From Mameliella sp. MMSF_3455 (GTDB taxonomy: Bacteria; Pseudomonadota; Alphaproteobacteria; Rhodobacterales; Rhodobacteraceae): 64,000 nucleotides of DNA. The translations under genes were made by a program, and so were the position numbers. This document shows, in pieces, positions 1-64,000 of this stretch (position 1 is the stretch's first letter; each line of letters starts with the position of its first letter). The notes beneath the pieces were generated by a model. The model was not told where the DNA came from, did not search any database, and saw only the letters and a list, made by a program, of their open reading frames with translations. Location of the stretch: contig NZ_JASHJL010000030.1 in the NCBI RefSeq assembly GCF_030733205.1, positions 1-64,000 on the forward strand, given 5' to 3'.

Positions 1-35
1 ATGGTCCGGCACGATTCATTTTCCCGAGGGCTTTC

Positions 36-521
36 ATGTTCCGCTGTCTTTCCCTGTTTCTCCTCGCCGCCGGCCCGGTTGTCGCCGACTGTTCCACGCC
101 TGACGCCACCTTTGTCCAGTGCCGCATAGAGGCATCCACAAAGATCCTTGAGGTGTGCGCGGAACAGGATGCCGCCGTCTACCGCTTTGGTCTGCCGGGG
201 CGCCCCGAAATGGAGCTTTTCGAACCCTACGCAATGCTCGACTACCAACCTTGGCCGGGTGTCGGACGGGACATCTGGGAAGAGGCGAGTTTTTACAACG
301 AGGAATACCGCTATACCGCCTTCGCCGGGGCCGAACGGCAGGTCGGTACCGCCGAAACGACACAGCTCTTCGGCGGCGTGATCGTCTCGAAAGATGGAGA
401 AGAGCTCGCCCGGCTGGACTGCGATCCGGACACGGTGACATTCGGCTTTGGTACGGGTTTGTCGGAGGGCAAGTCGCGGGCCGGCTATAGCTGGATACCG
501 GGCGAGGGCTGGGTGCGCTGA
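36..521 (+). CDS. Secreted hypothetical protein
   Basis: A 161-residue protein of unknown function. Residues 1-17 form a hydrophobic leader ending in VVADC, so export to the periplasm is likely. The rest is soluble, acidic and rich in aromatic residues, with Cys at about 19, 28, 41 and 141 that could form disulfides. I recognise no enzyme motif. The ATG at 36 follows a GAGGG ribosome-binding site. It converges on the FAD oxidoreductase gene downstream, so it is not in an operon with it. The upstream neighbour lies outside the window. A lipoprotein reading is unlikely because no clean lipobox precedes the first Cys. Confidence 0.7.
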   Translation: MFRCLSLFLLAAGPVVADCSTPDATFVQCRIEASTKILEVCAEQDAAVYRFGLPGRPEMELFEPYAMLDYQPWPGVGRDIWEEASFYNEEYRYTAFAGAERQVGTAETTQLFGGVIVSKDGEELARLDCDPDTVTFGFGTGLSEGKSRAGYSWIPGEGWVR

Positions 522-627
522 CCCAGAAGGCCCCGCCGATTGCAGCCGGTGAGGGGATGCGCGTCATCCAGCGGTCGCGCGTCTCCCTGCAACAGTCGCG
601 TCCCTGACGGGCAAACGCCCGACATCC

Positions 628-1668
628 TCAGCGCAGGGCGTCGAAACCGAATCCCGCCGGGATGCCGTCGCGGCCTTCCAGCACCAGATCGGCCATGACC
701 TCGCCCACCTTGGGGGCCATGCCGAAGCCGATCTTGAACCCGCCATTGGCCACGAAATGCCCGGCACGCCCTGGCCAGGCCCCCAGCAGCGGCGCCCGAG
801 AGCGGGCGCGCGGACGCACGCCGGCCCAACGCTCCAGCACGGTCGCGCCATGCAAGGCAGGCACCGCCGCATAGGCGCGGTCGATCAGCCCCTGGCACTG
901 ATCATCCACCGACATGGGATCGTCGAACTCACGCTCCGAGGTCGAGCCGACAGCCACGGTCCCATCCGCATGGGGGACGATATGCAGCCCATCCACGAAC
1001 AGCTGCGGATCGTCCTGCGCCGCGTAGCGCAGGAGGACGGCCTGCCCTTTCACCCCGTCGCCGACCTTGCGCCCAAGAGCATCGGTCAGATCGCGAAGGC
1101 CCGTCCAGCCCGTCGCCCAGACCACAGCGCCGACGTCCGGCGCCTCGGTCACGATCTCTACGCCGGACACCTCCAGCGCCGCCACCAGTGCGGTGCAGGC
1201 CCGGCGCGGGTACATGCGGGCGGTCAGCGTGTCACGGATCAGCATGCCAGATGGGGTAAGCGGTGACAGGCCGGACAATCCTTCGGCGGGGATCACCTCC
1301 CAGATCGCCCTGCCCTGCCAGAGCGCCTCGGCCCCTCGGGCACGGGTTCGCGCAAGGGCAATGGCGGCTTCGTCCGGCAGCGGTTGCAACCGCCCCGTAC
1401 GGGCATAGCCCGGACTGACGCCGCCGGTTGCCTCGACCCGCGCCCAGTACCCCTCCGCCATCAGCAGGCTGTCGAGTTGAAAGGCCTTCTTCTCGTTCCA
1501 GTTCTCGGGCACATGGGGTGCCAGCGCGCCGACGATCCCGCCCGACGACCCGGCGCCGGGACCATTGGGATCGACCACACGCACCTTTGCACCGCGCAGG
1601 GCACTCGCCCAGGCCACCGACAGGCCGAAAATTCCCGCCCCGCGCACCGTCACCTCGACGCTTGCCAT
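628..1668 (-). CDS. FAD-dependent oxidoreductase, DAO family (MnmC C-domain-like)
   Basis: A 346-residue DAO-fold flavoprotein. The dinucleotide-binding motif GAGIFG lies near residues 10-15, followed by an acidic residue at the end of the second strand (VVDPN), typical of FAD binding. The C-terminal FKIGFGMAPKVGEVMADL closes the FAD site as in glycine/sarcosine oxidase-like enzymes. It is divergent from mnmD with only 48 bp between the two start codons. In enterobacteria the MnmC protein fuses an MnmD-type methyltransferase to exactly this kind of FAD domain, which removes the carboxymethyl group from cmnm5s2U34. I infer a split MnmC function. A D-amino-acid or sarcosine oxidase remains possible. 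Family assignment is secure, substrate is not. Confidence 0.85.
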   Translation of the reverse strand: MASVEVTVRGAGIFGLSVAWASALRGAKVRVVDPNGPGAGSSGGIVGALAPHVPENWNEKKAFQLDSLLMAEGYWARVEATGGVSPGYARTGRLQPLPDEAAIALARTRARGAEALWQGRAIWEVIPAEGLSGLSPLTPSGMLIRDTLTARMYPRRACTALVAALEVSGVEIVTEAPDVGAVVWATGWTGLRDLTDALGRKVGDGVKGQAVLLRYAAQDDPQLFVDGLHIVPHADGTVAVGSTSEREFDDPMSVDDQCQGLIDRAYAAVPALHGATVLERWAGVRPRARSRAPLLGAWPGRAGHFVANGGFKIGFGMAPKVGEVMADLVLEGRDGIPAGFGFDALR

Positions 1669-1716
1669 TGCCTGCCCTCCTCGTCAGAACTCGGCCCGTT
1701 GATAAGGAAGAATGCC

Positions 1717-2391
1717 ATGCCCGACCAGAGCAGCGATCTGGACTGGCGGGACGAGATCCCGGTCTCGACCCGTTTTGACGACCCCTATTACAGTCTCGAA
1801 AACGGGCTGGCCGAAACCGCGCATGTCTTTCTGTCGGGCAACGGCCTGCCGGACCGGTTCCGGGACGGGTTCCGTATCGCCGAGCTGGGGTTCGGCACCG
1901 GGTTGAACCTGCTCGCCGCGCTGCAGCTCTGGCGGATCTCGGGTCAGACCGGCATCCTACACTTCACCACTTACGAGGCCTTCCCCCTGCCGCCCGCAGA
2001 CATGACCCGCGCGCAGGCAAGGTTTCCCGAGATCGCGGATCTCGCCAGCGAACTCGCCCCGCACTGGGGCAACAGGCGTATCGACCTGCCCGACCTGCGG
2101 TTCGAGATGGTGGAAGGCGACGCGCGCGAAACCCTGCCGCTTTGGGAAGGGATGGCTGATGCCTGGTTCCTCGACGGGTTTTCTCCGGCCAAGAACCCCG
2201 AACTCTGGGACGCGGCGCTGATGGAAGAGGTCGCCCGCCACATGGCCCCCGGCGCCACCGCGGCGACCTACACAGCGGCAGGCCATGTGCGTCGCGCCCT
2301 GGCGGCGGCGGGGCTTGAGGTCACACGCATGCCGGGATATGGCCGAAAACGTCACATGACGACAGCTCTAAAACCGCCGATCCCCGGCTGA
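1717..2391 (+). CDS. mnmD: tRNA 5-(aminomethyl)-2-thiouridine methyltransferase MnmD
   Basis: A 224-residue SAM-dependent methyltransferase for wobble U34 of certain tRNAs (nm5s2U to mnm5s2U). The SAM motif is ELGFGTGLNLLAAL near residue 50. The family signature FLDGFSPAKNPELWD follows at about 146, then ATYTAAGHVRRAL and GYGRKRHM at the C-terminus, all as in the N-terminal domain of enterobacterial MnmC. The ATG at 1717 is chosen because AAGGAAG sits 6-7 bases upstream. Another ATG at 1712 is out of frame, and the frame stays open for 111 codons further upstream but only as antisense to the oxidoreductase gene. It lacks the fused FAD domain, which is encoded divergently next door. Confidence 0.93.
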   Translation: MPDQSSDLDWRDEIPVSTRFDDPYYSLENGLAETAHVFLSGNGLPDRFRDGFRIAELGFGTGLNLLAALQLWRISGQTGILHFTTYEAFPLPPADMTRAQARFPEIADLASELAPHWGNRRIDLPDLRFEMVEGDARETLPLWEGMADAWFLDGFSPAKNPELWDAALMEEVARHMAPGATAATYTAAGHVRRALAAAGLEVTRMPGYGRKRHMTTALKPPIPG

Positions 2392-2443
2392 CCCTGCGCG
2401 ACGGGGCCATGCCACGCGACGGCGAGACCCCGGACATATCGCA

Positions 2444-3313
2444 ATGGCTCAGCAGAACACGCGCCTCGGCATCTGGCTCATGGTGGCCACCACATTCGTC
2501 TTTGCCCTGCAGGATGGCATTTCACGCCACCTGGCGGCGGAATACAACGTCATGATGGTGGTGATGATCCGCTACTGGTTCTTCGCCGCCTTCGTGCTGA
2601 CGATCGCGGGGCGCAAGGCAGGCGGCTTGCGCGCCGCGGCGCAAAGCGCCTTTCCCTGGCTGCAGGTCTTTCGCGGCGCGCTGCTGGTGGTCGAGATCAA
2701 CGTGATGGTTCTGGCTTTCGTCTTTCTGGGCCTCGTCGAAAGCCACGCGGTCTTTGCGGCCTATCCCCTGCTGGTGGCCGCCTTGTCTGGCCCAGTGCTG
2801 GGCGAACACGTCGGCTGGCGCCGGTGGACGGCCATCGCCGTGGGCTTTGTCGGGGTCATCATCATCCTGCAACCCTCGGGCGGGGTCTTCTCACCCTACG
2901 CCGCAATCCCGCTTCTGGCGGCACTGATGTTCGCGCTATACGCTCTGCTGACGCGCTATGTTGCCCGTGGCGACAGCTCCGCCACCTCGTTCTTTTACAC
3001 CGGGGTGTCCGGCGTCGGTGTGGCCACGGCGATCGGGGCCTGGTTCTGGGTGCCGATGACCGGCCCCGACTGGGCCTGGATGGGCCTCCTCTGCTTGACC
3101 GGAGCGGCCGGTCACTACCTGATGATCCGCGTCTACGAGGTGGCCGAGGCCAGCGCGGTACAACCCTTTGCCTACCTGCAACTGGTCTTTGCCAGCACCC
3201 TTGGGCTGGTCGTCTTTGACGAGACGCTGCGCTGGAACGTGGTCTTCGGGGCCGCGATGATCGTGGCGGCCGGGCTGTTCACCCTCTGGCGCGCGCGTCA
3301 GAAAGAGGGCTGA
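2444..3313 (+). CDS. EamA-family (DMT) transporter
   Basis: A 289-residue integral membrane protein with about ten hydrophobic helices arranged as two EamA repeats. The protein starts inside a cytoplasmic N-terminus (MAQQNTRLGIWLM) and each half contains the typical Y/F-rich helix followed by a short loop. Members of this drug/metabolite superfamily export amino acids, nucleotides or other metabolites across the inner membrane, and the substrate cannot be read from sequence. It lies 52 bp after mnmD on the same strand, so co-transcription is possible. It converges on the lytic transglycosylase gene, with an extragenic repeat in the gap. Family call is firm; function is generic. Confidence 0.88.
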   Translation: MAQQNTRLGIWLMVATTFVFALQDGISRHLAAEYNVMMVVMIRYWFFAAFVLTIAGRKAGGLRAAAQSAFPWLQVFRGALLVVEINVMVLAFVFLGLVESHAVFAAYPLLVAALSGPVLGEHVGWRRWTAIAVGFVGVIIILQPSGGVFSPYAAIPLLAALMFALYALLTRYVARGDSSATSFFYTGVSGVGVATAIGAWFWVPMTGPDWAWMGLLCLTGAAGHYLMIRVYEVAEASAVQPFAYLQLVFASTLGLVVFDETLRWNVVFGAAMIVAAGLFTLWRARQKEG

Positions 3314-3334
3314 CGACCCGCAGACAGCCGCGGT

Positions 3335-3406
3335 GTTTCTTTGGGCCCCAAATACCTCCGGGGGTGAATGGACGGCAGGTCCAGAGGGGACAGCGCCCCC
3401 TGCCCC
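3335..3406 (+). repeat. Extragenic repeat, copy A (TTCTTTGGGC/AAATAC plus GC hairpin)
   Basis: The core GTTTCTTTGGGCCCCAAATA is followed by CCTCCGGGGG and, about 20 bases on, by GGGG-ACAGCG-CCCC. The same two-part layout recurs at 26245 and 58390. The copy lies between the converging EamA and lytic transglycosylase genes. It may end transcription, but it has no U-tract. Confidence 0.6.
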
Positions 3407-3418
3407 GGCTGACACATG

Positions 3419-5371
3419 TCAATCCAGCACAGCCTTGAGCGTGCCGCCCACCAGTTCCTGGCTGAAAGGCACCGGGTGCGGCGGTTTGCCCAGCCGCGCG
3501 CGGTAGACCGGCAGGCTCTCGGTAACGCGCATGACATAGTTGCGGGTCTCGTCGAAAGGGATCAGCTCGATCCAGTCGATGATGTCGATGTCGCCTTTGC
3601 GGGGATCGCCAAAGCGTTCCATCCAGCCGATCGGCCGCCCCGGGCCCGCGTTGTAACCCGCCGCCATCATAACCGCGTTGCCGTCGAACCGCTCCGACAG
3701 CCCGGCAAGGTAGCGCGAGCCCAGTTTGGCGTTGTAGCCCGGATCGGTCAGCAGGCGGTCAAGATCATACTCCAGCCCCAGCTGGCCAGAGACCAGCTTG
3801 GCCGTGCCGGGCATAAGCTGCATGTAACCACGTGCGCCGGCCCCGGAAATCACCCCCGGATCGAACTCGGACTCGCGCCGCGCAATCGAAAGGACCAGTT
3901 CCTTGGGCACGGGATATTCGCCTTCGGTCACCTGCGGATCCAGCGCGTAGTAGGGACCGGGCAACTGGATGCCGAACTGTGCCGCGCGCTTGCCCAGCAT
4001 GACCTGGATATGCGGACGGTTCATCTCCATCAGCATCATGCCCATGCGTCCCATGTCCTCGCGGTCCAGCGACTCGGCCAGGTGGGTCAGGAAACGCTCG
4101 CCCAGGTTGGTCTCTCCCGCGGCCAGCAAAAGCACAGCCGCCTCGAAGACGCTGGACTTGGTGAAGTCGGCTTGGCGCCAGTCCGGAAACGCCTCGTTGC
4201 CAGCCAGGGTCGGGTCCGGCGGCAGTCCGGCGCGTTCCGCGGCCAACAGGCCATAGAACGAGGTCTGGTACTCGGCCCCGATCGCATAGGCCGCTTTCGC
4301 TTTCTCAACCTCGCCCGCCGCATCGTAGGCACGGCCCAGCCAGTATCCGCCGCGCCCCACCGAGATCGGGGTCCAGACCGCATCGCTGAAGTTCTCGAAA
4401 TGCATCACGGCCAGGTCGGCCCGGTCGAGGAAGCGCAAGGCGATGAACCCGGCGATCCATTCCAGCTCGGCAAATTCGCTGCCGTCGACCAGCCAGTGCC
4501 GGGCGGCGATCTCATAGGCCTCGGCATAGGCGCCTGAACGCATCCGCTCGCGGGCCAGGTCGATCCGTTCGGGCGCCCAGGCCCAGGGTTCGCCCAGCCC
4601 CGCCGGGCTGGCCGATTGCGCACGCAACAGCGCGATGGCGTCCTCGGTGCGCCGCTTGCGCACGCGCCACAGAAACCGCTCGTAGGCCAGTCCGGGGTGA
4701 TCGGCCAGTTGGTCCGGCACCTTGGCAATCAGGGTATCCACGCCCGGTGCAGATGACCGCAGTGCCAGACGCGCCTGCGCCAGCGCTTGCCAGCCCTCAT
4801 CGACCAGCCCCATCATCTGGCCGGCGTCCCGGCTCCACCCCTGCCACAGCGCCATGTCCAGCCGGGCCTCGTGATGGTCGCGCAGGATTTCTCCCCAAGT
4901 GGTCAGGAAGGCGCGGCGTTCATCCGAAGTCATCGACAGGGTGCGCCACGCCAGGACGATATCGGCCTGTGCCGCACCTTCGTTGCCTTCGGCCATATGC
5001 GCCCGGGCAAGGGACAGCGCGCCACTGCCGGTCTGCGGCAGCGCATCGGCAAAGAAAGCCCGGATCCCATCCAGCGAGGCCTCGGACATGGCGGGTTCGG
5101 ATTTCTCGCGCAGGTAGGGAAGCCCCGGCCAGTCCGGGTGACGCGACAGGAAATCCTGCACCTCGCGCGCATCGCCCCGACCCGCCCGCAGCGCGTGCCA
5201 GAGGATCACGTCCACCGCGGCCTGCCCGTCGCCCCGCGCGGCGATTCGGGCCGCCGCCCAGTTGCCTTCGCGCATGGACTGCATGGCCTTGGCCAACGAG
5301 GCTCCTCGCTCCTGCGCAAATGCCGGCAGGGCGGTGACGAACAGCAACAACAAGGCAAGGAGACGTGACAT
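3419..5371 (-). CDS. slt: Soluble lytic murein transglycosylase (Slt family)
   Basis: A 650-residue periplasmic enzyme that cleaves the glycan strand of peptidoglycan to give 1,6-anhydromuropeptides. Residues 1-20 are a signal peptide ending in PAFAQ. A long helical superhelix of TPR-like repeats fills most of the protein, as in Slt70. The C-terminal catalytic SLT domain carries the active Glu in RRESEFDP, followed by GARGYMQLMPGTA, AAGYNAGPGR and ETRNYVMRV. The ATG at 5371 is used because it starts the signal peptide; the frame runs open upstream but encodes no recognisable sequence. It is divergent from dapA, so cell-wall turnover and precursor synthesis genes share one intergenic region. 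Confidence 0.93.
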   Translation of the reverse strand: MSRLLALLLLFVTALPAFAQERGASLAKAMQSMREGNWAAARIAARGDGQAAVDVILWHALRAGRGDAREVQDFLSRHPDWPGLPYLREKSEPAMSEASLDGIRAFFADALPQTGSGALSLARAHMAEGNEGAAQADIVLAWRTLSMTSDERRAFLTTWGEILRDHHEARLDMALWQGWSRDAGQMMGLVDEGWQALAQARLALRSSAPGVDTLIAKVPDQLADHPGLAYERFLWRVRKRRTEDAIALLRAQSASPAGLGEPWAWAPERIDLARERMRSGAYAEAYEIAARHWLVDGSEFAELEWIAGFIALRFLDRADLAVMHFENFSDAVWTPISVGRGGYWLGRAYDAAGEVEKAKAAYAIGAEYQTSFYGLLAAERAGLPPDPTLAGNEAFPDWRQADFTKSSVFEAAVLLLAAGETNLGERFLTHLAESLDREDMGRMGMMLMEMNRPHIQVMLGKRAAQFGIQLPGPYYALDPQVTEGEYPVPKELVLSIARRESEFDPGVISGAGARGYMQLMPGTAKLVSGQLGLEYDLDRLLTDPGYNAKLGSRYLAGLSERFDGNAVMMAAGYNAGPGRPIGWMERFGDPRKGDIDIIDWIELIPFDETRNYVMRVTESLPVYRARLGKPPHPVPFSQELVGGTLKAVLD

Positions 5372-5516
5372 CGACTTGCTTTTTCCGCAATGAAAAGGAA
5401 TAGACGCTTCTTGCAAAGGATAGGTCCGGGAACGGCTCGTGCAACTCACATAGTCGCGGGGTCGGCAGGTTTCCACCTCAAGCCACACCGGGCCGGAAAA
5501 ATGAAAGGAGCGTGTC

Positions 5517-6392
5517 ATGTTTAAAGGTTCAATGCCTGCCCTGGTCACGCCGTTCAAGGACGGCGCCGTGGATTTCGACATGCTCAAGAAGCTGGTCGAA
5601 TGGCACATCGAGGAAGGGTCGCACGGGCTGGTTCCCGTGGGCACGACCGGCGAAAGCCCGACGCTGACGCACCGCGAACACGAAGAGGTGATCGCCTGCG
5701 TTGTCGAGGCCGTCGCAGGCCGCATCCCGGTGATCGCCGGGGCCGGGTCGAACAACACCGACGAGGCGATCCGCTTTACCGAATATGCCGCCAAGGTCGG
5801 CGCCGACGGCGCGCTGGTCGTGACGCCCTACTACAACAAGCCGACCCAGGCCGGCCTGATCGCGCATTTCAAGGCGGTACACGACTGCGCAGACATCCCG
5901 ATCATCATCTACAACATCCCCGGCCGGTCGGTCGTTGACATGTCGCCGGACACGATGGGCGAACTGGCCAAGCTGCCGCGCATTGTCGGCGTCAAGGATG
6001 CCACCGGCGACCTGGCCCGCGTCTGCCAGCAGCGCATCACCTGCGGTCCGGACTTCCTGCAGATCTCGGGCGAGGATGCAACTGCGCACGGGTTCAACGC
6101 CCAGGGCGGGATCGGCTGCATTTCCGTAACCGCGAATGCGGCGCCGCGCCTCTGCGCCGAATTGCAAGAGGCCTGCCTAGCCGGTGACTACGGCAAAGCG
6201 CTGGCGATCCAGGACCGGCTGATGCCGCTGCACCAGGCAATCTTTACAGAGCCGGGCCTCTGCGGCGCGAAATACGCCATGTCGCGGCTGGGGCTCTGTT
6301 CCGACGAGGTCCGCCTGCCGCTGGTGCCGTTGACCGAAGGGACACGCGCCAAGGTGGACAGCGCCCTGCGCCACGCGGGCCTGATGAACTGA
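5517..6392 (+). CDS. dapA: 4-hydroxy-tetrahydrodipicolinate synthase
   Basis: A 291-residue cytoplasmic aldolase that condenses pyruvate and aspartate semialdehyde in the lysine/diaminopimelate pathway. Key residues are visible: Thr43-Thr44 in GTTGESPTL, Tyr132 in IYNIPGRS, and the Schiff-base Lys160 in [10 protein letters not shown]. Length matches the family. A ribosome-binding site AAAGGAG precedes the ATG. It is followed at once by a strong hairpin terminator and converges on the M16 peptidase pair. The partner reductase dapB lies in the same window at about 16 kb, not in an operon with it. Confidence 0.97.
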
Positions 6393-6423
6393 AGTGACTT
6401 CGGTCTTTCGGGAACAGAATAGG

Positions 6424-6464
6424 AAAGGGCTGGAAACCTCGCGGTTTCCAGCCCTTTTTCCTTT
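6424..6464. terminator. Bidirectional intrinsic terminator between dapA and the M16 peptidases
   Basis: A perfect 15-bp stem (AAAGGGCTGGAAACC at 6424-6438 pairing with 6443-6457) has a TCGC loop and T-rich sequence after it. On the minus strand the A-rich left flank gives a T-tract too, so it can serve both converging units. Confidence 0.9.
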
Positions 6465-6479
6465 TTGTCGGCGGCGGTG

Positions 6480-7799
6480 TTACTGCCCCACCGTCGCCTC
6501 CAGCCCCTCGGGCTGGCCGACCACGACAAAGCGCAGCTCGTCCGGTTTCATCAACTCACCCGCCACGCGCTTGACGTCTTCCAGCGTGACCGCCTCGATC
6601 TTGGCGTTGCGCGTCTTGATGTAGTCGGGCGACAGGTCGTCCATCTGCATGCCCACCAGGATCCGGGCAATCGGCGCGTTGCCATCGAAGCGCAGCGGGT
6701 AAGCGCCGGTCAGGTAGGTCTTGGCGCGCTCCAGTTCCTCGGGCGTCGCGCCCTCGGTGGCCATCTTGGTCCATTCGTCGCGGATCACCTGCACCGTCTC
6801 GGCGATCCGGTCATTGGCGGAGGCCACGCGGCCCAGCATCAGTTCCGCATGCTCTCGCGGCGCAAGGTAGGAATAGACGCCGTAGGTCAGGCCCCGCTTC
6901 TCGCGCACCTCGTTCATCAGCCGCGCCTCGAATCCGCCGCCGCCAAAGATCGTGTTCAGCACATAGGCGGCAAAGAAATCGGGATCGTCCCGTTTCATCC
7001 CCTTTTGGCCAAAGATCGCCACCGACTGCGGGGTGTCAAAGGGCACCACGGTCACGCCGGCCTCGGTCTGCACCTCCACGTCGGCGGGCTGCGGCGCGCC
7101 GACCTCCGGCAGGTCCGAGAACAGCTTGTCCAGCAGCACGCCCAGTTCCTCGGCGCTGATGTCACCGGCGGCGCCCACAAAGACGCGATCCTGCGCCAAG
7201 GCAGCGCGATGCGCATCGACGATATCCGCACGGGTCAGCGCGGTGACGCTTTCAATGGTGCCGCTCTGGTTGGTTCCATAGGGGTGGTCGCCAAAGACCA
7301 GCCCGTAAAAGGCATCGCCCACGATCTCGTCCGGATCGGTGGCATCGGACCGGATGCCGGACAGCACCTGCGCGCGGACACGATCAATGGCCACCTCGTC
7401 GAAACGGGGCGAGACCAGAGATGACCGAAGCAGATCCACTGCCTCGTCCCGCGTTTCGGTCAGGAACTTCGCGGAAACGCTGACCGTGTCGTCGCCGACA
7501 TCGTAGCGGAACTGCGCCGCGATGCCGTCGCGCGCCTCGGCAAAGCCGCGCGCGTCCAGGTCGTCGGCGCCCTCTTCCAGCAGGCCGACCATCAGGTTGG
7601 TCGCCCCGCGTTTGCCCGGCGCATCCAGCGAGGCCCCGCCCAGGAACCTGATTTCCAGCGCGACGAATGGGATAGACGGCTCTTCGACCAGCCAGGCCTT
7701 GAAGCCGCCGGGACTGGTGACTTCCTGAATATCGATCTCGGCATGGGCGGCAAAACCGGCGCAGATCAGGCCGAAGGCAAGGACAAAGCGGCGGATCAT
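6480..7799 (-). CDS. M16 family peptidase-like protein lacking the zinc motif
   Basis: A 439-residue exported protein with two M16 domains. A signal peptide (ending AAHAE) precedes the mature part. At the position where active M16 enzymes have HxxEH, this protein reads ATNLMVGLLEEGADD, so the zinc ligands are missing. Later parts keep the family pattern, for example the glycine-rich GGGGFEARLMNEVREKRGLTY of the C-terminal domain. Its ATG overlaps the stop codon of the upstream, catalytically complete M16 gene (ATGA), which implies coupled translation. This fits the known arrangement of paired M16B subunits, where one chain is catalytic and the other helps form the closed chamber. Substrate unknown. 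Confidence 0.9.
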   Translation of the reverse strand: MIRRFVLAFGLICAGFAAHAEIDIQEVTSPGGFKAWLVEEPSIPFVALEIRFLGGASLDAPGKRGATNLMVGLLEEGADDLDARGFAEARDGIAAQFRYDVGDDTVSVSAKFLTETRDEAVDLLRSSLVSPRFDEVAIDRVRAQVLSGIRSDATDPDEIVGDAFYGLVFGDHPYGTNQSGTIESVTALTRADIVDAHRAALAQDRVFVGAAGDISAEELGVLLDKLFSDLPEVGAPQPADVEVQTEAGVTVVPFDTPQSVAIFGQKGMKRDDPDFFAAYVLNTIFGGGGFEARLMNEVREKRGLTYGVYSYLAPREHAELMLGRVASANDRIAETVQVIRDEWTKMATEGATPEELERAKTYLTGAYPLRFDGNAPIARILVGMQMDDLSPDYIKTRNAKIEAVTLEDVKRVAGELMKPDELRFVVVGQPEGLEATVGQ

Positions 7800-9160
7800 T
7801 GGGTCACCTCCTGCTGCGGGGTCTGTGCGTCCGGCGCCATCAGGTAGCCGGTCACGGATTGGCGGCGATCGAACACCTTTTGCGCGGTGGCCACGATATC
7901 CTCGCCCGTCACCGACTGCAGGACTTCTGGCCACTCCTGCACATCCTCGACCGTCAGTCCGGTGGTCAGCGCGTTGCCATAGCGGCGCGCCATGCTGGCG
8001 GGATTGTCCAGCGCATAGATGCGGGACGCCTTGATCTGGAACTTGATCCGGTCCAGCTGGTCCGGGTCGATCCCCTCTGCAATCACCTCGGATAAAACGT
8101 CGTCCAGAGCGGCTTCAGCCTCTTGCAGGCTGACGCCGGCCGCCGGCACGACGACCAGGGTAAAGCTGGAGGCATCCAGCGTGGTGTCGTCATAGTAGGC
8201 GTCGGTGTAAACCGCCACCTGGCTTTCGAACTGCAGTTTCTGTGTCAGGACAGAGGTCTGCCCGCCGGCCAGAACCTCGGACAGGATGGCCAGCGCCGCC
8301 GCTTCCTGCTGGGCACCGCTGGTTCGGGCGGGCGCCAGGTAGCTGCGGGTGATGTAGGGCTGCGACACGCGGGGATCGGTGTAGGTCATGCGCCGTTCGG
8401 ACAGGTGCCGCGGTTCGGTCGGGCGGGCACGCTCGACCAGGTCGGGATTGGCGGGCAGCGGGCCGTAATGCTCCTCTGCCAGGGTGCGCACCTCTTCCGG
8501 CGTCACGTCACCGGCCACCACCAGGATGGCATTGTTGGGCGCGTAGAACTGGCGGTAATAGTCCAGCGCATCATCCAGATCGAGCTGCTCCATCTCGTGC
8601 CGCCAGCCGATCACCGGCGTGCCGTAGGGGTGGTTGAGGTAGAGCGCCGCGTCCTTCTGTTCGCGGAAAAGCGCGCCGGGGCTGTTCTCCACGCGCGAGT
8701 TCCGCTCTTCGATGATCACCTCGCGCTCGGTCAGGATATCGGCTTCCGTCAGGCGCAAGTTGACCATCCGGTCGGCTTCCATCTTCATCATCAGGCCCAG
8801 ACGATCGGCGGCGACGCGCTGGTGATAGGCCGTGGTGTCGTAGCTGGTAAAGGCATTGTCGGTGCCACCATTGAGCGCCACCGTTGCGCTGAACTCGCCG
8901 GGGTCCAGCGTATCGGTTCCCTTGAACAGAAGGTGCTCGAGGAAATGCGCCACCCCCGAGGACCCGGGACGTTCATCTGCAGAGCCTGCGCGATACCAGA
9001 CCATGTGCACCACGACCGGCGCGCGGTGATCCTCGATCACGACAACGTCCATGCCGTTGTCCAGCGCGAAGGTCGATACCTTGCCGGTCTCCTGGGCGGA
9101 GACGGCGACAGGCGCGGTCATGGATAGGGCGAAAGCGAATAACAGGGTCAGTCGGCGCAT
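7796..9160 (-). CDS. M16 family zinc metallopeptidase (catalytic subunit)
   Basis: A 454-residue periplasmic zinc peptidase. Residues 1-22 are a signal peptide (ending VSAQ). The inverted zinc motif HFLEH is at 72-76, and the distal Glu ligand lies in the stretch EREVIIEE near residue 150. The C-terminal half is the second M16 domain (for example residues 250-440). It is the first gene of a two-gene unit and overlaps the next gene by four bases. Families of this type degrade small peptides or signal-peptide remnants; the target is not visible here. Confidence 0.93.
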   Translation of the reverse strand: MRRLTLLFAFALSMTAPVAVSAQETGKVSTFALDNGMDVVVIEDHRAPVVVHMVWYRAGSADERPGSSGVAHFLEHLLFKGTDTLDPGEFSATVALNGGTDNAFTSYDTTAYHQRVAADRLGLMMKMEADRMVNLRLTEADILTEREVIIEERNSRVENSPGALFREQKDAALYLNHPYGTPVIGWRHEMEQLDLDDALDYYRQFYAPNNAILVVAGDVTPEEVRTLAEEHYGPLPANPDLVERARPTEPRHLSERRMTYTDPRVSQPYITRSYLAPARTSGAQQEAAALAILSEVLAGGQTSVLTQKLQFESQVAVYTDAYYDDTTLDASSFTLVVVPAAGVSLQEAEAALDDVLSEVIAEGIDPDQLDRIKFQIKASRIYALDNPASMARRYGNALTTGLTVEDVQEWPEVLQSVTGEDIVATAQKVFDRRQSVTGYLMAPDAQTPQQEVTQ

Positions 9161-9262
9161 GCGGCATCCTCTGGTTTTCCGGATGTCGCATTAGGTACGC
9201 GCGGCAGCGGCAACTTCAAGCCGGAGTTACGGTCTCGTGACCGGCGCGCGCGGCGCGGGCCG

Positions 9263-9784
9263 TCATTCAGGCGGTGCCGCCGGCGTCGTTGCCCCGGCGC
9301 GCCGGTAGACCCGCAACCAGCGATAGGGGTCAAGCGTTTCGCGCCTGTAGGCGCGGTAGTAGTCGTCCCGCGGCACGATCGACCAGTTGAAGATCGACTT
9401 GGACCGGCGGAAGTCCGCATCCTTCTCGGCCAGTTCCTGGCGCACGCCCGGATCGCGGCCGTAACGGCTGGCGCGCTGGATCAGCGCGCTGTCACCCGCC
9501 GGGACGCCCAGACCGCTGGCCACGAGACGCGAAGGGTTGCCCCCCAGCGCGGTCACCGCGTCGGCCTTGGGCGTCTGATCGGTCCGGTTGGGACCGCCGG
9601 GCGTCGGCGGCGGCAATTGCGCATAGCTTTCGGGCTGAACCAGCGGCTTGTTCGGGACAATGGCGAATTCTTCGGGCTGCGCACTGTTGGTGCGCAGATC
9701 GTGCAAGGGTTTGTCACGGTCGATCGCCGAACAGGAGGCGATACCCGCCAGGCCAATGATTGCAACAAGATGCGCGCGCCGCAT
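9263..9784 (-). CDS. DUF3035 family lipoprotein
   Basis: A 173-residue predicted lipoprotein. The N-terminus has a short charged stretch, a hydrophobic core and the lipobox GIAS-C with Cys at about 19. The mature part is rich in Pro, Asn and Gln (for example PNKPLVQPESYAQLPPPTPGG), typical of DUF3035 proteins of Rhodobacterales. No catalytic motif is seen. It is located directly downstream of lspA, the enzyme that processes lipoprotein signal peptides, and upstream of the M16 pair, all on the same strand, so the group may be one transcription unit. Function unknown. Confidence 0.85.
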   Translation of the reverse strand: MRRAHLVAIIGLAGIASCSAIDRDKPLHDLRTNSAQPEEFAIVPNKPLVQPESYAQLPPPTPGGPNRTDQTPKADAVTALGGNPSRLVASGLGVPAGDSALIQRASRYGRDPGVRQELAEKDADFRRSKSIFNWSIVPRDDYYRAYRRETLDPYRWLRVYRRAGATTPAAPPE

Positions 9785-9838
9785 CGCCTACCTCCGGTCT
9801 CCGAGTTTCGCCAGCCTTACCCCATCTCGGGACCGGCG

Positions 9839-10354
9839 TCACGGGGCCTTTTTGCCCGACGGAAAAACGATCAGCCCGAAAGCGCCGACAAAGATCGCGA
9901 TGTCCGCGACGTTGAAGGCATAGGGATTGTCGATGCCGCAGCAGGACATGTTCAGAAAATCCGCCACCGCCCCGTAGATCAGCCTGTCGACCACGTTGCC
10001 CAGCGCCCCACCGATCAGGAAACCGGCCGAGATCAGCCCCATCACGCCCGGCGGATCGCGGCGCATCCAGACAACGACAAACAGGACGATTCCCAGCGCG
10101 ACGGAAATCAGGATCCAACGGGTCGCCGCCGCATCGCCTGAAAAGAGACCAAAATTGACACCGTAGTTCCAGGCCATGCGGAAATTGAGGAAAGGCGGCA
10201 GCACCTCGATGGCCAGCTTGTTGCCAAGCCCCATGACATGAACGACGAGGTATTTCGTCACCTGGTCCAGCAGGAAGATGACCAGGGTCACCCAGAACAC
10301 CAGCCTCAACCCGCCAAATCGTTTCGCCGTCTGTGCCAGAACCGCCTCCCGCAA
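9839..10354 (-). CDS. lspA: Lipoprotein signal peptidase
   Basis: A 171-residue inner-membrane aspartyl protease that removes signal peptides from diacylated prolipoproteins. Four hydrophobic helices are visible. The catalytic aspartates are Asp123 in GNVVDRL and Asp151 in NVADI, each in the family motif. No ATG or GTG lies near the expected N-terminus. The start is given as TTG at 10354; a CTG at 10339 is also in frame and has GGGAGG five bases upstream. Both leave the first membrane helix intact. It follows purH on the same strand, and a promoter-like sequence lies just upstream. Confidence 0.93.
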   Translation of the reverse strand: MREAVLAQTAKRFGGLRLVFWVTLVIFLLDQVTKYLVVHVMGLGNKLAIEVLPPFLNFRMAWNYGVNFGLFSGDAAATRWILISVALGIVLFVVVWMRRDPPGVMGLISAGFLIGGALGNVVDRLIYGAVADFLNMSCCGIDNPYAFNVADIAIFVGAFGLIVFPSGKKAP

Positions 10355-10366
10355 TTTTCGGTCGCA

Positions 10367-10395
10367 GACCTAGTGAGCCGCAACGGGGCGCGCAA
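10367..10395 (-). promoter_or_regulatory. Possible lspA promoter
   Basis: On the minus strand TTGCGC (10395-10390) is followed after 17 bases by TAGGTC (10372-10367). A start of transcription near 10360 would leave a leader of only a few bases before TTG 10354, or about 20 bases before CTG 10339. This is pattern matching to a sigma-70-like promoter and is unconfirmed. Confidence 0.35.
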
Positions 10396-10419
10396 GCGGC
10401 TTTGCCGTCTCGCGCCCCG
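10384..10419 (-). terminator. GC-rich hairpin after purH
   Basis: Perfect 9-bp arms CGGGGCGCG (10384-10392) and CGCGCCCCG (10411-10419) enclose an 18-base loop with a further GGC/GCC pairing. It lies between the purH stop and lspA, both on the minus strand, and overlaps the proposed lspA -35 box. No U-tract follows, so termination is uncertain. Confidence 0.4.
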
Positions 10420-10491
10420 CGCCGTGTTTCTTCCTGGCCCAAATCCGCTTGGGCCGAGCGAAGGAATACAAGGGCAGATCCCCGACCGCCC

Positions 10492-12081
10492 TCAGTGGCG
10501 GAAGTGACGCATTCCGGTAAAGACCATCGCCAGACCGGCCTCGTCGGCGGCGGCGATCACCTCATCGTCGCGCATAGAGCCGCCCGGCTGGATCACGCAG
10601 CTGGCCCCGGCGGCAGCCGCCTCCATCAGACCGTCGGGGAAGGGAAAGAAGGCGTCCGAGGCCACGGCAGAGCCCTTGGTCAGCGGTTCGGGCAGGCCCA
10701 GCGCCTCGGCCATGCGCTCGGATTTCTTGGCCGCGATCAGCGCTGAATCGACCCGGCTCATCTGGCCCGCGCCGACGCCGACCGTGGCCAGGTCCCTGAC
10801 GTAGACGATGGCGTTGGACTTGACGTGCTTTGCCACCTTCCAGGCAAACAGAAGGTCCTGCATCTGCGCCTCGGTCGGGGCGACCTTGGTCACGACCTTC
10901 AGGTCGTCCAGCGCACGGGCGCCATTGTCGCGGTCCTGCACCAGCAGGCCCCCCGCGACCTGCCGCCAGGCCAGACCTGCGGATGCCGGGTTGGCAAGGC
11001 CGGGGGCCAGAATCAGGCGCAGGTTCTTCTTCTTGGCAAAGATATCCTTTGCCTCCTGGTGGATGGCCGGGGCGATCACGACCTCGGTGAAGATCTCGGA
11101 GATTGCCTCGGCGGTCTCGCCGTCCAGCGCGCCGTTCAGCGCCACGATGCCACCAAAGGCCGAGGTCCGGTCGCAGTCGAATGCCTTCTGGTAAGCCTCC
11201 AGCATGCTGCCGCCGCGCGCCACGCCCGACGGGTTGGCGTGCTTGATGATCGCGCAGGCGGGGCCGTCGCCGGGCAGGAATTCCGACACCAGTTCAAAGG
11301 CCGCGTCGGTGTCGTTGATGTTGTTGTAGCTCAGTTCCTTGCCCTGCAGTTGCTCGGCGGTCGCCACGCCGGGCCGGTTCGACCCGTCGGTGTAAAAGGC
11401 CGCGTTCTGGTGCGGGTTCTCGCCATAGCGCAGACTTTGCGCCAGCGTTCCGGCAAACACGCGGCGGCGCGGGGTCGCCTCGCCGATGGCGGCGGCCATC
11501 CAGGTGCTGACTGCGGCGTCATAGGCACCGGTGCGGGCGTAGGCGATCTGCGCCTGCCGCTTGCGGAACTCGATCGAGGTCTGTCCGTCGTTGGCCTCCA
11601 ACTCGGCCAGCAGGGCGTCATAGTCCTCGACATCAACGATGGTGGTGACGAAGGCATGGTTCTTGGCCGCGGCGCGGATCATCGCCGGGCCGCCGATGTC
11701 GATGTTCTCGATGCAGGTGTCATAGGCGGCACCCTTGGCCACCGTTTCCTCGAAGGGGTAGAGGTTCACCACCAGCAGGTCGATGGGCACGATACCGTGT
11801 TCCGCCATCGCCGCCGTGTGCATGCCGTTGTCGCGCAGCGCCAGCAACCCGCCGTGCACCTTGGGGTGCAATGTCTTGACCCGCCCGTCCATCATTTCCG
11901 GGAAACCGGTCAGGTCGGCGACGTCACGCACCTCGAGTCCCGCGTCGCGCAGCGCCTTGGCGGACCCGCCGGTCGAGAGCAGCTCTACCCCCCTGGCGGC
12001 CAGCGCACGGCCCAGATCGGTCAGGCCGGTCTTGTCGGATACGGAAAGAAGCGCGCGGCGCACGGGCTGAAGGTCGGACAT
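10492..12081 (-). CDS. purH: Bifunctional AICAR transformylase / IMP cyclohydrolase
   Basis: A 529-residue enzyme for the last two steps of de novo IMP synthesis. The N-terminal MGS-like cyclohydrolase domain begins [13 protein letters not shown] and includes [13 protein letters not shown] and [13 protein letters not shown]. The C-terminal transformylase domain carries the family stretch [15 protein letters not shown], the catalytic Lys-His pair in [11 protein letters not shown], and a C-terminus ending [11 protein letters not shown]. The ATG at 12081 begins [10 protein letters not shown], the usual family N-terminus; an earlier start would add 12 residues with no similarity. It is followed by lspA and preceded by the heparinase-like gene on the same strand. 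Confidence 0.97.
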
Positions 12082-12126
12082 GGAGGATCCCCTCGGAAGG
12101 TCGTTCAATTGCGGCAAATGACCGTT

Positions 12127-13875
12127 TCAGGCGGTCTCGTCCATCTCGTCGCGGACAAGGTCACGAACGGCAAGGGCCGTCTCCTGCGCCTTGGCCAGCG
12201 ACCAGCGGACGCGCGTCGCATACTGCATTGCGCGCCCGGATAAAACGATCTGCTTCGTCGCACGCGGCTGCAATCGTCCCTTTTCCAGGTAAACCGAGGG
12301 TTCCAGCGCCATTTCCAACGACCCGTCAAAGCGGAACACCCAGATTTCGCCGGACCGCAGCGCCATAGAGACGGCGGTGCCACCCATGTCCAGAGCCACG
12401 TCCACCTCCGGATGCAGGTGAAAGCGGATCTCGAAAGGCAGACCCGCCAGCTTCATCGAATCCATCGCCCGGTCAAACCGTTTCTTCGATGGCGCGTCCA
12501 GGGCGACGAGGTAATCCTCTCCCTGCAGGCTGCGCCCGTCCAGCGACAGCTCCAGGCTGCGGGCATGGGTCAGCCCCTGCACCGTGACGTAACCATCGTG
12601 CCCGCCCTCGAACCGCAGGCTGTCCGGCAGATGGCTCATCTGTACCGGGACGTGACGCGGCGCGTCCTCCAGCAATTCCCGCCGGGCCTCGCCGATCCAG
12701 CGCGGCGCGCCCAGTCGGGCCGAGGAATACCCCTGCAGGCAAAGCGTGGAATGCGAGGGCGTGGCGCGGCCCGCCCGGCGCCATTCCTCTCCGAACCCGC
12801 CGCCCGAACCGCAGTTGACGATGACGGGCCGCCGCCCCGAGGTCAGTTCGAACGCCAGGGTCGAGGCATGGGCGCGAGCGGAGGCGGCACCGGCAGGTGG
12901 CGGCGCCGCGTCGACGATGATCGAGGTGCGCATGGCCGAGAGCCGGGCGAACCCCATCGCCAACCCGTCTGCCTGTCGTTTCTTGTTGCCAGAGGCGGCC
13001 AGCGCGCGGTCTAACCGCCCTTCCAGCCCCCGCCCCCCACCATGGAACCGCGCCAGCCCACCGTCGGCATGGCGCAGGGTCCGCAGCGTCGGCGCAATCC
13101 GCCCGATCGCCTCTACATGGCGCGGATCGAGATCCAGTTCAGCCTCCTGCAAGGCCTGTTGCGCCCAGGTCAGCAGGGTAAAGACCTCCAGCAATTCCTC
13201 GGGGTTGCGGGTGGGAATACCGCCCTGCGCATCGACCTGTTTCGCGCAATCGCTGCCCAGCGCCTCCCGCGCGGGTGCCACATGCGCCTCCATTCCCTGC
13301 AGGGACAGGCCCGCGTAGAGCAGCCCGGTCATGGCCTCGAAACGTGGCAGACCCGGAGCGGCCACATGGGCACGTTTGGCGAGAAAACGGGTCTGCGCGG
13401 CCAGCGCGGTGTAAAAGGCCTCGCTGTCGTCGGCCTTGCGTCCGCGCAACAGGAACAGCGCATGGTGGATCCAGCGGATCACCCGCCGCCCGGTCAGTTC
13501 CGGCGTCCAACCGGGCCCCCGGCCCTTGCCATAGCGGCGGATCCAATCCCACAGCCAGTCCTGTGCCAGCGCCCGTGCCTTGGCGTCGCCCACCGCCGCC
13601 AAGTCATCGAGCCAGCCGAAGCCGTGGACTTCCTCATCGAAGGCAGGATCGGGCGGATCTATGGCCCAGATCGACCGACCCTCGGCCTGCACCAGGTGTC
13701 CCGCGAACATCAGGTTTCCGGCCAGCATCTGCCGCCCCCGGGCAAAGAAACCCACGGTGCGCGGTTCCGGTTGCGAGACGAAGCCTTCGGCCGGTCGGGC
13801 GCTGGCCGACATGCGCGCTTGCATGCGGTTCATCATCCGCGCATGCGCGGTTCGCCAGTTTCGCGCCGTGGACAT
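12127..13875 (-). CDS. Heparinase II/III family protein
   Basis: A protein of about 582 residues with an N-terminal alpha-helical toroid and a C-terminal beta-rich Hepar_II_III domain. The C-terminal half contains RPVIVNCGSGGGFGEEWRRAGRATPSHSTL, the stretch recognised by the family, followed by beta-strand-rich sequence. The family includes polysaccharide lyases, but in alphaproteobacteria this copy sits conservatively between rsmB and purH, and its substrate is unknown. There is no clear signal peptide. The ATG at 13875 (MSTARNWRTAHARM) is the most plausible start, but its ribosome-binding site is weak, so later Met codons at about residues 14 or 17 are possible. Confidence 0.85.
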   Translation of the reverse strand: MSTARNWRTAHARMMNRMQARMSASARPAEGFVSQPEPRTVGFFARGRQMLAGNLMFAGHLVQAEGRSIWAIDPPDPAFDEEVHGFGWLDDLAAVGDAKARALAQDWLWDWIRRYGKGRGPGWTPELTGRRVIRWIHHALFLLRGRKADDSEAFYTALAAQTRFLAKRAHVAAPGLPRFEAMTGLLYAGLSLQGMEAHVAPAREALGSDCAKQVDAQGGIPTRNPEELLEVFTLLTWAQQALQEAELDLDPRHVEAIGRIAPTLRTLRHADGGLARFHGGGRGLEGRLDRALAASGNKKRQADGLAMGFARLSAMRTSIIVDAAPPPAGAASARAHASTLAFELTSGRRPVIVNCGSGGGFGEEWRRAGRATPSHSTLCLQGYSSARLGAPRWIGEARRELLEDAPRHVPVQMSHLPDSLRFEGGHDGYVTVQGLTHARSLELSLDGRSLQGEDYLVALDAPSKKRFDRAMDSMKLAGLPFEIRFHLHPEVDVALDMGGTAVSMALRSGEIWVFRFDGSLEMALEPSVYLEKGRLQPRATKQIVLSGRAMQYATRVRWSLAKAQETALAVRDLVRDEMDETA

Positions 13876-13966
13876 GGGCCGGTTGCTCTGCGATCTGCCT
13901 CGGGTCGCCCGTTTCGGGCTTGTTGATCGCAGGATACATCGCTCCCCGGCGGAAGTCACCACAGAG

Positions 13967-15214
13967 TTAATCGTGCGTGAGGAGCGCCATGAAGAACCCG
14001 TCCATGCCCCCCTTGGGCGCCCAATAATCGGGCCGCAGCCGCAATCCCCCTTCTTCGGACCGCCAGCGGTCCTCGATCCAGGGCGCGTCGGGCGGGATCA
14101 CCTTCAAGTCCGGATGGCGGGCCAACGCCTCGTCCACCTGGCATTCGCCCTCGTCCGGGATCAGCGAACAGGTGGCATAGACCAGTTTCCCACCGGGCCT
14201 GAGCAGGCGCAGCGCATGGTCCAGCATGGCTTCCTGCAGGCCAATCAACTCGCTGATGCGCTCGCCTTCATGCGCGTGTGGCAGGTCCGGGTGCCGCCGG
14301 ATGGTGCCGGTGGCGGAACAGGGCGCGTCCAGCAGGATCGCGTCGTACTGCCCCTCGTGCTCCAGCACATCCCCGGCAACCAGCGTCGCCGTCAACCCGG
14401 TACGGTCGAGGTTCTCCTGCACGCGCTTCAACCGCGCCTCTGACAGGTCCAGCGCCGTGACCGCGGCCCCTGCCGCGGCCAGTTGCAACGTCTTGCCACC
14501 GGGGGCTGCGCACATGTCCAGCACTTGTTGCCCCGCCACGTTCCCCAGCAACTTCGCCGGCAGCGCGGCGGCCGCATCCTGCACCCACCAGTCGCCTTCG
14601 GCAAAACCGGGCAAGGCGCTTACCTGCCCCGCATCACGCAAACGCACGGACCCGGTGGGCAACACCTCGCCCCCCAGCGCCGAAAGATCCGCGCCCGATT
14701 TCGGTGTCAGGTCCAGCGGGGCGCCCTCGAAATGCACGCGCTCCATGTTGGCCACGGCCTGCGGGCCCCAGGCCTCGACCAGCGGGGCGCGCAGCCATTT
14801 CGGCAGGCGCGGGATGCGCAGCTTGCCCCAGGCAGTCGGCCCTTCGTCTGCCAGCTTGCGCAAGACCGCGTTGATCAGCCCGCGCGCGCCTTGCGTGCGC
14901 TTGCCTGCGGCGGCGATCTCGACACAATCGCTGACCACCCCATGCGCGGCCCCGCCAAGGCACAGCTCGACCGTGCCCAGTCGCAGGATGTTCATGACCC
15001 TTGGCGCCGGTGCCTTGCGCAGGTGCGGCTTGAGCAGCCGGTCGGCCCGCTCCATCCCGCGCAGCGTTTCCGTGGCCAGCCGCTGCGCCGCCGCGCGATC
15101 CGACGGCGCCAGCGCGTCCAGCCGTTCACTTTCGGACAGCGGCCGCCCCTGGCCAAGGACCTGGTCCAGCAGGTCGACGGCGGCAAGGCGGGCCGGGCTG
15201 GGGGCTTTGGACAT
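13967..15214 (-). CDS. rsmB: 16S rRNA (cytosine-967-C5)-methyltransferase family protein (RsmB/Fmu)
   Basis: A 415-residue m5C RNA methyltransferase. An N-terminal NusB-like RNA-binding domain (about 1-130) is followed by a Rossmann methyltransferase domain. The SAM motif is VLDMCAAPGGKTLQLA, the acidic residue of the second strand lies in TALDLSEARL. The two catalytic cysteines of the family are seen in LLDAPCSATG and VYATCSLIPDEGE. It is divergent from the DUF1674 gene and stands 91 bp before the heparinase-like gene on the same strand. The exact rRNA position is inferred from the family. Confidence 0.93.
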   Translation of the reverse strand: MSKAPSPARLAAVDLLDQVLGQGRPLSESERLDALAPSDRAAAQRLATETLRGMERADRLLKPHLRKAPAPRVMNILRLGTVELCLGGAAHGVVSDCVEIAAAGKRTQGARGLINAVLRKLADEGPTAWGKLRIPRLPKWLRAPLVEAWGPQAVANMERVHFEGAPLDLTPKSGADLSALGGEVLPTGSVRLRDAGQVSALPGFAEGDWWVQDAAAALPAKLLGNVAGQQVLDMCAAPGGKTLQLAAAGAAVTALDLSEARLKRVQENLDRTGLTATLVAGDVLEHEGQYDAILLDAPCSATGTIRRHPDLPHAHEGERISELIGLQEAMLDHALRLLRPGGKLVYATCSLIPDEGECQVDEALARHPDLKVIPPDAPWIEDRWRSEEGGLRLRPDYWAPKGGMDGFFMALLTHD

Positions 15215-15301
15215 GGGCGATCTCCGGAACGGCGGTTGGGGGGCGGGGTTGCCCGACAGACCGGCGGGCGTATATCAAGCGGCATCAGACGAGGAAAGCC
15301 C

Positions 15302-15499
15302 ATGTCCGAGAGCGACCACAAGGCCGACAGGCCCGATCTTCCCCCCGCTGCGCAGCGCGCGCTTGCCGAAGCCGCCGAACGCCGCGCCAAGGCCGAGGCC
15401 GAAGCAAAGGCGGCGCCGCCCGAACTGGGCGGCCGCGATGGTCCGGAACCCGTGCGCTACGGCGATTGGGAGAAGAAGGGCCTCGCGATCGACTTCTGA
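15302..15499 (+). CDS. DUF1674 family protein (SDHAF4-like)
   Basis: A 65-residue protein. The N-terminal half is charged and alanine-rich (AEAAERRAKAEAEAKA), and the C-terminus ELGGRDGPEPVRYGDWEKKGLAIDF carries the DUF1674 signature, with G-D-W and a terminal D-F. The eukaryotic members (SDHAF4/Sdh8) help assemble the flavoprotein subunit of succinate dehydrogenase; a similar role here is inferred from family membership. The ATG at 15302 has GAGGAAAG just upstream. The gene begins 87 bp from the divergent rsmB start and converges on dapB. Confidence 0.85.
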   Translation: MSESDHKADRPDLPPAAQRALAEAAERRAKAEAEAKAAPPELGGRDGPEPVRYGDWEKKGLAIDF

Positions 15500-15597
15500 T
15501 CCGGGCGCACCCGAATAGTACGCCAGACCTCCCGCGCCCGCGTGCCGAACGGAGCGCGCGGGTGGGCGTCGCTCCGGGCGATGCGCGGGCGCGGGGC

Positions 15598-16407
15598 TTA
15601 ATTCAGCCCCAGCACGTCCAGCATGTCGTATTCGCCCGGCCCCATGCCCTGCCCCCAGAGCGCGGCTTTCAGCGCGCCGCGGGCAAAGAGCGCCCGATCG
15701 GAGGCAATGTGTTTCAGCACGATCCGTTCTCCGGCAGCGGCAAAGATGACCTCGTGCTCTCCCACGATGTCGCCGCCCCGTATCGCATGGAACCCGATGT
15801 CACCCTTCTTGCGCGCGCCGGTGATCCCGTCGCGGCCACGATCCGACACGTCGGACAACGCGACACCGCGTCCCTCGGCCGCGGCCTCACCCAGCATCAG
15901 CGCCGTACCCGAGGGGGCATCCACCTTCTGGTTGTGATGCGATTCGACGATCTCGATGTCCCAGTCCATGTCCAGCGCCGCCGCAACCTGTCGCGTCACC
16001 GTCGTCAGCAGGTTCACGCCGAGGCTCATGTTCCCTGCCCGCACGACCACCGCGTGACGGGCCCCCAGGGCGATCTTTTCCAGGTCGCTTTCGGCCAACC
16101 CCGTCGTACCGATCACATGCACCAGGCGCGCCTGGGCCGCCAATTCGGCGAAGCCCACCGTTGCCGCCGGCGAGGTGAAATCGATCACCGCATGGGCGCG
16201 GGCGAAGGCCTCCAGCGGGTCGTCCGAGACCATGACTCCTATCGCGGCCCCGCCCGAGGCCAGCCCAAGGTCCTGCCCGATCCAGGGATGTCCGGGCCGT
16301 TCGAGGGCCCCGCAAAGGTGCAACCGTTCGTGCGCCGCCACCTGCTGTACCAGCATCTGGCCCATCCGGCCCGAAACGCCGGTCACCACAACGCCGTAAT
16401 CCTCCAT
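15598..16407 (-). CDS. dapB: 4-hydroxy-tetrahydrodipicolinate reductase
   Basis: A 269-residue NAD(P)H-dependent reductase of the lysine/diaminopimelate pathway, acting directly after DapA. The dinucleotide-binding motif [12 protein letters not shown] is at the N-terminus. The catalytic and substrate-binding stretch [16 protein letters not shown] is present, with the His-His pair and Lys typical of DapB. The ATG at 16407 gives [10 protein letters not shown], right before the first strand, and the sequence upstream of it shows no family similarity. It is divergent from rbfA and converges on the DUF1674 gene. Confidence 0.96.
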
Positions 16408-16520
16408 CGTTCCCGCTCCTTGACGCAACTGTTCCGCCCCTGTTACCGCTCCTGTCCGGTAAATGCACGCCCCGCTCGGGGCGCTTGGCAAACGAAGACA
16501 GCAAGCTTAAGTCTGGACCC

Positions 16521-16916
16521 ATGGCACGAAACAGATTCCACGATGGCCCCGGGCCCAGCCAACGCCAGCTTCGGGTCGCCGAGCTGATCCGCCGCACCCT
16601 GTCCGAGGTGCTGCAGCGCGGGGATATCCACGATCCCGATCTCAACCGGCTCTCGATCACCGTGGGCGAGGTCCGGGTTTCGCCCGACCTCAAGGTGGCG
16701 ACCGCCTATGTCGTGCCCCTCGGCGGCGAGCATCAGGACGACATGTTCGAACTTCTGGAACGCAACAAGGGAGAGCTGCGCCGCGCCGTGTCACGCGGTC
16801 TGACCCTGAAATTCGCGCCAGAGCTGCGCTTTCGTCTCGACGAGACTTTCGACCACCTCGACGACACCCGGCGTCTGTTTGCAGATGACGCCGTGCGGCG
16901 CGATCTCGACGACTGA
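16521..16916 (+). CDS. rbfA: Ribosome-binding factor A
   Basis: A 131-residue KH-fold protein that binds the 30S subunit during 16S rRNA 5'-end maturation. Visible features are the N-terminal [22 protein letters not shown], the strand motif [20 protein letters not shown]-like segment (here [19 protein letters not shown]), and the helix-kink region [20 protein letters not shown]. The ATG at 16521 gives [14 protein letters not shown], the usual alphaproteobacterial N-terminus. Four bases separate its stop from the next gene, so the two are probably co-transcribed. The truB gene that often follows rbfA is not here. Confidence 0.95.
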
Positions 16917-16920
16917 ACAG

Positions 16921-17670
16921 ATGCGCCGGATTGCCGCCTGCCTCGCCTTGCTGACCGCCACGCTGGCCATTGCCCCGGCGGCGCAGGCGGTGACATGTCG
17001 CGACGTCGACCACGAAGGCAATGCATATGTCGTCTGCGAGGTCGATCCCACGCGCGAGAAGCTGCGCCTCTTTCGTTCCGACGAAAGCGGCGATGCGTAC
17101 GGCCATTTCAGCATGCTCAAGGCCGAACTGGCCAGTGAGGGTGAAGAGCTGGTCTTTGCCATGAACGCCGGGATGTACCATGAGGACCGTTCACCGGTTG
17201 GCTTCTACCTAGAGGACGGTCGCGAAGAGATGCGCGTGATCTCGGGCCCGTCACAGGGCAATTTCGGCCTTCTGCCGAATGGCATCTTCTGCATTGGCGA
17301 CGGCTGGGCGCGGGTCATCGAGACGCGCGATTTCCTGGCCCGCCGCCCGGCTTGCCGCCATGCCACCCAGTCCGGCCCGATGCTGGTGATCGAGGGCGCC
17401 CTTCACCCGCGGTTCCTGCCGGACAGTTCGTCGCGCTACATCCGCAATGGCGTCGGCACCTCGGCCGACGGCGACCGGGCCGTTTTTGCGATCTCGCAGA
17501 ACACGGTCACCTTCCACGAATTCGCCCGCCTGTTCCGGGACGTTCTGATGCTGCCCAACGCGCTGTTCCTGGACGGAAACATATCGCGGCTTTACGCGCC
17601 CCAGATCAACCGCGCCGACCTTGGTCGCCGCATGGGGCCGATCGTGGCCGTCACCGAGCCCGCGCGGTAG
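16921..17670 (+). CDS. DUF2233 phosphodiester glycosidase family protein, exported
   Basis: A 249-residue protein with a signal peptide (residues 1-23, ending AQAV). The mature part contains FAMNAGMYHEDRSPVG, NFGLLPNGIFCIGDG, the central SGPMLVIEGALHP, and FLDGNISRLYAP, which together mark the phosphodiester glycosidase/NAGPA-like fold (DUF2233). The mammalian relative uncovers mannose-6-phosphate; the bacterial substrate is unknown. The ATG at 16921 begins four bases after the rbfA stop codon. Acidic residues near FAMNAGMY and FLDGN are plausible active-site candidates, an inference from family conservation. Confidence 0.85.
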   Translation: MRRIAACLALLTATLAIAPAAQAVTCRDVDHEGNAYVVCEVDPTREKLRLFRSDESGDAYGHFSMLKAELASEGEELVFAMNAGMYHEDRSPVGFYLEDGREEMRVISGPSQGNFGLLPNGIFCIGDGWARVIETRDFLARRPACRHATQSGPMLVIEGALHPRFLPDSSSRYIRNGVGTSADGDRAVFAISQNTVTFHEFARLFRDVLMLPNALFLDGNISRLYAPQINRADLGRRMGPIVAVTEPAR

Positions 17671-17685
17671 ACCACCTCTGCGGGC

Positions 17686-18150
17686 TCAGACCCGCAGCTC
17701 TTCCCGAAAGAGATCCACCTCTGCCGCGATCCGGTCGGCCGCCCCGTCTTCCATTCCGACCTGTTCGGCCATCCATGCGGAAACCTCCGACAGGTCCTGG
17801 CTCACGAAGTACCGTTTCTCGGGGCGGATACCCTCCAGTTCGGCCAGGATGCCGAACATGCGCAGCATCCCGAAAGACCCGGTGTCGCCACAAACGCAGG
17901 CTAACAGGTTGCCTGTGTGTGGAATGCCTTCACGCGACCGGCGGCGAAAGTACTCCATGAACTGTTCGGTGGGCAGGCGAGCCAGAGACACGCCCCGCGC
18001 ATCCGTGAGCATCGGCATATCCACGCTCAGCCCCGGCTCATTCCCCGCCGCGATGCTGCCCAGGCGGACGTTGACATCGATCATGGAAAAGGGCTTTACG
18101 GCGCTCAGCAAGGCAATGCGCCCTTCACAAATCGCCTTGGCTCCGAACAT
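17686..18150 (-). CDS. Hypothetical protein
   Basis: A protein of about 154 residues (from ATG 18150, MFGAKAICEG) that I do not recognise. It contains several Cys (in KAICEG and LLACVCGD), a predicted amphipathic C-terminal helix (QVGMEDGAADRIAAEVDLFREEL) and no membrane segment or signal peptide. The upstream frame would add 18 residues. It stands alone on the minus strand between a convergent DUF2233 gene and the divergent tldE-type gene. Codon usage looks a little less GC-biased than its neighbours. Presence of coherent protein sequence argues it is real, but it may be lineage-specific. Confidence 0.6.
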   Translation of the reverse strand: MFGAKAICEGRIALLSAVKPFSMIDVNVRLGSIAAGNEPGLSVDMPMLTDARGVSLARLPTEQFMEYFRRRSREGIPHTGNLLACVCGDTGSFGMLRMFGILAELEGIRPEKRYFVSQDLSEVSAWMAEQVGMEDGAADRIAAEVDLFREELRV

Positions 18151-18275
18151 CGCCGCCCCCCAGATAGGCCAATAATAACAGGCTTTACCCGAATCCGGAA
18201 ACACGGAAACAGCCTTGGCCTTGCCTCTCTTCCCGGTCCGGCTTACCTCGAAGGCACATCAATTCAGAGGCTCCC

Positions 18276-19619
18276 ATGACCGACACCTGCCAATCGCTTG
18301 CACATGCCCTGCTTGACGCCGCCCGCAAGGCAGGTGCCGATGCCGCGGATGCCCTGGCGGTCAATGGCGCGGCACAGTCGCTGGACGTGCGCGCCGGTGT
18401 CCTGGAACAGGCGGAGCGGGCAGAATACCGCGATCTCAGCCTGCGGGTCTTTTTGGGCCAGCGCAGCGCTTCGATCTCCGGGTCGGACATCCGGCCAGAG
18501 GCGCTTGCCGAAATGGCTTCCCGCGCCGTGGCAATGGCGCGAGAGGCGCCCGAGGACCCCTACGCCGGGCTGGCCGATCCCGATCAGATCGTCACGGACT
18601 GGGACGTGGCGCAGCTGGAACTGGCCGATCCCGCGCCGGAACCGGCCCCCGCAGCCTTGGAGGAAGATGCGCGGCAGGCAGAGGCCGCCGCCCTGGCCCA
18701 TGATGGCATCACCCGGATCGACAGCGCCGCAGCGCAATATACCGCGCAGACCATCGCCCTTGCAGCGACCAACGGGTTTTCCGGCAGCTACCAGCGGACG
18801 TCGCGCGCTCTTTATTGCGTCGCCATCGCGGGCGAGGGCCTGGGCATGGAACGCGACAGCGACGGCGATAGCCGCACCTTTCAGTCCGATCTCCGCAGCG
18901 CGCAGGATATCGGGGACAGTGCCGCCGCCCGCGCCCTTGAACGGTTGAACCCGCGCAAGCCCAAGACCGGCGCCTACCCTGTGCTGTTCGACGAACGGGT
19001 CGCGGCCTCGCTGATCGGTCACATGGTTGCCGCAGCGAACGGCGCGCAGGTGGCGCGCGGCCAGTCCTGGCTGCGCGAGGCCCTGGGCGAACAGATCCTG
19101 CCCGAACACCTCAGCCTGATCGAAGACCCTCACCGTCCCCGTGCCAGCGCCTCGCGTCCGTTCGACGCCGAGGGCCTGCCGACCCGCAAACGCGCGGTGA
19201 TCGACAAGGGCGTTCTGACCGGCTGGACGCTGGACCTGGCCAATGCGCGCAAGCTGGGTATGCAGAGCACCGCGAATGCCGCGCGCGGCGGGGCCTCTGT
19301 TTCCCCCGCATCGTGGAACCTGACCCTGACACAGGGCACGCAGAGCCGCGAGGACCTGATGCGCGAAATGGGCACAGGCCTGCTGGTGACCTCGATGATC
19401 GGCTCTACCATCAACCCCAATACGGGCGATTATTCGCGCGGCGCGGCCGGCATATGGATCGAGAACGGCGAACCCGCCTACCCCGTGTCCGGCGTGACCA
19501 TCGCCGGCAACCTGCGGGACATGCTGCGGACCATCGTGCCGGCCAATGACGCGCGCACATATCTCAGCCGCGTTGTCCCCTCCCTGCTGGTCGAAGGATT
19601 GACCCTTGCCGGCGAATGA
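18276..19619 (+). CDS. pmbA: TldE/PmbA family protein
   Basis: A 447-residue member of the TldD/TldE (PmbA) family, which forms heterodimeric proteases that process peptides such as microcins. The N-terminal half has the repeated sequence pattern of the family (SLDVRAGVLEQAERAEYRDLSLRVFLGQ). The C-terminal half includes GLPTRKRAVIDKGVLTGWTLDLANARKLG and PNTGDYSRGAAGIWIENGE. No HExxxH zinc motif is found, which fits TldE/PmbA rather than the metal-binding TldD. TldD is not in this window. The next gene, cysQ, overlaps its end by 14 bases, so translation is likely coupled. Confidence 0.92.
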   Translation: MTDTCQSLAHALLDAARKAGADAADALAVNGAAQSLDVRAGVLEQAERAEYRDLSLRVFLGQRSASISGSDIRPEALAEMASRAVAMAREAPEDPYAGLADPDQIVTDWDVAQLELADPAPEPAPAALEEDARQAEAAALAHDGITRIDSAAAQYTAQTIALAATNGFSGSYQRTSRALYCVAIAGEGLGMERDSDGDSRTFQSDLRSAQDIGDSAAARALERLNPRKPKTGAYPVLFDERVAASLIGHMVAAANGAQVARGQSWLREALGEQILPEHLSLIEDPHRPRASASRPFDAEGLPTRKRAVIDKGVLTGWTLDLANARKLGMQSTANAARGGASVSPASWNLTLTQGTQSREDLMREMGTGLLVTSMIGSTINPNTGDYSRGAAGIWIENGEPAYPVSGVTIAGNLRDMLRTIVPANDARTYLSRVVPSLLVEGLTLAGE

Positions 19620-20379
19620 TCTCGATCTTCTGATCGAAGCGGCCCGCCGCTCTGCCGAGGTGGCCACCGCCTTCGTCGGCGGCGACCTTGGTGTGCAGTA
19701 CAAGGCCGTCGACGACAGCCCCGTCACTCAGGCCGACCTCGCGGTGAACACGCTGCTGACGCAATTCCTGCGCGAGGCACGACCCGACTACGGCTGGCTG
19801 AGCGAGGAAACCCCGGACGGCACCGACCGGCTGGGCGCGAAACGCGTCTTCATCATCGACCCGATCGACGGCACCCGCTCTTTCATCGAGGGGGAAGACA
19901 CCTGGGCGCATGCGCTTGCGGTGGTCGAGGACGGACAGGCCATCGCTTCGGTCGTCTACCTGCCGATGATGGACAAGCTCTATTCCGCCCGCCTTGGCGG
20001 CGGCGCGCATCTGAACGGCGATCCGGTCACCGCCAGCACCACCGTCCGTCCGGACGAGGCGCAGGTCTTGGCCACCCGCCCCAGCATGGATTCCGGACAC
20101 TGGCCCGGCGGCCTGCCAAAGCTCAAGCGCAGCTACCGACCGTCGCTGGCCTATCGGCAAAGCCTCGTGGCTGAGGGCCGTTACGACGCGATGTTCACAT
20201 TTCGTCCGACATGGGAATGGGACATCGCCCCCGGCGCCCTGATCCTGTCCGAGGCCGGGGCCCGCATCACCGATGGCACGGGCGCGCCGCTGCGGTTCAA
20301 CGCCAAGGTACCAAAGGCCGAAGGCATCATCGCCGCAAACCCCGAGCTGCATTCGGCACTGATGCAGCGCAGGCGATAG
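19606..20379 (+). CDS. cysQ: 3'(2'),5'-bisphosphate nucleotidase / inositol monophosphatase family
   Basis: A 257-residue Mg2+-dependent phosphatase. The metal-binding motifs are all present: GWLSEETPDGTDR with the paired Glu, DPIDGTRSFIEG, and the C-terminal EWDIAPGALILSEAG. CysQ enzymes hydrolyse adenosine 3',5'-bisphosphate produced during sulfate assimilation; inositol monophosphatase activity is the main alternative. Translation starts at TTG 19606 because no ATG or GTG lies near the expected N-terminus and GAAGGA sits upstream. This start lies inside the end of the pmbA-type gene. The following genes (DUF4170, waaA, lpxK) form a lipid A-related row. Confidence 0.88.
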   Translation: MPANDLDLLIEAARRSAEVATAFVGGDLGVQYKAVDDSPVTQADLAVNTLLTQFLREARPDYGWLSEETPDGTDRLGAKRVFIIDPIDGTRSFIEGEDTWAHALAVVEDGQAIASVVYLPMMDKLYSARLGGGAHLNGDPVTASTTVRPDEAQVLATRPSMDSGHWPGGLPKLKRSYRPSLAYRQSLVAEGRYDAMFTFRPTWEWDIAPGALILSEAGARITDGTGAPLRFNAKVPKAEGIIAANPELHSALMQRRR

Positions 20380-20465
20380 CGCCGTCGCGCGGACAGCCCC
20401 GGCTGCAAACCGCCCAAGGCGGGGGCAATGCCCGACCCACCGGCGCCTTGGCCCTTCACCGCGCC

Positions 20466-20493
20466 TTGACCAACGGTGCGCGTTCGCTAGGGT
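20466..20493 (+). promoter_or_regulatory. Possible promoter upstream of the DUF4170 gene
   Basis: TTGACC at 20466-20471 is followed after 16 bases by TAGGGT at 20488-20493, about 36 bases before the ATG at 20529. The spacing is slightly short of the usual 17. The 150-bp gap after cysQ suggests a separate promoter for the downstream waaA-lpxK group. Unconfirmed. Confidence 0.35.
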
Positions 20494-20528
20494 CGCGCTG
20501 ACCCCGCAACCCAAAGGGAGCGCGCCTC

Positions 20529-20768
20529 ATGCAACGCCTTCACCTCGTTTTCGGCGGCGAACTCGTCGATCCGTCGAAGACCGTCTTCAAGGACGTGAAC
20601 GACCTGCACATCGTCGGCATCTTTCCCAATTACGAAGAGGCCTACAACGCCTGGAAAGCCGAGGCGCAGCGCACCGTGGACAATGCCCACATGCGCTATT
20701 TCATCGCCCACCTCCATCGACTACGCGAAGAAGCGCAAGAGGCTTCCTCGACCGAGGAACTGGGCTGA
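20529..20768 (+). CDS. DUF4170 domain protein
   Basis: A 79-residue cytoplasmic protein of unknown function that matches the DUF4170 pattern: RLHLVFGGELVDPSKTVFKD, then HIVGIFPNYEEAYNAWKAEAQRTVDNAHMRYFIAHLHRL. Alphaproteobacteria conserve it directly before the Kdo transferase gene, here four bases upstream of waaA, which hints at a role in lipopolysaccharide assembly or its control. It is preceded by a GGGAGCG ribosome-binding site. Family is recognised from memory of the conserved sequence; the function is not known. Confidence 0.85.
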   Translation: MQRLHLVFGGELVDPSKTVFKDVNDLHIVGIFPNYEEAYNAWKAEAQRTVDNAHMRYFIAHLHRLREEAQEASSTEELG

Positions 20769-20772
20769 TCCC

Positions 20773-21978
20773 ATGACGCGCCGCGCGCTGAGCCTCTCGG
20801 CCTATCTGGCCTATGCGCGCAGCGCCTCTGCCGCGGGCGAGGCTCCGGATTGGCCCGTGCGCCCCTCCGGCCCGCTCGTGTGGGGCTTCGCCGAAGACCG
20901 CGAAACCGGGCGCGCCCTGGCCAGTCTTGCCGCGCGGCTGACGTCACAGCGCCCCGAGGTCACGGTCTGGCTCAGTGGGCGGGTGCCGTCGCGTCCGGGG
21001 GTGATCACCGTGCCGATGCCTCGCGACATGGCCGCCGAGGATCTGCGATGCCTGCGCCAGTTGCGCCCGGATGTAACGCTCTGGACCGGGCAGTCCCTGC
21101 GCCCCGGCCTGCTGTCGGCCCTTGCGGAGAGCGGCAGCCACATGATCGCGCTGGATCTTGCCGACGCGCCCTTTCCGGCGGAGGCACCGCGCTGGTTGCC
21201 CGATCCCGCACCTGCTGTTCTGGGGCTGTTCGACAGCCTCTACACCACCGGCCCGGAAGCCAGCCGCCGTCTGCGCCGCATGGGCATCGAATCCGGCCGC
21301 GTGCATGACGCCACGCCTTTCCTCGATACCGAGGCGCCGCTGGACTGCTCTGACGGATTGCACGAAGAGATTGCCAGCCTGATTGCCGGGCGTCCCATCT
21401 GGCTCGCCGCCCGCATTCGTCCAGACGAGGCGCGCGACGTGCTGATGGCGCATCGACAGGCCAGCAGGCTGGCCCACCGGCTGTTGCTGATCCTTGCCCC
21501 GGCGGATCCCGCGGACGGGGACAGGTTCGCTGCCATGCTGCGCCGCGACCAGATGCGCGTCTGCGACTGGGAAAATGGCGAAATGCCGGACGAGAATACC
21601 CAGGTCCTGCTGGCCGGTGGACCGGATGAGCTGGGCCTTTGGTATCGGCTGGCACCATTGGCCTTTCTGGGCGGATCCCTGACCACCGGCGGCACGGGAG
21701 AGGACCCGTTCGAGGCGGCGGCGCTTGGCGCGGCGGTGCTTTACGGCCCCAACGTGGGCGCGCATCTCGGCGCCTACTCGCGGTTGGTCAGCGCAGGGGC
21801 CGCGCGCATCGTGCGCGACGGCGACTCCCTTGGCGCAGCGGTGTCACACCTCGTGGCGCCGGACCAGGCGGCGGTCATGGCCCACGCGGGCTGGGACGTG
21901 ATCTCGTCCAGTGCGCGACTGGTCGACCGGATCCTGTCCGAGATCTGCGACACGCTGGACGAGAGAGCCGAGCACTGA
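20773..21978 (+). CDS. waaA: 3-deoxy-D-manno-octulosonic acid transferase (divergent)
   Basis: A 401-residue glycosyltransferase that would add Kdo to lipid A at the inner membrane. The C-terminal GT-B half contains the clear WaaA-type segment [45 protein letters not shown]. The N-terminal half is divergent: the usual HxxSVGE acceptor motif of WaaA is not visible and the corresponding region reads [13 protein letters not shown]. It also lacks a clear N-terminal membrane anchor. Its stop codon overlaps the lpxK start (TGATG), and it follows DUF4170 by four bases, so the three genes form one unit. Family call good, activity on Kdo inferred from context. Confidence 0.85.
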
Positions 21979-22973
21979 TGCGCCCGCCCCGCTTCTGGCA
22001 GACACCGCCCGATACCCCGGCGTGGCAGGCGCGCCTGCTGGCGCCCCTTGCGGCACTGACAGCGCGGGCCACGGCCCGCCGGGTGGCCCGCCCGCCAAAG
22101 GTACGTCCCGCCATCCCGGTGGTCTGTGTCGGCAACGTCAACGCCGGCGGGACCGGCAAGACCCCGACCGTCATCGCCCTTGTTCAGCGCCTGATCGGGC
22201 GCGGGCTTGTCCCGCATGTGGTGTCACGCGGCTACGGCGGACGCATCACCGGCCCCGAGCAGGTCGATCCTGGCCGCCACACTGCCGAGATGACCGGGGA
22301 CGAACCGCTGTTGATCGCCGCCTTCTGCCCAACCTGGGTGTCGCGTGATCGGGCGGCAGGCGCGCGCCAGGCCGAAGCCGCAGGAGCCGACGTAATCGTC
22401 CTCGACGACGGGCTGCAGAACCCGGATGTGGCCAAGGACTTGACCATCATCTGTGTCGACGCGGTCGCCGCGTTCGGCAATGCCCGCTGCCTGCCCGCCG
22501 GGCCGCTGCGCGAATCCTTGGCGGCCGGTCTGTCGCGAGGAGATTTGTTGCTGTCGATCGGACCCGACGCGGCGCAGAAACGGTTTACCGCCGACTGGAA
22601 GTCGCTCATCCCTTTAACGCATCTGACCGGGCACCTTGCGCCCCTCCAGACAGGAATGGACTGGGAAGGCCTGCCGACGCTGGCCTTTGCCGGAATCGGC
22701 CACCCGGAAAAATTCTTTGCCACTTTGCGCAGCCTTGGCGCCGATATCCGCCGCGCCGAGGCGCTGGAGGACCACCAGCCGTTCACAAAGGCGCTTGTTA
22801 CCCGGCTGATGCGCGAGGCCCAGTTGCTGGGCGCGCAACTGGTCACAACGGAAAAGGACGCGGTGCGTCTGCCGCCCGAGATGCGGCGCGAGGTGCTGAC
22901 CCTGCCTGTCCGGCTGGAAGTTCACGATCCCGCGCCGCTGGATGCGGCGCTGGACCGCCTGTTCGAGCAATAG
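21978..22973 (+). CDS. lpxK: Tetraacyldisaccharide 4'-kinase
   Basis: A 331-residue inner-membrane-associated kinase that phosphorylates the 4' position of the lipid A disaccharide precursor. The Walker A loop is in [18 protein letters not shown], near residue 55. The following stretch [10 protein letters not shown] and [11 protein letters not shown] are family hallmarks. The ATG at 21978 overlaps the waaA stop by one base (TGATG), a tight translational coupling. It is followed by a convergent N-formylglutamate amidohydrolase gene. Length is typical for LpxK. Confidence 0.96.
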
Positions 22974-22983
22974 ACGCAAAAGC

Positions 22984-23847
22984 TTATTCAGCTGCCAGTT
23001 GCTGCTGACCTTCGGTGCCAAGTGCCGCCAGTTCCGCCACCACGTCGCGCAACCGGCGCCGGACAGAATCGAACTCCGCGTTCGGCAGGATCCTGGCCTC
23101 GTCCATGTAGACCGCCCGGTCGATTTCCACCTGCACCGCGTGTTGACCGCGCGACGGCCGACCGTAATTCTGCGTCGTGTAGGCCCCGGCAAACGGCGCG
23201 TTGCGCGCCACGACGAACCCCGCGGCGGCAAAGGCCGCTTCGACACGTTCGACGATCTCGGGACGGGCCGAAGCGCCGAACCGGTCACCGATCACGACTT
23301 CGGGCCGCCGTCCGCCGTGACGGGCAGAACCGTCCAACGCTTCGTGCGGCATCGAGTGGCAGTCGATCAGCACCGCCTCGCCAAAGCGCTCGCGGGCGTC
23401 GTCCAGCAACGCTTGCAGCTGGTCATGGTAGGGTTGCCAGATTCGCGCGATTCGCCGATCCACCTCTGCCCGCGTCAGCTTGCCGCGATAGATTGCGCGT
23501 CCGTTTGCCACCACGCGCGGCACGACGCCAAGCCCGCTGGCCACCCGCGGATTGTGCCCGCCGCGGCGCAAACCCTCGATCAGCGCCGGGTCCAGTTCGT
23601 CGGCGGCTCGGTTCAGATCGACGTAGGCACGCGGTGCCCCGGCCCGTAGCAAAGCGGCCCCGAATTCCGGCGCACAGTCAAAAAGACGGTCAACATAGGC
23701 GTCTTCGGAGGTCCGGATGCTGTGATTGTCCAGAATCGTGGTACGCAGAAAGCTGTCGGGATAGTCCCGGCCCGAATGCGGAGAGGCGAAAACCACGCGC
23801 GACGCGGGTGTCTCGGGCATGTGCAGGTGGTACGAAGTTTCAGGCAT
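22984..23847 (-). CDS. N-formylglutamate amidohydrolase family protein
   Basis: A 287-residue hydrolase of the N-formylglutamate amidohydrolase (HutG-like) family. The start of the domain has the zinc-site-like stretch VVFASPHSGRDYPDSF, then RTSEDAYVDRLF and DLNRAADELDP, and the catalytic half has LIDCHSMPHEALD and RNAPFAGAYTTQNYG. In the histidine-degradation route this enzyme releases formate from N-formylglutamate, but no other hut genes are nearby, so its role is open. It converges on lpxK and is divergent from the tRNA gene. Confidence 0.9.
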   Translation of the reverse strand: MPETSYHLHMPETPASRVVFASPHSGRDYPDSFLRTTILDNHSIRTSEDAYVDRLFDCAPEFGAALLRAGAPRAYVDLNRAADELDPALIEGLRRGGHNPRVASGLGVVPRVVANGRAIYRGKLTRAEVDRRIARIWQPYHDQLQALLDDARERFGEAVLIDCHSMPHEALDGSARHGGRRPEVVIGDRFGASARPEIVERVEAAFAAAGFVVARNAPFAGAYTTQNYGRPSRGQHAVQVEIDRAVYMDEARILPNAEFDSVRRRLRDVVAELAALGTEGQQQLAAE

Positions 23848-23902
23848 CCGCTCTCCTTTTCAGAGAAGAGGATAGACCAAAAATTCCACCCTCCAAAAGC
23901 CC

Positions 23903-23931
23903 TTGATCCCCGCAAAGAAGCCATTTATAGA
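23903..23931 (+). promoter_or_regulatory. Likely promoter of the tRNA-Val gene
   Basis: TTGATC (23903-23908), a 17-base spacer and TATAGA (23926-23931) match a sigma-70-type promoter well. Transcription would begin near 23938, about 60 bases before the mature tRNA, and could run through the L36 gene to the terminator at 24340. Confidence 0.55.
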
Positions 23932-23998
23932 CCCCTCCACCGGCGCGCATCACCGGGTGCTTCGAAAGAGGCGGGCGGGAATGCGCAAGGGTCATATA

Positions 23999-24073
23999 GG
24001 GCGGTTAGCTCAGCGGTAGAGCACTTCGTTGACATCGAAGGGGTCACTGGTTCAATCCCAGTATCGCCCACCA
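23999..24073 (+). tRNA. tRNA-Val (anticodon GAC)
   Basis: A 75-nt cloverleaf with encoded CCA. The acceptor GGGCGGT pairs with ATCGCCC. The D-arm is GCTC...GAGC, the anticodon arm is CTTCG-TTGACAT-CGAAG with anticodon GAC (valine, GUC/GUU codons), and the T-arm is ACTGG-TTCAATC-CCAGT. The tRNA ends at A24073. It stands 99 bp upstream of the L36 gene with no terminator between them. Confidence 0.95.
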
Positions 24074-24172
24074 TGAATTCATCGCCCGGCACCCCGGGAG
24101 GCATGCCTCTCGGTGCGTCGGGTATTGGCCGCAACCAATGGCGCTCGCGCGCCGCGACGACAGGAGAAGACC

Positions 24173-24298
24173 ATGAAGGTCGCAAACTCGCTCCGCTCGC
24201 TCAAGAAGCGCCACCGCGACTGCCGCGTTGTGCGCCGTAAGGGCCGCGTCTACGTCATCAACAAGACGCAGCGCAAGTTCAAGGCACGCCAGGGCTGA
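24173..24298 (+). CDS. rpmJ: 50S ribosomal protein L36, zinc-free (C-minus) form
   Basis: A 41-residue ribosomal protein that begins [20 protein letters not shown] and ends RKFKARQG. It has only one Cys, so it is the C-minus paralogue lacking the CxxC...CxxxxH zinc site of classical L36. The ATG at 24173 has AGGAGAAG upstream. In several bacteria this form replaces the zinc-bound protein under zinc limitation, but in alphaproteobacteria it is often the only L36; which applies here cannot be judged from one window. The terminator at 24340 ends the unit. Confidence 0.95.
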
Positions 24299-24339
24299 AC
24301 CTCGGCTTTTTGCCTGAGGGCCTCTGGCCCGATCCGAAT

Positions 24340-24371
24340 AACCCCCGCTGGCATATGCCGCGGGGGTTTTT
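24340..24371 (+). terminator. Intrinsic terminator after rpmJ
   Basis: AACCCCCGC (24340-24348) pairs with GCGGGGGTT (24360-24368), and the loop itself is a GGCATATGCC palindrome. A run of T follows (24367-24371), giving a good rho-independent terminator. Confidence 0.88.
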
Positions 24372-24407
24372 CTTTGCTTAGGTCCCCGGTTCGAAGGGCG
24401 GACCGGA

Positions 24408-26096
24408 TCAATCCCGATCCAGCCCGATGACACCATCCGCCAAGAGCCGAACCACGGTTTGTTCGTCGAGATAACCGGACACGCGCAATCCCCGCGAATC
24501 CTGGTATCGGCGTATGGCCGCCCGGGTGTTATCGTCGAATCGGCCATCCACCTTGCCCGGCTTCAGCCCCAACTGTTTCAGCCGCCGCTCGGCCAGTTGG
24601 CGCGCCACGAAGTTCAGGTTCATCCCCTGCTCTTCCTGCCGTGCCGCCACCGCGTCGCGCACCTTGGCGGCATCATGTTCCAGAAGGGCGATTCGCTGCT
24701 GCGCCTCGGCGCGGAAGGCGCCGTTGGGCCAGTCCTGCAAATAGGCCCGGTAGGCGCTTGTCGTGTTGGCCTGTGCGGCCTTGGCCCAGTCCCGCCGATC
24801 CTGGCCGGCGGCCTGTTCGGCGCGGCGGTCGTCTATCTCCTGCAGGACCCGGCGAGCCTGATCGGCGAACTGACCTTCGGGATATTTCTGCAGGTAGTCG
24901 CGGAAACCGTCTTCCTCGCCCCGCCTTTCGACCTGCCGCCAATAGGCCCGCTCTTCGCGTTCCCGCTCCAGCCGCCGTTGCTCTGCCTGGCGTTCCAATT
25001 CCGCGGCCCGCCGGGCCGATTGATCCTCCAGCCGCGCGATCTGGTCGCGGCTGAGATAGCTTGTCACGCGCAGGCCCGAATCCTCCTGCCAGCGCCGGAT
25101 CGCGCCGCGGGTTCCATCGCCAAAGATCCCGTCGATGCCGCGCGTATCATACCCCAGAATCGACAGCGCCCGCTGGATGCTGCGCCTTTGCTCGCGTGTC
25201 AGTTCCAGCGCCTCTTCGGCCCGGCGCTCGCGGTAGAAAGGCTCGGAATTCAGCGCGTTCAATCGCTGACGCGCGGCATTGGCGTTCTGCCCGTCCGGAA
25301 AGCCGTCCAGGTAAGCGCGGTAGCCGTCAGGCGAATCGGCCTCTTGCGCTAGCCGCCAGGCCGCGTCATCCGCCGCCCGCGTAAAGGCCGATGGATCGGG
25401 GCGCGCGGGATCCGACGGATCGCGGGCCCCAGTCACGTCCTCGGCCCGCACGATCACCTGCGTATGAGGCGCGAAGCCCTCGACCTCAAGTTCGTAGTCC
25501 AGCGCCGCGCGCAACACAAAACGTCCGGTCCGGGCCAGGTCCCGCGCCGCATAGCGCGCGACGTCCACCGACGGTCCGCGGATCACCGTCACGCCCTGCG
25601 GAATGTCCAGGTCGCCCAGACCCTCTGACAGGAACAGGCCCAGTTCGGGATCGGTCGGGGTCTCTCCCAGGACCAGGAAGGCGCGCCCCTGGTAAGCCGA
25701 AAGGATCGACAGCGCCGCATCCAGAGGGAACCCCTGAACCAGCACGTCGGCCTCGTCGATTCGCCCCGACCCGGTGACGGGAACAAGATAACTGCCCCCG
25801 ACCCCGTGCACGAAAGCACCCGAGAGGAGGATCACCACCGGCCCGCCGTCATCGTCCAACTTCGCGGCGAATTCGGCAAAGGCGCGGCGCATGCCGGCGG
25901 CATCCGCGTCCTGCGTCAGCGATACGTCGAACCCCTTGTCGCGCAGGGCATCGGCCGCCACGGTCACGCGTTGGGCACCGAACAGCGTCTGGACGGCGGT
26001 ATAGCGGCTGTTGCCGATCACCAGCGCGTCGCCGGTTGCCTGGGCGCCCGTCGCGCCCAGGATCGCGCCCGCCAGGGCAAGGGCGAATATCCGCAT
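24408..26096 (-). CDS. Exported pseudo-caspase with two peptidoglycan-binding domains
   Basis: A 562-residue protein. A signal peptide (about 1-21, ending GAQAT) is followed by a caspase-fold (C14-like) domain to about residue 200 (ALVIGNSRY, later GSYLVPV). Where active relatives have GHG with the catalytic His, this one reads SGAFVHG; where they have DACRDN with the catalytic Cys, it reads LGETPTDP. The dyad is therefore lost. Three short repeats of the pattern YLxxxPxGxxxxxAxxRL occur near 270, 415 and 460. Two PG_binding_1-like domains lie at about 315-370 (IDGIFGDGTRGAIRRWQ) and at the C-terminus (VDGRFDDNTRAAIRRYQ). A periplasmic scaffold or wall-binding role is inferred. Confidence 0.85.
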   Translation of the reverse strand: MRIFALALAGAILGATGAQATGDALVIGNSRYTAVQTLFGAQRVTVAADALRDKGFDVSLTQDADAAGMRRAFAEFAAKLDDDGGPVVILLSGAFVHGVGGSYLVPVTGSGRIDEADVLVQGFPLDAALSILSAYQGRAFLVLGETPTDPELGLFLSEGLGDLDIPQGVTVIRGPSVDVARYAARDLARTGRFVLRAALDYELEVEGFAPHTQVIVRAEDVTGARDPSDPARPDPSAFTRAADDAAWRLAQEADSPDGYRAYLDGFPDGQNANAARQRLNALNSEPFYRERRAEEALELTREQRRSIQRALSILGYDTRGIDGIFGDGTRGAIRRWQEDSGLRVTSYLSRDQIARLEDQSARRAAELERQAEQRRLEREREERAYWRQVERRGEEDGFRDYLQKYPEGQFADQARRVLQEIDDRRAEQAAGQDRRDWAKAAQANTTSAYRAYLQDWPNGAFRAEAQQRIALLEHDAAKVRDAVAARQEEQGMNLNFVARQLAERRLKQLGLKPGKVDGRFDDNTRAAIRRYQDSRGLRVSGYLDEQTVVRLLADGVIGLDRD

Positions 26097-26244
26097 GAGA
26101 GGTCCTCCCGGTCGTCTGTTATCACCCAAGCCTACTGCCTGACTGCCACAGGACAAGCGTCACCGACGGGGAAAATGGGCGGCCTTTCGCCCAATTCACC
26201 CTTGCCCCGCCTCAACACATGCGAAAACGGGCCGGCGCGGCCCT

Positions 26245-26309
26245 GCTTCTTTGGGCCTGAAAATACTCAGGGGGAGTCCCGCGGGGACGGGGGCAGAGCC
26301 CCCTGCCCC
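26245..26309 (+). repeat. Extragenic repeat, copy B
   Basis: The core GCTTCTTTGGGCCTGAAAAT, continued by ACTCAGGGGG, is followed by the hairpin GGGGGC-AGA-GCCCCC (26289-26303). It ends next to the stop codon of the CoA-ligase gene, in the gap before the pseudo-caspase gene. The rest of this 214-bp gap holds the start region of the pseudo-caspase gene and nothing else I recognise. Confidence 0.6.
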
Positions 26310-26310
26310 G

Positions 26311-27483
26311 TCAGTCGTAGCTGCGCTGGTCCTCGATCACCAAACCGTCGCGCGGCAGCGCCCCGGGCGCCACCAGTTCGACCCGTCCCTTCAACTTCAG
26401 CACCTCGGCCACGGTCCCCTCGTAGGTCGAAGCATCGCCACCATCCGCCTCGATCCGCACCGTCATCACGTCCATCTCGCCTTCGCGGCTGGCGACCACG
26501 CGGGCGCGGGCGATCTCGGTGTGCTTGGCCACCAATTGCGCCACCTGTTCGGGGCGTACGAACATGCCCTTGATCTTGGTCGTCTGATCGGCGCGGCCCA
26601 TCCAGCCCTTGATCCGGGTGTTGGTCCGTCCGCAGGGGCTTTCGCCCGGCAGCACGGCGCTCAGGTCGCCGGTGGCAAAGCGGATCAGCGGGTAATCGGG
26701 GTTCAGCGTCGTCACGACGATCTCCCCCACCTCGCCCTCCGGGACGGGATCGCCGGTGCCCGGCGTAACAAGTTCGACGATCACATGTTCGTCGAGAATC
26801 ATGCCCTCCATTTCGGGGCTCTCGTAGGCGACATTTCCCAGGTCCGCGGTCGCGTAACATTGCAGGCACTGGATGCCGCGGTCCGCATAATACTGGCGCA
26901 GCGAGGGGAAGAGCGCGCCGCCCCCGACCGCCGCCCGCGTGATGCCCAGCTCCAGCCCCATCTCGTCGGCCTTTTCCAGGATCATCTTGAGGTAATCCGG
27001 CGTGCCCGCATAGGCCGTCACCCCGACGTCTCGGGCCGCCCGGGCCTGCAGCTCGGTCTGGCCGGTTCCGGCAGGCAGAACCGCGGCCCCCACCGCCCGC
27101 GCACCGGATTCAAAGATCATTCCCGCCGGGGTCAGGTGATAGCCGAAACAGTTCTGCACGATGTCGCCGCGCCCGATGCCGCAGGCGTTCAGGAAACGGC
27201 CCATCCGCCACCAGTCATGGCTGATGCCGCCGGGCTCGTAGATCGGTCCCGGGCTTTGAAAGACATGCGCCAGGTTCGACACCGGCAGACCGCCAAACGG
27301 CGGTTCCGCAGCCTGTTTCGCCACCAGGTCGGCCTTGCGAAGCACCGGCAGATCGGACAGGCCCGACAGGTCTTCCAGCGGGTCGATCCCCTGTCTGTTC
27401 AGCTGTACGTTCAACGCCTCCAGCTGTGCCGCCTCGCGCGCATCGCGACTGCGCGTCTCCAGCTCGTCGAAATAGGTGCTCAT
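26311..27483 (-). CDS. Phenylacetate-CoA ligase (PaaK)-like adenylate-forming enzyme
   Basis: A 390-residue ANL-superfamily enzyme of the PaaK type, shorter than full acyl-CoA synthetases. It contains VQNCFGYHLTPAGM, a glycine-rich AVGGGALFPSLRQYYADRG and, near the C-terminal hinge, LIRFATGDLSAVLPGES followed by GWMGRADQTTKIKGMFVRPEQ. The PaaK family makes CoA thioesters of aryl acids such as phenylacetate. ATG 27483 is chosen because AAGGAG lies six bases upstream; a GTG one codon earlier is too close to it. It is divergent from the tandem-domain gene, next to the Liv-type ABC importer, which suggests activation of an imported carboxylic acid. Substrate is not determined. Confidence 0.88.
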   Translation of the reverse strand: MSTYFDELETRSRDAREAAQLEALNVQLNRQGIDPLEDLSGLSDLPVLRKADLVAKQAAEPPFGGLPVSNLAHVFQSPGPIYEPGGISHDWWRMGRFLNACGIGRGDIVQNCFGYHLTPAGMIFESGARAVGAAVLPAGTGQTELQARAARDVGVTAYAGTPDYLKMILEKADEMGLELGITRAAVGGGALFPSLRQYYADRGIQCLQCYATADLGNVAYESPEMEGMILDEHVIVELVTPGTGDPVPEGEVGEIVVTTLNPDYPLIRFATGDLSAVLPGESPCGRTNTRIKGWMGRADQTTKIKGMFVRPEQVAQLVAKHTEIARARVVASREGEMDVMTVRIEADGGDASTYEGTVAEVLKLKGRVELVAPGALPRDGLVIEDQRSYD

Positions 27484-27680
27484 CACGCTCTCCTTCGAAA
27501 TTCCGTCGTCCGGGCGCAGGCGGTCCTGCCAGGCCTCCCCGGTCCAGGCCGGACGCGCCGGAGCCGTCCGGTGTCAACGCCACCGCCCCGTTGCGCCGGC
27601 AGGCATATTGATTTGGAACAAGGTGCCCCGCCGTCCCAACCCCTAGGGTCTGCCAAGTCAAAGGGAGAGGAGGCCCAGAG

Positions 27681-28550
27681 ATGCACGACGATATTGATGC
27701 CCGCATCCGGTTCGACGATGTCCGCCAGATCATGGAGGTCGACTTCTCCGGCTTCGTTTTCGACAACTCGACCACCGTCAACCGGTTCTATGACCGGATC
27801 GAGACGCGCATCGCGGACACGGGCGAGGAACTGTGGTTTTTCCTGATCAATCTGAACGGCACGCGCATCGACAACTCGGCCTGGGTGGCCTACGCGCGGC
27901 GCGGACGGGCGTTGAACATGGCGCACTCGATGGGATCCGTGCGCTTCGACGCCTCGCCGGAAACCGCGGCCCAGATCGAACGCTCCGCGCGGACAGAGGC
28001 ATTTGACCCCAACCTGTTCACGAACCGGGCCGATGCACTGGTCCGACTGGGACAGATACCCTCCCGCAGACGTGCGCATGTGCAGCACGACCCGAACTAC
28101 ACGCCCCAGGATTTCTTTCACCGCATCGCCTTCGACGACAGGGCGGAGATCATGGAGGTGGATTTTTCCTGGTTCACCTTCAACCATTCCCGAGACGTCA
28201 ACGATTTCTACGACCACATCGAAAGCCGCATCGCCGACAGCGGGCGTGACAGGTGGTTTTTCCTGATCAACTACGAGGGTACGCAGATCCTGCCGGCTGC
28301 CTGGGTGCAATACGCTCATCGGGGCAAGACGCTGAACTTGGAACATTCGCTGGGCACGGTGCGCTACGCGCCGGGATCCGAGACAGAGGCCGACATCCGC
28401 CTGCGCGCCGAAAGCCAGGACTTCCGCCCCAACATCCGCAACACGCGCGCCGAGGCGTTGGCCCGGATCGAGGAAATGCGCGGGGACCATGGCTATCGGT
28501 CCGCCCGGCCCACGGCGCAGGACGCGTTGGCGCCACAGGGGCGCGGGTAG
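27681..28550 (+). CDS. Tandem-duplicated domain protein of unknown function
   Basis: A 289-residue soluble protein made of two copies of one domain. Residues 11-130 align to residues 151-270 with no gaps, a period of exactly 140 residues. FDDVRQIMEVDFSGFVFDNS in copy 1 matches FDDRAEIMEVDFSWFTFNHS in copy 2 at 13 of 20 positions, and both keep WFFLIN and a following AW. The order of hydrophobic strands and helices loosely recalls a STAS/SpoIIAA fold, which is only a suggestion. A GGGAGAGGAGG ribosome-binding site precedes the ATG. It is divergent from the PaaK-like gene and converges on the cupin gene in the Liv-type importer locus. Confidence 0.75.
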   Translation: MHDDIDARIRFDDVRQIMEVDFSGFVFDNSTTVNRFYDRIETRIADTGEELWFFLINLNGTRIDNSAWVAYARRGRALNMAHSMGSVRFDASPETAAQIERSARTEAFDPNLFTNRADALVRLGQIPSRRRAHVQHDPNYTPQDFFHRIAFDDRAEIMEVDFSWFTFNHSRDVNDFYDHIESRIADSGRDRWFFLINYEGTQILPAAWVQYAHRGKTLNLEHSLGTVRYAPGSETEADIRLRAESQDFRPNIRNTRAEALARIEEMRGDHGYRSARPTAQDALAPQGRG

Positions 28551-28598
28551 GACCTCCCCCGCCTGTCGCTCCGGTATGCCTCGTTCTGCGCCATCACG

Positions 28599-29015
28599 TC
28601 ACTCGACCGGCCAGGAAAAGGGTTCCAGGATGTTGACGACATAGGTCACCATCAACTCGATATCGCCGTCGCCGAGGTTGCGCAGCGGGCCATGCGCATC
28701 CCCGGCGGACACAAAGATCACCCGCCCCGGCTCCAGCACCTGTTCCGTGCCGTCCGGTCCCTCGATGCGCCCGCCGCGCAGAACGACCGCATGCATGTCG
28801 CCGGGATGAGCATGTCGCTCGATCATGCCCTCCGGCTTGATCGTCACGCGGCTGATGACCACCTTCATCTCTGCCGCATCCGAGAGCGGCTGCTCCGACA
28901 GCACCTCGTGCACTACCAGGTCACTGGCCTGCACGGGCGTCGCCCCCAGAAGCGACGCAAAGGCCAGGATGGCGGCGCCGGCAAGCGCAAGACAGGTCGG
29001 GGCAAAACGGATCAT
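28599..29015 (-). CDS. Exported cupin-domain protein
   Basis: A 138-residue protein with a signal peptide (hydrophobic residues about 10-25, ending PVQAS) and one cupin barrel. The first cupin motif is seen in ERHAHPGDMHAVVLRGG, with two His on the pattern HxH, and the second in GRVIFVSAGDAHGPLRN. The fold binds metals and occurs in dioxygenases, isomerases and sensors; the function here is not determined. ATG 29015 has AGGAATG upstream. It follows livF on the same strand after 62 bp. Its export is unusual for cupins and suggests a periplasmic task near the importer. Confidence 0.82.
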   Translation of the reverse strand: MIRFAPTCLALAGAAILAFASLLGATPVQASDLVVHEVLSEQPLSDAAEMKVVISRVTIKPEGMIERHAHPGDMHAVVLRGGRIEGPDGTEQVLEPGRVIFVSAGDAHGPLRNLGDGDIELMVTYVVNILEPFSWPVE

Positions 29016-29077
29016 GACATCATTCCTCTGGATGAAGCGGCCTTCGCGCCGGTAATCGGGGCCGTGACGGCGGCGGC

Positions 29078-29902
29078 TCAGGCCAGCCACCGCTTGCGGC
29101 GCCGGTAGGACCGCACATCGCGGAAGGATTTGCGCCCTTCGTCCGACATCCCCAGGTAGAATTCCTTGACGTCCGGGTTTTCCCGAAGCTCGGCGGCGGG
29201 CCCATCCATCACGACGCGCCCGTTTTCCAGGATATAGCCGGAATGGGCGTATTTCAGCGCCACGTTGGTGTTCTGCTCGGCCAGCAGGAAACTCACGCCC
29301 TCGTTCTCGTTCACCGATTTCACGATCTCGAAGATCTGTTCCACCAGTTGCGGCGCCAGCCCCATGCTGGGTTCGTCCAGAAGGATCGTTTCGGGCCGCG
29401 ACATCAGTGCCCGCCCGATCGCGGTCATCTGCTGCTCCCCGCCCGAAGTATAGCCCGCCTGGCTGCGGCGGCGCTCCTTGAGGCGCGGAAAATAGGAATA
29501 GACCATCTCCAGGTCCGCCTCGACCGCCGCCTTGCCGTCCTTGCGCGTGTAGGCACCGGTCATCAGGTTTTCCTCGACGGTCAGGTGCTCGAAACAGTGG
29601 CGGCCTTCCATCACCTGGATCACGCCGCGTTTCACCAGCGCCGCCGGATCGAGGTCCTGGACCCGCTCGCCCTTGTAGACGATGGAGCCCTTGGTCACTT
29701 CGCCTCGCTCGGAGTGCAACAGGTTGGAAATCGCCTTCAGCGTTGTCGTCTTGCCAGCACCATTGCCCCCCAGCAGCGCGGTGATCCCGCCCTTGTTCAC
29801 GGTCAGGCTGACGCCCTTCAGCACGAGGATCACGTGGTTGTAGATCACCTCGATGTTGTTCACCTCGAGCAGGGCCTCGTCCGTCCGTCCTGCATCCAGC
29901 AT
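29078..29902 (-). CDS. livF: Branched-chain-amino-acid-type ABC importer, ATPase (LivF)
   Basis: A 274-residue ATP-binding subunit of a HAAT-type importer. Walker A is GGNGAGKTTTLKAI, the signature loop is TSGGEQQMTAIGRAL and Walker B is ETILLDEPSMGLAP. Compared with LivF of E. coli it has a C-terminal basic tail (RSYRRRKRWLA). It starts at ATG 29902 (MLDAGRTDEALLEVNNIEV). The gene is on the minus strand after the substrate-binding protein gene and before the cupin gene. Proteins of this family also import short-chain amides, urea and aromatic acids, so a substrate other than amino acids is likely. Confidence 0.93.
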   Translation of the reverse strand: MLDAGRTDEALLEVNNIEVIYNHVILVLKGVSLTVNKGGITALLGGNGAGKTTTLKAISNLLHSERGEVTKGSIVYKGERVQDLDPAALVKRGVIQVMEGRHCFEHLTVEENLMTGAYTRKDGKAAVEADLEMVYSYFPRLKERRRSQAGYTSGGEQQMTAIGRALMSRPETILLDEPSMGLAPQLVEQIFEIVKSVNENEGVSFLLAEQNTNVALKYAHSGYILENGRVVMDGPAAELRENPDVKEFYLGMSDEGRKSFRDVRSYRRRKRWLA

Positions 29903-29944
29903 CGTCTCACCTCGCGCTCCGGGTCGGCCCTGAGCCGCCCCTGC

Positions 29945-29972
29945 TGCTTCTTCTCTCTGAAAATACTCGAAA
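29945..29972 (+). repeat. Degenerate extragenic repeat, copy E
   Basis: CTGCTTCTTCTCTCTGAAAA followed by TACTCGAAAG resembles the core of copies A, B and D but lacks the GGGC block. The sequence just after it (GCCCCGGCGAGGC...) is GC-rich and can form a weak stem. It lies between livF and the binding-protein gene. Confidence 0.3.
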
Positions 29973-30015
29973 GTCGGCCCCGGCGAGGCGGATGCACCGC
30001 CGGGGCCTTGCGCGA

Positions 30016-31311
30016 TCACATCGCGTCGCAGTCCTCGTTCACCGGCCAGGGGGCATTGGCCTCGGCGTATTCCTTCGCCTTTTCCTCTGCCAGCGCCTGA
30101 TAGGCTTCCACGTTCGGCGTCAGAAGGTCGGAGACCTTGACGAACTTCTCGCCATCCCATTCCAGCATCCAGCCGCCCGAATGGCCGGTGTGGTTGGCAC
30201 AGGAAGTCTGGAACGGCGGCACCATGCCGGTCAGGCCCAGTTCCTCGATCCGCGCCTCGGTCATGTTGATGTTTTCCAGGCCCCAGCGCAGTTGCTCGGC
30301 ATTGATCTCGGGGGTGCCGAATTCAGCCTGCGCCGCGCGGATGCCTTCCGCCAGGATGGCCGAGATCACGATCCCGCGCGAGTAGAAGACGCCTGTCATC
30401 TCGGTCTCGTCGGTCTTGGACTTGCCCGCGTCGATGACGTATTGCTGCACATCCTTCATGACAGGCGCATCCATGTTCGGGTACGACCAGCTGATCGACT
30501 TGTAGCCCTTGCCGTCCTCGCCCACGATCCGCAGATCCGCGTCATGCCCGGCCCACCAGACACCCAGGAAATTCTCCATCGGGAACTTGGTCTTGACCGC
30601 TTCGGTGATGGCACCCGCGTTCATCGCGCCCCAGCCCCACATCACGACATAGTCGGGACGCATCCGGCGGATCTGCAACCATTGCGCCGACTGGTTCTGC
30701 ATTTCCTTCAGGCCCACCGGGATCGGGTTCAGTTCAAAGCCCTTTTGCTCGGCCAGCTGTTCCAGAACCGGGATCGGCTCCTTGCCGTAGGGGTGGTCAA
30801 GGTGCAGGAAGGCGATGGTCTTGCCGTCCAGGCTGCCCTGCCCTTCGAGATACTGGATGATCATGTCCGCCGCATCCCAGTATCCGGACGGGGTGTTGAA
30901 GGCCCACTGGAAGGTCTTGCCATCCATCATCGGGCTGAACCCGTAGCCCGGCGCGAGAATCGGGATGTTGTCGACGTTGGTCTTGGGCAGCACCTGCAGG
31001 GTGATGCCGGTTGACCAGGGCTGCGTCACGATCGCCTTGCCCTTGGTCTTTTCATAGCATTCAACGCCCTTTTCGGTGGAATAGCCGGTTTCGCATTCCT
31101 CGCCGTTGATCATCACGCCACCGATGCCGCCGTCACGCGCGTTCAGCATCGCCAGGTAATCGGCCTGCCCGTTCATCAGCGGGATGCCCGTCGCGGCAAA
31201 GGGGCCGGTCCGGTAGGCGAGGTTCGGGGCATATAGCTCCTGCGCCATCGAGGCCCCGGCGGTCGCCGCCGCAAGCGCGCCGGCAAGGGCCAGTCTGGTA
31301 AAGTGTTTCAT
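30016..31311 (-). CDS. HAAT-family ABC importer, periplasmic substrate-binding protein
   Basis: A 431-residue periplasmic ligand-binding protein of the Leu/Ile/Val-type family. The signal peptide is residues 1-23 (MKHFTRLALAGALAAATAGA, cleaved after ASMAQ). The mature protein has the two-lobe type I periplasmic fold, with VMINGEECETGYSTEKGVEC and a central KTIAFLHLDHPYGKEP. It contains four Cys in pairs that could form disulfides. Longer than E. coli LivJ (about 345 mature residues), it resembles the versions found with aromatic-acid or amide importers. It is followed by livF and preceded by livM on the same strand. Confidence 0.9.
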   Translation of the reverse strand: MKHFTRLALAGALAAATAGASMAQELYAPNLAYRTGPFAATGIPLMNGQADYLAMLNARDGGIGGVMINGEECETGYSTEKGVECYEKTKGKAIVTQPWSTGITLQVLPKTNVDNIPILAPGYGFSPMMDGKTFQWAFNTPSGYWDAADMIIQYLEGQGSLDGKTIAFLHLDHPYGKEPIPVLEQLAEQKGFELNPIPVGLKEMQNQSAQWLQIRRMRPDYVVMWGWGAMNAGAITEAVKTKFPMENFLGVWWAGHDADLRIVGEDGKGYKSISWSYPNMDAPVMKDVQQYVIDAGKSKTDETEMTGVFYSRGIVISAILAEGIRAAQAEFGTPEINAEQLRWGLENINMTEARIEELGLTGMVPPFQTSCANHTGHSGGWMLEWDGEKFVKVSDLLTPNVEAYQALAEEKAKEYAEANAPWPVNEDCDAM

Positions 31312-31400
31312 GTCTTTCCTCCCTTGGAATGTCTCACTCGGTATTGCGTTTTCTTGTTGGGCCGCAGGTAGCGGCCATGGGATGGGAGCCTGCCCCCATC

Positions 31401-32477
31401 TCAATAGGGGAAGGGCCAGAGGATCAGTTTCTCCCGCAGCAGCCGCCACAGCTGCGCCAAGCCGTGCGGTTCGACGATCAGAAAGAACACGATCAGCCCG
31501 CCCACGATCATGAAGTTCAGGTGTTCCACCATCGAGGACGACAGCGGGATGCCAAGCGCCTCGGGGACCAGGTTCAGAACCACCGGCAGGCCCACGATCA
31601 GGATCGCTCCCAGGTAGTTGCCCAGGATCGAACCCAGCCCTCCGATGATCGCGATGAACAGGATCCGGAACGACAGTGGAATATCGAACAGGTTGGGCTC
31701 TGCCGCACCGCGCCACATGAAGACGAAAAGCGCGCCCGCCACGCCCACGATGTAGGACGAGATCGCAAAGGCCGTCAGCTTGGACTTCATCAGGTTGATG
31801 CCGATCAGCTCGGCCGCGATATCCATGTCGCGCGTGGCTTTCCACGTCCGGCCAAGGTTGCCGCGCGTCAGGTTGATGCAGACCCAGGTCAAAAGGCAGA
31901 CGATGAACAACACCAGGTAGTACTGGACGATCGAATCCGCCTGCGGGCCGGAGACATACAGCCCGAAAATGTCGAGGTTCGGCACCTGGATCGCGCCCGA
32001 GGCGTTGTAGTTGTAGAGCCAGGCCCATTTCTCGAACAGCCAGACCAGGAAGAACTGCGCCGCCAGAGTCGCGATCGCCAGGTAGAAACCCTTGATCCGC
32101 AAACTGGGGATGCCGAAGGCGACGCCGACGCCCGCGCTGAACACGCCCGACAGGAGGATCGCGATGATCGGGTTCATCCACGGCATGATCGTGATCATCT
32201 TGTAGCAGGCATAGGCCCCCACCCCCATGAAGGCCGCCGTGCCCAGCGACAGCTGCCCGGCATAGCCCGTGAGGATGTTCAGCCCCAGCGCGGCAAGCGA
32301 ATAGATGAGGATCGGGATCAGAAGGGTCTGGAAGGTGAACTCGCTGGCCGTCAGCGGGAAGATCACCCATGCCAGAACCAGGATAAAGCCCAGCAGGAAG
32401 GCATCCTGCTTGACCGGGAACAGCGCCTGGTCGGCCTCGTAACTCGTCTTGAACTGCCCAGCGGTGCGATACAGCAT
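31401..32477 (-). CDS. livM: HAAT-family ABC importer, permease (LivM)
   Basis: A 358-residue inner-membrane permease with about ten helices. The family core is recognisable: LGLNILTGYAGQLSLGTAAFMGVGAY near residue 100, and the coupling-helix region GRTWKATRDMDIAAELIGINLMKSKLTAFAISS. It ends 90 bp before the binding-protein gene. Unlike most Liv operons, where livH and livM are adjacent, three small genes separate it from livH here. Confidence 0.93.
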   Translation of the reverse strand: MLYRTAGQFKTSYEADQALFPVKQDAFLLGFILVLAWVIFPLTASEFTFQTLLIPILIYSLAALGLNILTGYAGQLSLGTAAFMGVGAYACYKMITIMPWMNPIIAILLSGVFSAGVGVAFGIPSLRIKGFYLAIATLAAQFFLVWLFEKWAWLYNYNASGAIQVPNLDIFGLYVSGPQADSIVQYYLVLFIVCLLTWVCINLTRGNLGRTWKATRDMDIAAELIGINLMKSKLTAFAISSYIVGVAGALFVFMWRGAAEPNLFDIPLSFRILFIAIIGGLGSILGNYLGAILIVGLPVVLNLVPEALGIPLSSSMVEHLNFMIVGGLIVFFLIVEPHGLAQLWRLLREKLILWPFPY

Positions 32478-32505
32478 CGCCGTCCTCCCCTTGTCTCGTC
32501 GCGGT

Positions 32506-32991
32506 TCAGCCCGCGGCTTCTCCGATGTAGCCGCCGGGACGGACAGGCCGTCCCCGCAGGCAGAAATTCAACAGCGCGATCAGCGCCGGCAGCGGCACGA
32601 ACAGGAAGCCGGCCACCGATCCGATCTGGATCCAGCTCAGGTCCTGCCCGGGGTGATCCGCCTGCTGCATCCGCACCAGCGCGATCACTGCCCAGTTCAC
32701 CGCCACCCAGAACGATGAGGCCAGCAGAAGCGTGCCCCAGCCCTGCCAGTGCGGCGGTGCCGTTTCGCCGATGTTCTGTTCGGCCGCACGCACCTGGCTC
32801 AGCACCGAAAGGCAGACCCAGGGCACAGGCACGGTCACGACAATGATCACAAGACCGATCAGGAGTTCCGGCCCCCCGCCAAGCATCACGAAGAGAAAGA
32901 ACCCCAGCACCACGGCAGTCACGCCGGTCACTCCGGCCGAGACAAGCCCCGCCGTCAGCAAACCGTCCTTATCTGCGGCGGCCTCGGTCAT
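32506..32991 (-). CDS. Small four-helix membrane protein
   Basis: A 161-residue protein of unknown function with about four hydrophobic segments: residues near 13-37, 42-64, 88-109 and 120-145. The loop between helices two and three has acidic and polar residues (AAEQNIGETAPPHW). No conserved motif is recognised. It lies 28 bp upstream of livM on the same strand, between livM and livH, in a row of three small membrane-protein genes. Co-expression with the importer is therefore likely, and an accessory or assembly role is inferred only from position. Confidence 0.72.
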   Translation of the reverse strand: MTEAAADKDGLLTAGLVSAGVTGVTAVVLGFFLFVMLGGGPELLIGLVIIVVTVPVPWVCLSVLSQVRAAEQNIGETAPPHWQGWGTLLLASSFWVAVNWAVIALVRMQQADHPGQDLSWIQIGSVAGFLFVPLPALIALLNFCLRGRPVRPGGYIGEAAG

Positions 32992-32994
32992 CGG

Positions 32995-33270
32995 TCAGCC
33001 ATCCTCCCGGTCGTCCTGCGGGCCGCGCCGCGGTTCGGTCCCGAGCCCGGCCAGGCGCGCCATCATGTTCAGCGTCAGTGCGGCGCCGGACAGGCCCACC
33101 GCCAGCGCGCCGTGCATCCCCGCCGAGACCATGCCCGTCATGGCATGGGTCATCATGACCATGTCATCGCTTTCACCCAGCCCGTTGGCGCCGCGTGCCA
33201 GATCGGCAATCCCCGGATCGGGGCGCTGCACGGGGCGTGTCGCGGACCGTTTTTCCCCAGTCGTGTTCAT
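32995..33270 (-). CDS. Small protein with a Met-rich hydrophobic segment
   Basis: A 91-residue protein starting at ATG 33270 (MNTTGEKRSATR). The N-terminal third is charged. The middle (about residues 37-75) is hydrophobic, rich in Met and Gly, with a His inside (THAMTGMVSAGMHGALAVGL), and could span the membrane once or twice. The C-terminus is charged (EPRRGPQDDREDG). I recognise no family. Only three bases separate its stop from the start of the next small gene, and one base separates its start from the previous stop, so translation is likely coupled. Confidence 0.62.
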   Translation of the reverse strand: MNTTGEKRSATRPVQRPDPGIADLARGANGLGESDDMVMMTHAMTGMVSAGMHGALAVGLSGAALTLNMMARLAGLGTEPRRGPQDDREDG

Positions 33271-33271
33271 C

Positions 33272-33520
33272 TCAGCCCTCCAGCCCTTCATCCGCTTCGT
33301 AGCGCGCGCGGCTAGCTGCCGGTTTCGCATAGCCGGTCGACTCGGAATGGCGCACCAGCCAGAAATAGGCCCAGAGTCCCACCGCCGCGCCCGCCGCCGC
33401 AAGCAGCAGGGCAATGGTCATGCGTCCGCCCGCCTCCGGATCGCCGGTCAGGGCAAGGTAGCCGAAGGACCAGAACCCGGCCCAGGCGATCACGTTCAGA
33501 ATGGCTATCAGCTTCGACAT
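33272..33520 (-). CDS. Small two-helix membrane protein
   Basis: An 82-residue protein of unknown function with two hydrophobic segments (about residues 4-24 and 34-56) and a charged C-terminal tail (SESTGYAKPAASRARYEADEGLEG). It is the first of the three small genes that separate livH from livM; its stop codon lies one base before the next ATG. AGGAGGGG precedes its own ATG at 33520. It resembles no transporter subunit I know, and its function can only be guessed from its place inside the importer operon. Confidence 0.68.
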   Translation of the reverse strand: MSKLIAILNVIAWAGFWSFGYLALTGDPEAGGRMTIALLLAAAGAAVGLWAYFWLVRHSESTGYAKPAASRARYEADEGLEG

Positions 33521-33602
33521 TTCCGCCCCTCCTCCGGGCGTCGGGTGGACCTGTGCCCCCCGTTCCTCCGACCTTGTCCGATCCGGGCAGACCCGGACCG
33601 CC

Positions 33603-34556
33603 CTAGACCCTTTCGATGATGCGTTCCCCGAACAGCCCCTGCGGACGGAACAGCAGCACGATCAGCGCCAGGACGAAAGCGAACCATGTCTCGGTGTTGC
33701 CGCCAAGGATCGGGTAGCCCCAATAGCCGTCGAACAGCTTTTCCAGGATGCCGATCATCAGCCCGCCGACGATGGCGCCGGTGATGCTTTCCAGCCCGCC
33801 CAGCATGAGCACCGGCAGCGCCTTGTAGGCGATGACCTCTAGCGCAAAGCTGACCCCCGCGCGCGCGCCCCAGGCAATGCCCGTGACCAGCGCGATGATC
33901 CCCGCGATGAACCAGACCAGCACCCAGATCGTCTGCAGCGAGATGCCCACCGACAGCGCCGCCTGGTGATCGTCCCCCAGCGCGCGGATCGCCCGGCCCA
34001 TCTTGGTGTAGTTGAGAAAGGCCAGCAGCGCCGCCACCAGCACCCCGCCGACCACGACCACCGTGATGTCGAGATGCGGCAGGATCAGCAGCCCACCCCA
34101 GGGTTCCAGCAGGGTTTCGCCGGTCGGAATGCCCAGCTCGCTGGTGATCATCTGCTTGTTTTCGCCGCCAAAGATGATCTCGCCCAGGCCGATCAGGAAC
34201 AGGCTGACCCCGATGGTGGCCATGAAAAGGATGATGTCAGGCTGCCCCACCAGCGGCCGCAGAACCACCCGTTCGATGCTGACCGCCAGCACGAACATCA
34301 CGCCCAGAGTCAACAGCACCGCGATCCAAGCCGGGATTCCGTAGGCATAAAGCCCCACCAGCGTCAGCGCCGCAAAGACCACCATGATGCCCTGCGCAAA
34401 GTTGAAGATGCGGCTGGAGCGGAAGATCAACACGAAGCCCAGGGCGATCAGCGCATAGAGCACGCCGGACACCAGCCCCTCCCAGAGCGTCTGCAGGAAC
34501 AGGTCCGGCGCTTCGTACATGTCCACGAAGGGATTGATGAAGATGTCTCTCAGCAT
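33603..34556 (-). CDS. livH: HAAT-family ABC importer, permease (LivH)
   Basis: A 317-residue inner-membrane permease with about eight helices. The family segment SGVLYALIALGFVLIFRSSRIFNFAQG is at residues 30-55. The coupling region reads TKMGRAIRALGDDHQAALSVGIS, and AYKALPVLMLGGLESITGAIVGGLMIGI lies near the C-terminus. It starts at ATG 34556 with GGGGAGAG upstream. It forms the translocation pore with LivM and follows livG on the same strand. Confidence 0.94.
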   Translation of the reverse strand: MLRDIFINPFVDMYEAPDLFLQTLWEGLVSGVLYALIALGFVLIFRSSRIFNFAQGIMVVFAALTLVGLYAYGIPAWIAVLLTLGVMFVLAVSIERVVLRPLVGQPDIILFMATIGVSLFLIGLGEIIFGGENKQMITSELGIPTGETLLEPWGGLLILPHLDITVVVVGGVLVAALLAFLNYTKMGRAIRALGDDHQAALSVGISLQTIWVLVWFIAGIIALVTGIAWGARAGVSFALEVIAYKALPVLMLGGLESITGAIVGGLMIGILEKLFDGYWGYPILGGNTETWFAFVLALIVLLFRPQGLFGERIIERV

Positions 34557-34567
34557 GAGCTCTCCCC

Positions 34568-34588
34568 GCCCCGGTCTTGATCCGGGGC
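34568..34588. repeat. Short GC-rich inverted repeat, copy 1
   Basis: Perfect 7-bp arms GCCCCGG and CCGGGGC flank the loop TCTTGAT. The same arms with loop ACCTGAC occur at 40412. It lies between livG and livH, inside the operon. Confidence 0.5.
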
Positions 34589-34644
34589 CTCATGGTTAAG
34601 GTGGAGGTCCAGGGGCAAGCCCGGGACGGGATTCGAAAACGGTC

Positions 34645-35457
34645 TCAATGCGGCACCCCCAGGTAGGCGTCGATCACGTCCTGGTTGTTGCGCACCTCGT
34701 CGGGCGTGCCGTCGCCGATCTTCTTGCCGTAATCCATCACGACAACCCGGTCGCTGAGGTCCATGACCACGCCCATGTCGTGTTCGATCAGGCAGATCGT
34801 GGTGCCGAACTCGTCGTTCACGTCCAGGATAAAGCGGCTCATGTCCTCTTTCTCTTCGACGTTCATGCCCGCCATCGGTTCGTCCAGCAGCAGGATCGAC
34901 GGCTCGGCGGCCAGCGCGCGGGCCAGTTCGACCCGCTTTTTCAACCCGTAGGGCAGCCGCCCCACCGGCGTCTTGCGGATCGCCTGAATCTCGAGAAAGT
35001 CGATGACCTTCTCGACGATCTCGCGGTTCTCCATCTCCTCGTTGCGCGCCCGGCCCCACCACAGCGCCTGGCTTGCGATCGAGGCCTTCATATGCGTCAG
35101 TCGGCCGGTCATCACGTTGTCAAGCACCGTCATCCCCTCGAACAGTGCGATGTTCTGAAAGGTGCGCGCCACACCCATGCGGGCGACCTCGTAGGGTTTC
35201 ATCTGCGGGCGCTTTTCGCCCTTGTACCAGACCTCGCCAACGGTCGGCGTGTAAAAGCCGGAGATGATGTTGAGCATCGAGGACTTGCCCGCCCCGTTCG
35301 GCCCGATGATCGCCCGGATCTCGCCCTCGTGCACGTCAAAGGAGATATCGGAAATCGCCGTCACCCCGCCGAATTTCAGCGTGATGTTCTTCATCTCCAT
35401 CAGCACGCCGCCGATCTGGCGCCCGTCCGCGGTGACATAGCCTTCGGTATCCTTCAC
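34645..35457 (-). CDS. livG: HAAT-family ABC importer, ATPase (LivG)
   Basis: A 270-residue ATP-binding subunit. Walker A is GPNGAGKSSMLNII, the signature region is LPYGLKKRVELARALA, with the usual SGG replaced as in many LivG proteins, and Walker B is PSILLLDEPMAGMN. The start GTG 35457 (VKDTEGYVTADG) is preferred because AAGGGG lies about nine bases upstream; ATG at MEMKNITLKFGG, 19 codons later, is the alternative. It stands between the acyl-CoA ligase gene and livH on the same strand. Confidence 0.9.
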   Translation of the reverse strand: MKDTEGYVTADGRQIGGVLMEMKNITLKFGGVTAISDISFDVHEGEIRAIIGPNGAGKSSMLNIISGFYTPTVGEVWYKGEKRPQMKPYEVARMGVARTFQNIALFEGMTVLDNVMTGRLTHMKASIASQALWWGRARNEEMENREIVEKVIDFLEIQAIRKTPVGRLPYGLKKRVELARALAAEPSILLLDEPMAGMNVEEKEDMSRFILDVNDEFGTTICLIEHDMGVVMDLSDRVVVMDYGKKIGDGTPDEVRNNQDVIDAYLGVPH

Positions 35458-35472
35458 GCGACTGCCCCTTGT

Positions 35473-35500
35473 GTTTTCTTGGTGAAAATGCCCCGGAATA
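35473..35500 (+). repeat. Degenerate extragenic repeat, copy F
   Basis: TTTTCTTGGTGAAAATGCCC followed by CGGAATA resembles the repeat core but is diverged. It lies between livG and the ligase gene, within the 133-bp gap upstream of livG. Confidence 0.25.
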
Positions 35501-35590
35501 CGCCGGCACCGGGCACGTCTCCCGGGCAAGGGCGCCCAAAGGGATGGTGGGCGGGGCGATACGCGCCGCAGGCGCGGGAGCGTCCGACCA

Positions 35591-37579
35591 TCATTCCGCC
35601 GCCATGGCCTTGGGCTTGACCGGCCAGACCTTGGCGTCGCGGATTTCCAGCGTCGCCTTGATCTTGCCCTTGCGCCCGTCCTCGTAGGTGACCTCGGTCT
35701 CGGTGTAGACGCTCTCCGATCCGTCGTACAAAGCGGTCACCAGGTCATCGAACTTCTCGCCGATGATCTTGCGGCGCACCTTGCGGGTCCGGGTCAACTC
35801 GCCGTCGTCAGCGTCCAACTCCTTGTGCAGGATCAGAAAGCGGTGCACCTGGCAGCCCGACAGCATGTCGTCCTGCGCGACGCTCTCGTTCACTTCCTCG
35901 ACGTGTTTCTGCACCGTCTCCAGAACCTGCGGATGCCCCGCCAGTTCCTGGTACGAGGCATAGGCGATGTTGTTCCGCTCTGCCCAGTTGCCCACCGCCG
36001 TCAGGTCGATGTTGATGAATGCCGTGCAGCGATCCTTGCCCGCGCCGAAGACCACCGCCTCCAGGATATTGGGAAAGAACTTCAGCTTGTTCTCGACGTA
36101 TTTCGGCGCGAAGAGCGATCCATCCGCCATCTGGCCCACGTCCTTGGCCCGGTCGATGATGCGCAGGTGCCCGGTGTCTTCCTCGATGAAACCGGCATCG
36201 CCCGTGGCCACCCAGCCCTCGGGGTCCTTGGTGTCGCGCGTGCTTTCGGGGTTCTTGTAGTACTCCACGAAGGCGCCGGGCGACCGATAGAAGACCTCGC
36301 CATTTTCGGCGATGCGGATTTCCACCCCCGGCGCCGGCACGCCAACCGTGTCAGACCGCACTTCGCCATCGGGCTGCACGGTGATGAAAACGCTGGCCTC
36401 TGTCTGACCGTAGAGCTGTTTGAGGTTGATCCCCAGCGAGCGCCAGAAATCGAAGATTTCCGGCCCGATCGCCTCACCCGCGGTATAGGCAACGCGCACC
36501 TTTGTCATGCCTGCGCGGTTGCGCACCGGACCATAGACCAGGACCTGGCCCAGCGCGTATTTCAGCCGGTCCATCATCCCCACCGGCTTGCCGTCGAGGA
36601 TCTTCGGCCCGACCTTGCGCGCATGGGCCATGAAGGTGTCGAACAGCCATTTCTTGAAACGGCCCGCATCCTCCATCCGGATCGTCAGCGCGGTGATGCG
36701 TTCCTCGAAATAGCGCGGCGGCGCAAAGAAATAAGTCGGCCCGATTTCGTGCAGGTTCTCGTACATGGTCTGCGGCGCCTCGGGGCAGTTCACGCAGAAA
36801 CCGCACCAGTAGGCCTGGCCGATGGAAAAGATGAAATCCCCCACCCAGGCCATCGGCAGATAGGCCAGCACGCTGTCGCTGCGCCGCAAATGGTCGAATT
36901 GGGACGAGGACTTGGCCGCCTCGATGATATTCCGGTTGGACAGGACCACGCCCTTGGGCTTTCCCGTGGTGCCCGAGGTATAAAGCATCACGCAGGTGTC
37001 GTCGTAGGTCAGTTTTTCCCGCCGCCGCTTCAACTCGGGCAGGAATTCTTCTCGCGCCGCGCGCCCCTGCTCCTGGATGTGGCTGAATTCATGCAGGTGG
37101 GAATGGTCGTACTTCCGCATGCCGCGCGGATCGACATAGATCAGATGCTCGAACTGGTGCAGGTCGTCCTGCACCTCGATCACCTTGTCGGCCTGTTCCT
37201 GGTCTGCGACGATGGCAAAGCGCGCGCCGCAATGACCCAGAACGTATTCCATCTCTTCGGCCACCGCATCCTGGTACAACGGCACCGGGATCGCGCCGAC
37301 GCTTTGCGCCGCAACCATCGACCAGTACAACGTGGGTCGGTTGCGCCCGATGATGGCGACGTAATCGCCCTCGTTGACACCCAGGTTCAGCAGGCCCAGG
37401 GCCAGCGCCTCGATTTCCTTTTCCGTCTCCGCCCAGGTCCAGCTTTGCCAGATCCCGTATTCCTTCTCACGGTAGGCGGGCGCATTGCCGAACTCGGTGG
37501 CATTGCGATGCAACAGTGCGGGGACAGAGCGCAGACCTTCCGCGCCCTCAGCCAAATGTGCCAAGTCTTTTCCTCCCAT
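35591..37579 (-). CDS. AMP-dependent acyl-CoA synthetase/ligase
   Basis: A 662-residue adenylate-forming enzyme of the long-chain acyl-CoA synthetase type. The AMP-binding P-loop is MLYTSGTTGKPKG, and the later motifs are QLYGQTEAS and GWVATGDAGFIEEDTGHLRIIDRAKD. The C-terminal domain includes the catalytic-lysine region LTRTRKVRRKIIGEKFDDL. ATG 37579 (MGGKDLAHLAEGAEGL) follows GGGGGA; the open frame upstream is not conserved-looking. It is the first gene of the minus-strand importer operon and is divergent from the histidine kinase gene. It would activate the imported acid to its CoA ester; whether the substrate is fatty or aromatic is unknown. Confidence 0.92.
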   Translation of the reverse strand: MGGKDLAHLAEGAEGLRSVPALLHRNATEFGNAPAYREKEYGIWQSWTWAETEKEIEALALGLLNLGVNEGDYVAIIGRNRPTLYWSMVAAQSVGAIPVPLYQDAVAEEMEYVLGHCGARFAIVADQEQADKVIEVQDDLHQFEHLIYVDPRGMRKYDHSHLHEFSHIQEQGRAAREEFLPELKRRREKLTYDDTCVMLYTSGTTGKPKGVVLSNRNIIEAAKSSSQFDHLRRSDSVLAYLPMAWVGDFIFSIGQAYWCGFCVNCPEAPQTMYENLHEIGPTYFFAPPRYFEERITALTIRMEDAGRFKKWLFDTFMAHARKVGPKILDGKPVGMMDRLKYALGQVLVYGPVRNRAGMTKVRVAYTAGEAIGPEIFDFWRSLGINLKQLYGQTEASVFITVQPDGEVRSDTVGVPAPGVEIRIAENGEVFYRSPGAFVEYYKNPESTRDTKDPEGWVATGDAGFIEEDTGHLRIIDRAKDVGQMADGSLFAPKYVENKLKFFPNILEAVVFGAGKDRCTAFINIDLTAVGNWAERNNIAYASYQELAGHPQVLETVQKHVEEVNESVAQDDMLSGCQVHRFLILHKELDADDGELTRTRKVRRKIIGEKFDDLVTALYDGSESVYTETEVTYEDGRKGKIKATLEIRDAKVWPVKPKAMAAE

Positions 37580-37790
37580 GCCGGTCCCCCGACATCCCTC
37601 GTGATGCCCAGCTGTCCGGGCCGCTCGCTGTTGGTCGCGATTCTGGCCTTCATTTGGGCAAGTCCCAAGCTTGCGGTCAACTTTTTCCGCAAGATTTCCC
37701 AAATGTAACGAATTCCTACAGGGCGGCGAACGGCCCGGACAGCTGCGCAGCCCTCTGGCGCCGCCGCCGCGACCGCCCTAGGCTTGGGCC

Positions 37791-39698
37791 ATGAAGAACC
37801 TCGCGCTCACGCAGGCCGGGCTGAACCTCATCCAGCAGGCCCTGACGATCTATGACAGCGACCTGCGGCTTGCGGTCTGCAATGCGCCCTTTGCGCAGAT
37901 GTTCGATCTGCCAGATGCCCTCACCACGCCCGGCGCCCGGTTCGAGGACACCATCCGCCACCTTGTCGAACGCGGCGAATACGGCCCCGTCGACGATCCG
38001 GAAACCTTCATCCATGACCGCGTCGAGACCGCCCGCGCGTTCGAGCCGCACTACATGGAGCGCACACGCGCCAACGGCCGCACCATCAGCGTCGAAGGGG
38101 CGCCGCTGCCGCAGGGCGGCTGGGTCACGGTCTACACGGACATCACCCAGACCAGGGCGCAGGAACAGTTGCTGCGCACGCGCTCGGAACTCCTGTCCGA
38201 GGAGATCCTGAAACGGTCCGAGGAACTGGCCCGCACCAACCGCAATCTCGCGGCCACCAACAAGGCACTGGAAGAGGCGCGCCGCGAACTGGTCGAGACC
38301 GAGGCCCGCACCCGCACGACGACCCAGATGATGCCCGCCCACATCGCCCGGGTCGATGCCGGCGGGCACTATACCTTTTCCAACAACCGGCTGGGCGATG
38401 TGATGCCCGGTCGTCCGGCCAATATCCTCGGACTGCACATCTCGGAAACGCTGGGGCCGCAGGCCTATTCCAAGGTGCGCCCGCATCTGGAGGCCGCGCA
38501 GGACGGACGGCAAAGCACCTTCGAGTTCCACGACGAGATGTCCTCACGCCGGATCCGGGGCGTTTTCACCCCCGATCCGCTGGAACCGGGCGTCTACATC
38601 CTGTCGCAGGACGTGACCGAGGAAACCCAGGCCCGCGCCGCCCTGCAACAGACCCGGCGCCGGGAGATCGCGGCACAGCTGACCTCGGGTCTTGCGCATG
38701 ATTTCTCGAACCTTTTGACCATCATCCTGGGCATGCAATCACGGCTGGCACGGATGGCGGTTGGACCGGAGGCGGAACCGCTGATTTCTGCCACGCTTTC
38801 GGCGGCGCGGCGTGGCGGGCGGCTGCTGGACCGGATCGCCGACATGACCAGTCAGCGGGGATGGCAGCCCCGCCCGCTGTCCCTGCCCGATTTTCTTGGC
38901 GAATTGTGCACGCTCGCCACGCCTTCGCTGCCCGAAGGGATGGAATTGCGGACGCGGGACGACACCAGCGGCGCCTACATGGCCGATCCCGGCCTCTTGC
39001 AGGATGCGCTGCTGAACCTGGTACTGAATGCCCGCGATGCCTGCGGCGAGGCTGGGGTCATCACCCTGATGGCGCAAGAGGTCCAGGACACCTGGCTGGA
39101 ACTGTCGGTCGAGGACAGCGGGCCGGGCTTTTCCGACACCGCGCTGCGCCACGGGCTTGAACCTTTCTTCACCACCAAGGGCGGCGAAGGGTCGGGGTTG
39201 GGCCTTGCGATGGTCTATGACATGACAAAACTTGCGGGCGGCTCGGTGCGGCTGGCCAACACCGGGCATGGCGCGCGCGTCTCGCTGCGTCTGCCGCTGC
39301 GCCGGGCGGCACAGGCGCCCGTGCCGGACACCGGCCTTGTCCTTCTGGCCGAAGACAGCCCCGACCTGCGCGAGGCCATCCGCGAGATGCTGACCGGGTT
39401 GGGGTTTTCGGTGGTCGAGGCCGCCTCGGTGGACGAGGCCTGCACCCTGGCCGAAGGCCTGCCCGATATCGCGCTGGTCCTGTCGGATATCTCGCTGGAA
39501 GGTGACCGTCCGGGCCTCGACCTGGCGCAGCGCCTGCCGCATTTGCCCGTCCGCTTCATGACCTCCTTGCCGCCGGATCACACCCTGCACCGTCGCGCGC
39601 ATAGGCTTGGCCCCGTCCTGCCCAAACCCTTCTCCGCCGCCGACCTTGCCGGCTTCCTCGGGCTGGTGCCTCTTCCGGCGCCCGCGCAGATGGGCTAA
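37791..39698 (+). CDS. Hybrid sensor histidine kinase/response regulator
   Basis: A 635-residue cytoplasmic signalling protein. An N-terminal PAS_7-like domain covers about residues 5-120, followed by a coiled coil (about 120-180) and a second PAS (about 180-280). The phosphoacceptor His303 lies in LTSGLAHDFSNLL, and the ATPase domain has NLVLNARDAC, EDSGPGFSD and GGEGSGLGLAM. The C-terminal receiver domain (about 515-625) contains the acidic pair in LAEDSPD, the acceptor Asp in VLSDISLEG and the Lys in LPKPF. No transmembrane helix is seen. The layout recalls NahK-type kinases of Pseudomonas. The partner regulator starts 10 bp later. Confidence 0.92.
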   Translation: MKNLALTQAGLNLIQQALTIYDSDLRLAVCNAPFAQMFDLPDALTTPGARFEDTIRHLVERGEYGPVDDPETFIHDRVETARAFEPHYMERTRANGRTISVEGAPLPQGGWVTVYTDITQTRAQEQLLRTRSELLSEEILKRSEELARTNRNLAATNKALEEARRELVETEARTRTTTQMMPAHIARVDAGGHYTFSNNRLGDVMPGRPANILGLHISETLGPQAYSKVRPHLEAAQDGRQSTFEFHDEMSSRRIRGVFTPDPLEPGVYILSQDVTEETQARAALQQTRRREIAAQLTSGLAHDFSNLLTIILGMQSRLARMAVGPEAEPLISATLSAARRGGRLLDRIADMTSQRGWQPRPLSLPDFLGELCTLATPSLPEGMELRTRDDTSGAYMADPGLLQDALLNLVLNARDACGEAGVITLMAQEVQDTWLELSVEDSGPGFSDTALRHGLEPFFTTKGGEGSGLGLAMVYDMTKLAGGSVRLANTGHGARVSLRLPLRRAAQAPVPDTGLVLLAEDSPDLREAIREMLTGLGFSVVEAASVDEACTLAEGLPDIALVLSDISLEGDRPGLDLAQRLPHLPVRFMTSLPPDHTLHRRAHRLGPVLPKPFSAADLAGFLGLVPLPAPAQMG

Positions 39699-39707
39699 CC
39701 CGCCTCC

Positions 39708-40403
39708 ATGAGCGCCCTTGTCACCATTCTCGACGACGAACCGGCCATCCGCCAGATGCTGTCCGACGCGCTGGCAGAGGCAGGGTTCCGCACCATGTCC
39801 TTTGGCCGCGCGACGGAATTCGAAGCCGCCCTGCGCCGCACCACGCCCGATGTCTGCCTCGTCGACCTGGGCCTGCCGGACCGCGACGGGCTGACCCTGG
39901 TGCACCGGCTGGCGCTGGAACAGGGGGCAACGGTCATCATCATTTCCGGTCGCGCACAGGTGCAGGACCGGGTGACAGGGCTGGAACTGGGGGCGGATGA
40001 CTACATCATCAAACCCTTCGATCCGGCCGAGGTCGTGGCCCGCATCCGTGCCCGCCTGCGCACCCGCACCCGGTCCGCCCCCTCGGACACCGCACGGTTC
40101 AACGGCTGGACCGCGCATTTCGACCGCTACGCGCTCGAGGACGAGACCGGCGAGGAAACCACCTTCAGCCATGCCGAGGGCGAGGTACTGCGGCTGTTCC
40201 TGGAAAGCCCCAAGCGCCTGATCACCCGTGCCCATATGCAGGAATCCCTCGGCGGCGCGGCGGGCGAAAGTTTTGACCGGGCGATGGATGTGCGTATCTC
40301 GCGCCTGCGCACCAAGCTTCGCGAAGACCCCAAGAACCCCCGCCTGATCAAGACCATCTACGGCGCGGGCTATATCTTTCTGGGAGACGTCAGCTGGAGC
40401 TGA
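39708..40403 (+). CDS. OmpR-family response regulator
   Basis: A 231-residue DNA-binding response regulator. The receiver domain has the acidic pair DD at 9-10, the phosphoacceptor Asp53 in CLVDLGLPD, and Lys102 in YIIKPF. The C-terminal winged helix (about 130-225) has the OmpR pattern GEVLRLFLESPKRLITRAHMQESLGG ... VDVRISRLRTKLREDP ending in TIYGAGYIFLGDV (here MDVRISRLRTKL). It starts ten bases after the hybrid kinase and is certainly co-transcribed. The DNA targets are unknown; the divergent ligase-importer operon is a candidate. Confidence 0.94.
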   Translation: MSALVTILDDEPAIRQMLSDALAEAGFRTMSFGRATEFEAALRRTTPDVCLVDLGLPDRDGLTLVHRLALEQGATVIIISGRAQVQDRVTGLELGADDYIIKPFDPAEVVARIRARLRTRTRSAPSDTARFNGWTAHFDRYALEDETGEETTFSHAEGEVLRLFLESPKRLITRAHMQESLGGAAGESFDRAMDVRISRLRTKLREDPKNPRLIKTIYGAGYIFLGDVSWS

Positions 40404-40411
40404 ACGACCCC

Positions 40412-40432
40412 GCCCCGGACCTGACCCGGGGC
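40412..40432. repeat. Short GC-rich inverted repeat, copy 2
   Basis: GCCCCGG (40412-40418) and CCGGGGC (40426-40432) with loop ACCTGAC, followed by CTCTTTCC. It lies just after the response regulator stop and may be its terminator. Same arms as the copy at 34568. Confidence 0.5.
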
Positions 40433-40448
40433 CTCTTTCCGACGCGCC

Positions 40449-40637
40449 TCAGGGCTGTATCGTCGTATAAGCTTCTGCCACCCCCAACAGGGTTTTCACA
40501 TGCGGCAGCACGCTGACCGCGATCACACCGACGATCGCCCCGACGCCCAGCCGGATCGGCGCCGCGCCCAGTTTCGGTCCCGCTAGGCCCAACAATCCGC
40601 AGACCGAGGCATAAAATCCAATCGACACTGGGTCCAT
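40449..40637 (-). CDS. Small membrane protein
   Basis: A 62-residue hydrophobic protein (MDPVSIGFYASVCGLLGL...) with two predicted helices and a short polar tail (GVAEAYTTIQP). No family is recognised. Its frame, strand and length are consistent with a conserved small membrane protein, and a start Met with AGGAGGT (on the minus strand, upstream) is present. It converges on the response regulator gene and lies 67 bp downstream of the hydrolase gene on the same strand. Confidence 0.6.
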   Translation of the reverse strand: MDPVSIGFYASVCGLLGLAGPKLGAAPIRLGVGAIVGVIAVSVLPHVKTLLGVAEAYTTIQP

Positions 40638-40704
40638 GACCGCACCTCCTGCGGATCAGCCTAGAGCAGGCAGGGGCGTCGCGAAACTCCGGAATTCCCG
40701 CGTC

Positions 40705-41907
40705 TTACCCCGCGATCCGTGCCGTCGCCCCCGCCAGCACCTGCAGGCCGCGCACCAGGTCGTCCTCGTCCGTGTCCTCGGCAAAGTCATGGCTGATGCC
40801 CCCGATCGAGGGCACGAAGAGCATCGCCGCTGGCATCATGAGCGACATGTTCGAAGCATCGTGCAGCGCCCCCGACGGCATCTCGCGCCAACGGCCCGGC
40901 ACGGTCTCTTCCGCCGCCTCGCGCAGCGCCGCGCGAAAGTCCGCATCCATAGACACCGGCGCCACGCCCAGCATCGGACCGAACTCCAGCGTCAGCCCCC
41001 TGTCGTCCGCGATCTCCTGCGCCGTCTCGCGCACGATCGCCTCCATCCGGTCCAGCCGGTCCGGATCTCCATCCCGCCATTGCATCGAGAATTTAACCCG
41101 TCCCGGCACGATGGAATGCGCGTTTGGGTGCACGCTGACATGTCCGATGGTCCAGACCGTCGCCGGGGTCACCACGTTCCGCAGCCGGTCGTTCAGAAGG
41201 CTATTGAAAGCGCCCAGCGCCTGAAAAGCGTCCTTGCGCAGGGCCATCGGCGTGGTGCCCGCGTGGTTCTGCTGTCCCTCGAAGCTGATCACCATGTCGC
41301 GGATACCGACGATGGCCTCGACCACACCCGCGGCCTCGCCGCTTGTGTCCAGCACCGGGCCCTGCTCGATGTGCATCTCCAGGAAACCCGTGAAACGGCC
41401 CGGGTCGATCCAGTCCCCCAGCCGGTCCCCCATCGCGGCCCGCGCCTCTGGCAAGGTCACGCCCTGGGGGTCGACCAACCCGTCCACCTTTTCGCGCGCC
41501 AGGGCCCCCGACCAGGCCGCGCTGCCGGTGGTGACACCGAACCGCCCTTCCTCGTCCTGGAAGGAGACGCAGGAAATCGGCGGCCCTCCGGCCTCTTTCG
41601 CAGCGCGCGCCACCTCGAGACCGGCAATGACTCCCAGCGCGCCGTCCAGCCAGCCGCCCTCGGGCTGGCTGTCGGAATGCGACCCGATCAGCAGGGACCG
41701 CCCCTCGACAAGGCCGAAGAGCGAGCCCATGGGGTCGAAGTGCGGCTGCAGCCCCGCGTCGCGCATCCGGTCCGCCAGCCAGTCCCGCGCGGCAATGTCC
41801 GCCTCTGTATAGGCGGGCCGCCGCACCCCCTTGCCGACACCCGCCGCCCCGAAGGAGCGCAGGGTGTGAAGATCCTCCAGAAAACGCTTTTCATCGACCG
41901 CGACCAT
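40705..41907 (-). CDS. Zn-dependent hydrolase, carbamoylase/allantoate amidohydrolase family
   Basis: A 400-residue M20-type amidohydrolase. Metal-binding motifs are seen in [30 protein letters not shown] and [10 protein letters not shown], with the dimer-domain motif [15 protein letters not shown]. The family includes allantoate amidohydrolase, N-carbamoyl-L-amino acid hydrolase and beta-ureidopropionase. The key residues alone do not separate them. No purine- or pyrimidine-catabolism gene is adjacent. It is preceded by a 100-bp gap from the HNH endonuclease gene on the same strand. Confidence 0.92.
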
Positions 41908-42008
41908 TTCCGCCCCTCCAGGTTCCAGTTCGCCGCGACCCTAACCCGCGGGCTCTCGGCTCTGCAAATGGCCGGTCAAGCTGTAGGACACCCACCCACA
42001 AGGTCCGT

Positions 42009-42944
42009 TCACCCGGAAAACAGATCGGAGGGATCCCCCATGCCGAAACGGTTTTCCCGTTGCCACTGGATATTTGCAGGATGCGGCCAGTCACGCCGAT
42101 CCTTGGGCAAGGTCAATTGCCTTTCGGGCCGTATCAATCGATCCGCCACATCCCGCGGCACCTTGTTGTCAGACACGAGGACCCTGACATCCCCGGGTGC
42201 TGCCGGATCAGGAATAACCAGAGCAATCAAACCCCGATCGAACATCCAGTGCAGCGTTGCAGAGAGCGCAAGACCATTGCGAACCGAGTCACTGCCGTTC
42301 TCCTCGACCGGACGGATATGAGCCGCCTGCACTTCGGGCCGCCCGCCCCCGTTTCGCAATCCCAGCCCTGAGATGGCGCACCGTTCGTCATAAGCGGCCC
42401 GCACCTTCCGCCGAAAAGCCACGTCACGATAGGCGCGCCGTGTCAGGCGCTCATGCACTGGCCTTTCGAAGAGAGCAGCAGGATCGGCGGCCTCTGGTTT
42501 CCGATCATAGCGGCTGGCCTCGATAGCCTCCAAGTCCTGCGGAAGTCCCATATTCACGATCCGCGCAAAATCTGCATCCGGCAAGCGACGAACCGCGAGT
42601 TGCTGAGCCCCGCCTTTTTTCGGCGAACCGTCCGGCTCGCGTAGGGCCGCTTCCAGCGGGCTGCCATGCAAAAGCCGAGGCACGAAACTGTCGAACTCAA
42701 GATAAGAACCGGGCGAGATCATCGCCCACCACATACCGTTGCCACTCGGGCTTTCGATCACCTCGTGCACTTGCGCGACAGCAAAGTAACCGCGAGGCCC
42801 TGCTTTAACCGGCTCATAGTAAACAATCCAGTCGCCAACGGCCTCTCTCACGGCCTTCAGGTACGCCTTTGGAAACTCGTAACGCACATCCGGCGCGTCA
42901 TCGTAGATCGAATCCGCCCTGTGCGAAAAAACAGCCTTGCCCAT
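42009..42944 (-). CDS. HNH endonuclease with PUA/EVE-like N-terminal domain
   Basis: A protein of about 311 residues. The N-terminal 90 residues (AVFSHRADSIYDD, then GDWIVYYEPVKAGPRGYFAVAQV) look like a PUA/EVE-type base-binding domain. The C-terminal domain has the HNH_2 pattern: a Cys in DERCAISG, AAHIRPVEENGSDSVRNGLAL, and TLHWMFDRG. Family members with this layout are candidate modification-dependent restriction enzymes. The start is placed at ATG 42944 by similarity to the remembered family N-terminus; an in-frame ATG at 42989 would add 15 residues. No methyltransferase gene accompanies it. GC content is a little lower than that of its neighbours. Confidence 0.8.
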   Translation of the reverse strand: MGKAVFSHRADSIYDDAPDVRYEFPKAYLKAVREAVGDWIVYYEPVKAGPRGYFAVAQVHEVIESPSGNGMWWAMISPGSYLEFDSFVPRLLHGSPLEAALREPDGSPKKGGAQQLAVRRLPDADFARIVNMGLPQDLEAIEASRYDRKPEAADPAALFERPVHERLTRRAYRDVAFRRKVRAAYDERCAISGLGLRNGGGRPEVQAAHIRPVEENGSDSVRNGLALSATLHWMFDRGLIALVIPDPAAPGDVRVLVSDNKVPRDVADRLIRPERQLTLPKDRRDWPHPANIQWQRENRFGMGDPSDLFSG

Positions 42945-43000
42945 GTGGGGCAGAAAGCCTGGCATGCGCGGAAAACGCAAGCCAGGCATCGTTCATTTCG

Positions 43001-45784
43001 TCACTCCGCCGCCACCCCCTCGGCTCCCACGGCCTCGACCCGCACCGCCGAGTACTTGAACTCGGGGATCTTGCCGAAGGGATCCAGGGCCGGGTTGGTC
43101 AGGATATTGGCCGCCGCCTCGACAAAGGCGAAGGGCAGGAAAACCATGTCCGGCGCCACGTTGCGGTCCGACCGGGCCATGACCTCGACCGAGCCGCGCC
43201 GCGTGGTCAGCCGCACGAAGCCGCCCGGCTCGACCCCCAGCTTGCGCAGGGTCGACGGGTGCAAGGAGCAGTTCGCCTCGGGCTCGACCGCGTCCAGGAC
43301 GCTGGCCCGGCGGGTCATCGAGCCGGTGTGCCAATGTTCCAGCTGCCGTCCCGTGGTCAGGATCATCGGAAAGCTGTCGTCGGGCACTTCGGCCGGCGGT
43401 GTCACCCGGGCGGGGGCGAACATGGCCCGGCCCGCGCGGCGTGGGAAACCGTCGCCAAAGACCACCGCCTGCCCCGGGTCGTCGGGGCCGGTGCAGGGGT
43501 AGGTCACGGCCGATTCCGCCTCGAGCCGCTTCCATGTGATGTGGTGCAGCGACCGCATCGACATCTTCATCTCGTCGAAGACGGATTTCGGATCGTCATA
43601 ATCCCAGTCCAGCCCGACGCGCCGCGCCAGTTCGACCAGGATTTCCCAGTCCTCGCGCGCCTCGCCGGGCGGGTTCACCGCCTTGCGCGCCACCTGGACC
43701 TGGCGGTTGGTGTTGGTCACCGTGCCGGACTTCTCGGGCAGCGCCGACGCGGGCAGGATCACGTCGGCGAAATTCGCGGTTTCGGTCAGGAAGATGTCCT
43801 GCACCACCAAGTGATCCAGCTGGCCCAGCGCCTTGCGGGCGTGTTCCACGTCCGGATCGGACATCGCCGGGTTTTCGCCCAGGATATACATGCCCTTGAT
43901 CTCGCCACGATAGACGCGATCCATGATCTCGACGACCGTCAGGCCGGGCGTTTCCTGGATCTCGGTTCCCCGCCAGATGTGCTTGAACAGCGCGCGGACC
44001 TCGGGGTCGGTCACCGACTGGTAATCCGGCAGGACCTGCGGGATCAGCCCCGCGTCGGAGGCGCCCTGGACGTTGTTCTGGCCCCGCAGCGGGTGCAGGC
44101 CCGACCCCGGCCGCCCCACCTGACCGCAGAGCAGCGCCAGCGAGATCAGGCAGCGCGCATTGTCGGTGCCATGGATGTGCTGCGACACGCCCATGCCCCA
44201 GAAGATCATCGCCGCCCGCGCATCCGCATAGGTGCGCGCCACGGTACGGATCGTTTCCGGATCGATGCCGCAAAGCTCGGACATGCGCTCTGGCGTGAAG
44301 GCGCGGATGTGCTCACGGAATTCAAAGAACCCTTCGGTGAAGCCCTCGATGTACTGCCGGTCGTAGAGCTTTTCCTCGACGATCACGTTCATGATCGCGT
44401 TGAGCAAGGCCACGTCCGTCCCGGGGCGGAACTGCAACATGTGATCGGCGTGCCGCGCCATCGCGGTGCCGCGCGGATCCATGATGATCAGCTTGCCGCC
44501 CCGCTTGGTGAACTGCTTGAAATAGGTTGCGGCAACCGGGTGGTTCTCGGTCGGGTTGGCACCGATCACGATGGCCACGTCGGCGTTCTCGATCTCGTTG
44601 AAGGTCGCCGTCACGGCGCCCGACCCCACGTTTTCCATCAACGCGGCCACCGAGGACGCGTGACACAAGCGGGTGCAATGGTCGACGTTGTTGTGACCAA
44701 AGCCCTGCCGGATGAACTTCTGGAAGAGATAGGCCTCTTCGTTGGTGCATTTGGCGCTGCCGAAACCGGCGACCGACTTGCCGCCGTAGTAGCTGCGCAG
44801 GTCCGCCAGGCCATGCGCGGCCTTGTCCAGCGCCTCTTCCCAGGTCGCTTCGCGGAAATGGGTCCAGGGGTTGTTCGGATCGACGTTCAGCCCCTTCTCC
44901 GGCGCGTCGTCGCGGCGGATCAGCGGTTTCGTCAGGCGGTGCGGGTGGTGGATATAGTCAAACCCGAACCGGCCTTTGACGCAAAGGCGGCCTTCGTTCG
45001 CGGGGCCGTTGATGCCCTCGACGTATTTGACCTTGCCATCCTTGACCTTGACCGAGACCTGGCAGCCCACGCCGCAAAACGGGCAGACCGACTTGACCTC
45101 TTCGTCGAAGTCCTTGCTGTCACCCTGCTGGTTCTCGTCCATGACGCTCGACGGCATCAGCGCGCCGGTCGGGCAGGCCTGCACGCATTCGCCGCAGGCC
45201 ACGCAAGAGGAGTCGCCCATCGGGTCATCCAGGTCGAAGACCGGGTAGGCATCGTGGCCGCGGCCGGCCATGCCGATCACGTCGTTGACCTGGACCTCGC
45301 GGCAGGCGCGCACGCACAGTCCGCACTGGATGCAGGCATCCAGGTTGACCTTCATCGCGACGTGGCTGTCGTCCAGCAGCGGGATGCGCTCGGCCTCGAG
45401 CGTCGGGAAGCGCGACTCGGACACGCCGCTTTCGGCCGCCATGTCCCAGAGGTGGCTGGACTTGTCATGGGCCGCCGCCTGCTCTGGCTGGTCGGCCAAC
45501 AGCAGTTCCATGACCATCTTGCGGGCGTTTTCCGCCCGGGCGGTGGCGGTCTGCACCACCATGCCGTCCTGCGGTTCGCGGATACAAGAGGCGGCCAGCG
45601 TGCGCTCGCCCTCGATTTCGACCATGCAGGCGCGGCAGTTGCCATCGGGGCGATAGCCCGGCGCCGGCTTGTGGCAGAGGTGCGGGATCTTGAGGCCGCG
45701 GCCATTGGCCACTTCCCAGATCGTCATGCCTTTTTCCGCCTCGACCTCCTGGCCGTCGAGCGTGAATCGGATCGTCTCGGACAT
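43001..45784 (-). CDS. fdsA: Formate dehydrogenase alpha subunit (molybdenum, Fe-S)
   Basis: A 927-residue NAD-linked-type formate dehydrogenase catalytic subunit. Domain order: [2Fe-2S] ferredoxin domain with Cys37, 50, 53 and 67; two 4Fe-4S sites at Cys151/154/157/161 and Cys194/197/200/204; the MGD-domain cluster Cys234/237/241/268; catalytic Cys374 in RLCHASSVAALME. The His-Cys3 motif seen in NuoG-like relatives is absent: no Cys occurs between residues 68 and 150. The remaining Mo-bis-MGD domains continue to the C-terminus (GRQLEHWHTGSMT). The subunits FdsG, FdsB, FdsC and FdsD are not adjacent. It starts at ATG 45784. The 296-bp gap to the divergent aminotransferase gene holds no gene I can support. 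Confidence 0.93.
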   Translation of the reverse strand: MSETIRFTLDGQEVEAEKGMTIWEVANGRGLKIPHLCHKPAPGYRPDGNCRACMVEIEGERTLAASCIREPQDGMVVQTATARAENARKMVMELLLADQPEQAAAHDKSSHLWDMAAESGVSESRFPTLEAERIPLLDDSHVAMKVNLDACIQCGLCVRACREVQVNDVIGMAGRGHDAYPVFDLDDPMGDSSCVACGECVQACPTGALMPSSVMDENQQGDSKDFDEEVKSVCPFCGVGCQVSVKVKDGKVKYVEGINGPANEGRLCVKGRFGFDYIHHPHRLTKPLIRRDDAPEKGLNVDPNNPWTHFREATWEEALDKAAHGLADLRSYYGGKSVAGFGSAKCTNEEAYLFQKFIRQGFGHNNVDHCTRLCHASSVAALMENVGSGAVTATFNEIENADVAIVIGANPTENHPVAATYFKQFTKRGGKLIIMDPRGTAMARHADHMLQFRPGTDVALLNAIMNVIVEEKLYDRQYIEGFTEGFFEFREHIRAFTPERMSELCGIDPETIRTVARTYADARAAMIFWGMGVSQHIHGTDNARCLISLALLCGQVGRPGSGLHPLRGQNNVQGASDAGLIPQVLPDYQSVTDPEVRALFKHIWRGTEIQETPGLTVVEIMDRVYRGEIKGMYILGENPAMSDPDVEHARKALGQLDHLVVQDIFLTETANFADVILPASALPEKSGTVTNTNRQVQVARKAVNPPGEAREDWEILVELARRVGLDWDYDDPKSVFDEMKMSMRSLHHITWKRLEAESAVTYPCTGPDDPGQAVVFGDGFPRRAGRAMFAPARVTPPAEVPDDSFPMILTTGRQLEHWHTGSMTRRASVLDAVEPEANCSLHPSTLRKLGVEPGGFVRLTTRRGSVEVMARSDRNVAPDMVFLPFAFVEAAANILTNPALDPFGKIPEFKYSAVRVEAVGAEGVAAE

Positions 45785-46080
45785 GCGCGTCTCCCGTCGT
45801 TTGGGGCACCTTAAGCATGTCACCTTGGACACGCGCCTATCAATCCCGACCTTCGAAGGCATTTTTGCGCCTCGTGCGTTTCCGATGGGCGACGGGGCGT
45901 GATCCTGCGGCGCCGTGGTTGCGGGTTTCGACGCCAGCGCAGCATTCGGACCGCAATCCCCTGCCTGTTGGCCATTTTCGCCCGGCGCGGACATCCTGCG
46001 CCATCCGGCGGTGCGGCCCGACGCCTCTGGACCTTCCTCGCCGCCCCGCCTAGCTTCTCGCCAACTCGAAGGAGACTGAC

Positions 46081-46941
46081 ATGGCGACCGGCACGAATAT
46101 CCGCACCTATTTCAATGGCACCTGGCACGACGGCGACGCGATGGTCATGCGCGCCGCGGACCACGGCGCCTGGCTGGGGTCGTCCGTCTTCGACGGCGCG
46201 CGCTTTGCACAGGGCGTCACGCCCGACCTTGACGCCCATTGCGCCCGGGTCAACCGCTCGGCAGAGGCGATGATGCTGCGCCCGACAGTCACGACCGAGG
46301 ACATGGTGGCCATCGTCGAAGAAGGGTTGAAGGCCTATGCGCAGAACAGCGCGGTCTACATCCGGCCCATGTACTGGGGCATCCATGGAGACGCGACCGC
46401 CATCGTCCCGCAGCCGGACGAGACCGGCTTTGCGCTGTGCCTCGAGGAAATTCCAATGGCGCCCGACAGCGCCACCGCCACGCTGGGGCGCACGCGCTTT
46501 CGCCGCCCGGTGATGGAAAGCTCGGTCGTGAATGCCAAGGCCGGCTGTCTTTACCCCAACAACGCCCGGATGCTGGCAGAGGTCCGCGGCCGCGGGTTCG
46601 CCAATGCGCTGGTGACGGACGTCATGGGGAACGTGGCCGAAACCGCCACGGCCAACATCTTCATGGTCCGGGACGGCGTCGTGCTGACACCAATCCCCAA
46701 CGGCACCTTCCTGTCCGGCATCACCCGCGCCCGCCACATGGCCAACCTGCGCGCCGACGGGATCGAGGTGCAGGAAGCCGTGCTGACCTTCGAGGACTTC
46801 GAACAGGCGGACGAGGTCTTCATGTCCGGCAACATGAACAAGGTGACCCCGGTGACCGGCTTCGAAGACAAGTCCTATCAAATCGGCCCGGTCACGCGGC
46901 GGGTGCGCGAGCTTTACTGGGACTGGGCACTCAGTGCCTGA
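46081..46941 (+). CDS. ilvE: Branched-chain amino acid aminotransferase
   Basis: A 286-residue class IV PLP-dependent aminotransferase that interconverts branched-chain amino acids and 2-oxo acids. The N-terminus is FNGTWHDGDAMVMRAADHGAWLGSSVFDG. The PLP-binding Lys is in SSVVNAKAGCLYPNN, and the phosphate-binding part is VAETATANIFMV, followed by GITRARHM. ATG 46081 is preceded by GAAGGAGAC. It is divergent from fdsA. D-amino acid aminotransferase or ADC lyase are less likely because the SSVFDG start and the GITR motif fit the BCAT group better. Confidence 0.9.
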   Translation: MATGTNIRTYFNGTWHDGDAMVMRAADHGAWLGSSVFDGARFAQGVTPDLDAHCARVNRSAEAMMLRPTVTTEDMVAIVEEGLKAYAQNSAVYIRPMYWGIHGDATAIVPQPDETGFALCLEEIPMAPDSATATLGRTRFRRPVMESSVVNAKAGCLYPNNARMLAEVRGRGFANALVTDVMGNVAETATANIFMVRDGVVLTPIPNGTFLSGITRARHMANLRADGIEVQEAVLTFEDFEQADEVFMSGNMNKVTPVTGFEDKSYQIGPVTRRVRELYWDWALSA

Positions 46942-46959
46942 TCGGGCGGACGTGCGCGG

Positions 46960-47619
46960 ATGGGACTGAAACTCGTCGTCATCCTTGTGGTGCTGGGGCT
47001 GTTCGTGGCTGCCATCGTGGCGGTCCAGCGTGCCAACCGCCCCACGGCACGGCGCCTCCCGGGATCTGCGCCGCCCGAAGGCCCGTCGCTGGATGAACAG
47101 ATGGCCGTTCTGGCCCGCGCTGGACTGCACCTGTCGCCGGGCGTGACCCGCGCCGACATCATCGACTTCGGCCCCGAAGAGACCTATAGCGGCGACCCTT
47201 GGCGGCTGCTTCTGCTGACCTACGCGATCCGGGTCGACCGCCCCCCGCATCCCCCTTTCTGTCCCCGTGCCTGCCTGCTGCAAACCGATGGCTTTGACAG
47301 CCTGCAAGACTATGCCGAGGCCATCGGCGATCTGTCACGCGTGGCAGAAGTGCCTTGCCAGGTCACCGTCTCGGACGGCCTGCACCTGCGGTTCGAAGAG
47401 ACCGCCATGACCCTTGCACCCAGCATCGGGACAGGCCAGGTCGACCGGGACGTCCTGACGAAGGTCCTGCAAGAGTTGATGACCCGAATGCCCAGCGACA
47501 GCGGGCTATATGCGCTCGACAACTTCCCGCAACTCGCCCTCTTTCACCTCGACACGGCCGGTTTCGATCTGATCGACGCAATCGCACCGGACCTGTTGTC
47601 CCCTGATCCCCAACCCTGA
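46960..47619 (+). CDS. Membrane-anchored hypothetical protein
   Basis: A 219-residue protein with one N-terminal membrane helix (about residues 5-22) and a soluble domain outside the membrane. Two Cys in RPPHPPFCPRACLLQ and one in AEVPCQV are present. The domain has no motif I recognise. It lies 18 bp after the aminotransferase gene and 55 bp before the universal stress protein gene on the same strand, so an operon is possible. The GTG/ATG at 46960 has GGCGGACG nearby but no strong ribosome-binding site. Confidence 0.68.
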   Translation: MGLKLVVILVVLGLFVAAIVAVQRANRPTARRLPGSAPPEGPSLDEQMAVLARAGLHLSPGVTRADIIDFGPEETYSGDPWRLLLLTYAIRVDRPPHPPFCPRACLLQTDGFDSLQDYAEAIGDLSRVAEVPCQVTVSDGLHLRFEETAMTLAPSIGTGQVDRDVLTKVLQELMTRMPSDSGLYALDNFPQLALFHLDTAGFDLIDAIAPDLLSPDPQP

Positions 47620-47674
47620 CCGCGCTGGACAGGGGCCCGCCCCTCTGCCACGATCCGCCTCCAGGAGAGACCTT

Positions 47675-48130
47675 ATGCGCAAATTCCTCGTCGTCCTCGA
47701 TGACAGCCGCGAGTGCCTGAACGCCATGCGTTTCGCGGCCATGCGTGCCGCCAAGTCCGGAGGCGGCGTCGCGATCCTGTCCGTCATCCCCCCGGACGAG
47801 TTCAATCACTGGATCGGCGTGGGGGACATCATGCGCGAAGAGGCCCGCGAACGTATCCACGCGCACTTCGAGGTCTTCGCCAAGTGGATGCGCGACAAGC
47901 AGGGCGTCGATCCGGAACTGGTGATCCGCGAAGGCGACCCGACGACCGAAATCATCGCACAGGTCCACGACGACCCGGAAATCGGCTTGCTGGTCCTGGG
48001 GGCCGCCGCGGACAAGAAGGGCCCCGGCCCGCTGGTTAGCCACATGACCCGCAATTCTGGCGCCTTGCCGGTTCCCGTCACGATCGTGCCGGGGGATCTG
48101 TCCAAGGAACGGCTGGAAGCCATCACCTGA
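47675..48130 (+). CDS. Universal stress protein family
   Basis: A 151-residue UspA-like protein with the Rossmann-type alpha/beta fold. The first strand is FLVVLDDSRECLNAMRFA with an acidic residue for ATP contact. The C-terminal half has IGLLVLGAAADKKGPGPLVSHMTRNSGALPVPVTIVP, where the usual G-x2-G-x9-G-S nucleotide loop is only partly matched. It has CAGGAGAG upstream of ATG 47675. Stress-protein proteins bind ATP or other small molecules and modulate survival; a precise function is not known. Confidence 0.88.
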   Translation: MRKFLVVLDDSRECLNAMRFAAMRAAKSGGGVAILSVIPPDEFNHWIGVGDIMREEARERIHAHFEVFAKWMRDKQGVDPELVIREGDPTTEIIAQVHDDPEIGLLVLGAAADKKGPGPLVSHMTRNSGALPVPVTIVPGDLSKERLEAIT

Positions 48131-48148
48131 TTCCCGGGCGGCGCATAC

Positions 48149-48165
48149 TTTAGAACGGTTCCAAT
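48149..48165 (+). promoter_or_regulatory. Irr-like iron control element (ICE) upstream of nfuA
   Basis: TTTAGAA-CGG-TTCCAAT matches 12 of 14 fixed positions of the remembered Irr box TTTAGAA-N3-TTCTAAA. It ends two bases before a predicted -35 box (TTGACG at 48168). Position and the Fe-S role of the next gene both fit iron regulation by Irr. The consensus is recalled, not looked up. Confidence 0.45.
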
Positions 48166-48167
48166 CC

Positions 48168-48196
48168 TTGACGGTCGGCGCATGGAGGCGCATATA
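48168..48196 (+). promoter_or_regulatory. Likely nfuA promoter
   Basis: TTGACG (48168-48173), a 17-base spacer and CATATA (48191-48196) suit a sigma-70-type promoter. Transcription would start near 48203, giving a 22-base leader before the ATG at 48225. Confidence 0.5.
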
Positions 48197-48224
48197 GGGA
48201 GCAACCAGAAAAGGGTGATCCCAG

Positions 48225-48788
48225 ATGTTCATTCAGACCGAATCGACGCCGAACCCCGCCACGCTCAAGTTCCTGCCCGGCCATACGGTGCTGGAGATGG
48301 GGACGGCCGACTTCCCCTCGGCCGAGGCCGCCAGCGCCTCGCCGCTGGCGCAGCGGCTATTCGCCGTCGACGGGGTGGCGGGCGTGTTCTTCGGCAATGA
48401 CTTCGTGACCGTGACAAAGAACGACGCGACCGACTGGGACCATCTCAAGCCCGCGATCCTGGGCGCGATCATGGAACATTTCCAGTCCGGCCAGCCGGTT
48501 ATGGCGGATGGTGCCACACAGGCCGGTGGCCACGCCGAGCACGACGGAGCCGATGCCGAGGTCGTGGGCCAGATCAAGGAACTGCTGGACAGCCGCGTGC
48601 GACCGGCCGTGGCGCAGGATGGTGGCGACATCACCTTCCACGGGTTCGATCGCGGCGTCGTCTATCTGCACATGCAGGGCGCCTGCGCCGGGTGCCCCTC
48701 GTCCACGCTGACGCTGAAGATGGGGATCGAGAACCTGCTGCGCCACTACATCCCCGAGGTGACAGAGGTGCGCCCCGTCGCCGTCTGA
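48225..48788 (+). CDS. nfuA: NfuA-type iron-sulfur carrier protein
   Basis: A 187-residue Fe-S cluster carrier. An N-terminal Nfu_N domain (about 1-90; MFIQTESTPNPATLKFLPG) is followed by a C-terminal NifU-like domain with the cluster ligands in GACAGCPSSTLTLKMGIENLL (CxxC). This is the alphaproteobacterial NfuA layout that hands Fe-S clusters to client enzymes. It is preceded by a promoter with an Irr-like box, so iron-dependent control is likely. A strong terminator follows at 48818. Start ATG 48225 has AAGGGTGATC upstream. Confidence 0.94.
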   Translation: MFIQTESTPNPATLKFLPGHTVLEMGTADFPSAEAASASPLAQRLFAVDGVAGVFFGNDFVTVTKNDATDWDHLKPAILGAIMEHFQSGQPVMADGATQAGGHAEHDGADAEVVGQIKELLDSRVRPAVAQDGGDITFHGFDRGVVYLHMQGACAGCPSSTLTLKMGIENLLRHYIPEVTEVRPVAV

Positions 48789-48817
48789 CCCGCGAACAAT
48801 GGATCGTGATATGTGTT

Positions 48818-48846
48818 CACCGCGCCCCTCGGCGCGGTGTTTGCTT
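48818..48846 (+). terminator. Intrinsic terminator after nfuA
   Basis: CACCGCGCC (48818-48826) pairs with GGCGCGGTG (48831-48839) over the loop CCTC, followed by TTTGCTTT. Typical hairpin plus T-rich tail. Confidence 0.85.
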
Positions 48847-48905
48847 TGCAGGTTCTCGTCAGGGCGGGTTTGCAACCCCTGCGCCACGCGGCAATAACCT
48901 CTCCC

Positions 48906-49547
48906 ATGATTCTCGGTTTCGACACGTCTTCTGCGCATGTCGGCGCGGCACTGATGGACGGCAGCGGCATTGTCGCCGCCGCGCATGAGGACATGGCGCG
49001 CGGTCAGGCCGAGCGCCTGATGCCCCTGCTGGAGGAGGTCCTGGCCCAGGGCGGCGCAAACTGGCAGGACCTGAGCGCCATCGGCGTCGGTATCGGCCCC
49101 GGCAATTTCACCGGCGTGCGACTCTCGGTGGCCGCCGCGCGCGGCTTGGCCCTGTCGCTGAACATCCCGGCGGTGGGCGTGAGCCTGCTGGAGGCCGTGG
49201 CGCTGGACACCCCGGGCCCGGTGCTCGCCTGCCTGAGTGCCCCGCGCGACCAGGCTTATGTCCAGTCTCAGCGCATTGTGCCGCCGATCCCCGCACAGTT
49301 GATCGCCATCTCCGGGATGCCCGACGCCTGGGCGCAATCCGGGCTGACCTGCGTTGGCCCCGCCGCCGCGCTGGTGGCCGAGCATTTGGGCACCAAGGCC
49401 GTCCCCGCCCGCCATGCCCCTGCCGAGGCGATCGCGCATATCGCTGCCACGCGCTGGCAGGACAAGCCGGCGCGCCCTGCCCCGCTCTACCTCAAGCCCG
49501 CCGATGCCGCACCGTCGCGCGATGCGCCCCCGGTGATCCTGGAATGA
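48906..49547 (+). CDS. tsaB: tRNA threonylcarbamoyladenosine biosynthesis protein TsaB
   Basis: A 213-residue ASKHA-fold protein that, with TsaD and TsaE, makes the N6-threonylcarbamoyl group of A37 in ANN-decoding tRNAs. The N-terminus MILGFDTSSAHVGAAL and the stretch IGPGNFTGVRLSVAAARGLAL are characteristic of TsaB. ATG 48906 begins the family N-terminus; the open frame further upstream overlaps the nfuA terminator. Its stop overlaps the next gene's start (ATGA). TsaD and TsaE are not in the window. Confidence 0.95.
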   Translation: MILGFDTSSAHVGAALMDGSGIVAAAHEDMARGQAERLMPLLEEVLAQGGANWQDLSAIGVGIGPGNFTGVRLSVAAARGLALSLNIPAVGVSLLEAVALDTPGPVLACLSAPRDQAYVQSQRIVPPIPAQLIAISGMPDAWAQSGLTCVGPAAALVAEHLGTKAVPARHAPAEAIAHIAATRWQDKPARPAPLYLKPADAAPSRDAPPVILE

Positions 49548-49957
49548 CGCCCGAGGCACTGGCGGCCTTGGCCGCGCGTGCCTACCGGCACATGAAGCCC
49601 TGGACAGCGGCGCAATTCGCCGAAACACTGGCCCGTCCGCATGCCCTGCTGGCCAGCACGGAGCACGCATTTGTCCTCGGCACGGTGATCGTGGACGAGG
49701 CCGAAATTCTGGCGCTTGCCGCCGACCCCGACCACCAGCGCCGGGGCGCCGCCAGCCGCGCGCTGCGCCTCTTTCACGCGCAGGCAGTGGAACGGGGCGC
49801 GCGGCGGATTTTCCTGGAGGTCGCCAGCGCCAATGCGCCGGCGCGCGCCTTCTATGCCCGCCACGGGTACGGTGAAACCGGTCTGCGCCAGGGGTATTAC
49901 CCGCGCCCGGACGGCCCGCCGGACGACGCCGTGGTCATGTCGCGCGCACTGCCCTGA
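49544..49957 (+). CDS. rimI: GNAT-family N-acetyltransferase (RimI-like)
   Basis: A 137-residue acetyltransferase. The acetyl-CoA-binding motif is ADPDHQRRGAASRALRLF, and the C-terminal strand-helix LEVASANAPARAFYARHGYGETG is typical of RimI-type enzymes, which acetylate the N-terminus of S18 and other proteins. It overlaps tsaB by four bases, an arrangement conserved in many genomes. Substrate specificity is inferred from the neighbourhood. Confidence 0.9.
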   Translation: MTPEALAALAARAYRHMKPWTAAQFAETLARPHALLASTEHAFVLGTVIVDEAEILALAADPDHQRRGAASRALRLFHAQAVERGARRIFLEVASANAPARAFYARHGYGETGLRQGYYPRPDGPPDDAVVMSRALP

Positions 49958-50082
49958 CGTCACCCGCGCCACCGTGGCGGCGTGGCAAAAACCGGTTGAC
50001 CCCTCCCGCCCCCTGCGGCTTTGATTGGCCCATCACAAACGGAACGGGTGACTTTTGCACCCGTCACACCAGGGAGCCTCTC

Positions 50083-51087
50083 ATGACCTTCTTTGCCAAG
50101 ACCCTCGGCACCGTCGCAGCACTGGCGCTGAGCGCCGGCGCCGCGCTGGCCGATCCGGCGCTGATCTACGACCTCGGCGGCAAGTTCGACAAATCCTTCA
50201 ACGAGGCAGCCTACAACGGCGCGGAACGCTGGGCAGAAGAAACCGGCGGCAGTTATCGTGACATCGAGATCCAGGCCGAAGCCCAGCGTGAGCAGGCTCT
50301 GCGCCGCTTTGCCGAAGCCGGCTTCAACCCGGTCGTGACCACCGGCTTCTCCTACGCCTCGCAGATCGCTGCCGTGGCGCCGGACTATCCTGACACCAAG
50401 TTCGTGACCATCGACGGCTACGTCGACCCCGAGGCGCATCCGAACGTCCTGTCGATTCTCTTTGCAGAACACCAGGGCAGCTACCTCGTCGGCATGATGG
50501 CGGCGATGGCCTCCGAATCCGATACGGTCGGCTTTGTCGGCGGCATGGACATCCCGCTGATCCGCAAGTTCGCCTGCGGCTATGCCCAGGGTGTGCTGGC
50601 GGTGAACCCCGACGCGACCGTGATCGCCAACATGACAGGCACCACCCCCGCCGCATGGAACGACCCGGTCAAGGGCTCCGAACTGGCCAAGGCACAGATC
50701 AGCCAGGGCGCGGACGTGATCTATGCCGCTGCAGGCGGTACCGGACTGGGCGTGCTGCAAACCGCTGCAGACGAGGGCATCCTGTCGATCGGCGTCGACA
50801 GCAACCAGAACTACCTGCACCCCGGCTCGGTCCTGACCTCGATGCTGAAACGCGTCGATGTGGCCGTCTTTGACGCGATGACCGCGGGCGCCGACCTGCA
50901 AACCGGCGTGATCGCCCTGGGCCTGGAGAGCAACGGTGTCGGCTATGCATTGGACGACAACAACGCCGACCTCGTCTCGGAAGAGATGAAGGCCGCCGTC
51001 GATGCAGCGCGTGAGCAGATCATCGCGGGCGAAGTCACCGTCCACGACTACTCCGAGGACGACAGCTGCCCGGCGCTGGACTTCTGA
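50083..51087 (+). CDS. BMP-family (nucleoside) ABC importer, substrate-binding protein
   Basis: A 334-residue periplasmic binding protein of the BMP (Bmp/PnrA) family, known for nucleoside import. The signal peptide is residues 1-23 (MTFFAKTLGTVAALALSAGA, ending ALAD). The mature start PALIYDLGGKFDKSFNEAAYNGAERW has the family motif GKFDKSFN. Later stretches AEHQGSYLVGMMAA, GFVGGMDIPLI and IGVDSNQNYLHPGSVLTSMLKR are typical of this group. It has CAGGGAG upstream of ATG 50083. It heads an operon with the ATPase and two permeases, but an AT-rich lipoprotein gene lies between it and the ATPase gene. Confidence 0.95.
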   Translation: MTFFAKTLGTVAALALSAGAALADPALIYDLGGKFDKSFNEAAYNGAERWAEETGGSYRDIEIQAEAQREQALRRFAEAGFNPVVTTGFSYASQIAAVAPDYPDTKFVTIDGYVDPEAHPNVLSILFAEHQGSYLVGMMAAMASESDTVGFVGGMDIPLIRKFACGYAQGVLAVNPDATVIANMTGTTPAAWNDPVKGSELAKAQISQGADVIYAAAGGTGLGVLQTAADEGILSIGVDSNQNYLHPGSVLTSMLKRVDVAVFDAMTAGADLQTGVIALGLESNGVGYALDDNNADLVSEEMKAAVDAAREQIIAGEVTVHDYSEDDSCPALDF

Positions 51088-51141
51088 TCTTTAGCAGAAG
51101 TTGAAAATCCAGAGCATACCTGCTGTTTCACAACGGTGGGT

Positions 51142-51636
51142 ATGTTGACTACGAAAGGGAAAATATTGGTTGCTCGCAATCTCGCGGTTCTTTGTTGTCT
51201 AGCCGTATCTGCTGGATGCACATCAACAAATCTTTGGTACAAGGCTGGAGCTTCGCCGTCGAAACTGGAAACTGACTTGCTGAATTGCAAGGTTCGTGCC
51301 GCGCAAAGTGTTCCTGTAAATCAACAGATTCGTACGACACCCACATTTGTAACTCCAGTTCAAACAAACTGTTACTCGACTGGCTACAGTACACAGTGCA
51401 ACAGCTACGGTGGCCAAGTTCATGGTGGCCAGACTTACAGCTACGATGCCAACAAGCAGCTACGCAGCGACGTCGTTTCTCAATGCATGACTAAACTAGG
51501 CTACCAATCAATCAGCCTTCCCACCTGTAGCAAAGAGCAGGCCAAATCAGCCAAACCATACAAAAAGCTTCCCTCCGTGGGTGAAGGAAGCTGTGTTGTT
51601 CAGACAAAGAACAGGTCAACGATCGTCACTCCTTAA
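51142..51636 (+). CDS. AT-rich lipoprotein of unknown function
   Basis: A 164-residue predicted lipoprotein with a basic N-terminus (TTKGKILVARN), a hydrophobic core and the lipobox VSAG-C near residue 26. The mature part has several Cys (in LLNCKV, TNCYSTGYSTQCNSYG, SQCMTKLG, LPTCSKEQ) and is rich in Ser, Thr and Gln. The base composition is much lower in GC than its neighbours (about 47% over one 60-base line counted, versus about 65% in this region). It is placed between the BMP gene and its ATPase gene. An inverted repeat with arms at 51566-51572 and 51586-51592 falls within its coding sequence. Function unknown; the composition suggests transfer or relaxed selection. Confidence 0.68.
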   Translation: MLTTKGKILVARNLAVLCCLAVSAGCTSTNLWYKAGASPSKLETDLLNCKVRAAQSVPVNQQIRTTPTFVTPVQTNCYSTGYSTQCNSYGGQVHGGQTYSYDANKQLRSDVVSQCMTKLGYQSISLPTCSKEQAKSAKPYKKLPSVGEGSCVVQTKNRSTIVTP

Positions 51637-51667
51637 GATAGTCTTCGCCAACGAAAGCCGTCCAGAC

Positions 51668-53284
51668 ATGACCGACACCCCCGCCATCGAGCTGAAAGGC
51701 ATCTCCAAGTCCTTCGGCCCCGTGCAGGCCAACAAGGACATCTCGATCCGAGTGATGCCGGGCACGATCCACGGCATCATCGGCGAGAACGGCGCGGGAA
51801 AATCGACCCTGATGTCAATCCTCTACGGGTTTTACAAGGCCGACGCGGGCGAGATCTGGATCAACGGCAACCAGACCCAGATCCCCGACAGCCAGGCCGC
51901 GATCGGAGCCGGCATCGGCATGGTCTTCCAGCACTTCAAGCTGGTAAAGAACTTCACCGTCCTCGAAAACGTCATCCTGGGGGCCGAGGACGGCGGCCTT
52001 CTGAAACCTTCGCTGGCCAAGGCGCGCGGGGTTCTGAAGCACTTGGCCGAGGAATACGAACTCAACGTCGATCCGGACGCGATGATCCAGGATCTTTCCG
52101 TCGGCCATCAGCAACGTGTGGAAATCCTCAAGGCGCTCTACCGCGAGGCGGAAATCCTGATCCTGGACGAACCCACCGGCGTGCTGACCCCGGCAGAGGC
52201 CGACCATCTCTTCCGTATCCTCGAAGGGCTGAAGCGTGAGGGCAAGACAATCATCCTGATCACGCACAAGCTGCGCGAAATCATGGAGATCACCGATACC
52301 GTCAGCGTCATGCGACGCGGCGAGATGACCGCCACCGTCAAGACCGCCGAGACCTCGCCCGAGGAACTGGCGGAGCTGATGGTGGGCCGAAAGGTGCTGT
52401 TGCGGGTCGACAAGACGCCCGCCAAGCCCGGAAAGTCCGTTCTGGAGGTCGAAGACCTGCGCCATACCGATAGCGCCGGGGTCGACCGGCTCAAGGGCAT
52501 CTCGCTCAAGGTGCAGGCCGGAGAGATCCTGGGCATCGCGGGCGTGTCTGGCAATGGCCAGTCAGAGCTGCTGCAGGTTCTGGGCGGGATGAAGACCGCC
52601 ACCGGCACCGTGCGCGTCAACGGAGAGGAGATCGACCTCACCGGGCGCTATTCGGACGGCCAGTCGCGGCGGGCGCGCGGCATCAGCCATGTCCCCGAGG
52701 ACCGACAGCACGAAGGGCTTATCATGCCCTACACCGCCTGGGAAAACGTCGCCTTCGGGTATCACCACGATCCGAAATACCAGAAGAACGCGCTGTTGAT
52801 GGACAATGCCGCCATCAAGCGCGATGCCGAGGGCAAGATCGAACGCTTCGACGTGCGCCCGCCGAATGCCAATCTCGCCGCCCGCAACTTTTCCGGCGGC
52901 AACCAGCAAAAGATCGTCCTGGCGCGTGAGATCGAGCGCAATCCCGACATCCTGCTGGTGGGGCAGCCAACCCGGGGCGTCGACATCGGCGCCATCGAGT
53001 TCATCCACCAGCAGATCGTCGCCCTGCGCGACCAGGGCAAGGCGATCCTGCTGGTCTCGGTCGAGCTGGACGAGATCCTGTCGCTCTCGGACCGGGTCGC
53101 GGTGATGTTCGACGGACAGATCATGGGCGAACGCCTGCCGTCAGAGACCAACCAGACCGAACTGGGGCTTCTCATGGCCGGGGTGACCGAGATGCCCGAC
53201 AAGGACAAGCCCTTGATCAAGGTGGTGGACGAACAACTGGAAGCACAGGAAAAGCGGGAGGCAAGCCGGCATGGCAAAAGCTGA
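51668..53284 (+). CDS. Nucleoside ABC importer, ATPase (two ATP-binding domains)
   Basis: A 538-residue ATPase with two nucleotide-binding domains, as in sugar and nucleoside importers. Domain 1: Walker A GENGAGKSTLMSIL, signature LSVGHQQRVEILKAL, Walker B ILILDEPTGVLTP. Domain 2: the loop GVSGNGQSELLQVL, signature FSGGNQQKIVLAREI, and ILLVGQPTRGVDIGA, where the usual Walker B glutamate is replaced, as is common in the second domain of this subfamily. ATG 51668 gives MTDTPAIELKGISKSF. It stands between the lipoprotein gene and the first permease gene. Confidence 0.95.
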   Translation: MTDTPAIELKGISKSFGPVQANKDISIRVMPGTIHGIIGENGAGKSTLMSILYGFYKADAGEIWINGNQTQIPDSQAAIGAGIGMVFQHFKLVKNFTVLENVILGAEDGGLLKPSLAKARGVLKHLAEEYELNVDPDAMIQDLSVGHQQRVEILKALYREAEILILDEPTGVLTPAEADHLFRILEGLKREGKTIILITHKLREIMEITDTVSVMRRGEMTATVKTAETSPEELAELMVGRKVLLRVDKTPAKPGKSVLEVEDLRHTDSAGVDRLKGISLKVQAGEILGIAGVSGNGQSELLQVLGGMKTATGTVRVNGEEIDLTGRYSDGQSRRARGISHVPEDRQHEGLIMPYTAWENVAFGYHHDPKYQKNALLMDNAAIKRDAEGKIERFDVRPPNANLAARNFSGGNQQKIVLAREIERNPDILLVGQPTRGVDIGAIEFIHQQIVALRDQGKAILLVSVELDEILSLSDRVAVMFDGQIMGERLPSETNQTELGLLMAGVTEMPDKDKPLIKVVDEQLEAQEKREASRHGKS

Positions 53285-53322
53285 TCGTCGCGTGGAACCG
53301 TTTTTTCCGGAGGAGCCGCAGA

Positions 53323-54417
53323 ATGGATAAGATGCCCGGCTGGGCCGACGCGGTGCTCGTGCCCCTGATTTCCATCCTTCTGGCCTCGCTGATCTCGGCG
53401 CTGGTGATCCTTGCCATCGGGCACAACCCGGTCGAGGCCTTCTCGATCATGGTCAAGGAAAGCCTGACCTCATCGCGCGGGATCGGCAATACGCTGTATT
53501 ACACCACGAATTTCATCTTCACCGGGCTAGCCGTGGCGGTCGCCTTTCATGCGCGGATGTTCAACATCGGTGGCGAAGGCCAGGTGCTGCTGGGCGGGCT
53601 GGGCGTGGCGTTGGTCTGTCTCTACGTGCCCTGGCCACACTGGACGCTGGCACTGGTTGGGGCGACGGTGGCGGCAGGCGTCTTCGGGGCGGCCTGGGCA
53701 CTGATCCCCGCCTACCTGCAGGCGAAACGCGGCAGCCATATCGTCATCACCACGATCATGTTCAACTTCATCGCCGCGGCGGTGCTGAACTACGTCCTGG
53801 TCAACATGCTGCGCCCGCGCGGCGCGATGGAACCGGCCTCCGGCCCGTTCCCGGAGCCGACCCACCTGCCCACCTTCCAGGAGATGTTCTCGACCGCTGA
53901 CACGGTCCTGTTCCGTTCGGCCCCGGTCAATGTCTCCTTCTTCCTGGCCGTACTGGCCTGTTTTGCCGTCTGGCTGCTGATCTGGCGCACGCGGCTGGGT
54001 TATCAGATCCGCGCCTTCGGCCATTCCGAGAGCGCGGCACGCTACGCAGGCATCTCGCCGGTCCGGATCACGGTCATCGCCATGCTGATCTCGGGTGGGC
54101 TTGCCGGGATGATGGCACTGAACGCCACGATGGGAGAGGCTGAACGGCTGGTCCTGAACGCCTCCGAAGGCGCGGGTTTCATCGGCATCGCCGTGGCGCT
54201 CATGGGGCGTTCGCACCCCTTCGGCATCTTCATGGCGGCGCTGCTCTTCGGCTTTCTCTACCAGGGCGGGCTGGAACTGGCCTTCTGGACCGGCATCCCG
54301 CAACAGCTGATCACGGTGATCCAGGCGCTGGTGATCCTCTTTACCGGGGCGCTGGACAACATGGTGCGGATGCCGCTGGAAAAACTCTTTCTCGCCCTGC
54401 GCAAGGGCAAGGCCTGA
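53323..54417 (+). CDS. Nucleoside ABC importer, permease 1
   Basis: A 364-residue inner-membrane permease with about eight to ten helices of the BPD_transp_2 family, as in sugar and nucleoside importers. Characteristic parts are ARMFNIGGEGQVLLGGLGVAL, the coupling region LIWRTRLGYQIRAFGHSESAARYAGIS, and AEGFIGIAVALMGRSHPF-like sequence (here GAGFIGIAVALMGRSHP). It starts 38 bases after the ATPase stop. Its stop overlaps the start of the LysE-family gene (TGATG). Confidence 0.93.
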   Translation: MDKMPGWADAVLVPLISILLASLISALVILAIGHNPVEAFSIMVKESLTSSRGIGNTLYYTTNFIFTGLAVAVAFHARMFNIGGEGQVLLGGLGVALVCLYVPWPHWTLALVGATVAAGVFGAAWALIPAYLQAKRGSHIVITTIMFNFIAAAVLNYVLVNMLRPRGAMEPASGPFPEPTHLPTFQEMFSTADTVLFRSAPVNVSFFLAVLACFAVWLLIWRTRLGYQIRAFGHSESAARYAGISPVRITVIAMLISGGLAGMMALNATMGEAERLVLNASEGAGFIGIAVALMGRSHPFGIFMAALLFGFLYQGGLELAFWTGIPQQLITVIQALVILFTGALDNMVRMPLEKLFLALRKGKA

Positions 54418-55046
54418 TGCTGACCGACCACCTGCCCTCGCTCATGATCGCCTGGGGTGTGCACGCACTGGCACTGGCCTCTCCGGGGGCAAACGTGCTG
54501 GCGGTGATCGGCACCGCGATGGGCACAGGCAGACGGCAGGCCCTTGCGATGAGCGCGGGGATCGTGACCGGTTCGATCCTCATGGCCTCGGGCGCCATCG
54601 CCGGCCTTGGCGCTTTGATCCTGACATGGTCCCATGCCGTGACGCTGATCAAGATCCTGGGCGCGGGCTACCTGGCCTGGCTCGGCTACAAGTCGCTGCG
54701 CTCTGCGGCCACCCCGGGACAAGCACCGCCCGTGACGAGGCTGAACGGCAGTCCCGCCCGCCTCTACCGGCGCGGCCTCTTGCTTCAGGTCAGCAATCCC
54801 AAGGCCATTCTTGCCTATCTGGCCATCGTCACGCTGGCCTTGGGCGGCACCGCCCCCTGGCCGGTCGCGGTGCTCTTTGTCCTTGGCGCCGCCCTGAACT
54901 CGGCATTGATCCACGCGCTCTACGCGCTGACCTTCTCGACCCGCCCGATGGTCGCGCTTTACCTGCGCGCCCGGCGTGCCATTGACGGGGCGCTCGGCGC
55001 GTTCTTCTGTTTTGCCGCCCTTCGCCTGGCGCTGGCACGCCCATGA
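54417..55046 (+). CDS. LysE-family translocator
   Basis: A 209-residue inner-membrane exporter of the LysE/RhtB type. Features are the N-terminal ASPGANVLAVIGTAMGTGRRQALAMSAGIV, about six helices, and QVSNPKAILAYLAIVTLALGG near the middle. The family exports amino acids such as lysine or homoserine; this one could export another solute. Its start overlaps the stop of permease 1 by one base, and the second permease follows 52 bp later, so it sits inside the importer operon. Why an exporter should be translated with an importer is unclear. Confidence 0.9.
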   Translation: MLTDHLPSLMIAWGVHALALASPGANVLAVIGTAMGTGRRQALAMSAGIVTGSILMASGAIAGLGALILTWSHAVTLIKILGAGYLAWLGYKSLRSAATPGQAPPVTRLNGSPARLYRRGLLLQVSNPKAILAYLAIVTLALGGTAPWPVAVLFVLGAALNSALIHALYALTFSTRPMVALYLRARRAIDGALGAFFCFAALRLALARP

Positions 55047-55098
55047 CCAGGTTTCCCGCCCATCCGCCCTCCCTCGAACCAAGAGGCTGACACCGCAC

Positions 55099-56142
55099 AT
55101 GGATCTCGCCACGCTCATCCCGGTCCTTGAATCGACCATCCGCCTGTCGACCCCGCTGCTGCTCGCCTGCCTGGCCGGGCTCTTCTCGGAACGTGCGGGC
55201 ATCTTTGACATCGGGCTGGAGGGCAAGATGCTGATCGCGGCCTTCTTTTCCGCCGCGGTGGCCTACCTGGCCGTGACCAACGAGACATGGACCCTGCATC
55301 TGCCATTGACCGACGCGAGCATCGGCCTGACCTGGCTCCGGTCCTTGCTGCCGCCGGTCGGCTGGGGGCTTCTGGCCGGCATTGCCGCGTCGATGGCGCT
55401 CTCGGCGATCCACGGCCTGGCCTCGATCACCTTCCGGGGCAACCAGTTGATCTCGGGGGTGGCGCTGAATTTTCTCGCCTCCGGCCTGACCGTGCTGATC
55501 GCGCAAAGCTGGTTTCGGCAGGGGGGCAAGACACCGACGCTGACCGGCGATGCACGGCTGTCGGAATGGCATCTGCCCTTTGCCGACAGCCTGCGTGACG
55601 TGCCGGTCCTGGGGCCGATCTATTCCGATCTCCTGTCCGGGCACGCACCGCTGGTCTACCTGGCCTTCGCGCTGGTGCCCGCGACATGGTGGGTGCTGTT
55701 CCGCACCCGTTTCGGCCTGCGCCTGCGCGCGGTAGGTGAGGCGCCCGAGGCCGTGGACACCGCAGGTGTCTCGGTCGTCGGGCTGCGGTTTGCCGCCGTC
55801 GCCATCTGCGGGGTTCTCTGCGGGATCGCCGGCGCCTACATGGCCACCGGGCTGCAGCCCTTCTTTGGCAAGGAAATGACCGCGGGCCGCGGCTATATCG
55901 CGCTTGCCGCGCTGATCTTCTCGAAATGGCGCCCTTGGTACGCGCTTGGCGCCTGCCTGCTGTTCGGCTTCCTGCAGGCGGTTGCGCTGCGCTTTCAGAA
56001 CATCGACCTGGGCGCCTTCACCGTGCCCGTGCAGGTCATGGATGCCCTGCCCTATATCCTGACGGTCGTGATCCTCGCCGGCTTCGTCGGCAAGGCCATC
56101 CCGCCCCGGGCCGGAGGAGAGCCCTACGTCAAGGAAAGATAG
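55099..56142 (+). CDS. Nucleoside ABC importer, permease 2
   Basis: A 347-residue BPD_transp_2-family permease that pairs with permease 1. Signature parts are LFSERAGIFDIGLEGKMLIAAFF, the coupling region LFRTRFGLRLRAVGEAPEAVDTAGVSV, and AGRGYIALAALIFSKWRPW. Start ATG 55099 follows AAGAGGCTGACACCGCAC. It ends the importer operon. The usual gene order for the type (BMP, ATPase, permease, permease) is kept apart from two insertions, the lipoprotein and the LysE gene. Confidence 0.94.
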   Translation: MDLATLIPVLESTIRLSTPLLLACLAGLFSERAGIFDIGLEGKMLIAAFFSAAVAYLAVTNETWTLHLPLTDASIGLTWLRSLLPPVGWGLLAGIAASMALSAIHGLASITFRGNQLISGVALNFLASGLTVLIAQSWFRQGGKTPTLTGDARLSEWHLPFADSLRDVPVLGPIYSDLLSGHAPLVYLAFALVPATWWVLFRTRFGLRLRAVGEAPEAVDTAGVSVVGLRFAAVAICGVLCGIAGAYMATGLQPFFGKEMTAGRGYIALAALIFSKWRPWYALGACLLFGFLQAVALRFQNIDLGAFTVPVQVMDALPYILTVVILAGFVGKAIPPRAGGEPYVKER

Positions 56143-56212
56143 GCCCGCAAAGGTCCCGGCGCGGACCCATGCTGCACTTGCATAACCCCATGACATGGGA
56201 CTAGCTTTGCGC

Positions 56213-57127
56213 ATGCAAATCTACCTCCCCATCGCCGAGGTTTCGGTCAACGTCTTCGTCCTTCTCGGCCTTGGCGGGCTGGTGGGTATCCTGTCGGGCA
56301 TGTTCGGCGTCGGCGGCGGCTTTCTGATGACGCCGCTGCTGTTCTTCATCGGCGTTCCCCCCGCCGTGGCCGTGGCAACCGGCGCCAACCAGATCGTTGC
56401 CTCCTCGGTCTCGGGGCTGATGGCCCATCTGAAGCGAAGAACCGTCGACCTGCGCATGGGGACGGTCCTCCTCATAGGCGGGCTGATAGGTGCCGCCTTG
56501 GGCGTGGTGCTCTTCAACTATCTGAAATCTCTGGGCCAGGTCGATCTGCTGATCAACCTCTGCTACGTCGTCTTCCTGGGCATCATCGGCGCCCTGATGT
56601 TCGTCGAAAGCCTCAACGCGCTGCGCAAATCGCGTCGGGGCGTCCCGCCGAAACGGAAAAAGCACAACTGGGTACATGCCCTGCCCATCAAGATGCGTTT
56701 CCGCACCTCGGGGCTTTATATCTCGGTGATCCCGCCGATCATGGTCGGCCTCTCGGTCGGGGTTCTGGCGGCGATCATGGGCGTGGGTGGCGGCTTCATC
56801 ATGGTGCCCGCCATGATCTATCTGCTCAACATGCCGACCAAAGTGGTGATCGGCACATCGCTTTTCCAGATCATCTTCGTCACCGGCTTTACCACGGTGA
56901 TGCATGCCACCACGAACTACACCGTGGACGTGGTTCTGGCGGTGCTCCTGCTGATCGGCGGTGTGCTCGGCGCGCAGGCCGGCACCGCCATCGGGATGCG
57001 CCTGAAGGCGGAACAGCTGCGCATCCTGCTGGCCGGGTTGGTGCTGCTTGTCTGCGGCAAGCTCGCGCTCGACCTGCTGCTGACCCCGTCCGAACTATAC
57101 GTCCTGTCCCCGGCGGGGAGCCACTGA
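56213..57127 (+). CDS. TauE/SafE-family sulfite/organosulfonate exporter
   Basis: A 304-residue inner-membrane protein with about eight helices and the family's repeated glycine motif: GLVGILSGMFGVGGGFLMTPLLFF near the start and GVLAAIMGVGGGFIMVPAMI in the second half. Start ATG 56213 (MQIYLPIAEVSVNV) matches the family N-terminus; an ATG 18 bases earlier is the alternative. Members export sulfite, sulfoacetate or related anions. Its stop overlaps the next gene's start, so the TIGR02186 protein is translated with it. Confidence 0.9.
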   Translation: MQIYLPIAEVSVNVFVLLGLGGLVGILSGMFGVGGGFLMTPLLFFIGVPPAVAVATGANQIVASSVSGLMAHLKRRTVDLRMGTVLLIGGLIGAALGVVLFNYLKSLGQVDLLINLCYVVFLGIIGALMFVESLNALRKSRRGVPPKRKKHNWVHALPIKMRFRTSGLYISVIPPIMVGLSVGVLAAIMGVGGGFIMVPAMIYLLNMPTKVVIGTSLFQIIFVTGFTTVMHATTNYTVDVVLAVLLLIGGVLGAQAGTAIGMRLKAEQLRILLAGLVLLVCGKLALDLLLTPSELYVLSPAGSH

Positions 57128-57882
57128 TGCGCCTGCTGCTGCTTCTTCTGCTGGTTCTCGCCCTGCCTGCCCGGGCGGAACAGGTGGTGCTGGGCCTCAG
57201 CAAGGAGATCGTCCAGATCTCCACCGATTTCGACGGGTCCGACATCCTGATCTTCGGCGCGATCAAGCGCGAAGCCCCGATCCAAGAAGAACCTCTGCAG
57301 GTCATCGTCGCCGTTGCCGGCCCGCAGCAGCCGGTCACGGTCTGGCGCAAGGCGCGCCGCTTCGGCATCTGGGTCAATGCGCATGCAGTCGAGGTCGACG
57401 CCGCCCCCAGCTTCTACGCCATCGCCACCTCGGCCCCCTGGGCGCAGGTGATCACGGAAACCGAAGACCTCCGCCACAAGGTCTCCATTCCCCGCGCCAT
57501 CCGCTCCGTCGGCGCGCCGATGGACGTCCCCGACGCGCAAAGCTTTACAGAGGCGGTGATCCGCATCCGCACCGACGAAGGCACCTACCAGTTGCTGGAA
57601 GACACGGTGACGGTCCGGGAACAGACGCTGTTCGACACCGCCATCTCTATGCCCGCCAACCTGACAGAGGGCAGCTATCCCACGCGCATCTTCCTGACCC
57701 GCGGCGGCAGGGTCATCAGCTCCTACGAGACGGAAATCGAGGTGCGCAAGGTTGGCCTCGAACGCTGGCTCTACTCGTTGTCCCGCCAACAACCCTTCAT
57801 CTATGGGCTGATGTCGCTCTTCATCGCCATCGCCGCGGGCTGGGGCGCCTCCACCGCCTTCCGGATCCTGAGGTCACAATGA
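57127..57882 (+). CDS. TIGR02186 family exported/membrane protein
   Basis: A 251-residue protein with a signal peptide (MRLLLLLLLVLALPARAE) and one C-terminal membrane helix (about residues 222-243), so most of it faces the periplasm. I recognise the TIGR02186 pattern: STDFDGSDILIFGAI, then FGIWVNAHAVEV, and the C-terminal YSLSRQQPFIYGLMSLFIA. It overlaps the TauE-like gene by one base (TGATG) and ends overlapping the thioesterase gene (ATGA). The TauE-TIGR02186 pairing is conserved in Rhodobacterales and suggests a joint role in anion export; the mechanism is unknown. Confidence 0.87.
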   Translation: MRLLLLLLLVLALPARAEQVVLGLSKEIVQISTDFDGSDILIFGAIKREAPIQEEPLQVIVAVAGPQQPVTVWRKARRFGIWVNAHAVEVDAAPSFYAIATSAPWAQVITETEDLRHKVSIPRAIRSVGAPMDVPDAQSFTEAVIRIRTDEGTYQLLEDTVTVREQTLFDTAISMPANLTEGSYPTRIFLTRGGRVISSYETEIEVRKVGLERWLYSLSRQQPFIYGLMSLFIAIAAGWGASTAFRILRSQ

Positions 57883-58310
57883 CACGCACGCCCCCGGGCA
57901 CCCGCGCGGACTACCGCGCCTTTCGCAGTCTGCCCACCCGGTGGATGGACAACGACGAATATGGCCACATGAACAACGCCACCTATCTGTCCTTCTTCGA
58001 CACGGGCATCAGCCTCTGGCAAATGGACAATGGCATCAATATCCGCGGACCCAGGGCGCTCCGTCTGCTGACTGTGGAAACCGGGTGTCGCTACCATTCC
58101 GAAATCGGCTTTCCCGACCTGGTCCATGCCGGATTGCGCATCGGACACCTCGGCACCTCATCGGTCCGCTTCGAGGTCGGCCTGTTTCGCAACGAGGCGG
58201 ACACTGCCAGCGCCGAGGGCTTCTTTACCCAAGTCCTGACCGGCGGCGATGGCCGCCCGACACCCATCCCCGAGACGATCCGCGCCGCATTCGATACCCT
58301 GCGCGGCTGA
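57879..58310 (+). CDS. Acyl-CoA thioesterase, hotdog fold
   Basis: A 143-residue single hotdog-domain thioesterase. RWMDNDEYGHMNNATYLSFFDTG is the 4HBT-type signature with the active Asp and the N-terminal end of the central helix. The middle has HAGLRIGHLGTSSVRFEVGLF. It is translated with the TIGR02186 gene (four-base overlap). Substrate is unknown; FcoT/YbgC-type small acyl-CoA thioesters are the likely class. It converges on uvrC, with two extragenic repeat copies in the gap. Confidence 0.9.
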   Translation: MTRTPPGTRADYRAFRSLPTRWMDNDEYGHMNNATYLSFFDTGISLWQMDNGINIRGPRALRLLTVETGCRYHSEIGFPDLVHAGLRIGHLGTSSVRFEVGLFRNEADTASAEGFFTQVLTGGDGRPTPIPETIRAAFDTLRG

Positions 58311-58340
58311 GAGGGCCGGACGGCGGGCCAGCCCCCCGCC

Positions 58341-58370
58341 CCCCCCGGAGTATTTTCAGCCCAAAGAAAC
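58341..58370 (-). repeat. Extragenic repeat, copy C (reverse orientation)
   Basis: On the minus strand GTTTCTTTGGGCTGAAAATA is followed by CTCCGGGGGG, close to copies A, B and D. It faces copy D across 19 bases in the thioesterase-uvrC convergent gap. Confidence 0.6.
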
Positions 58371-58389
58371 AGCGGGCACAGGCTCATGG

Positions 58390-58451
58390 CTTCTTTGGGC
58401 GACAAATACTCGAGGGATGAATGTGCAAGGCACAGAGGGGCAGCGCCCCTC
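58390..58451 (+). repeat. Extragenic repeat, copy D
   Basis: CTTCTTTGGGCGACAAATAC, continued by TCGAGGG, is followed by a perfect stem-loop GAGGGGC-AGC-GCCCCTC (58435-58451). It has the same two-part layout as copies A and B. Confidence 0.6.
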
Positions 58452-58507
58452 ACCGGCTTGCGGCCACGCAAGCTGAACCAGTCACGCCGGGAGGCGTGCC
58501 AATTGGA

Positions 58508-60388
58508 TTACGCCTTCTCGTTGAAATGGGCGTAGATGCGTTCCGCAAGCGCACCGCTTACCCCGTCCACCGCCTTGAGGTCGGCAAGGTTGGCACGCGA
58601 CACTGCCTTGGCAGAGCCGAAATGCGCCAGCAGCGCTCGTTTGCGGGCCGCGCCGACGCCCGGCACCTCGTCCAGCGGGTTGGCCATTTGGGATTTGGCC
58701 CGCTTCGCGCGGTGCGTGCCGATGGCAAAACGGTGTGCCTCGTCGCGCAGGCGCTGCACGAAGTAGAGCACCGGATCGTTGTGGCGCAGCGCAAAGGGGC
58801 GTTGGCCGGGGCGGTGGAACTCCTCCTTGCCGGCATCGCGGTCGATCCCCTTGGCGACACCGACAAAGGGCAGGTCGTCGACCCCGTGTTCCGCCATGAT
58901 CTCGGCAACCGCGCTGACCTGCCCGGCGCCTCCGTCGATCAGCATCAGGTCCGGCCACAGCCCCTTGTCCCGGTCGGGATCCTCCTTCTGCAAACGTGTC
59001 AGGCGCCGCCTGAGGACCTCCTTCATCATGCCGAAGTCATCGCCGGGCACGAGTTCGTCCCCCTTGATGTTGAACTTGCGGTACTGGTTCTTCATGTAGC
59101 CGTCCGGCCCAGCGACGATCATGGCACCCACCGCGTTCGTGCCCTGGATGTGGCTGTTGTCATAGACCTCCACCCGCTGCGGCGGCGCGTCGAGGCTGAA
59201 GGCCTCGGCCAGTCCGCGCAACAGCTTGGCCTGCGTGGCCGTTTCGGCCATCTTGCGGCCCAGGCTCTCCTTGGCGTTGCGCAGGGCGCCTTCGACCAGT
59301 TCGGCCTTTTCGCCCCGCTGCGGCACCGCGATCTCGACCTTGCGCCCCAGTTTGTCGGTCAGCGCCTCTCGCATCAGGTCCTCGTCCTCGATCCCGTGCG
59401 ACAACAGAACCAGCCGCGCCGGCTCCTTCTGGTCGTAGAACTGGCCCAGGAAAGCCTCCATGACTTCCGCGGCGCCCACGTCCTCGCCCACGCGGGGATA
59501 GAAATCGCGGTTGCCCCAGTTCTGGTTGGCCCGGATGAAGAAGACCTGCACACAGGCCTGCCCGTTCTCCAGGTAAAGCGCGATCACATCGGCCTCGGCG
59601 GTGGTCTGCGGGTTGATCCCCTGCGCCGTCTGGACCTGTGTCAGGGCCCGGATGCGGTCGCGCAGCGCGGCGGCGCGTTCGAATTCCATCGCCTCCGAGG
59701 CCTCGGCCATCTGGGATTTCAACCGCTCCTGCACCTCTGTCGACTTGCCGGAAAGATACCGCTGCGCATCCTTCACGCTGCGGGCATAGTCCTCTTCCGA
59801 GATCTTGCCGACACAGGGCGCGGTGCAACGCTTGATCTGGTACTGCAGGCAGGGACGGGTGCGTGTCTCGAACATGCTGTCCGTGCAGTTGCGCAGCAGG
59901 AAGGCTTTCTGCAGCTGGTTCAGCACCCTGTTCACCGCGCCGGCGCTGGCGAAGGGGCCGTAATAGGCCCCTTTTTCCTTCTTGGCGCCCCGATGCTTCT
60001 TGATCATCGGATAGGGATGGTCCGTCACCAGGATGTTGGGAAACGACTTGTCATCCCTCAGCAGCACGTTGAACTTGGGCTTGAGCTGCTTGATCAGGTT
60101 CTGTTCCAGCAACAGCGCCTCGGTCTCGGTCCGGGTCGTGAGGAACATCATCGACGTGGTTTCCGAGATCATGCGGGCGATGCGCCGGGAATGTCCCGTG
60201 GGCCGGGCATAGCTCGACACGCGCGCCTTGAGATTGCGCGCCTTGCCGACGTAGAGCACACGGCTCTGCTCATCCAGCATGCGGTAGACACCGGGCGAGG
60301 AGTCCAGCGTCTTCAGGTATCCGTGGATGATCTCGCGGCCCTTTGGCACGCGGTCCTGCTCCCCGTTCTGCTCACTCGATGGCGGCAT
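58508..60388 (-). CDS. uvrC: Excinuclease ABC subunit C
   Basis: A 626-residue nucleotide-excision-repair nuclease that makes both incisions around a lesion. The N-terminal GIY-YIG domain (SSPGVYRML, then [17 protein letters not shown], with the Tyr and Arg of the 3' nuclease) is followed by a Cys-rich region ([17 protein letters not shown]), a UVR motif near 210-245 ([32 protein letters not shown]), the RNase H-like endonuclease domain ([23 protein letters not shown]) and tandem helix-hairpin-helix motifs at the C-terminus. It starts at ATG 60388, preceded by AAGGGTG. No LexA-type GTTC repeat is visible in its upstream region. Confidence 0.97.
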
Positions 60389-60688
60389 TCTTGCACCCTT
60401 GTGAAACGCGCGATTCCTTACTTGTGCTGCAATGCAACGACGGCCGATTCAAGTGGTTAAACATCCACCGAATATGTGGATAAGTCTGCGGGCAAAATCC
60501 GGGCAGGTCGATTTTTCCCTTGTCTACCGCCCACTTCGCCCCAATGCCCATTTTTTAGGCATCAATGCAAGCTATTGATTTCATGGACTAAAAAAGTGCT
60601 CTCGTTGCAAGTCATTGAGACCATTCACCTTTTCGTAACGCTTTTGTTAAGGCTTTATGACCCGTGCACAACTCTGGGGCGCATCCCC
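60389..60688. other. AT-rich intergenic region upstream of uvrC
   Basis: This 300-bp region has no gene I can support. It is notably AT-rich (38% GC over one 60-base line counted). It contains a perfect DnaA-box sequence TGTGGATAA (60475-60483) and the near repeats TGCAAGCTATTGA (60566) and TGCAAGTCATTGA (60606), spaced exactly 40 bases apart, about four helical turns. It must carry the uvrC promoter. Whether the motifs are binding sites is not known. Confidence 0.5.
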
Positions 60689-61480
60689 CTATTCGACGCC
60701 GACAACGTCCGGTGTCCGCCACCCCAGGTGCTGGCCGCCATCGATGCAGAACAGCTGCCCAGTGACGGTTTTCGCCCCCAGAAGGTAGGTCAGCGCGGCG
60801 GTGATATCCTCGGGATCGGCGCCACGTTCCAACACTGTCGATGCCCTCTGGCGGGCAAAGGCCCCGGCATCCTGCCGACCGCCCTGCAGGGTCGGCCCGG
60901 GGCCGATACCATTGACCCGAACGCGCGGCGCCAGTGCCTGCGCCGCCGTTTGTGTCAGCGTCCAGAGCGCGGATTTCGCCAAGGTGTAGCTTGTGAACTC
61001 GGGCGTCAGCTTGCGCACCCGCTGGTCGATCATGTTGACCACCAGCCCCCGCGCCACCGGTTCCCCCCGCGCATCCCGCGCAGGATCGGGAACCTGGGAT
61101 GCCAGTGCCTGGATCAGCACAAAAGGCGCGCGCAGGTTGCTTTCGAAATGCCGGTCCCAGCTTTGCCGCGTGGCGCTGTCGATGTCGTCATATTCAAAGA
61201 TCGAGGCATTGTTCACCAGCACCGTCATCGGACCGCCCAAGGCCTCTGCCGCGCGCGGCAGCAACGCCTGTGCCTGCGTCTCGTCCAGCAGATCCGCCTG
61301 GAGAGCCACGGCCTGTCCGCCCCGCGCAGAGATCCCGTCAACGACCTCCTGTGCCGCGGCCTCGGACCCCGCGTAGTGCACCGCCACGGCATAGCCTTGC
61401 GCGGCCAATGTCTCGGCCATGGCCCGGCCCAGCCTCCGTCCCGCGCCTGTCACCAGTGCGCGCCCTTTCACCTCACCCAT
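60689..61480 (-). CDS. SDR-family oxidoreductase (FolM/pteridine reductase-like)
   Basis: A 263-residue short-chain dehydrogenase. The NADP-binding motif TGAGRRLGRAMAETLA has the Arg-Arg typical of pteridine-reductase-like SDRs. The NNAS motif lies in VLVNNASIFEY, and the catalytic Tyr-Lys pair in YTLAKSAL. The end of the fold includes RVNGIGPGPTLQG. FolM-type enzymes reduce dihydromonapterin or other pteridines; this is inferred from the TGxxRRLG motif. ATG 61480 is chosen because GGAGG lies just upstream. It starts 11 bases after the stop of the upstream antiporter gene on the same strand. Confidence 0.88.
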   Translation of the reverse strand: MGEVKGRALVTGAGRRLGRAMAETLAAQGYAVAVHYAGSEAAAQEVVDGISARGGQAVALQADLLDETQAQALLPRAAEALGGPMTVLVNNASIFEYDDIDSATRQSWDRHFESNLRAPFVLIQALASQVPDPARDARGEPVARGLVVNMIDQRVRKLTPEFTSYTLAKSALWTLTQTAAQALAPRVRVNGIGPGPTLQGGRQDAGAFARQRASTVLERGADPEDITAALTYLLGAKTVTGQLFCIDGGQHLGWRTPDVVGVE

Positions 61481-61491
61481 AGGGTCCTCCG

Positions 61492-62439
61492 TCACAGCAA
61501 TACGACTGTGACATAGCCCAGATAAAGCGCCGACAAGACAACGCCCCAGATCCGCCCAAGGTCACGCCCGAAATAGACAAAGGGCAGAAGCAGCAGCGAG
61601 GCCCCCAACATCACCCAGAAGTCGAACTGGAGGAACCCCGGCCCGACATGGATCGGCGCGATCAACGAGGCGACCCCGATGATGGCCAGAAGGTTGAAAA
61701 GGTTCGAACCGATCACGTTGCCGATGGCCACGTCGGCCTGACGGCGGATCGCGGCCATGACCGTCGTCGCCAGTTCCGGCAAGGACGTCCCCAACGCCAC
61801 CAACGTCAGCCCGATCACCGCATCCGGGACGCCGAACATGCGGGCAATCTCCTCGGCGCTGTCGACCAGAAGATCGGCACCCAACGGCAAGCCGATCAGC
61901 CCCAGCGCCAGAAACAGGCCGATCCGCCACCACGGCATGTCGGGATCCGCGCCTTCGGGCTCTTCCAGCTCTTCATCGGCCCGGCCTTCGGCGCGGTGGC
62001 GCAGCGCGGTGCGCATCTGGCTTCCGAGGATGGTGACCAGCAGAGCCAGAAGGATCAGGCCGGCGATCCAGTCAAAGACACCGCGAAAGCCCAGCGCGAT
62101 GAAGACAAGCGTGCCGCCCATCATCTGCAGATAGCTTTTGCGTGTGTCACACTGACTGGTGTGCATGACCGTGATCAGCCCCGGCACCCCCAAGACCAGC
62201 AACACGTTCGCCGTGTTCGACCCCACCACGTTGCCCAGCGCGATGCCCGGCGCATCATCCAGCGCCGCCTTGATCGAAATCAGCAGCTCTGGAGCAGAGG
62301 TGCCGAAGGCGACGATGGTCAGGCTGACGATCAGGGCCGGGATGCCAACCCGCAAGGAGAGATTCACCGCCCCCTTGACCAGCGCGTCCCCCGCCAGAAG
62401 CAGGATCAGCAGACCAAGAACCGCGTAGACGTAGACCAT
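61492..62439 (-). CDS. Calcium/sodium antiporter (CaCA family)
   Basis: A 315-residue inner-membrane cation exchanger with about ten helices in two inverted repeats. The alpha-repeats carry VAFGTSAPELLISIKAALDD ... NVVGSNTANVLLVLG and ALGTSLPELATTVMAAIRR ... NVIGSNLFNLLAIIG, with the Glu and Asn ion ligands. A cytosolic loop rich in acidic residues (RAEGRADEELEEPEGADPD) separates them. ATG 62439 follows GGGTGGCAACTGAG. It begins one base after the stop of the small zinc-ribbon gene on the same strand. Confidence 0.93.
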   Translation of the reverse strand: MVYVYAVLGLLILLLAGDALVKGAVNLSLRVGIPALIVSLTIVAFGTSAPELLISIKAALDDAPGIALGNVVGSNTANVLLVLGVPGLITVMHTSQCDTRKSYLQMMGGTLVFIALGFRGVFDWIAGLILLALLVTILGSQMRTALRHRAEGRADEELEEPEGADPDMPWWRIGLFLALGLIGLPLGADLLVDSAEEIARMFGVPDAVIGLTLVALGTSLPELATTVMAAIRRQADVAIGNVIGSNLFNLLAIIGVASLIAPIHVGPGFLQFDFWVMLGASLLLLPFVYFGRDLGRIWGVVLSALYLGYVTVVLL

Positions 62440-62440
62440 C

Positions 62441-62635
62441 TCAGTTGCCACCCTTTCGACAGTCGCAAGGCCCCTTGCCGATGCGGTAGCGACCGCATTT
62501 CGGGCATTTCGTTGCGTTCAGGCGGGCTCGGGCGCGCAGCTGGCCCAACTGCTTTGCGCCGGGAATCCGCAGTTTTCCGAAAAACCCCAGAACCGCGATG
62601 AACACCAGGAAGAGGGCGACGATCTTGACGATCAA
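62441..62635 (-). CDS. Zinc-ribbon micro-protein with membrane anchor
   Basis: A 64-residue protein with an N-terminal helix (MIVKIVALFLVFIAVLGFFG), a basic linker and a C-terminal zinc-ribbon-like pattern TKCPKCGRYRIGKGPCDC. Four Cys in C-x2-C-x(9-11)-C-x-C are visible. Its start overlaps the stop of the S49 peptidase gene (ATGA), so translation is coupled. It is common next to this peptidase in Rhodobacterales. Function unknown. Confidence 0.8.
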   Translation of the reverse strand: MIVKIVALFLVFIAVLGFFGKLRIPGAKQLGQLRARARLNATKCPKCGRYRIGKGPCDCRKGGN

Positions 62636-63429
62636 GACAGGCCAAACCGCGCGTAGTCCGCGCGCTCCTCGATTTCGCCCAGCGCGCCCTGAACCGCCTG
62701 CGCGCCAAGGCGCGGCAGCAGGGGCTTGCGCGCCTCGTAACGCTTGAACCGGGTCTTGTCGCCAAAGCGCTCCTTCATCAGCGGCACAAGGTGGCCGATG
62801 CCGTCAGCCAGCCCCTCGTCCACTGCCGCCTGACCGATCCAGACCTCACCGGTATACAGATCCGGGTTCTCGGTCAGCTTGTCGCCGCGACGGTGTTTCA
62901 CATGGCCGATAAAGGTCTGGTGCAGCTGCTCCAGCAGGCGGTTCAGACGGGCCACGTCCTCTTCCTTTTCAGGTTGGAACGGGTCCATCATGCTCTTGGA
63001 CTTGCCGGCCGTGTGGACCCGCCGTTCGATCCCCTGCCGCTGCAGGAACACCGGCAGACCGAACCCGGCAGAGATCACCCCGATCGAACCGAGGATCGAG
63101 CTGGGGTCGGCCCATATCTCGTCGGCCGCGCTGGCGATCCAGTAACCGCCAGAGGCCGCGACGTCCTCGACAAAGGCCAGCACGGGCACGTCGTGTTCAT
63201 CGGCCAGCCTGCGGATACGGGACCCGATCAGCGAACTTTGCACCGGCGATCCGCCGGGCGAATTGATTTCCAGCGCCACCGCATCAGGCTTCGACTTGAA
63301 TGCCTTCTCCAACATTGACGCGACCGAGCGGTCCGAGATGCTCGACCGTCCAGGCACACCGATGGCGCCCTGCAGGCGCACGACGGAGACCCGCGGGACG
63401 GATTTCAGGAAGGGAACCCAACGTCTCAT
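62632..63429 (-). CDS. S49-family signal peptide peptidase/SohB-like
   Basis: A 265-residue serine peptidase of the single-domain SppA36/SohB type. The catalytic Ser is in EDVAASGGYWIASAADEIWA, and the Lys candidate in AGKSKSMMDPFQPE. EINSPGGSPVQSSLIGSRI precedes them. ATG 63429 (MRRWVPFLKSV) is chosen because the family N-terminus begins there. It may lack a membrane anchor, and could act in the cytoplasm or at the membrane on small substrates. It overlaps the zinc-ribbon gene by four bases. Confidence 0.9.
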   Translation of the reverse strand: MRRWVPFLKSVPRVSVVRLQGAIGVPGRSSISDRSVASMLEKAFKSKPDAVALEINSPGGSPVQSSLIGSRIRRLADEHDVPVLAFVEDVAASGGYWIASAADEIWADPSSILGSIGVISAGFGLPVFLQRQGIERRVHTAGKSKSMMDPFQPEKEEDVARLNRLLEQLHQTFIGHVKHRRGDKLTENPDLYTGEVWIGQAAVDEGLADGIGHLVPLMKERFGDKTRFKRYEARKPLLPRLGAQAVQGALGEIEERADYARFGLS

Positions 63430-63713
63430 GGCGTGGCATGTAGAGACGGGTCGGCGGACAAACAAGGCAGACACCGAAAAGACGCCGCGTTGTGGTGCTT
63501 TTGCCTCTGACGGCGCACGGTGTTGCAAACGGGCCGGCATTGATCGCGCCCAAGGGCGAGTTGCGGGAAGATGCGGTCAAAGTAGCCTACCGTGTCGCCA
63601 ATAAACGTATCGACGAATTCGTCCCGGCCCGGGGCATCGGCGACAAGCCCCTGTCCCAAGAGTTGGCCCTCGCCATGCTTGGCACAAGCCTGACGACATG
63701 CGCCCCCGTCCCG

Positions 63714-64000
63714 TCAGAAAAAACTCTGCGGGTCGATATCGATGGCCAGCCGCATGTCACCGGTCAGTCGCACCTGCGCGACCCAGTCTGCCAAGGCCCC
63801 CTGCAAGGCCACGTTCTTGGGCGCCTTGACCAGCAGCCGTACCCGGTGCCGCCCCTTGACCCGCGCGATGGGCGCGGGCGCCGGTCCCCAGACTTCGGCC
63901 CCCACCTGCCGTAGCGCCCGGTCGTTGCGGGCCAGGAAATTGCCAAGGTCGAACACCTTGGCCATGTCGCCGCCCGACAGGATAATCCCCGCCAGGCGGC
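63714..64000 (-). CDS. priA: Primosomal protein N' (PriA), C-terminal fragment
   Basis: The window ends inside this gene. The visible 3' end encodes the last 95 residues of PriA: RLAGIILSGGDMAKVFDLGNFLARNDRAL, GAEVWGPAPAPIARVKGRHRVRLLVKA, and the C-terminal RLAIDIDPQSFF. This is the helicase C-terminal domain that helps reload the replisome at stalled forks. The start lies beyond 64000. The 284-bp gap between it and the S49 peptidase gene (63430-63713) shows no gene I can support. Confidence 0.9.
   Translation of the reverse strand, partial: RLAGIILSGGDMAKVFDLGNFLARNDRALRQVGAEVWGPAPAPIARVKGRHRVRLLVKAPKNVALQGALADWVAQVRLTGDMRLAIDIDPQSFF

Follow-up and report, generated by a model that had tools for sequence, protein, structure and literature searches.

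The window analysed here, a stretch of 64,000 nucleotides from Mameliella sp. MMSF_3455 (contig NZ_JASHJL010000030.1, positions 1 to 64,000), carries on its reverse strand a gene whose predicted product joins a signal peptide, a caspase-fold domain without its catalytic residues and a tail made of three short repeats and two peptidoglycan-binding (PG-binding) domains. The gene lies between those for a ligase and an amidohydrolase, and the coordinates of all these features are collected in Table 1.

Table 1. Features of the pseudo-caspase gene and its immediate neighbours (positions in the window)
Feature	Position	Strand	Basis or remark
Pseudo-caspase/peptidoglycan-binding protein gene	24408..26096	-	562 aa, ATG start, stop at 24408-24410; full-length homologues
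Signal peptide, residues 1-20, signal peptidase I type	26037..26096	-	Predicted by eye and a simple test
Caspase-fold (p20-like) domain, residues 21-222, catalytic residues gone	25431..26036	-	Pfam, AlphaFold, VIA-align
Ala94 codon, catalytic-His position	25815..25817	-	Alignment
Thr146 codon, catalytic-Cys position	25659..25661	-	Alignment
IPQGVTV, residues 165-171	25584..25604	-	Alignment, conservation
Repeat 1, residues 247-285 (W...YRAYLDGFPDG)	25242..25358	-	Pattern
PG-binding domain 1, residues 296-360	25017..25211	-	Pfam
Repeat 2, residues 386-421 (W...FRDYLQKYPEG)	24834..24941	-	Pattern
Repeat 3, residues 437-472 (W...YRAYLQDWPNG)	24681..24788	-	Pattern
PG-binding domain 2, residues 499-551	24444..24602	-	Pfam
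AMP-binding (paaK-like) ligase, upstream neighbour	26311..27486	-	Beside the gene in 54/81 homologous loci
N-formylglutamate amidohydrolase (hutG-like), downstream neighbour	22984..23847	-	56/81 loci, 54 on the same strand

In the full-length product the Pfam model PG_binding_1 (PF01471) matches two stretches with 101.5 bits, above its curated score, and Peptidase_C14 reaches 26.9 bits against a cut-off of 21.4, over residues 24-93 only. All three repeats show the same spacing of 22 residues between Trp and Gly (W247...G269, W386...G408 and W437...G459), and among 81 homologues the YLxxxPxG pattern occurs three times in 60 proteins, twice in 16 and four to seven times in 5. The N-terminus contains a hydrophobic core and the residues AQA preceding residue 21, without a lipobox; a simple and loose signal-peptide test was positive in 80 of 80 homologues whose locus includes a start codon (a further, truncated row was left out). 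The signal peptide, the three short YLxxxP-type repeats and the two PG-binding domains that an earlier note had read from the DNA are thus all borne out by Pfam, the repeat pattern and the signal-peptide test, and the predicted signal peptide together with the PG-binding domains makes a location in the cell envelope likely.

The surroundings of the gene were counted in 81 of the 85 homologous loci, with 19 of the 54 paaK matches, which reach by at most 33 bases into the stop-to-stop frame at its upstream end, taken as upstream. The transporter gene livF is found near the gene in 52 of these 81 loci, and paaK is not nearby in 27, four of which belong to loci of less than 12 kb cut by contig ends. 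The liv transporter, the paaK-like ligase and the hutG-like gene form a stable synteny with no evident envelope theme, and the conserved order may be passive. Between the ligase and the liv genes, the window also encodes (27681-28550, forward strand) a protein of 289 aa with two halves that look similar by eye; it has no Pfam match at E<=0.001 and was found in 18 of the 81 loci. Another neighbour, exemplified by L131 (7628-8890, reverse strand), is a probably secreted protein that begins with an LCGGxGxNGQWIGG-like sequence and contains PPC and galactose-binding-like domains; proteins of this type are encoded on the opposite strand downstream of the pseudo-caspase gene in 10 of the 81 loci, and 8 of these 10 are without paaK.

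An AlphaFold model was built from 78 sequences, namely the window protein and 77 from the best 80 of 497 candidate relatives (L204, L212 and L223 contain a stop inside the matched range and were left out), and counts from this alignment lean to close relatives because the best 80 were taken. The model has a mean pLDDT of 86.5, with values below 50 at residues 1-17, and a pTM of 0.42, so that the domains are well predicted but their mutual arrangement is not. The nearest solved fold by VIA-align is the MALT1 paracaspase (PDB 7ak1 and others), which residues 19-277 of the model match with a best Z of 17.2 and an rmsd of 3.3 over 183 aligned positions, and the top Foldseek matches are likewise MALT1 (E 1.6e-6). 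MALT1 is an active animal protease, to which the window protein is 18% identical, and the common fold says nothing on function. Pfam, AlphaFold, Foldseek and VIA-align agree in assigning the modelled head to the caspase-hemoglobinase fold (clan CD), and the caspase-like fold recognised in the earlier note is in this way confirmed by both the Pfam C14 match and the resemblance of the model to MALT1. No separate p10 model appeared among the matches, and the segment behind the PQGVTV strand is short and without the pocket loop.

Within this fold the catalytic residues have been replaced. The caspase domains of 85 homologues, 80 from the genome sample searched at E<=1e-40 and five from congeners (the partial or split genes of G143, G176, G189 and G191 being left out), were aligned with 29 active-type C14 domains, taken from 27 of the 30 loci L137-L166 together with L024 and L025; L153, L157 and L163 gave no clean motif match. 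These references were chosen for GH[GA] and DAC, and their own 29/29 dyad is therefore by construction. Against them, the catalytic-His and catalytic-Cys columns of the window protein hold alanine and threonine (DACR becoming GETP), and the His visible in SGAFVHG is residue 97, off the catalytic position; the earlier note had read both catalytic positions as changed. None of the 85 homologues has Cys in the Cys column, which accommodates 12 residue types (Glu 18, Asp 17, Ser 10, Ala 10, Thr 9 and seven others), and the His column is occupied most often by Arg (28), followed by His (26) and Ala (10). The loss of the dyad is common to the 85 homologues and hence not due to chance. Another His-Cys pair, the finding that according to the earlier note would speak against a pseudoenzyme, is impossible in this protein since it contains no Cys at all; its only His residues are 97, 211 and 474.

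The substrate pocket has gone as well. One of the 85 homologues retains the Asp that lies two positions ahead of the catalytic Cys and 16 retain the Asp of the NxxND motif, while the pocket loop, with an invariant DG in active forms, is deleted in 84, and the QxPW columns are empty in all 85. We take the pocket columns to correspond to Asp211 and Asp95 of TbMC2, an assignment that goes by motif position. The protein has neither the His-Cys dyad nor the acidic S1 pocket with two Asp of a catalytic C14 peptidase or orthocaspase. Within the dead domain, conservation is highest in the motif IPQGVTV, which is mostly absent from active C14 domains: the PQGVT columns hold Pro in 79, Gln in 73, Gly in 85, Val in 83 and Thr in 71 of the 85 homologues, against 5, 0, 19, 2 and 0 of the 29 active references. 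In the 78 sequences from the best 80 of 497 relatives, only Gly93, Gly168 and Gly207 are invariant in the head, which leaves no residue as a candidate for a conserved new nucleophile.

Despite these losses, the dead domain is maintained by purifying selection. Its dN/dS was 0.04 and 0.05 against two close congeners and 0.09 and 0.19 against two more distant ones. In the nearest pair (L059) the value of 0.04 stands beside 0.05 and 0.05 for the two PG-binding domains, and in the congener L061 the dead domain gave 0.09 versus 0.37 for PG-binding domain 1. The two other genera tried yielded head ratios of 0.36 (L063) and 0.14, less reliable because the dS values of 1.1 and 3.0 are near saturation. 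Non-catalysis is strongly supported by the absence of Cys and of a substitute nucleophile, the loss of the pocket and the purifying selection, and the pseudoenzyme claim is about as firm as sequence permits.

At E<=1e-40 the protein family was detected in 84 of 198 sampled Rhodobacteraceae genomes, with a single match in 81 of the 84 carriers; the extra matches are a paralogue in the window genome (G000) and gene pieces in G007 and G189. In a sample of 240 genomes from across the class, eight have a match at 1e-30, one of them being the genome of the window itself. GHG and DAC are intact at all ten matched places of the other seven, and no dead orthologue outside Rhodobacteraceae was seen in this 240-genome sample at that threshold. 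Among the best 80 of 497 relatives, the nearest named ones are Mameliella alba (95%), Mameliella sp. CS4 (93%) and M. sediminis (80%). Thioclava pacifica DSM 10166 (L226) is a further named carrier. In the 78 aligned members from these best 80, PG_binding_1 is recognised at E<=0.001 in all 78 and Pfam C14 in 41; as this model sees about half of the members, Pfam-based surveys seem to undercount such proteins. A record labelled Enemella evansiae (L186), an actinobacterial name, contains a locus that shares 56% identity with the window protein, and the label is probably wrong. For the protein itself, PADLOC gave no defence match, PHROGs returned six endolysin families, which align to the PG-binding or repeat region, besides a single weak match to an integrase, and among plasmids one record matched part of the protein (query 306-468).

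A FastTree tree of 128 domains unites the 91 dead sequences (the 85 homologues and six paralogues, of which the window genome and five congeners contribute one apiece) in a single clade with an SH value of 0.966, and an interim IQ-TREE tree groups them likewise, with the caveat that the trimmed columns include the dyad and that a long branch leads to the dead clade. In the FastTree tree this clade adjoins the active-type L024, L149, L155 and L160. L126, the sole sequence with a remnant of the loop, branches first, the other 90 forming a clade (SH 0.772). The paralogues are also dead and cluster with L065 inside the protein family (SH 0.962). The one from the window genome (G000:C43:12066-13280; L167, 3064-4272, forward strand) is a protein of 403 aa with a dead caspase domain and one PG-binding domain; counterparts occur in five congeners, and its caspase domain is invisible to Pfam at E<=0.001.

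Elements of the same tail are present in active-type proteins. PG_binding_1 exceeds the Pfam cut-off in two of ten scanned active Rhodobacteraceae C14 proteins (L147 and L151) and gives sub-threshold matches in three more, and the repeat occurs in all eight active-type alphaproteobacterial proteins that were read, six by the strict pattern and two by a looser one. In L262, from another alphaproteobacterial family, a GHG/DACR caspase, the repeat and a PG-binding-like region follow each other in the same order. Since active-type proteins share the architecture, it probably came first and catalysis was lost later. The tails of active-type C14 proteins of Rhodobacteraceae vary (L137, L139, L147, L148 and L149), with Sel1, SH3, YARHG and NADase-translocation domains. 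In G028, an ORF with four PG_binding_1 stretches (L129, 3679-7079) lies directly before the pseudo-caspase gene, which suggests a local duplication of the PG-binding tail.

Bacterial pseudo-orthocaspases, described by Klemencic et al. (2019, PMC6426788) as having a p20-like domain without the HC dyad and no p10 domain, likewise have the His-Cys dyad replaced and are reported from Alphaproteobacteria and Cyanobacteria (PMC6426788, PMC7889975). The window protein has just such a p20-like domain without the dyad. In PMC6426788, the pocket Asp residues, named as Asp211 and Asp95 of TbMC2, are both reported as highly conserved in pseudo-orthocaspases, though not as part of their definition, whereas the window family has lost the pocket loop and, in all but 1 of 85 members, the Asp preceding the Cys. 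The survey in that paper counts 14 Rhodobacterales pseudo-orthocaspases and may have missed many members of the present family, and the word ‘peptidoglycan’ is absent from its main text. Deletion of SyOC, the pseudo-orthocaspase of Synechocystis, raised oxidative-stress tolerance according to PMC7889975. PMC3501461 reports a putative PG-binding domain in 11 metacaspases and gives 75% dyad conservation in Alphaproteobacteria. In such active-type proteins (L262, L151 and L147; PMC3501461) the caspase also comes first, with the PG-binding region behind, and L262 shares in addition the YLxxYPxG repeat; however, active-type C14 proteins keep GH[GA] and DAC[RN], whereas the window family has lost dyad and pocket and carries two PG-binding domains and typically three repeats. 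From these sources, pseudo-orthocaspases and PG-binding metacaspases are each known separately. Going by titles and the opening lines of abstracts, searches of the open-licence literature brought up no paper on a catalytically dead caspase that carries PG-binding domains in this group, and ‘caspase’ is absent from the accessible text of the Dinoroseobacter shibae vesicle proteome (PMC7901474). Judged by its predicted domains, the novelty of the window protein is that of a pseudo-orthocaspase set apart by the loss of the substrate pocket and by a putative wall-binding tail.

One candidate ortholog was rejected. RSP_1880, a PG-binding protein of R. sphaeroides, co-precipitates with DalA (PMC10470522) and belongs to the targets of CenR (PMC9275681). 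A search of 394 Rhodobacteraceae genomes for the published 15-base CenR motif gave a hit in 5; the motif of G080, at C4:478118, falls within an open frame of 870 codons. This frame matches the family model only at 271-349 of 551 positions, corresponding to the PG-binding domain, and from its likely start it encodes one PG-binding domain and no caspase-like motif. From the position of the motif, we take G080 to be R. sphaeroides 2.4.1; its best family match elsewhere covers 168 positions (E 1.8e-17).

We consider it probable that the window protein is a pseudo-orthocaspase of the Rhodobacteraceae envelope, working in the periplasm as a non-catalytic binding scaffold anchored to peptidoglycan. 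According to its signal peptide, it would be exported by Sec, and its domain content and the model suggest that it may be tethered to peptidoglycan by its pair of PG_binding_1 domains, borne on a long helical arm. The caspase-fold head, which by the alignment has lost catalysis and substrate cleft together, could with the repeats hold one or more periplasmic partners at the wall, as a scaffold or an allosteric regulator. The dead form probably arose once; its ancestor would have been an active C14 protease that was exported and already had this repeat, accompanied in certain lineages by a PG-binding domain, with the change running from active to dead. Purifying selection on a dead domain whose catalytic positions are freely variable makes a binding module the most likely function. 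Conservation in the head is mostly that of Gly and hydrophobic residues and does not bring out a conserved partner surface, and no partner was found. Of the ‘non-catalytic envelope scaffold’ proposed in the earlier note, the non-catalytic part is upheld by the missing Cys and the lost dyad and pocket, and the envelope part by the signal peptide and the PG-binding domains, while the scaffold itself is what we infer as the most probable mechanism. More tentatively, an exported caspase might have turned into a structural protein throughout the family, with a partner-docking head on a PG-anchored arm that organises wall enzymes. The degenerate LytM factors EnvC, NlpD and DipM, catalytically dead regulators with a fold unrelated to that of caspases, may serve here as a working analogy only, that of a dead hydrolase fold at the wall acting as a regulator. 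NlpD is named as a hydrolase activator in PMC10470522.

Other explanations have to be weighed against this PG-anchored scaffold. Pseudo-caspases elsewhere regulate active paralogues, as FLIP(L) does with caspase-8, and the window genome has one further Pfam-detected C14 protein, so the protein might act on active orthocaspases of its own cell, either as a decoy or by regulating them. This is unlikely, since most carriers are without a strong Pfam C14 partner and such a role would not fit them: strong C14 matches (best E at or below 2.5e-12, a cut of our own that counts Pfam matches irrespective of the dyad) occur in 28 of 84 carriers against 45 of 113 non-carriers (Fisher p 0.37), in a test that treats genera as independent and takes the 198- and 197-genome samples as the same. 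By a test with the same assumptions, reaction-centre genes are distributed alike in carriers (36 of 84) and non-carriers (48 of 113; odds ratio 1.02, p 1.0), which makes the role in photosynthesis printed for pseudo-orthocaspases (PMC6426788) hardly credible for this family, even if the window genome has two Photo_RC genes. The frequent vicinity of the paaK-like gene and livF would accord with a service to branched-chain or aromatic acid uptake and CoA-ligase genes, an improbable function given the 27 loci without nearby paaK, the 214 bp between the pseudo-caspase and paaK-like genes in the window and the lack of any protein domain suited to transport.

Two further readings concern the head itself. 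A still-active enzyme with a rebuilt active site could draw on His97, present in 40 of the 78 sequences (best 80 of 497 relatives), and on the canonical His kept in 26 of the 85 homologues; with no Cys, a freely variable Cys column and no invariant polar residue in the head of the same 78 sequences, it is very improbable. The free variation of the catalytic residues would equally suit a decaying relic in which the PG-binding half alone is important, yet by dN/dS the dead domain of the nearest pair is no less constrained than the PG-binding domains, and we regard decay as quite improbable.

The dead form is common to many relatives and, judging from the predicted domains, probably has a job in the cell envelope. 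As selection has kept the caspase fold while catalysis and pocket were lost, the fold presumably serves some purpose other than the binding of protease substrates. The lack of association with reaction-centre genes speaks against a general link between pseudo-orthocaspases and photosynthesis. If an exported caspase has indeed become a structural protein, the family would be an envelope counterpart of the dead LytM regulators, one easily overlooked given that Pfam sees C14 in barely more than half of the closest members. The gene, usually single-copy in many Roseobacter-type isolates, offers a means to probe a dead caspase at the wall.
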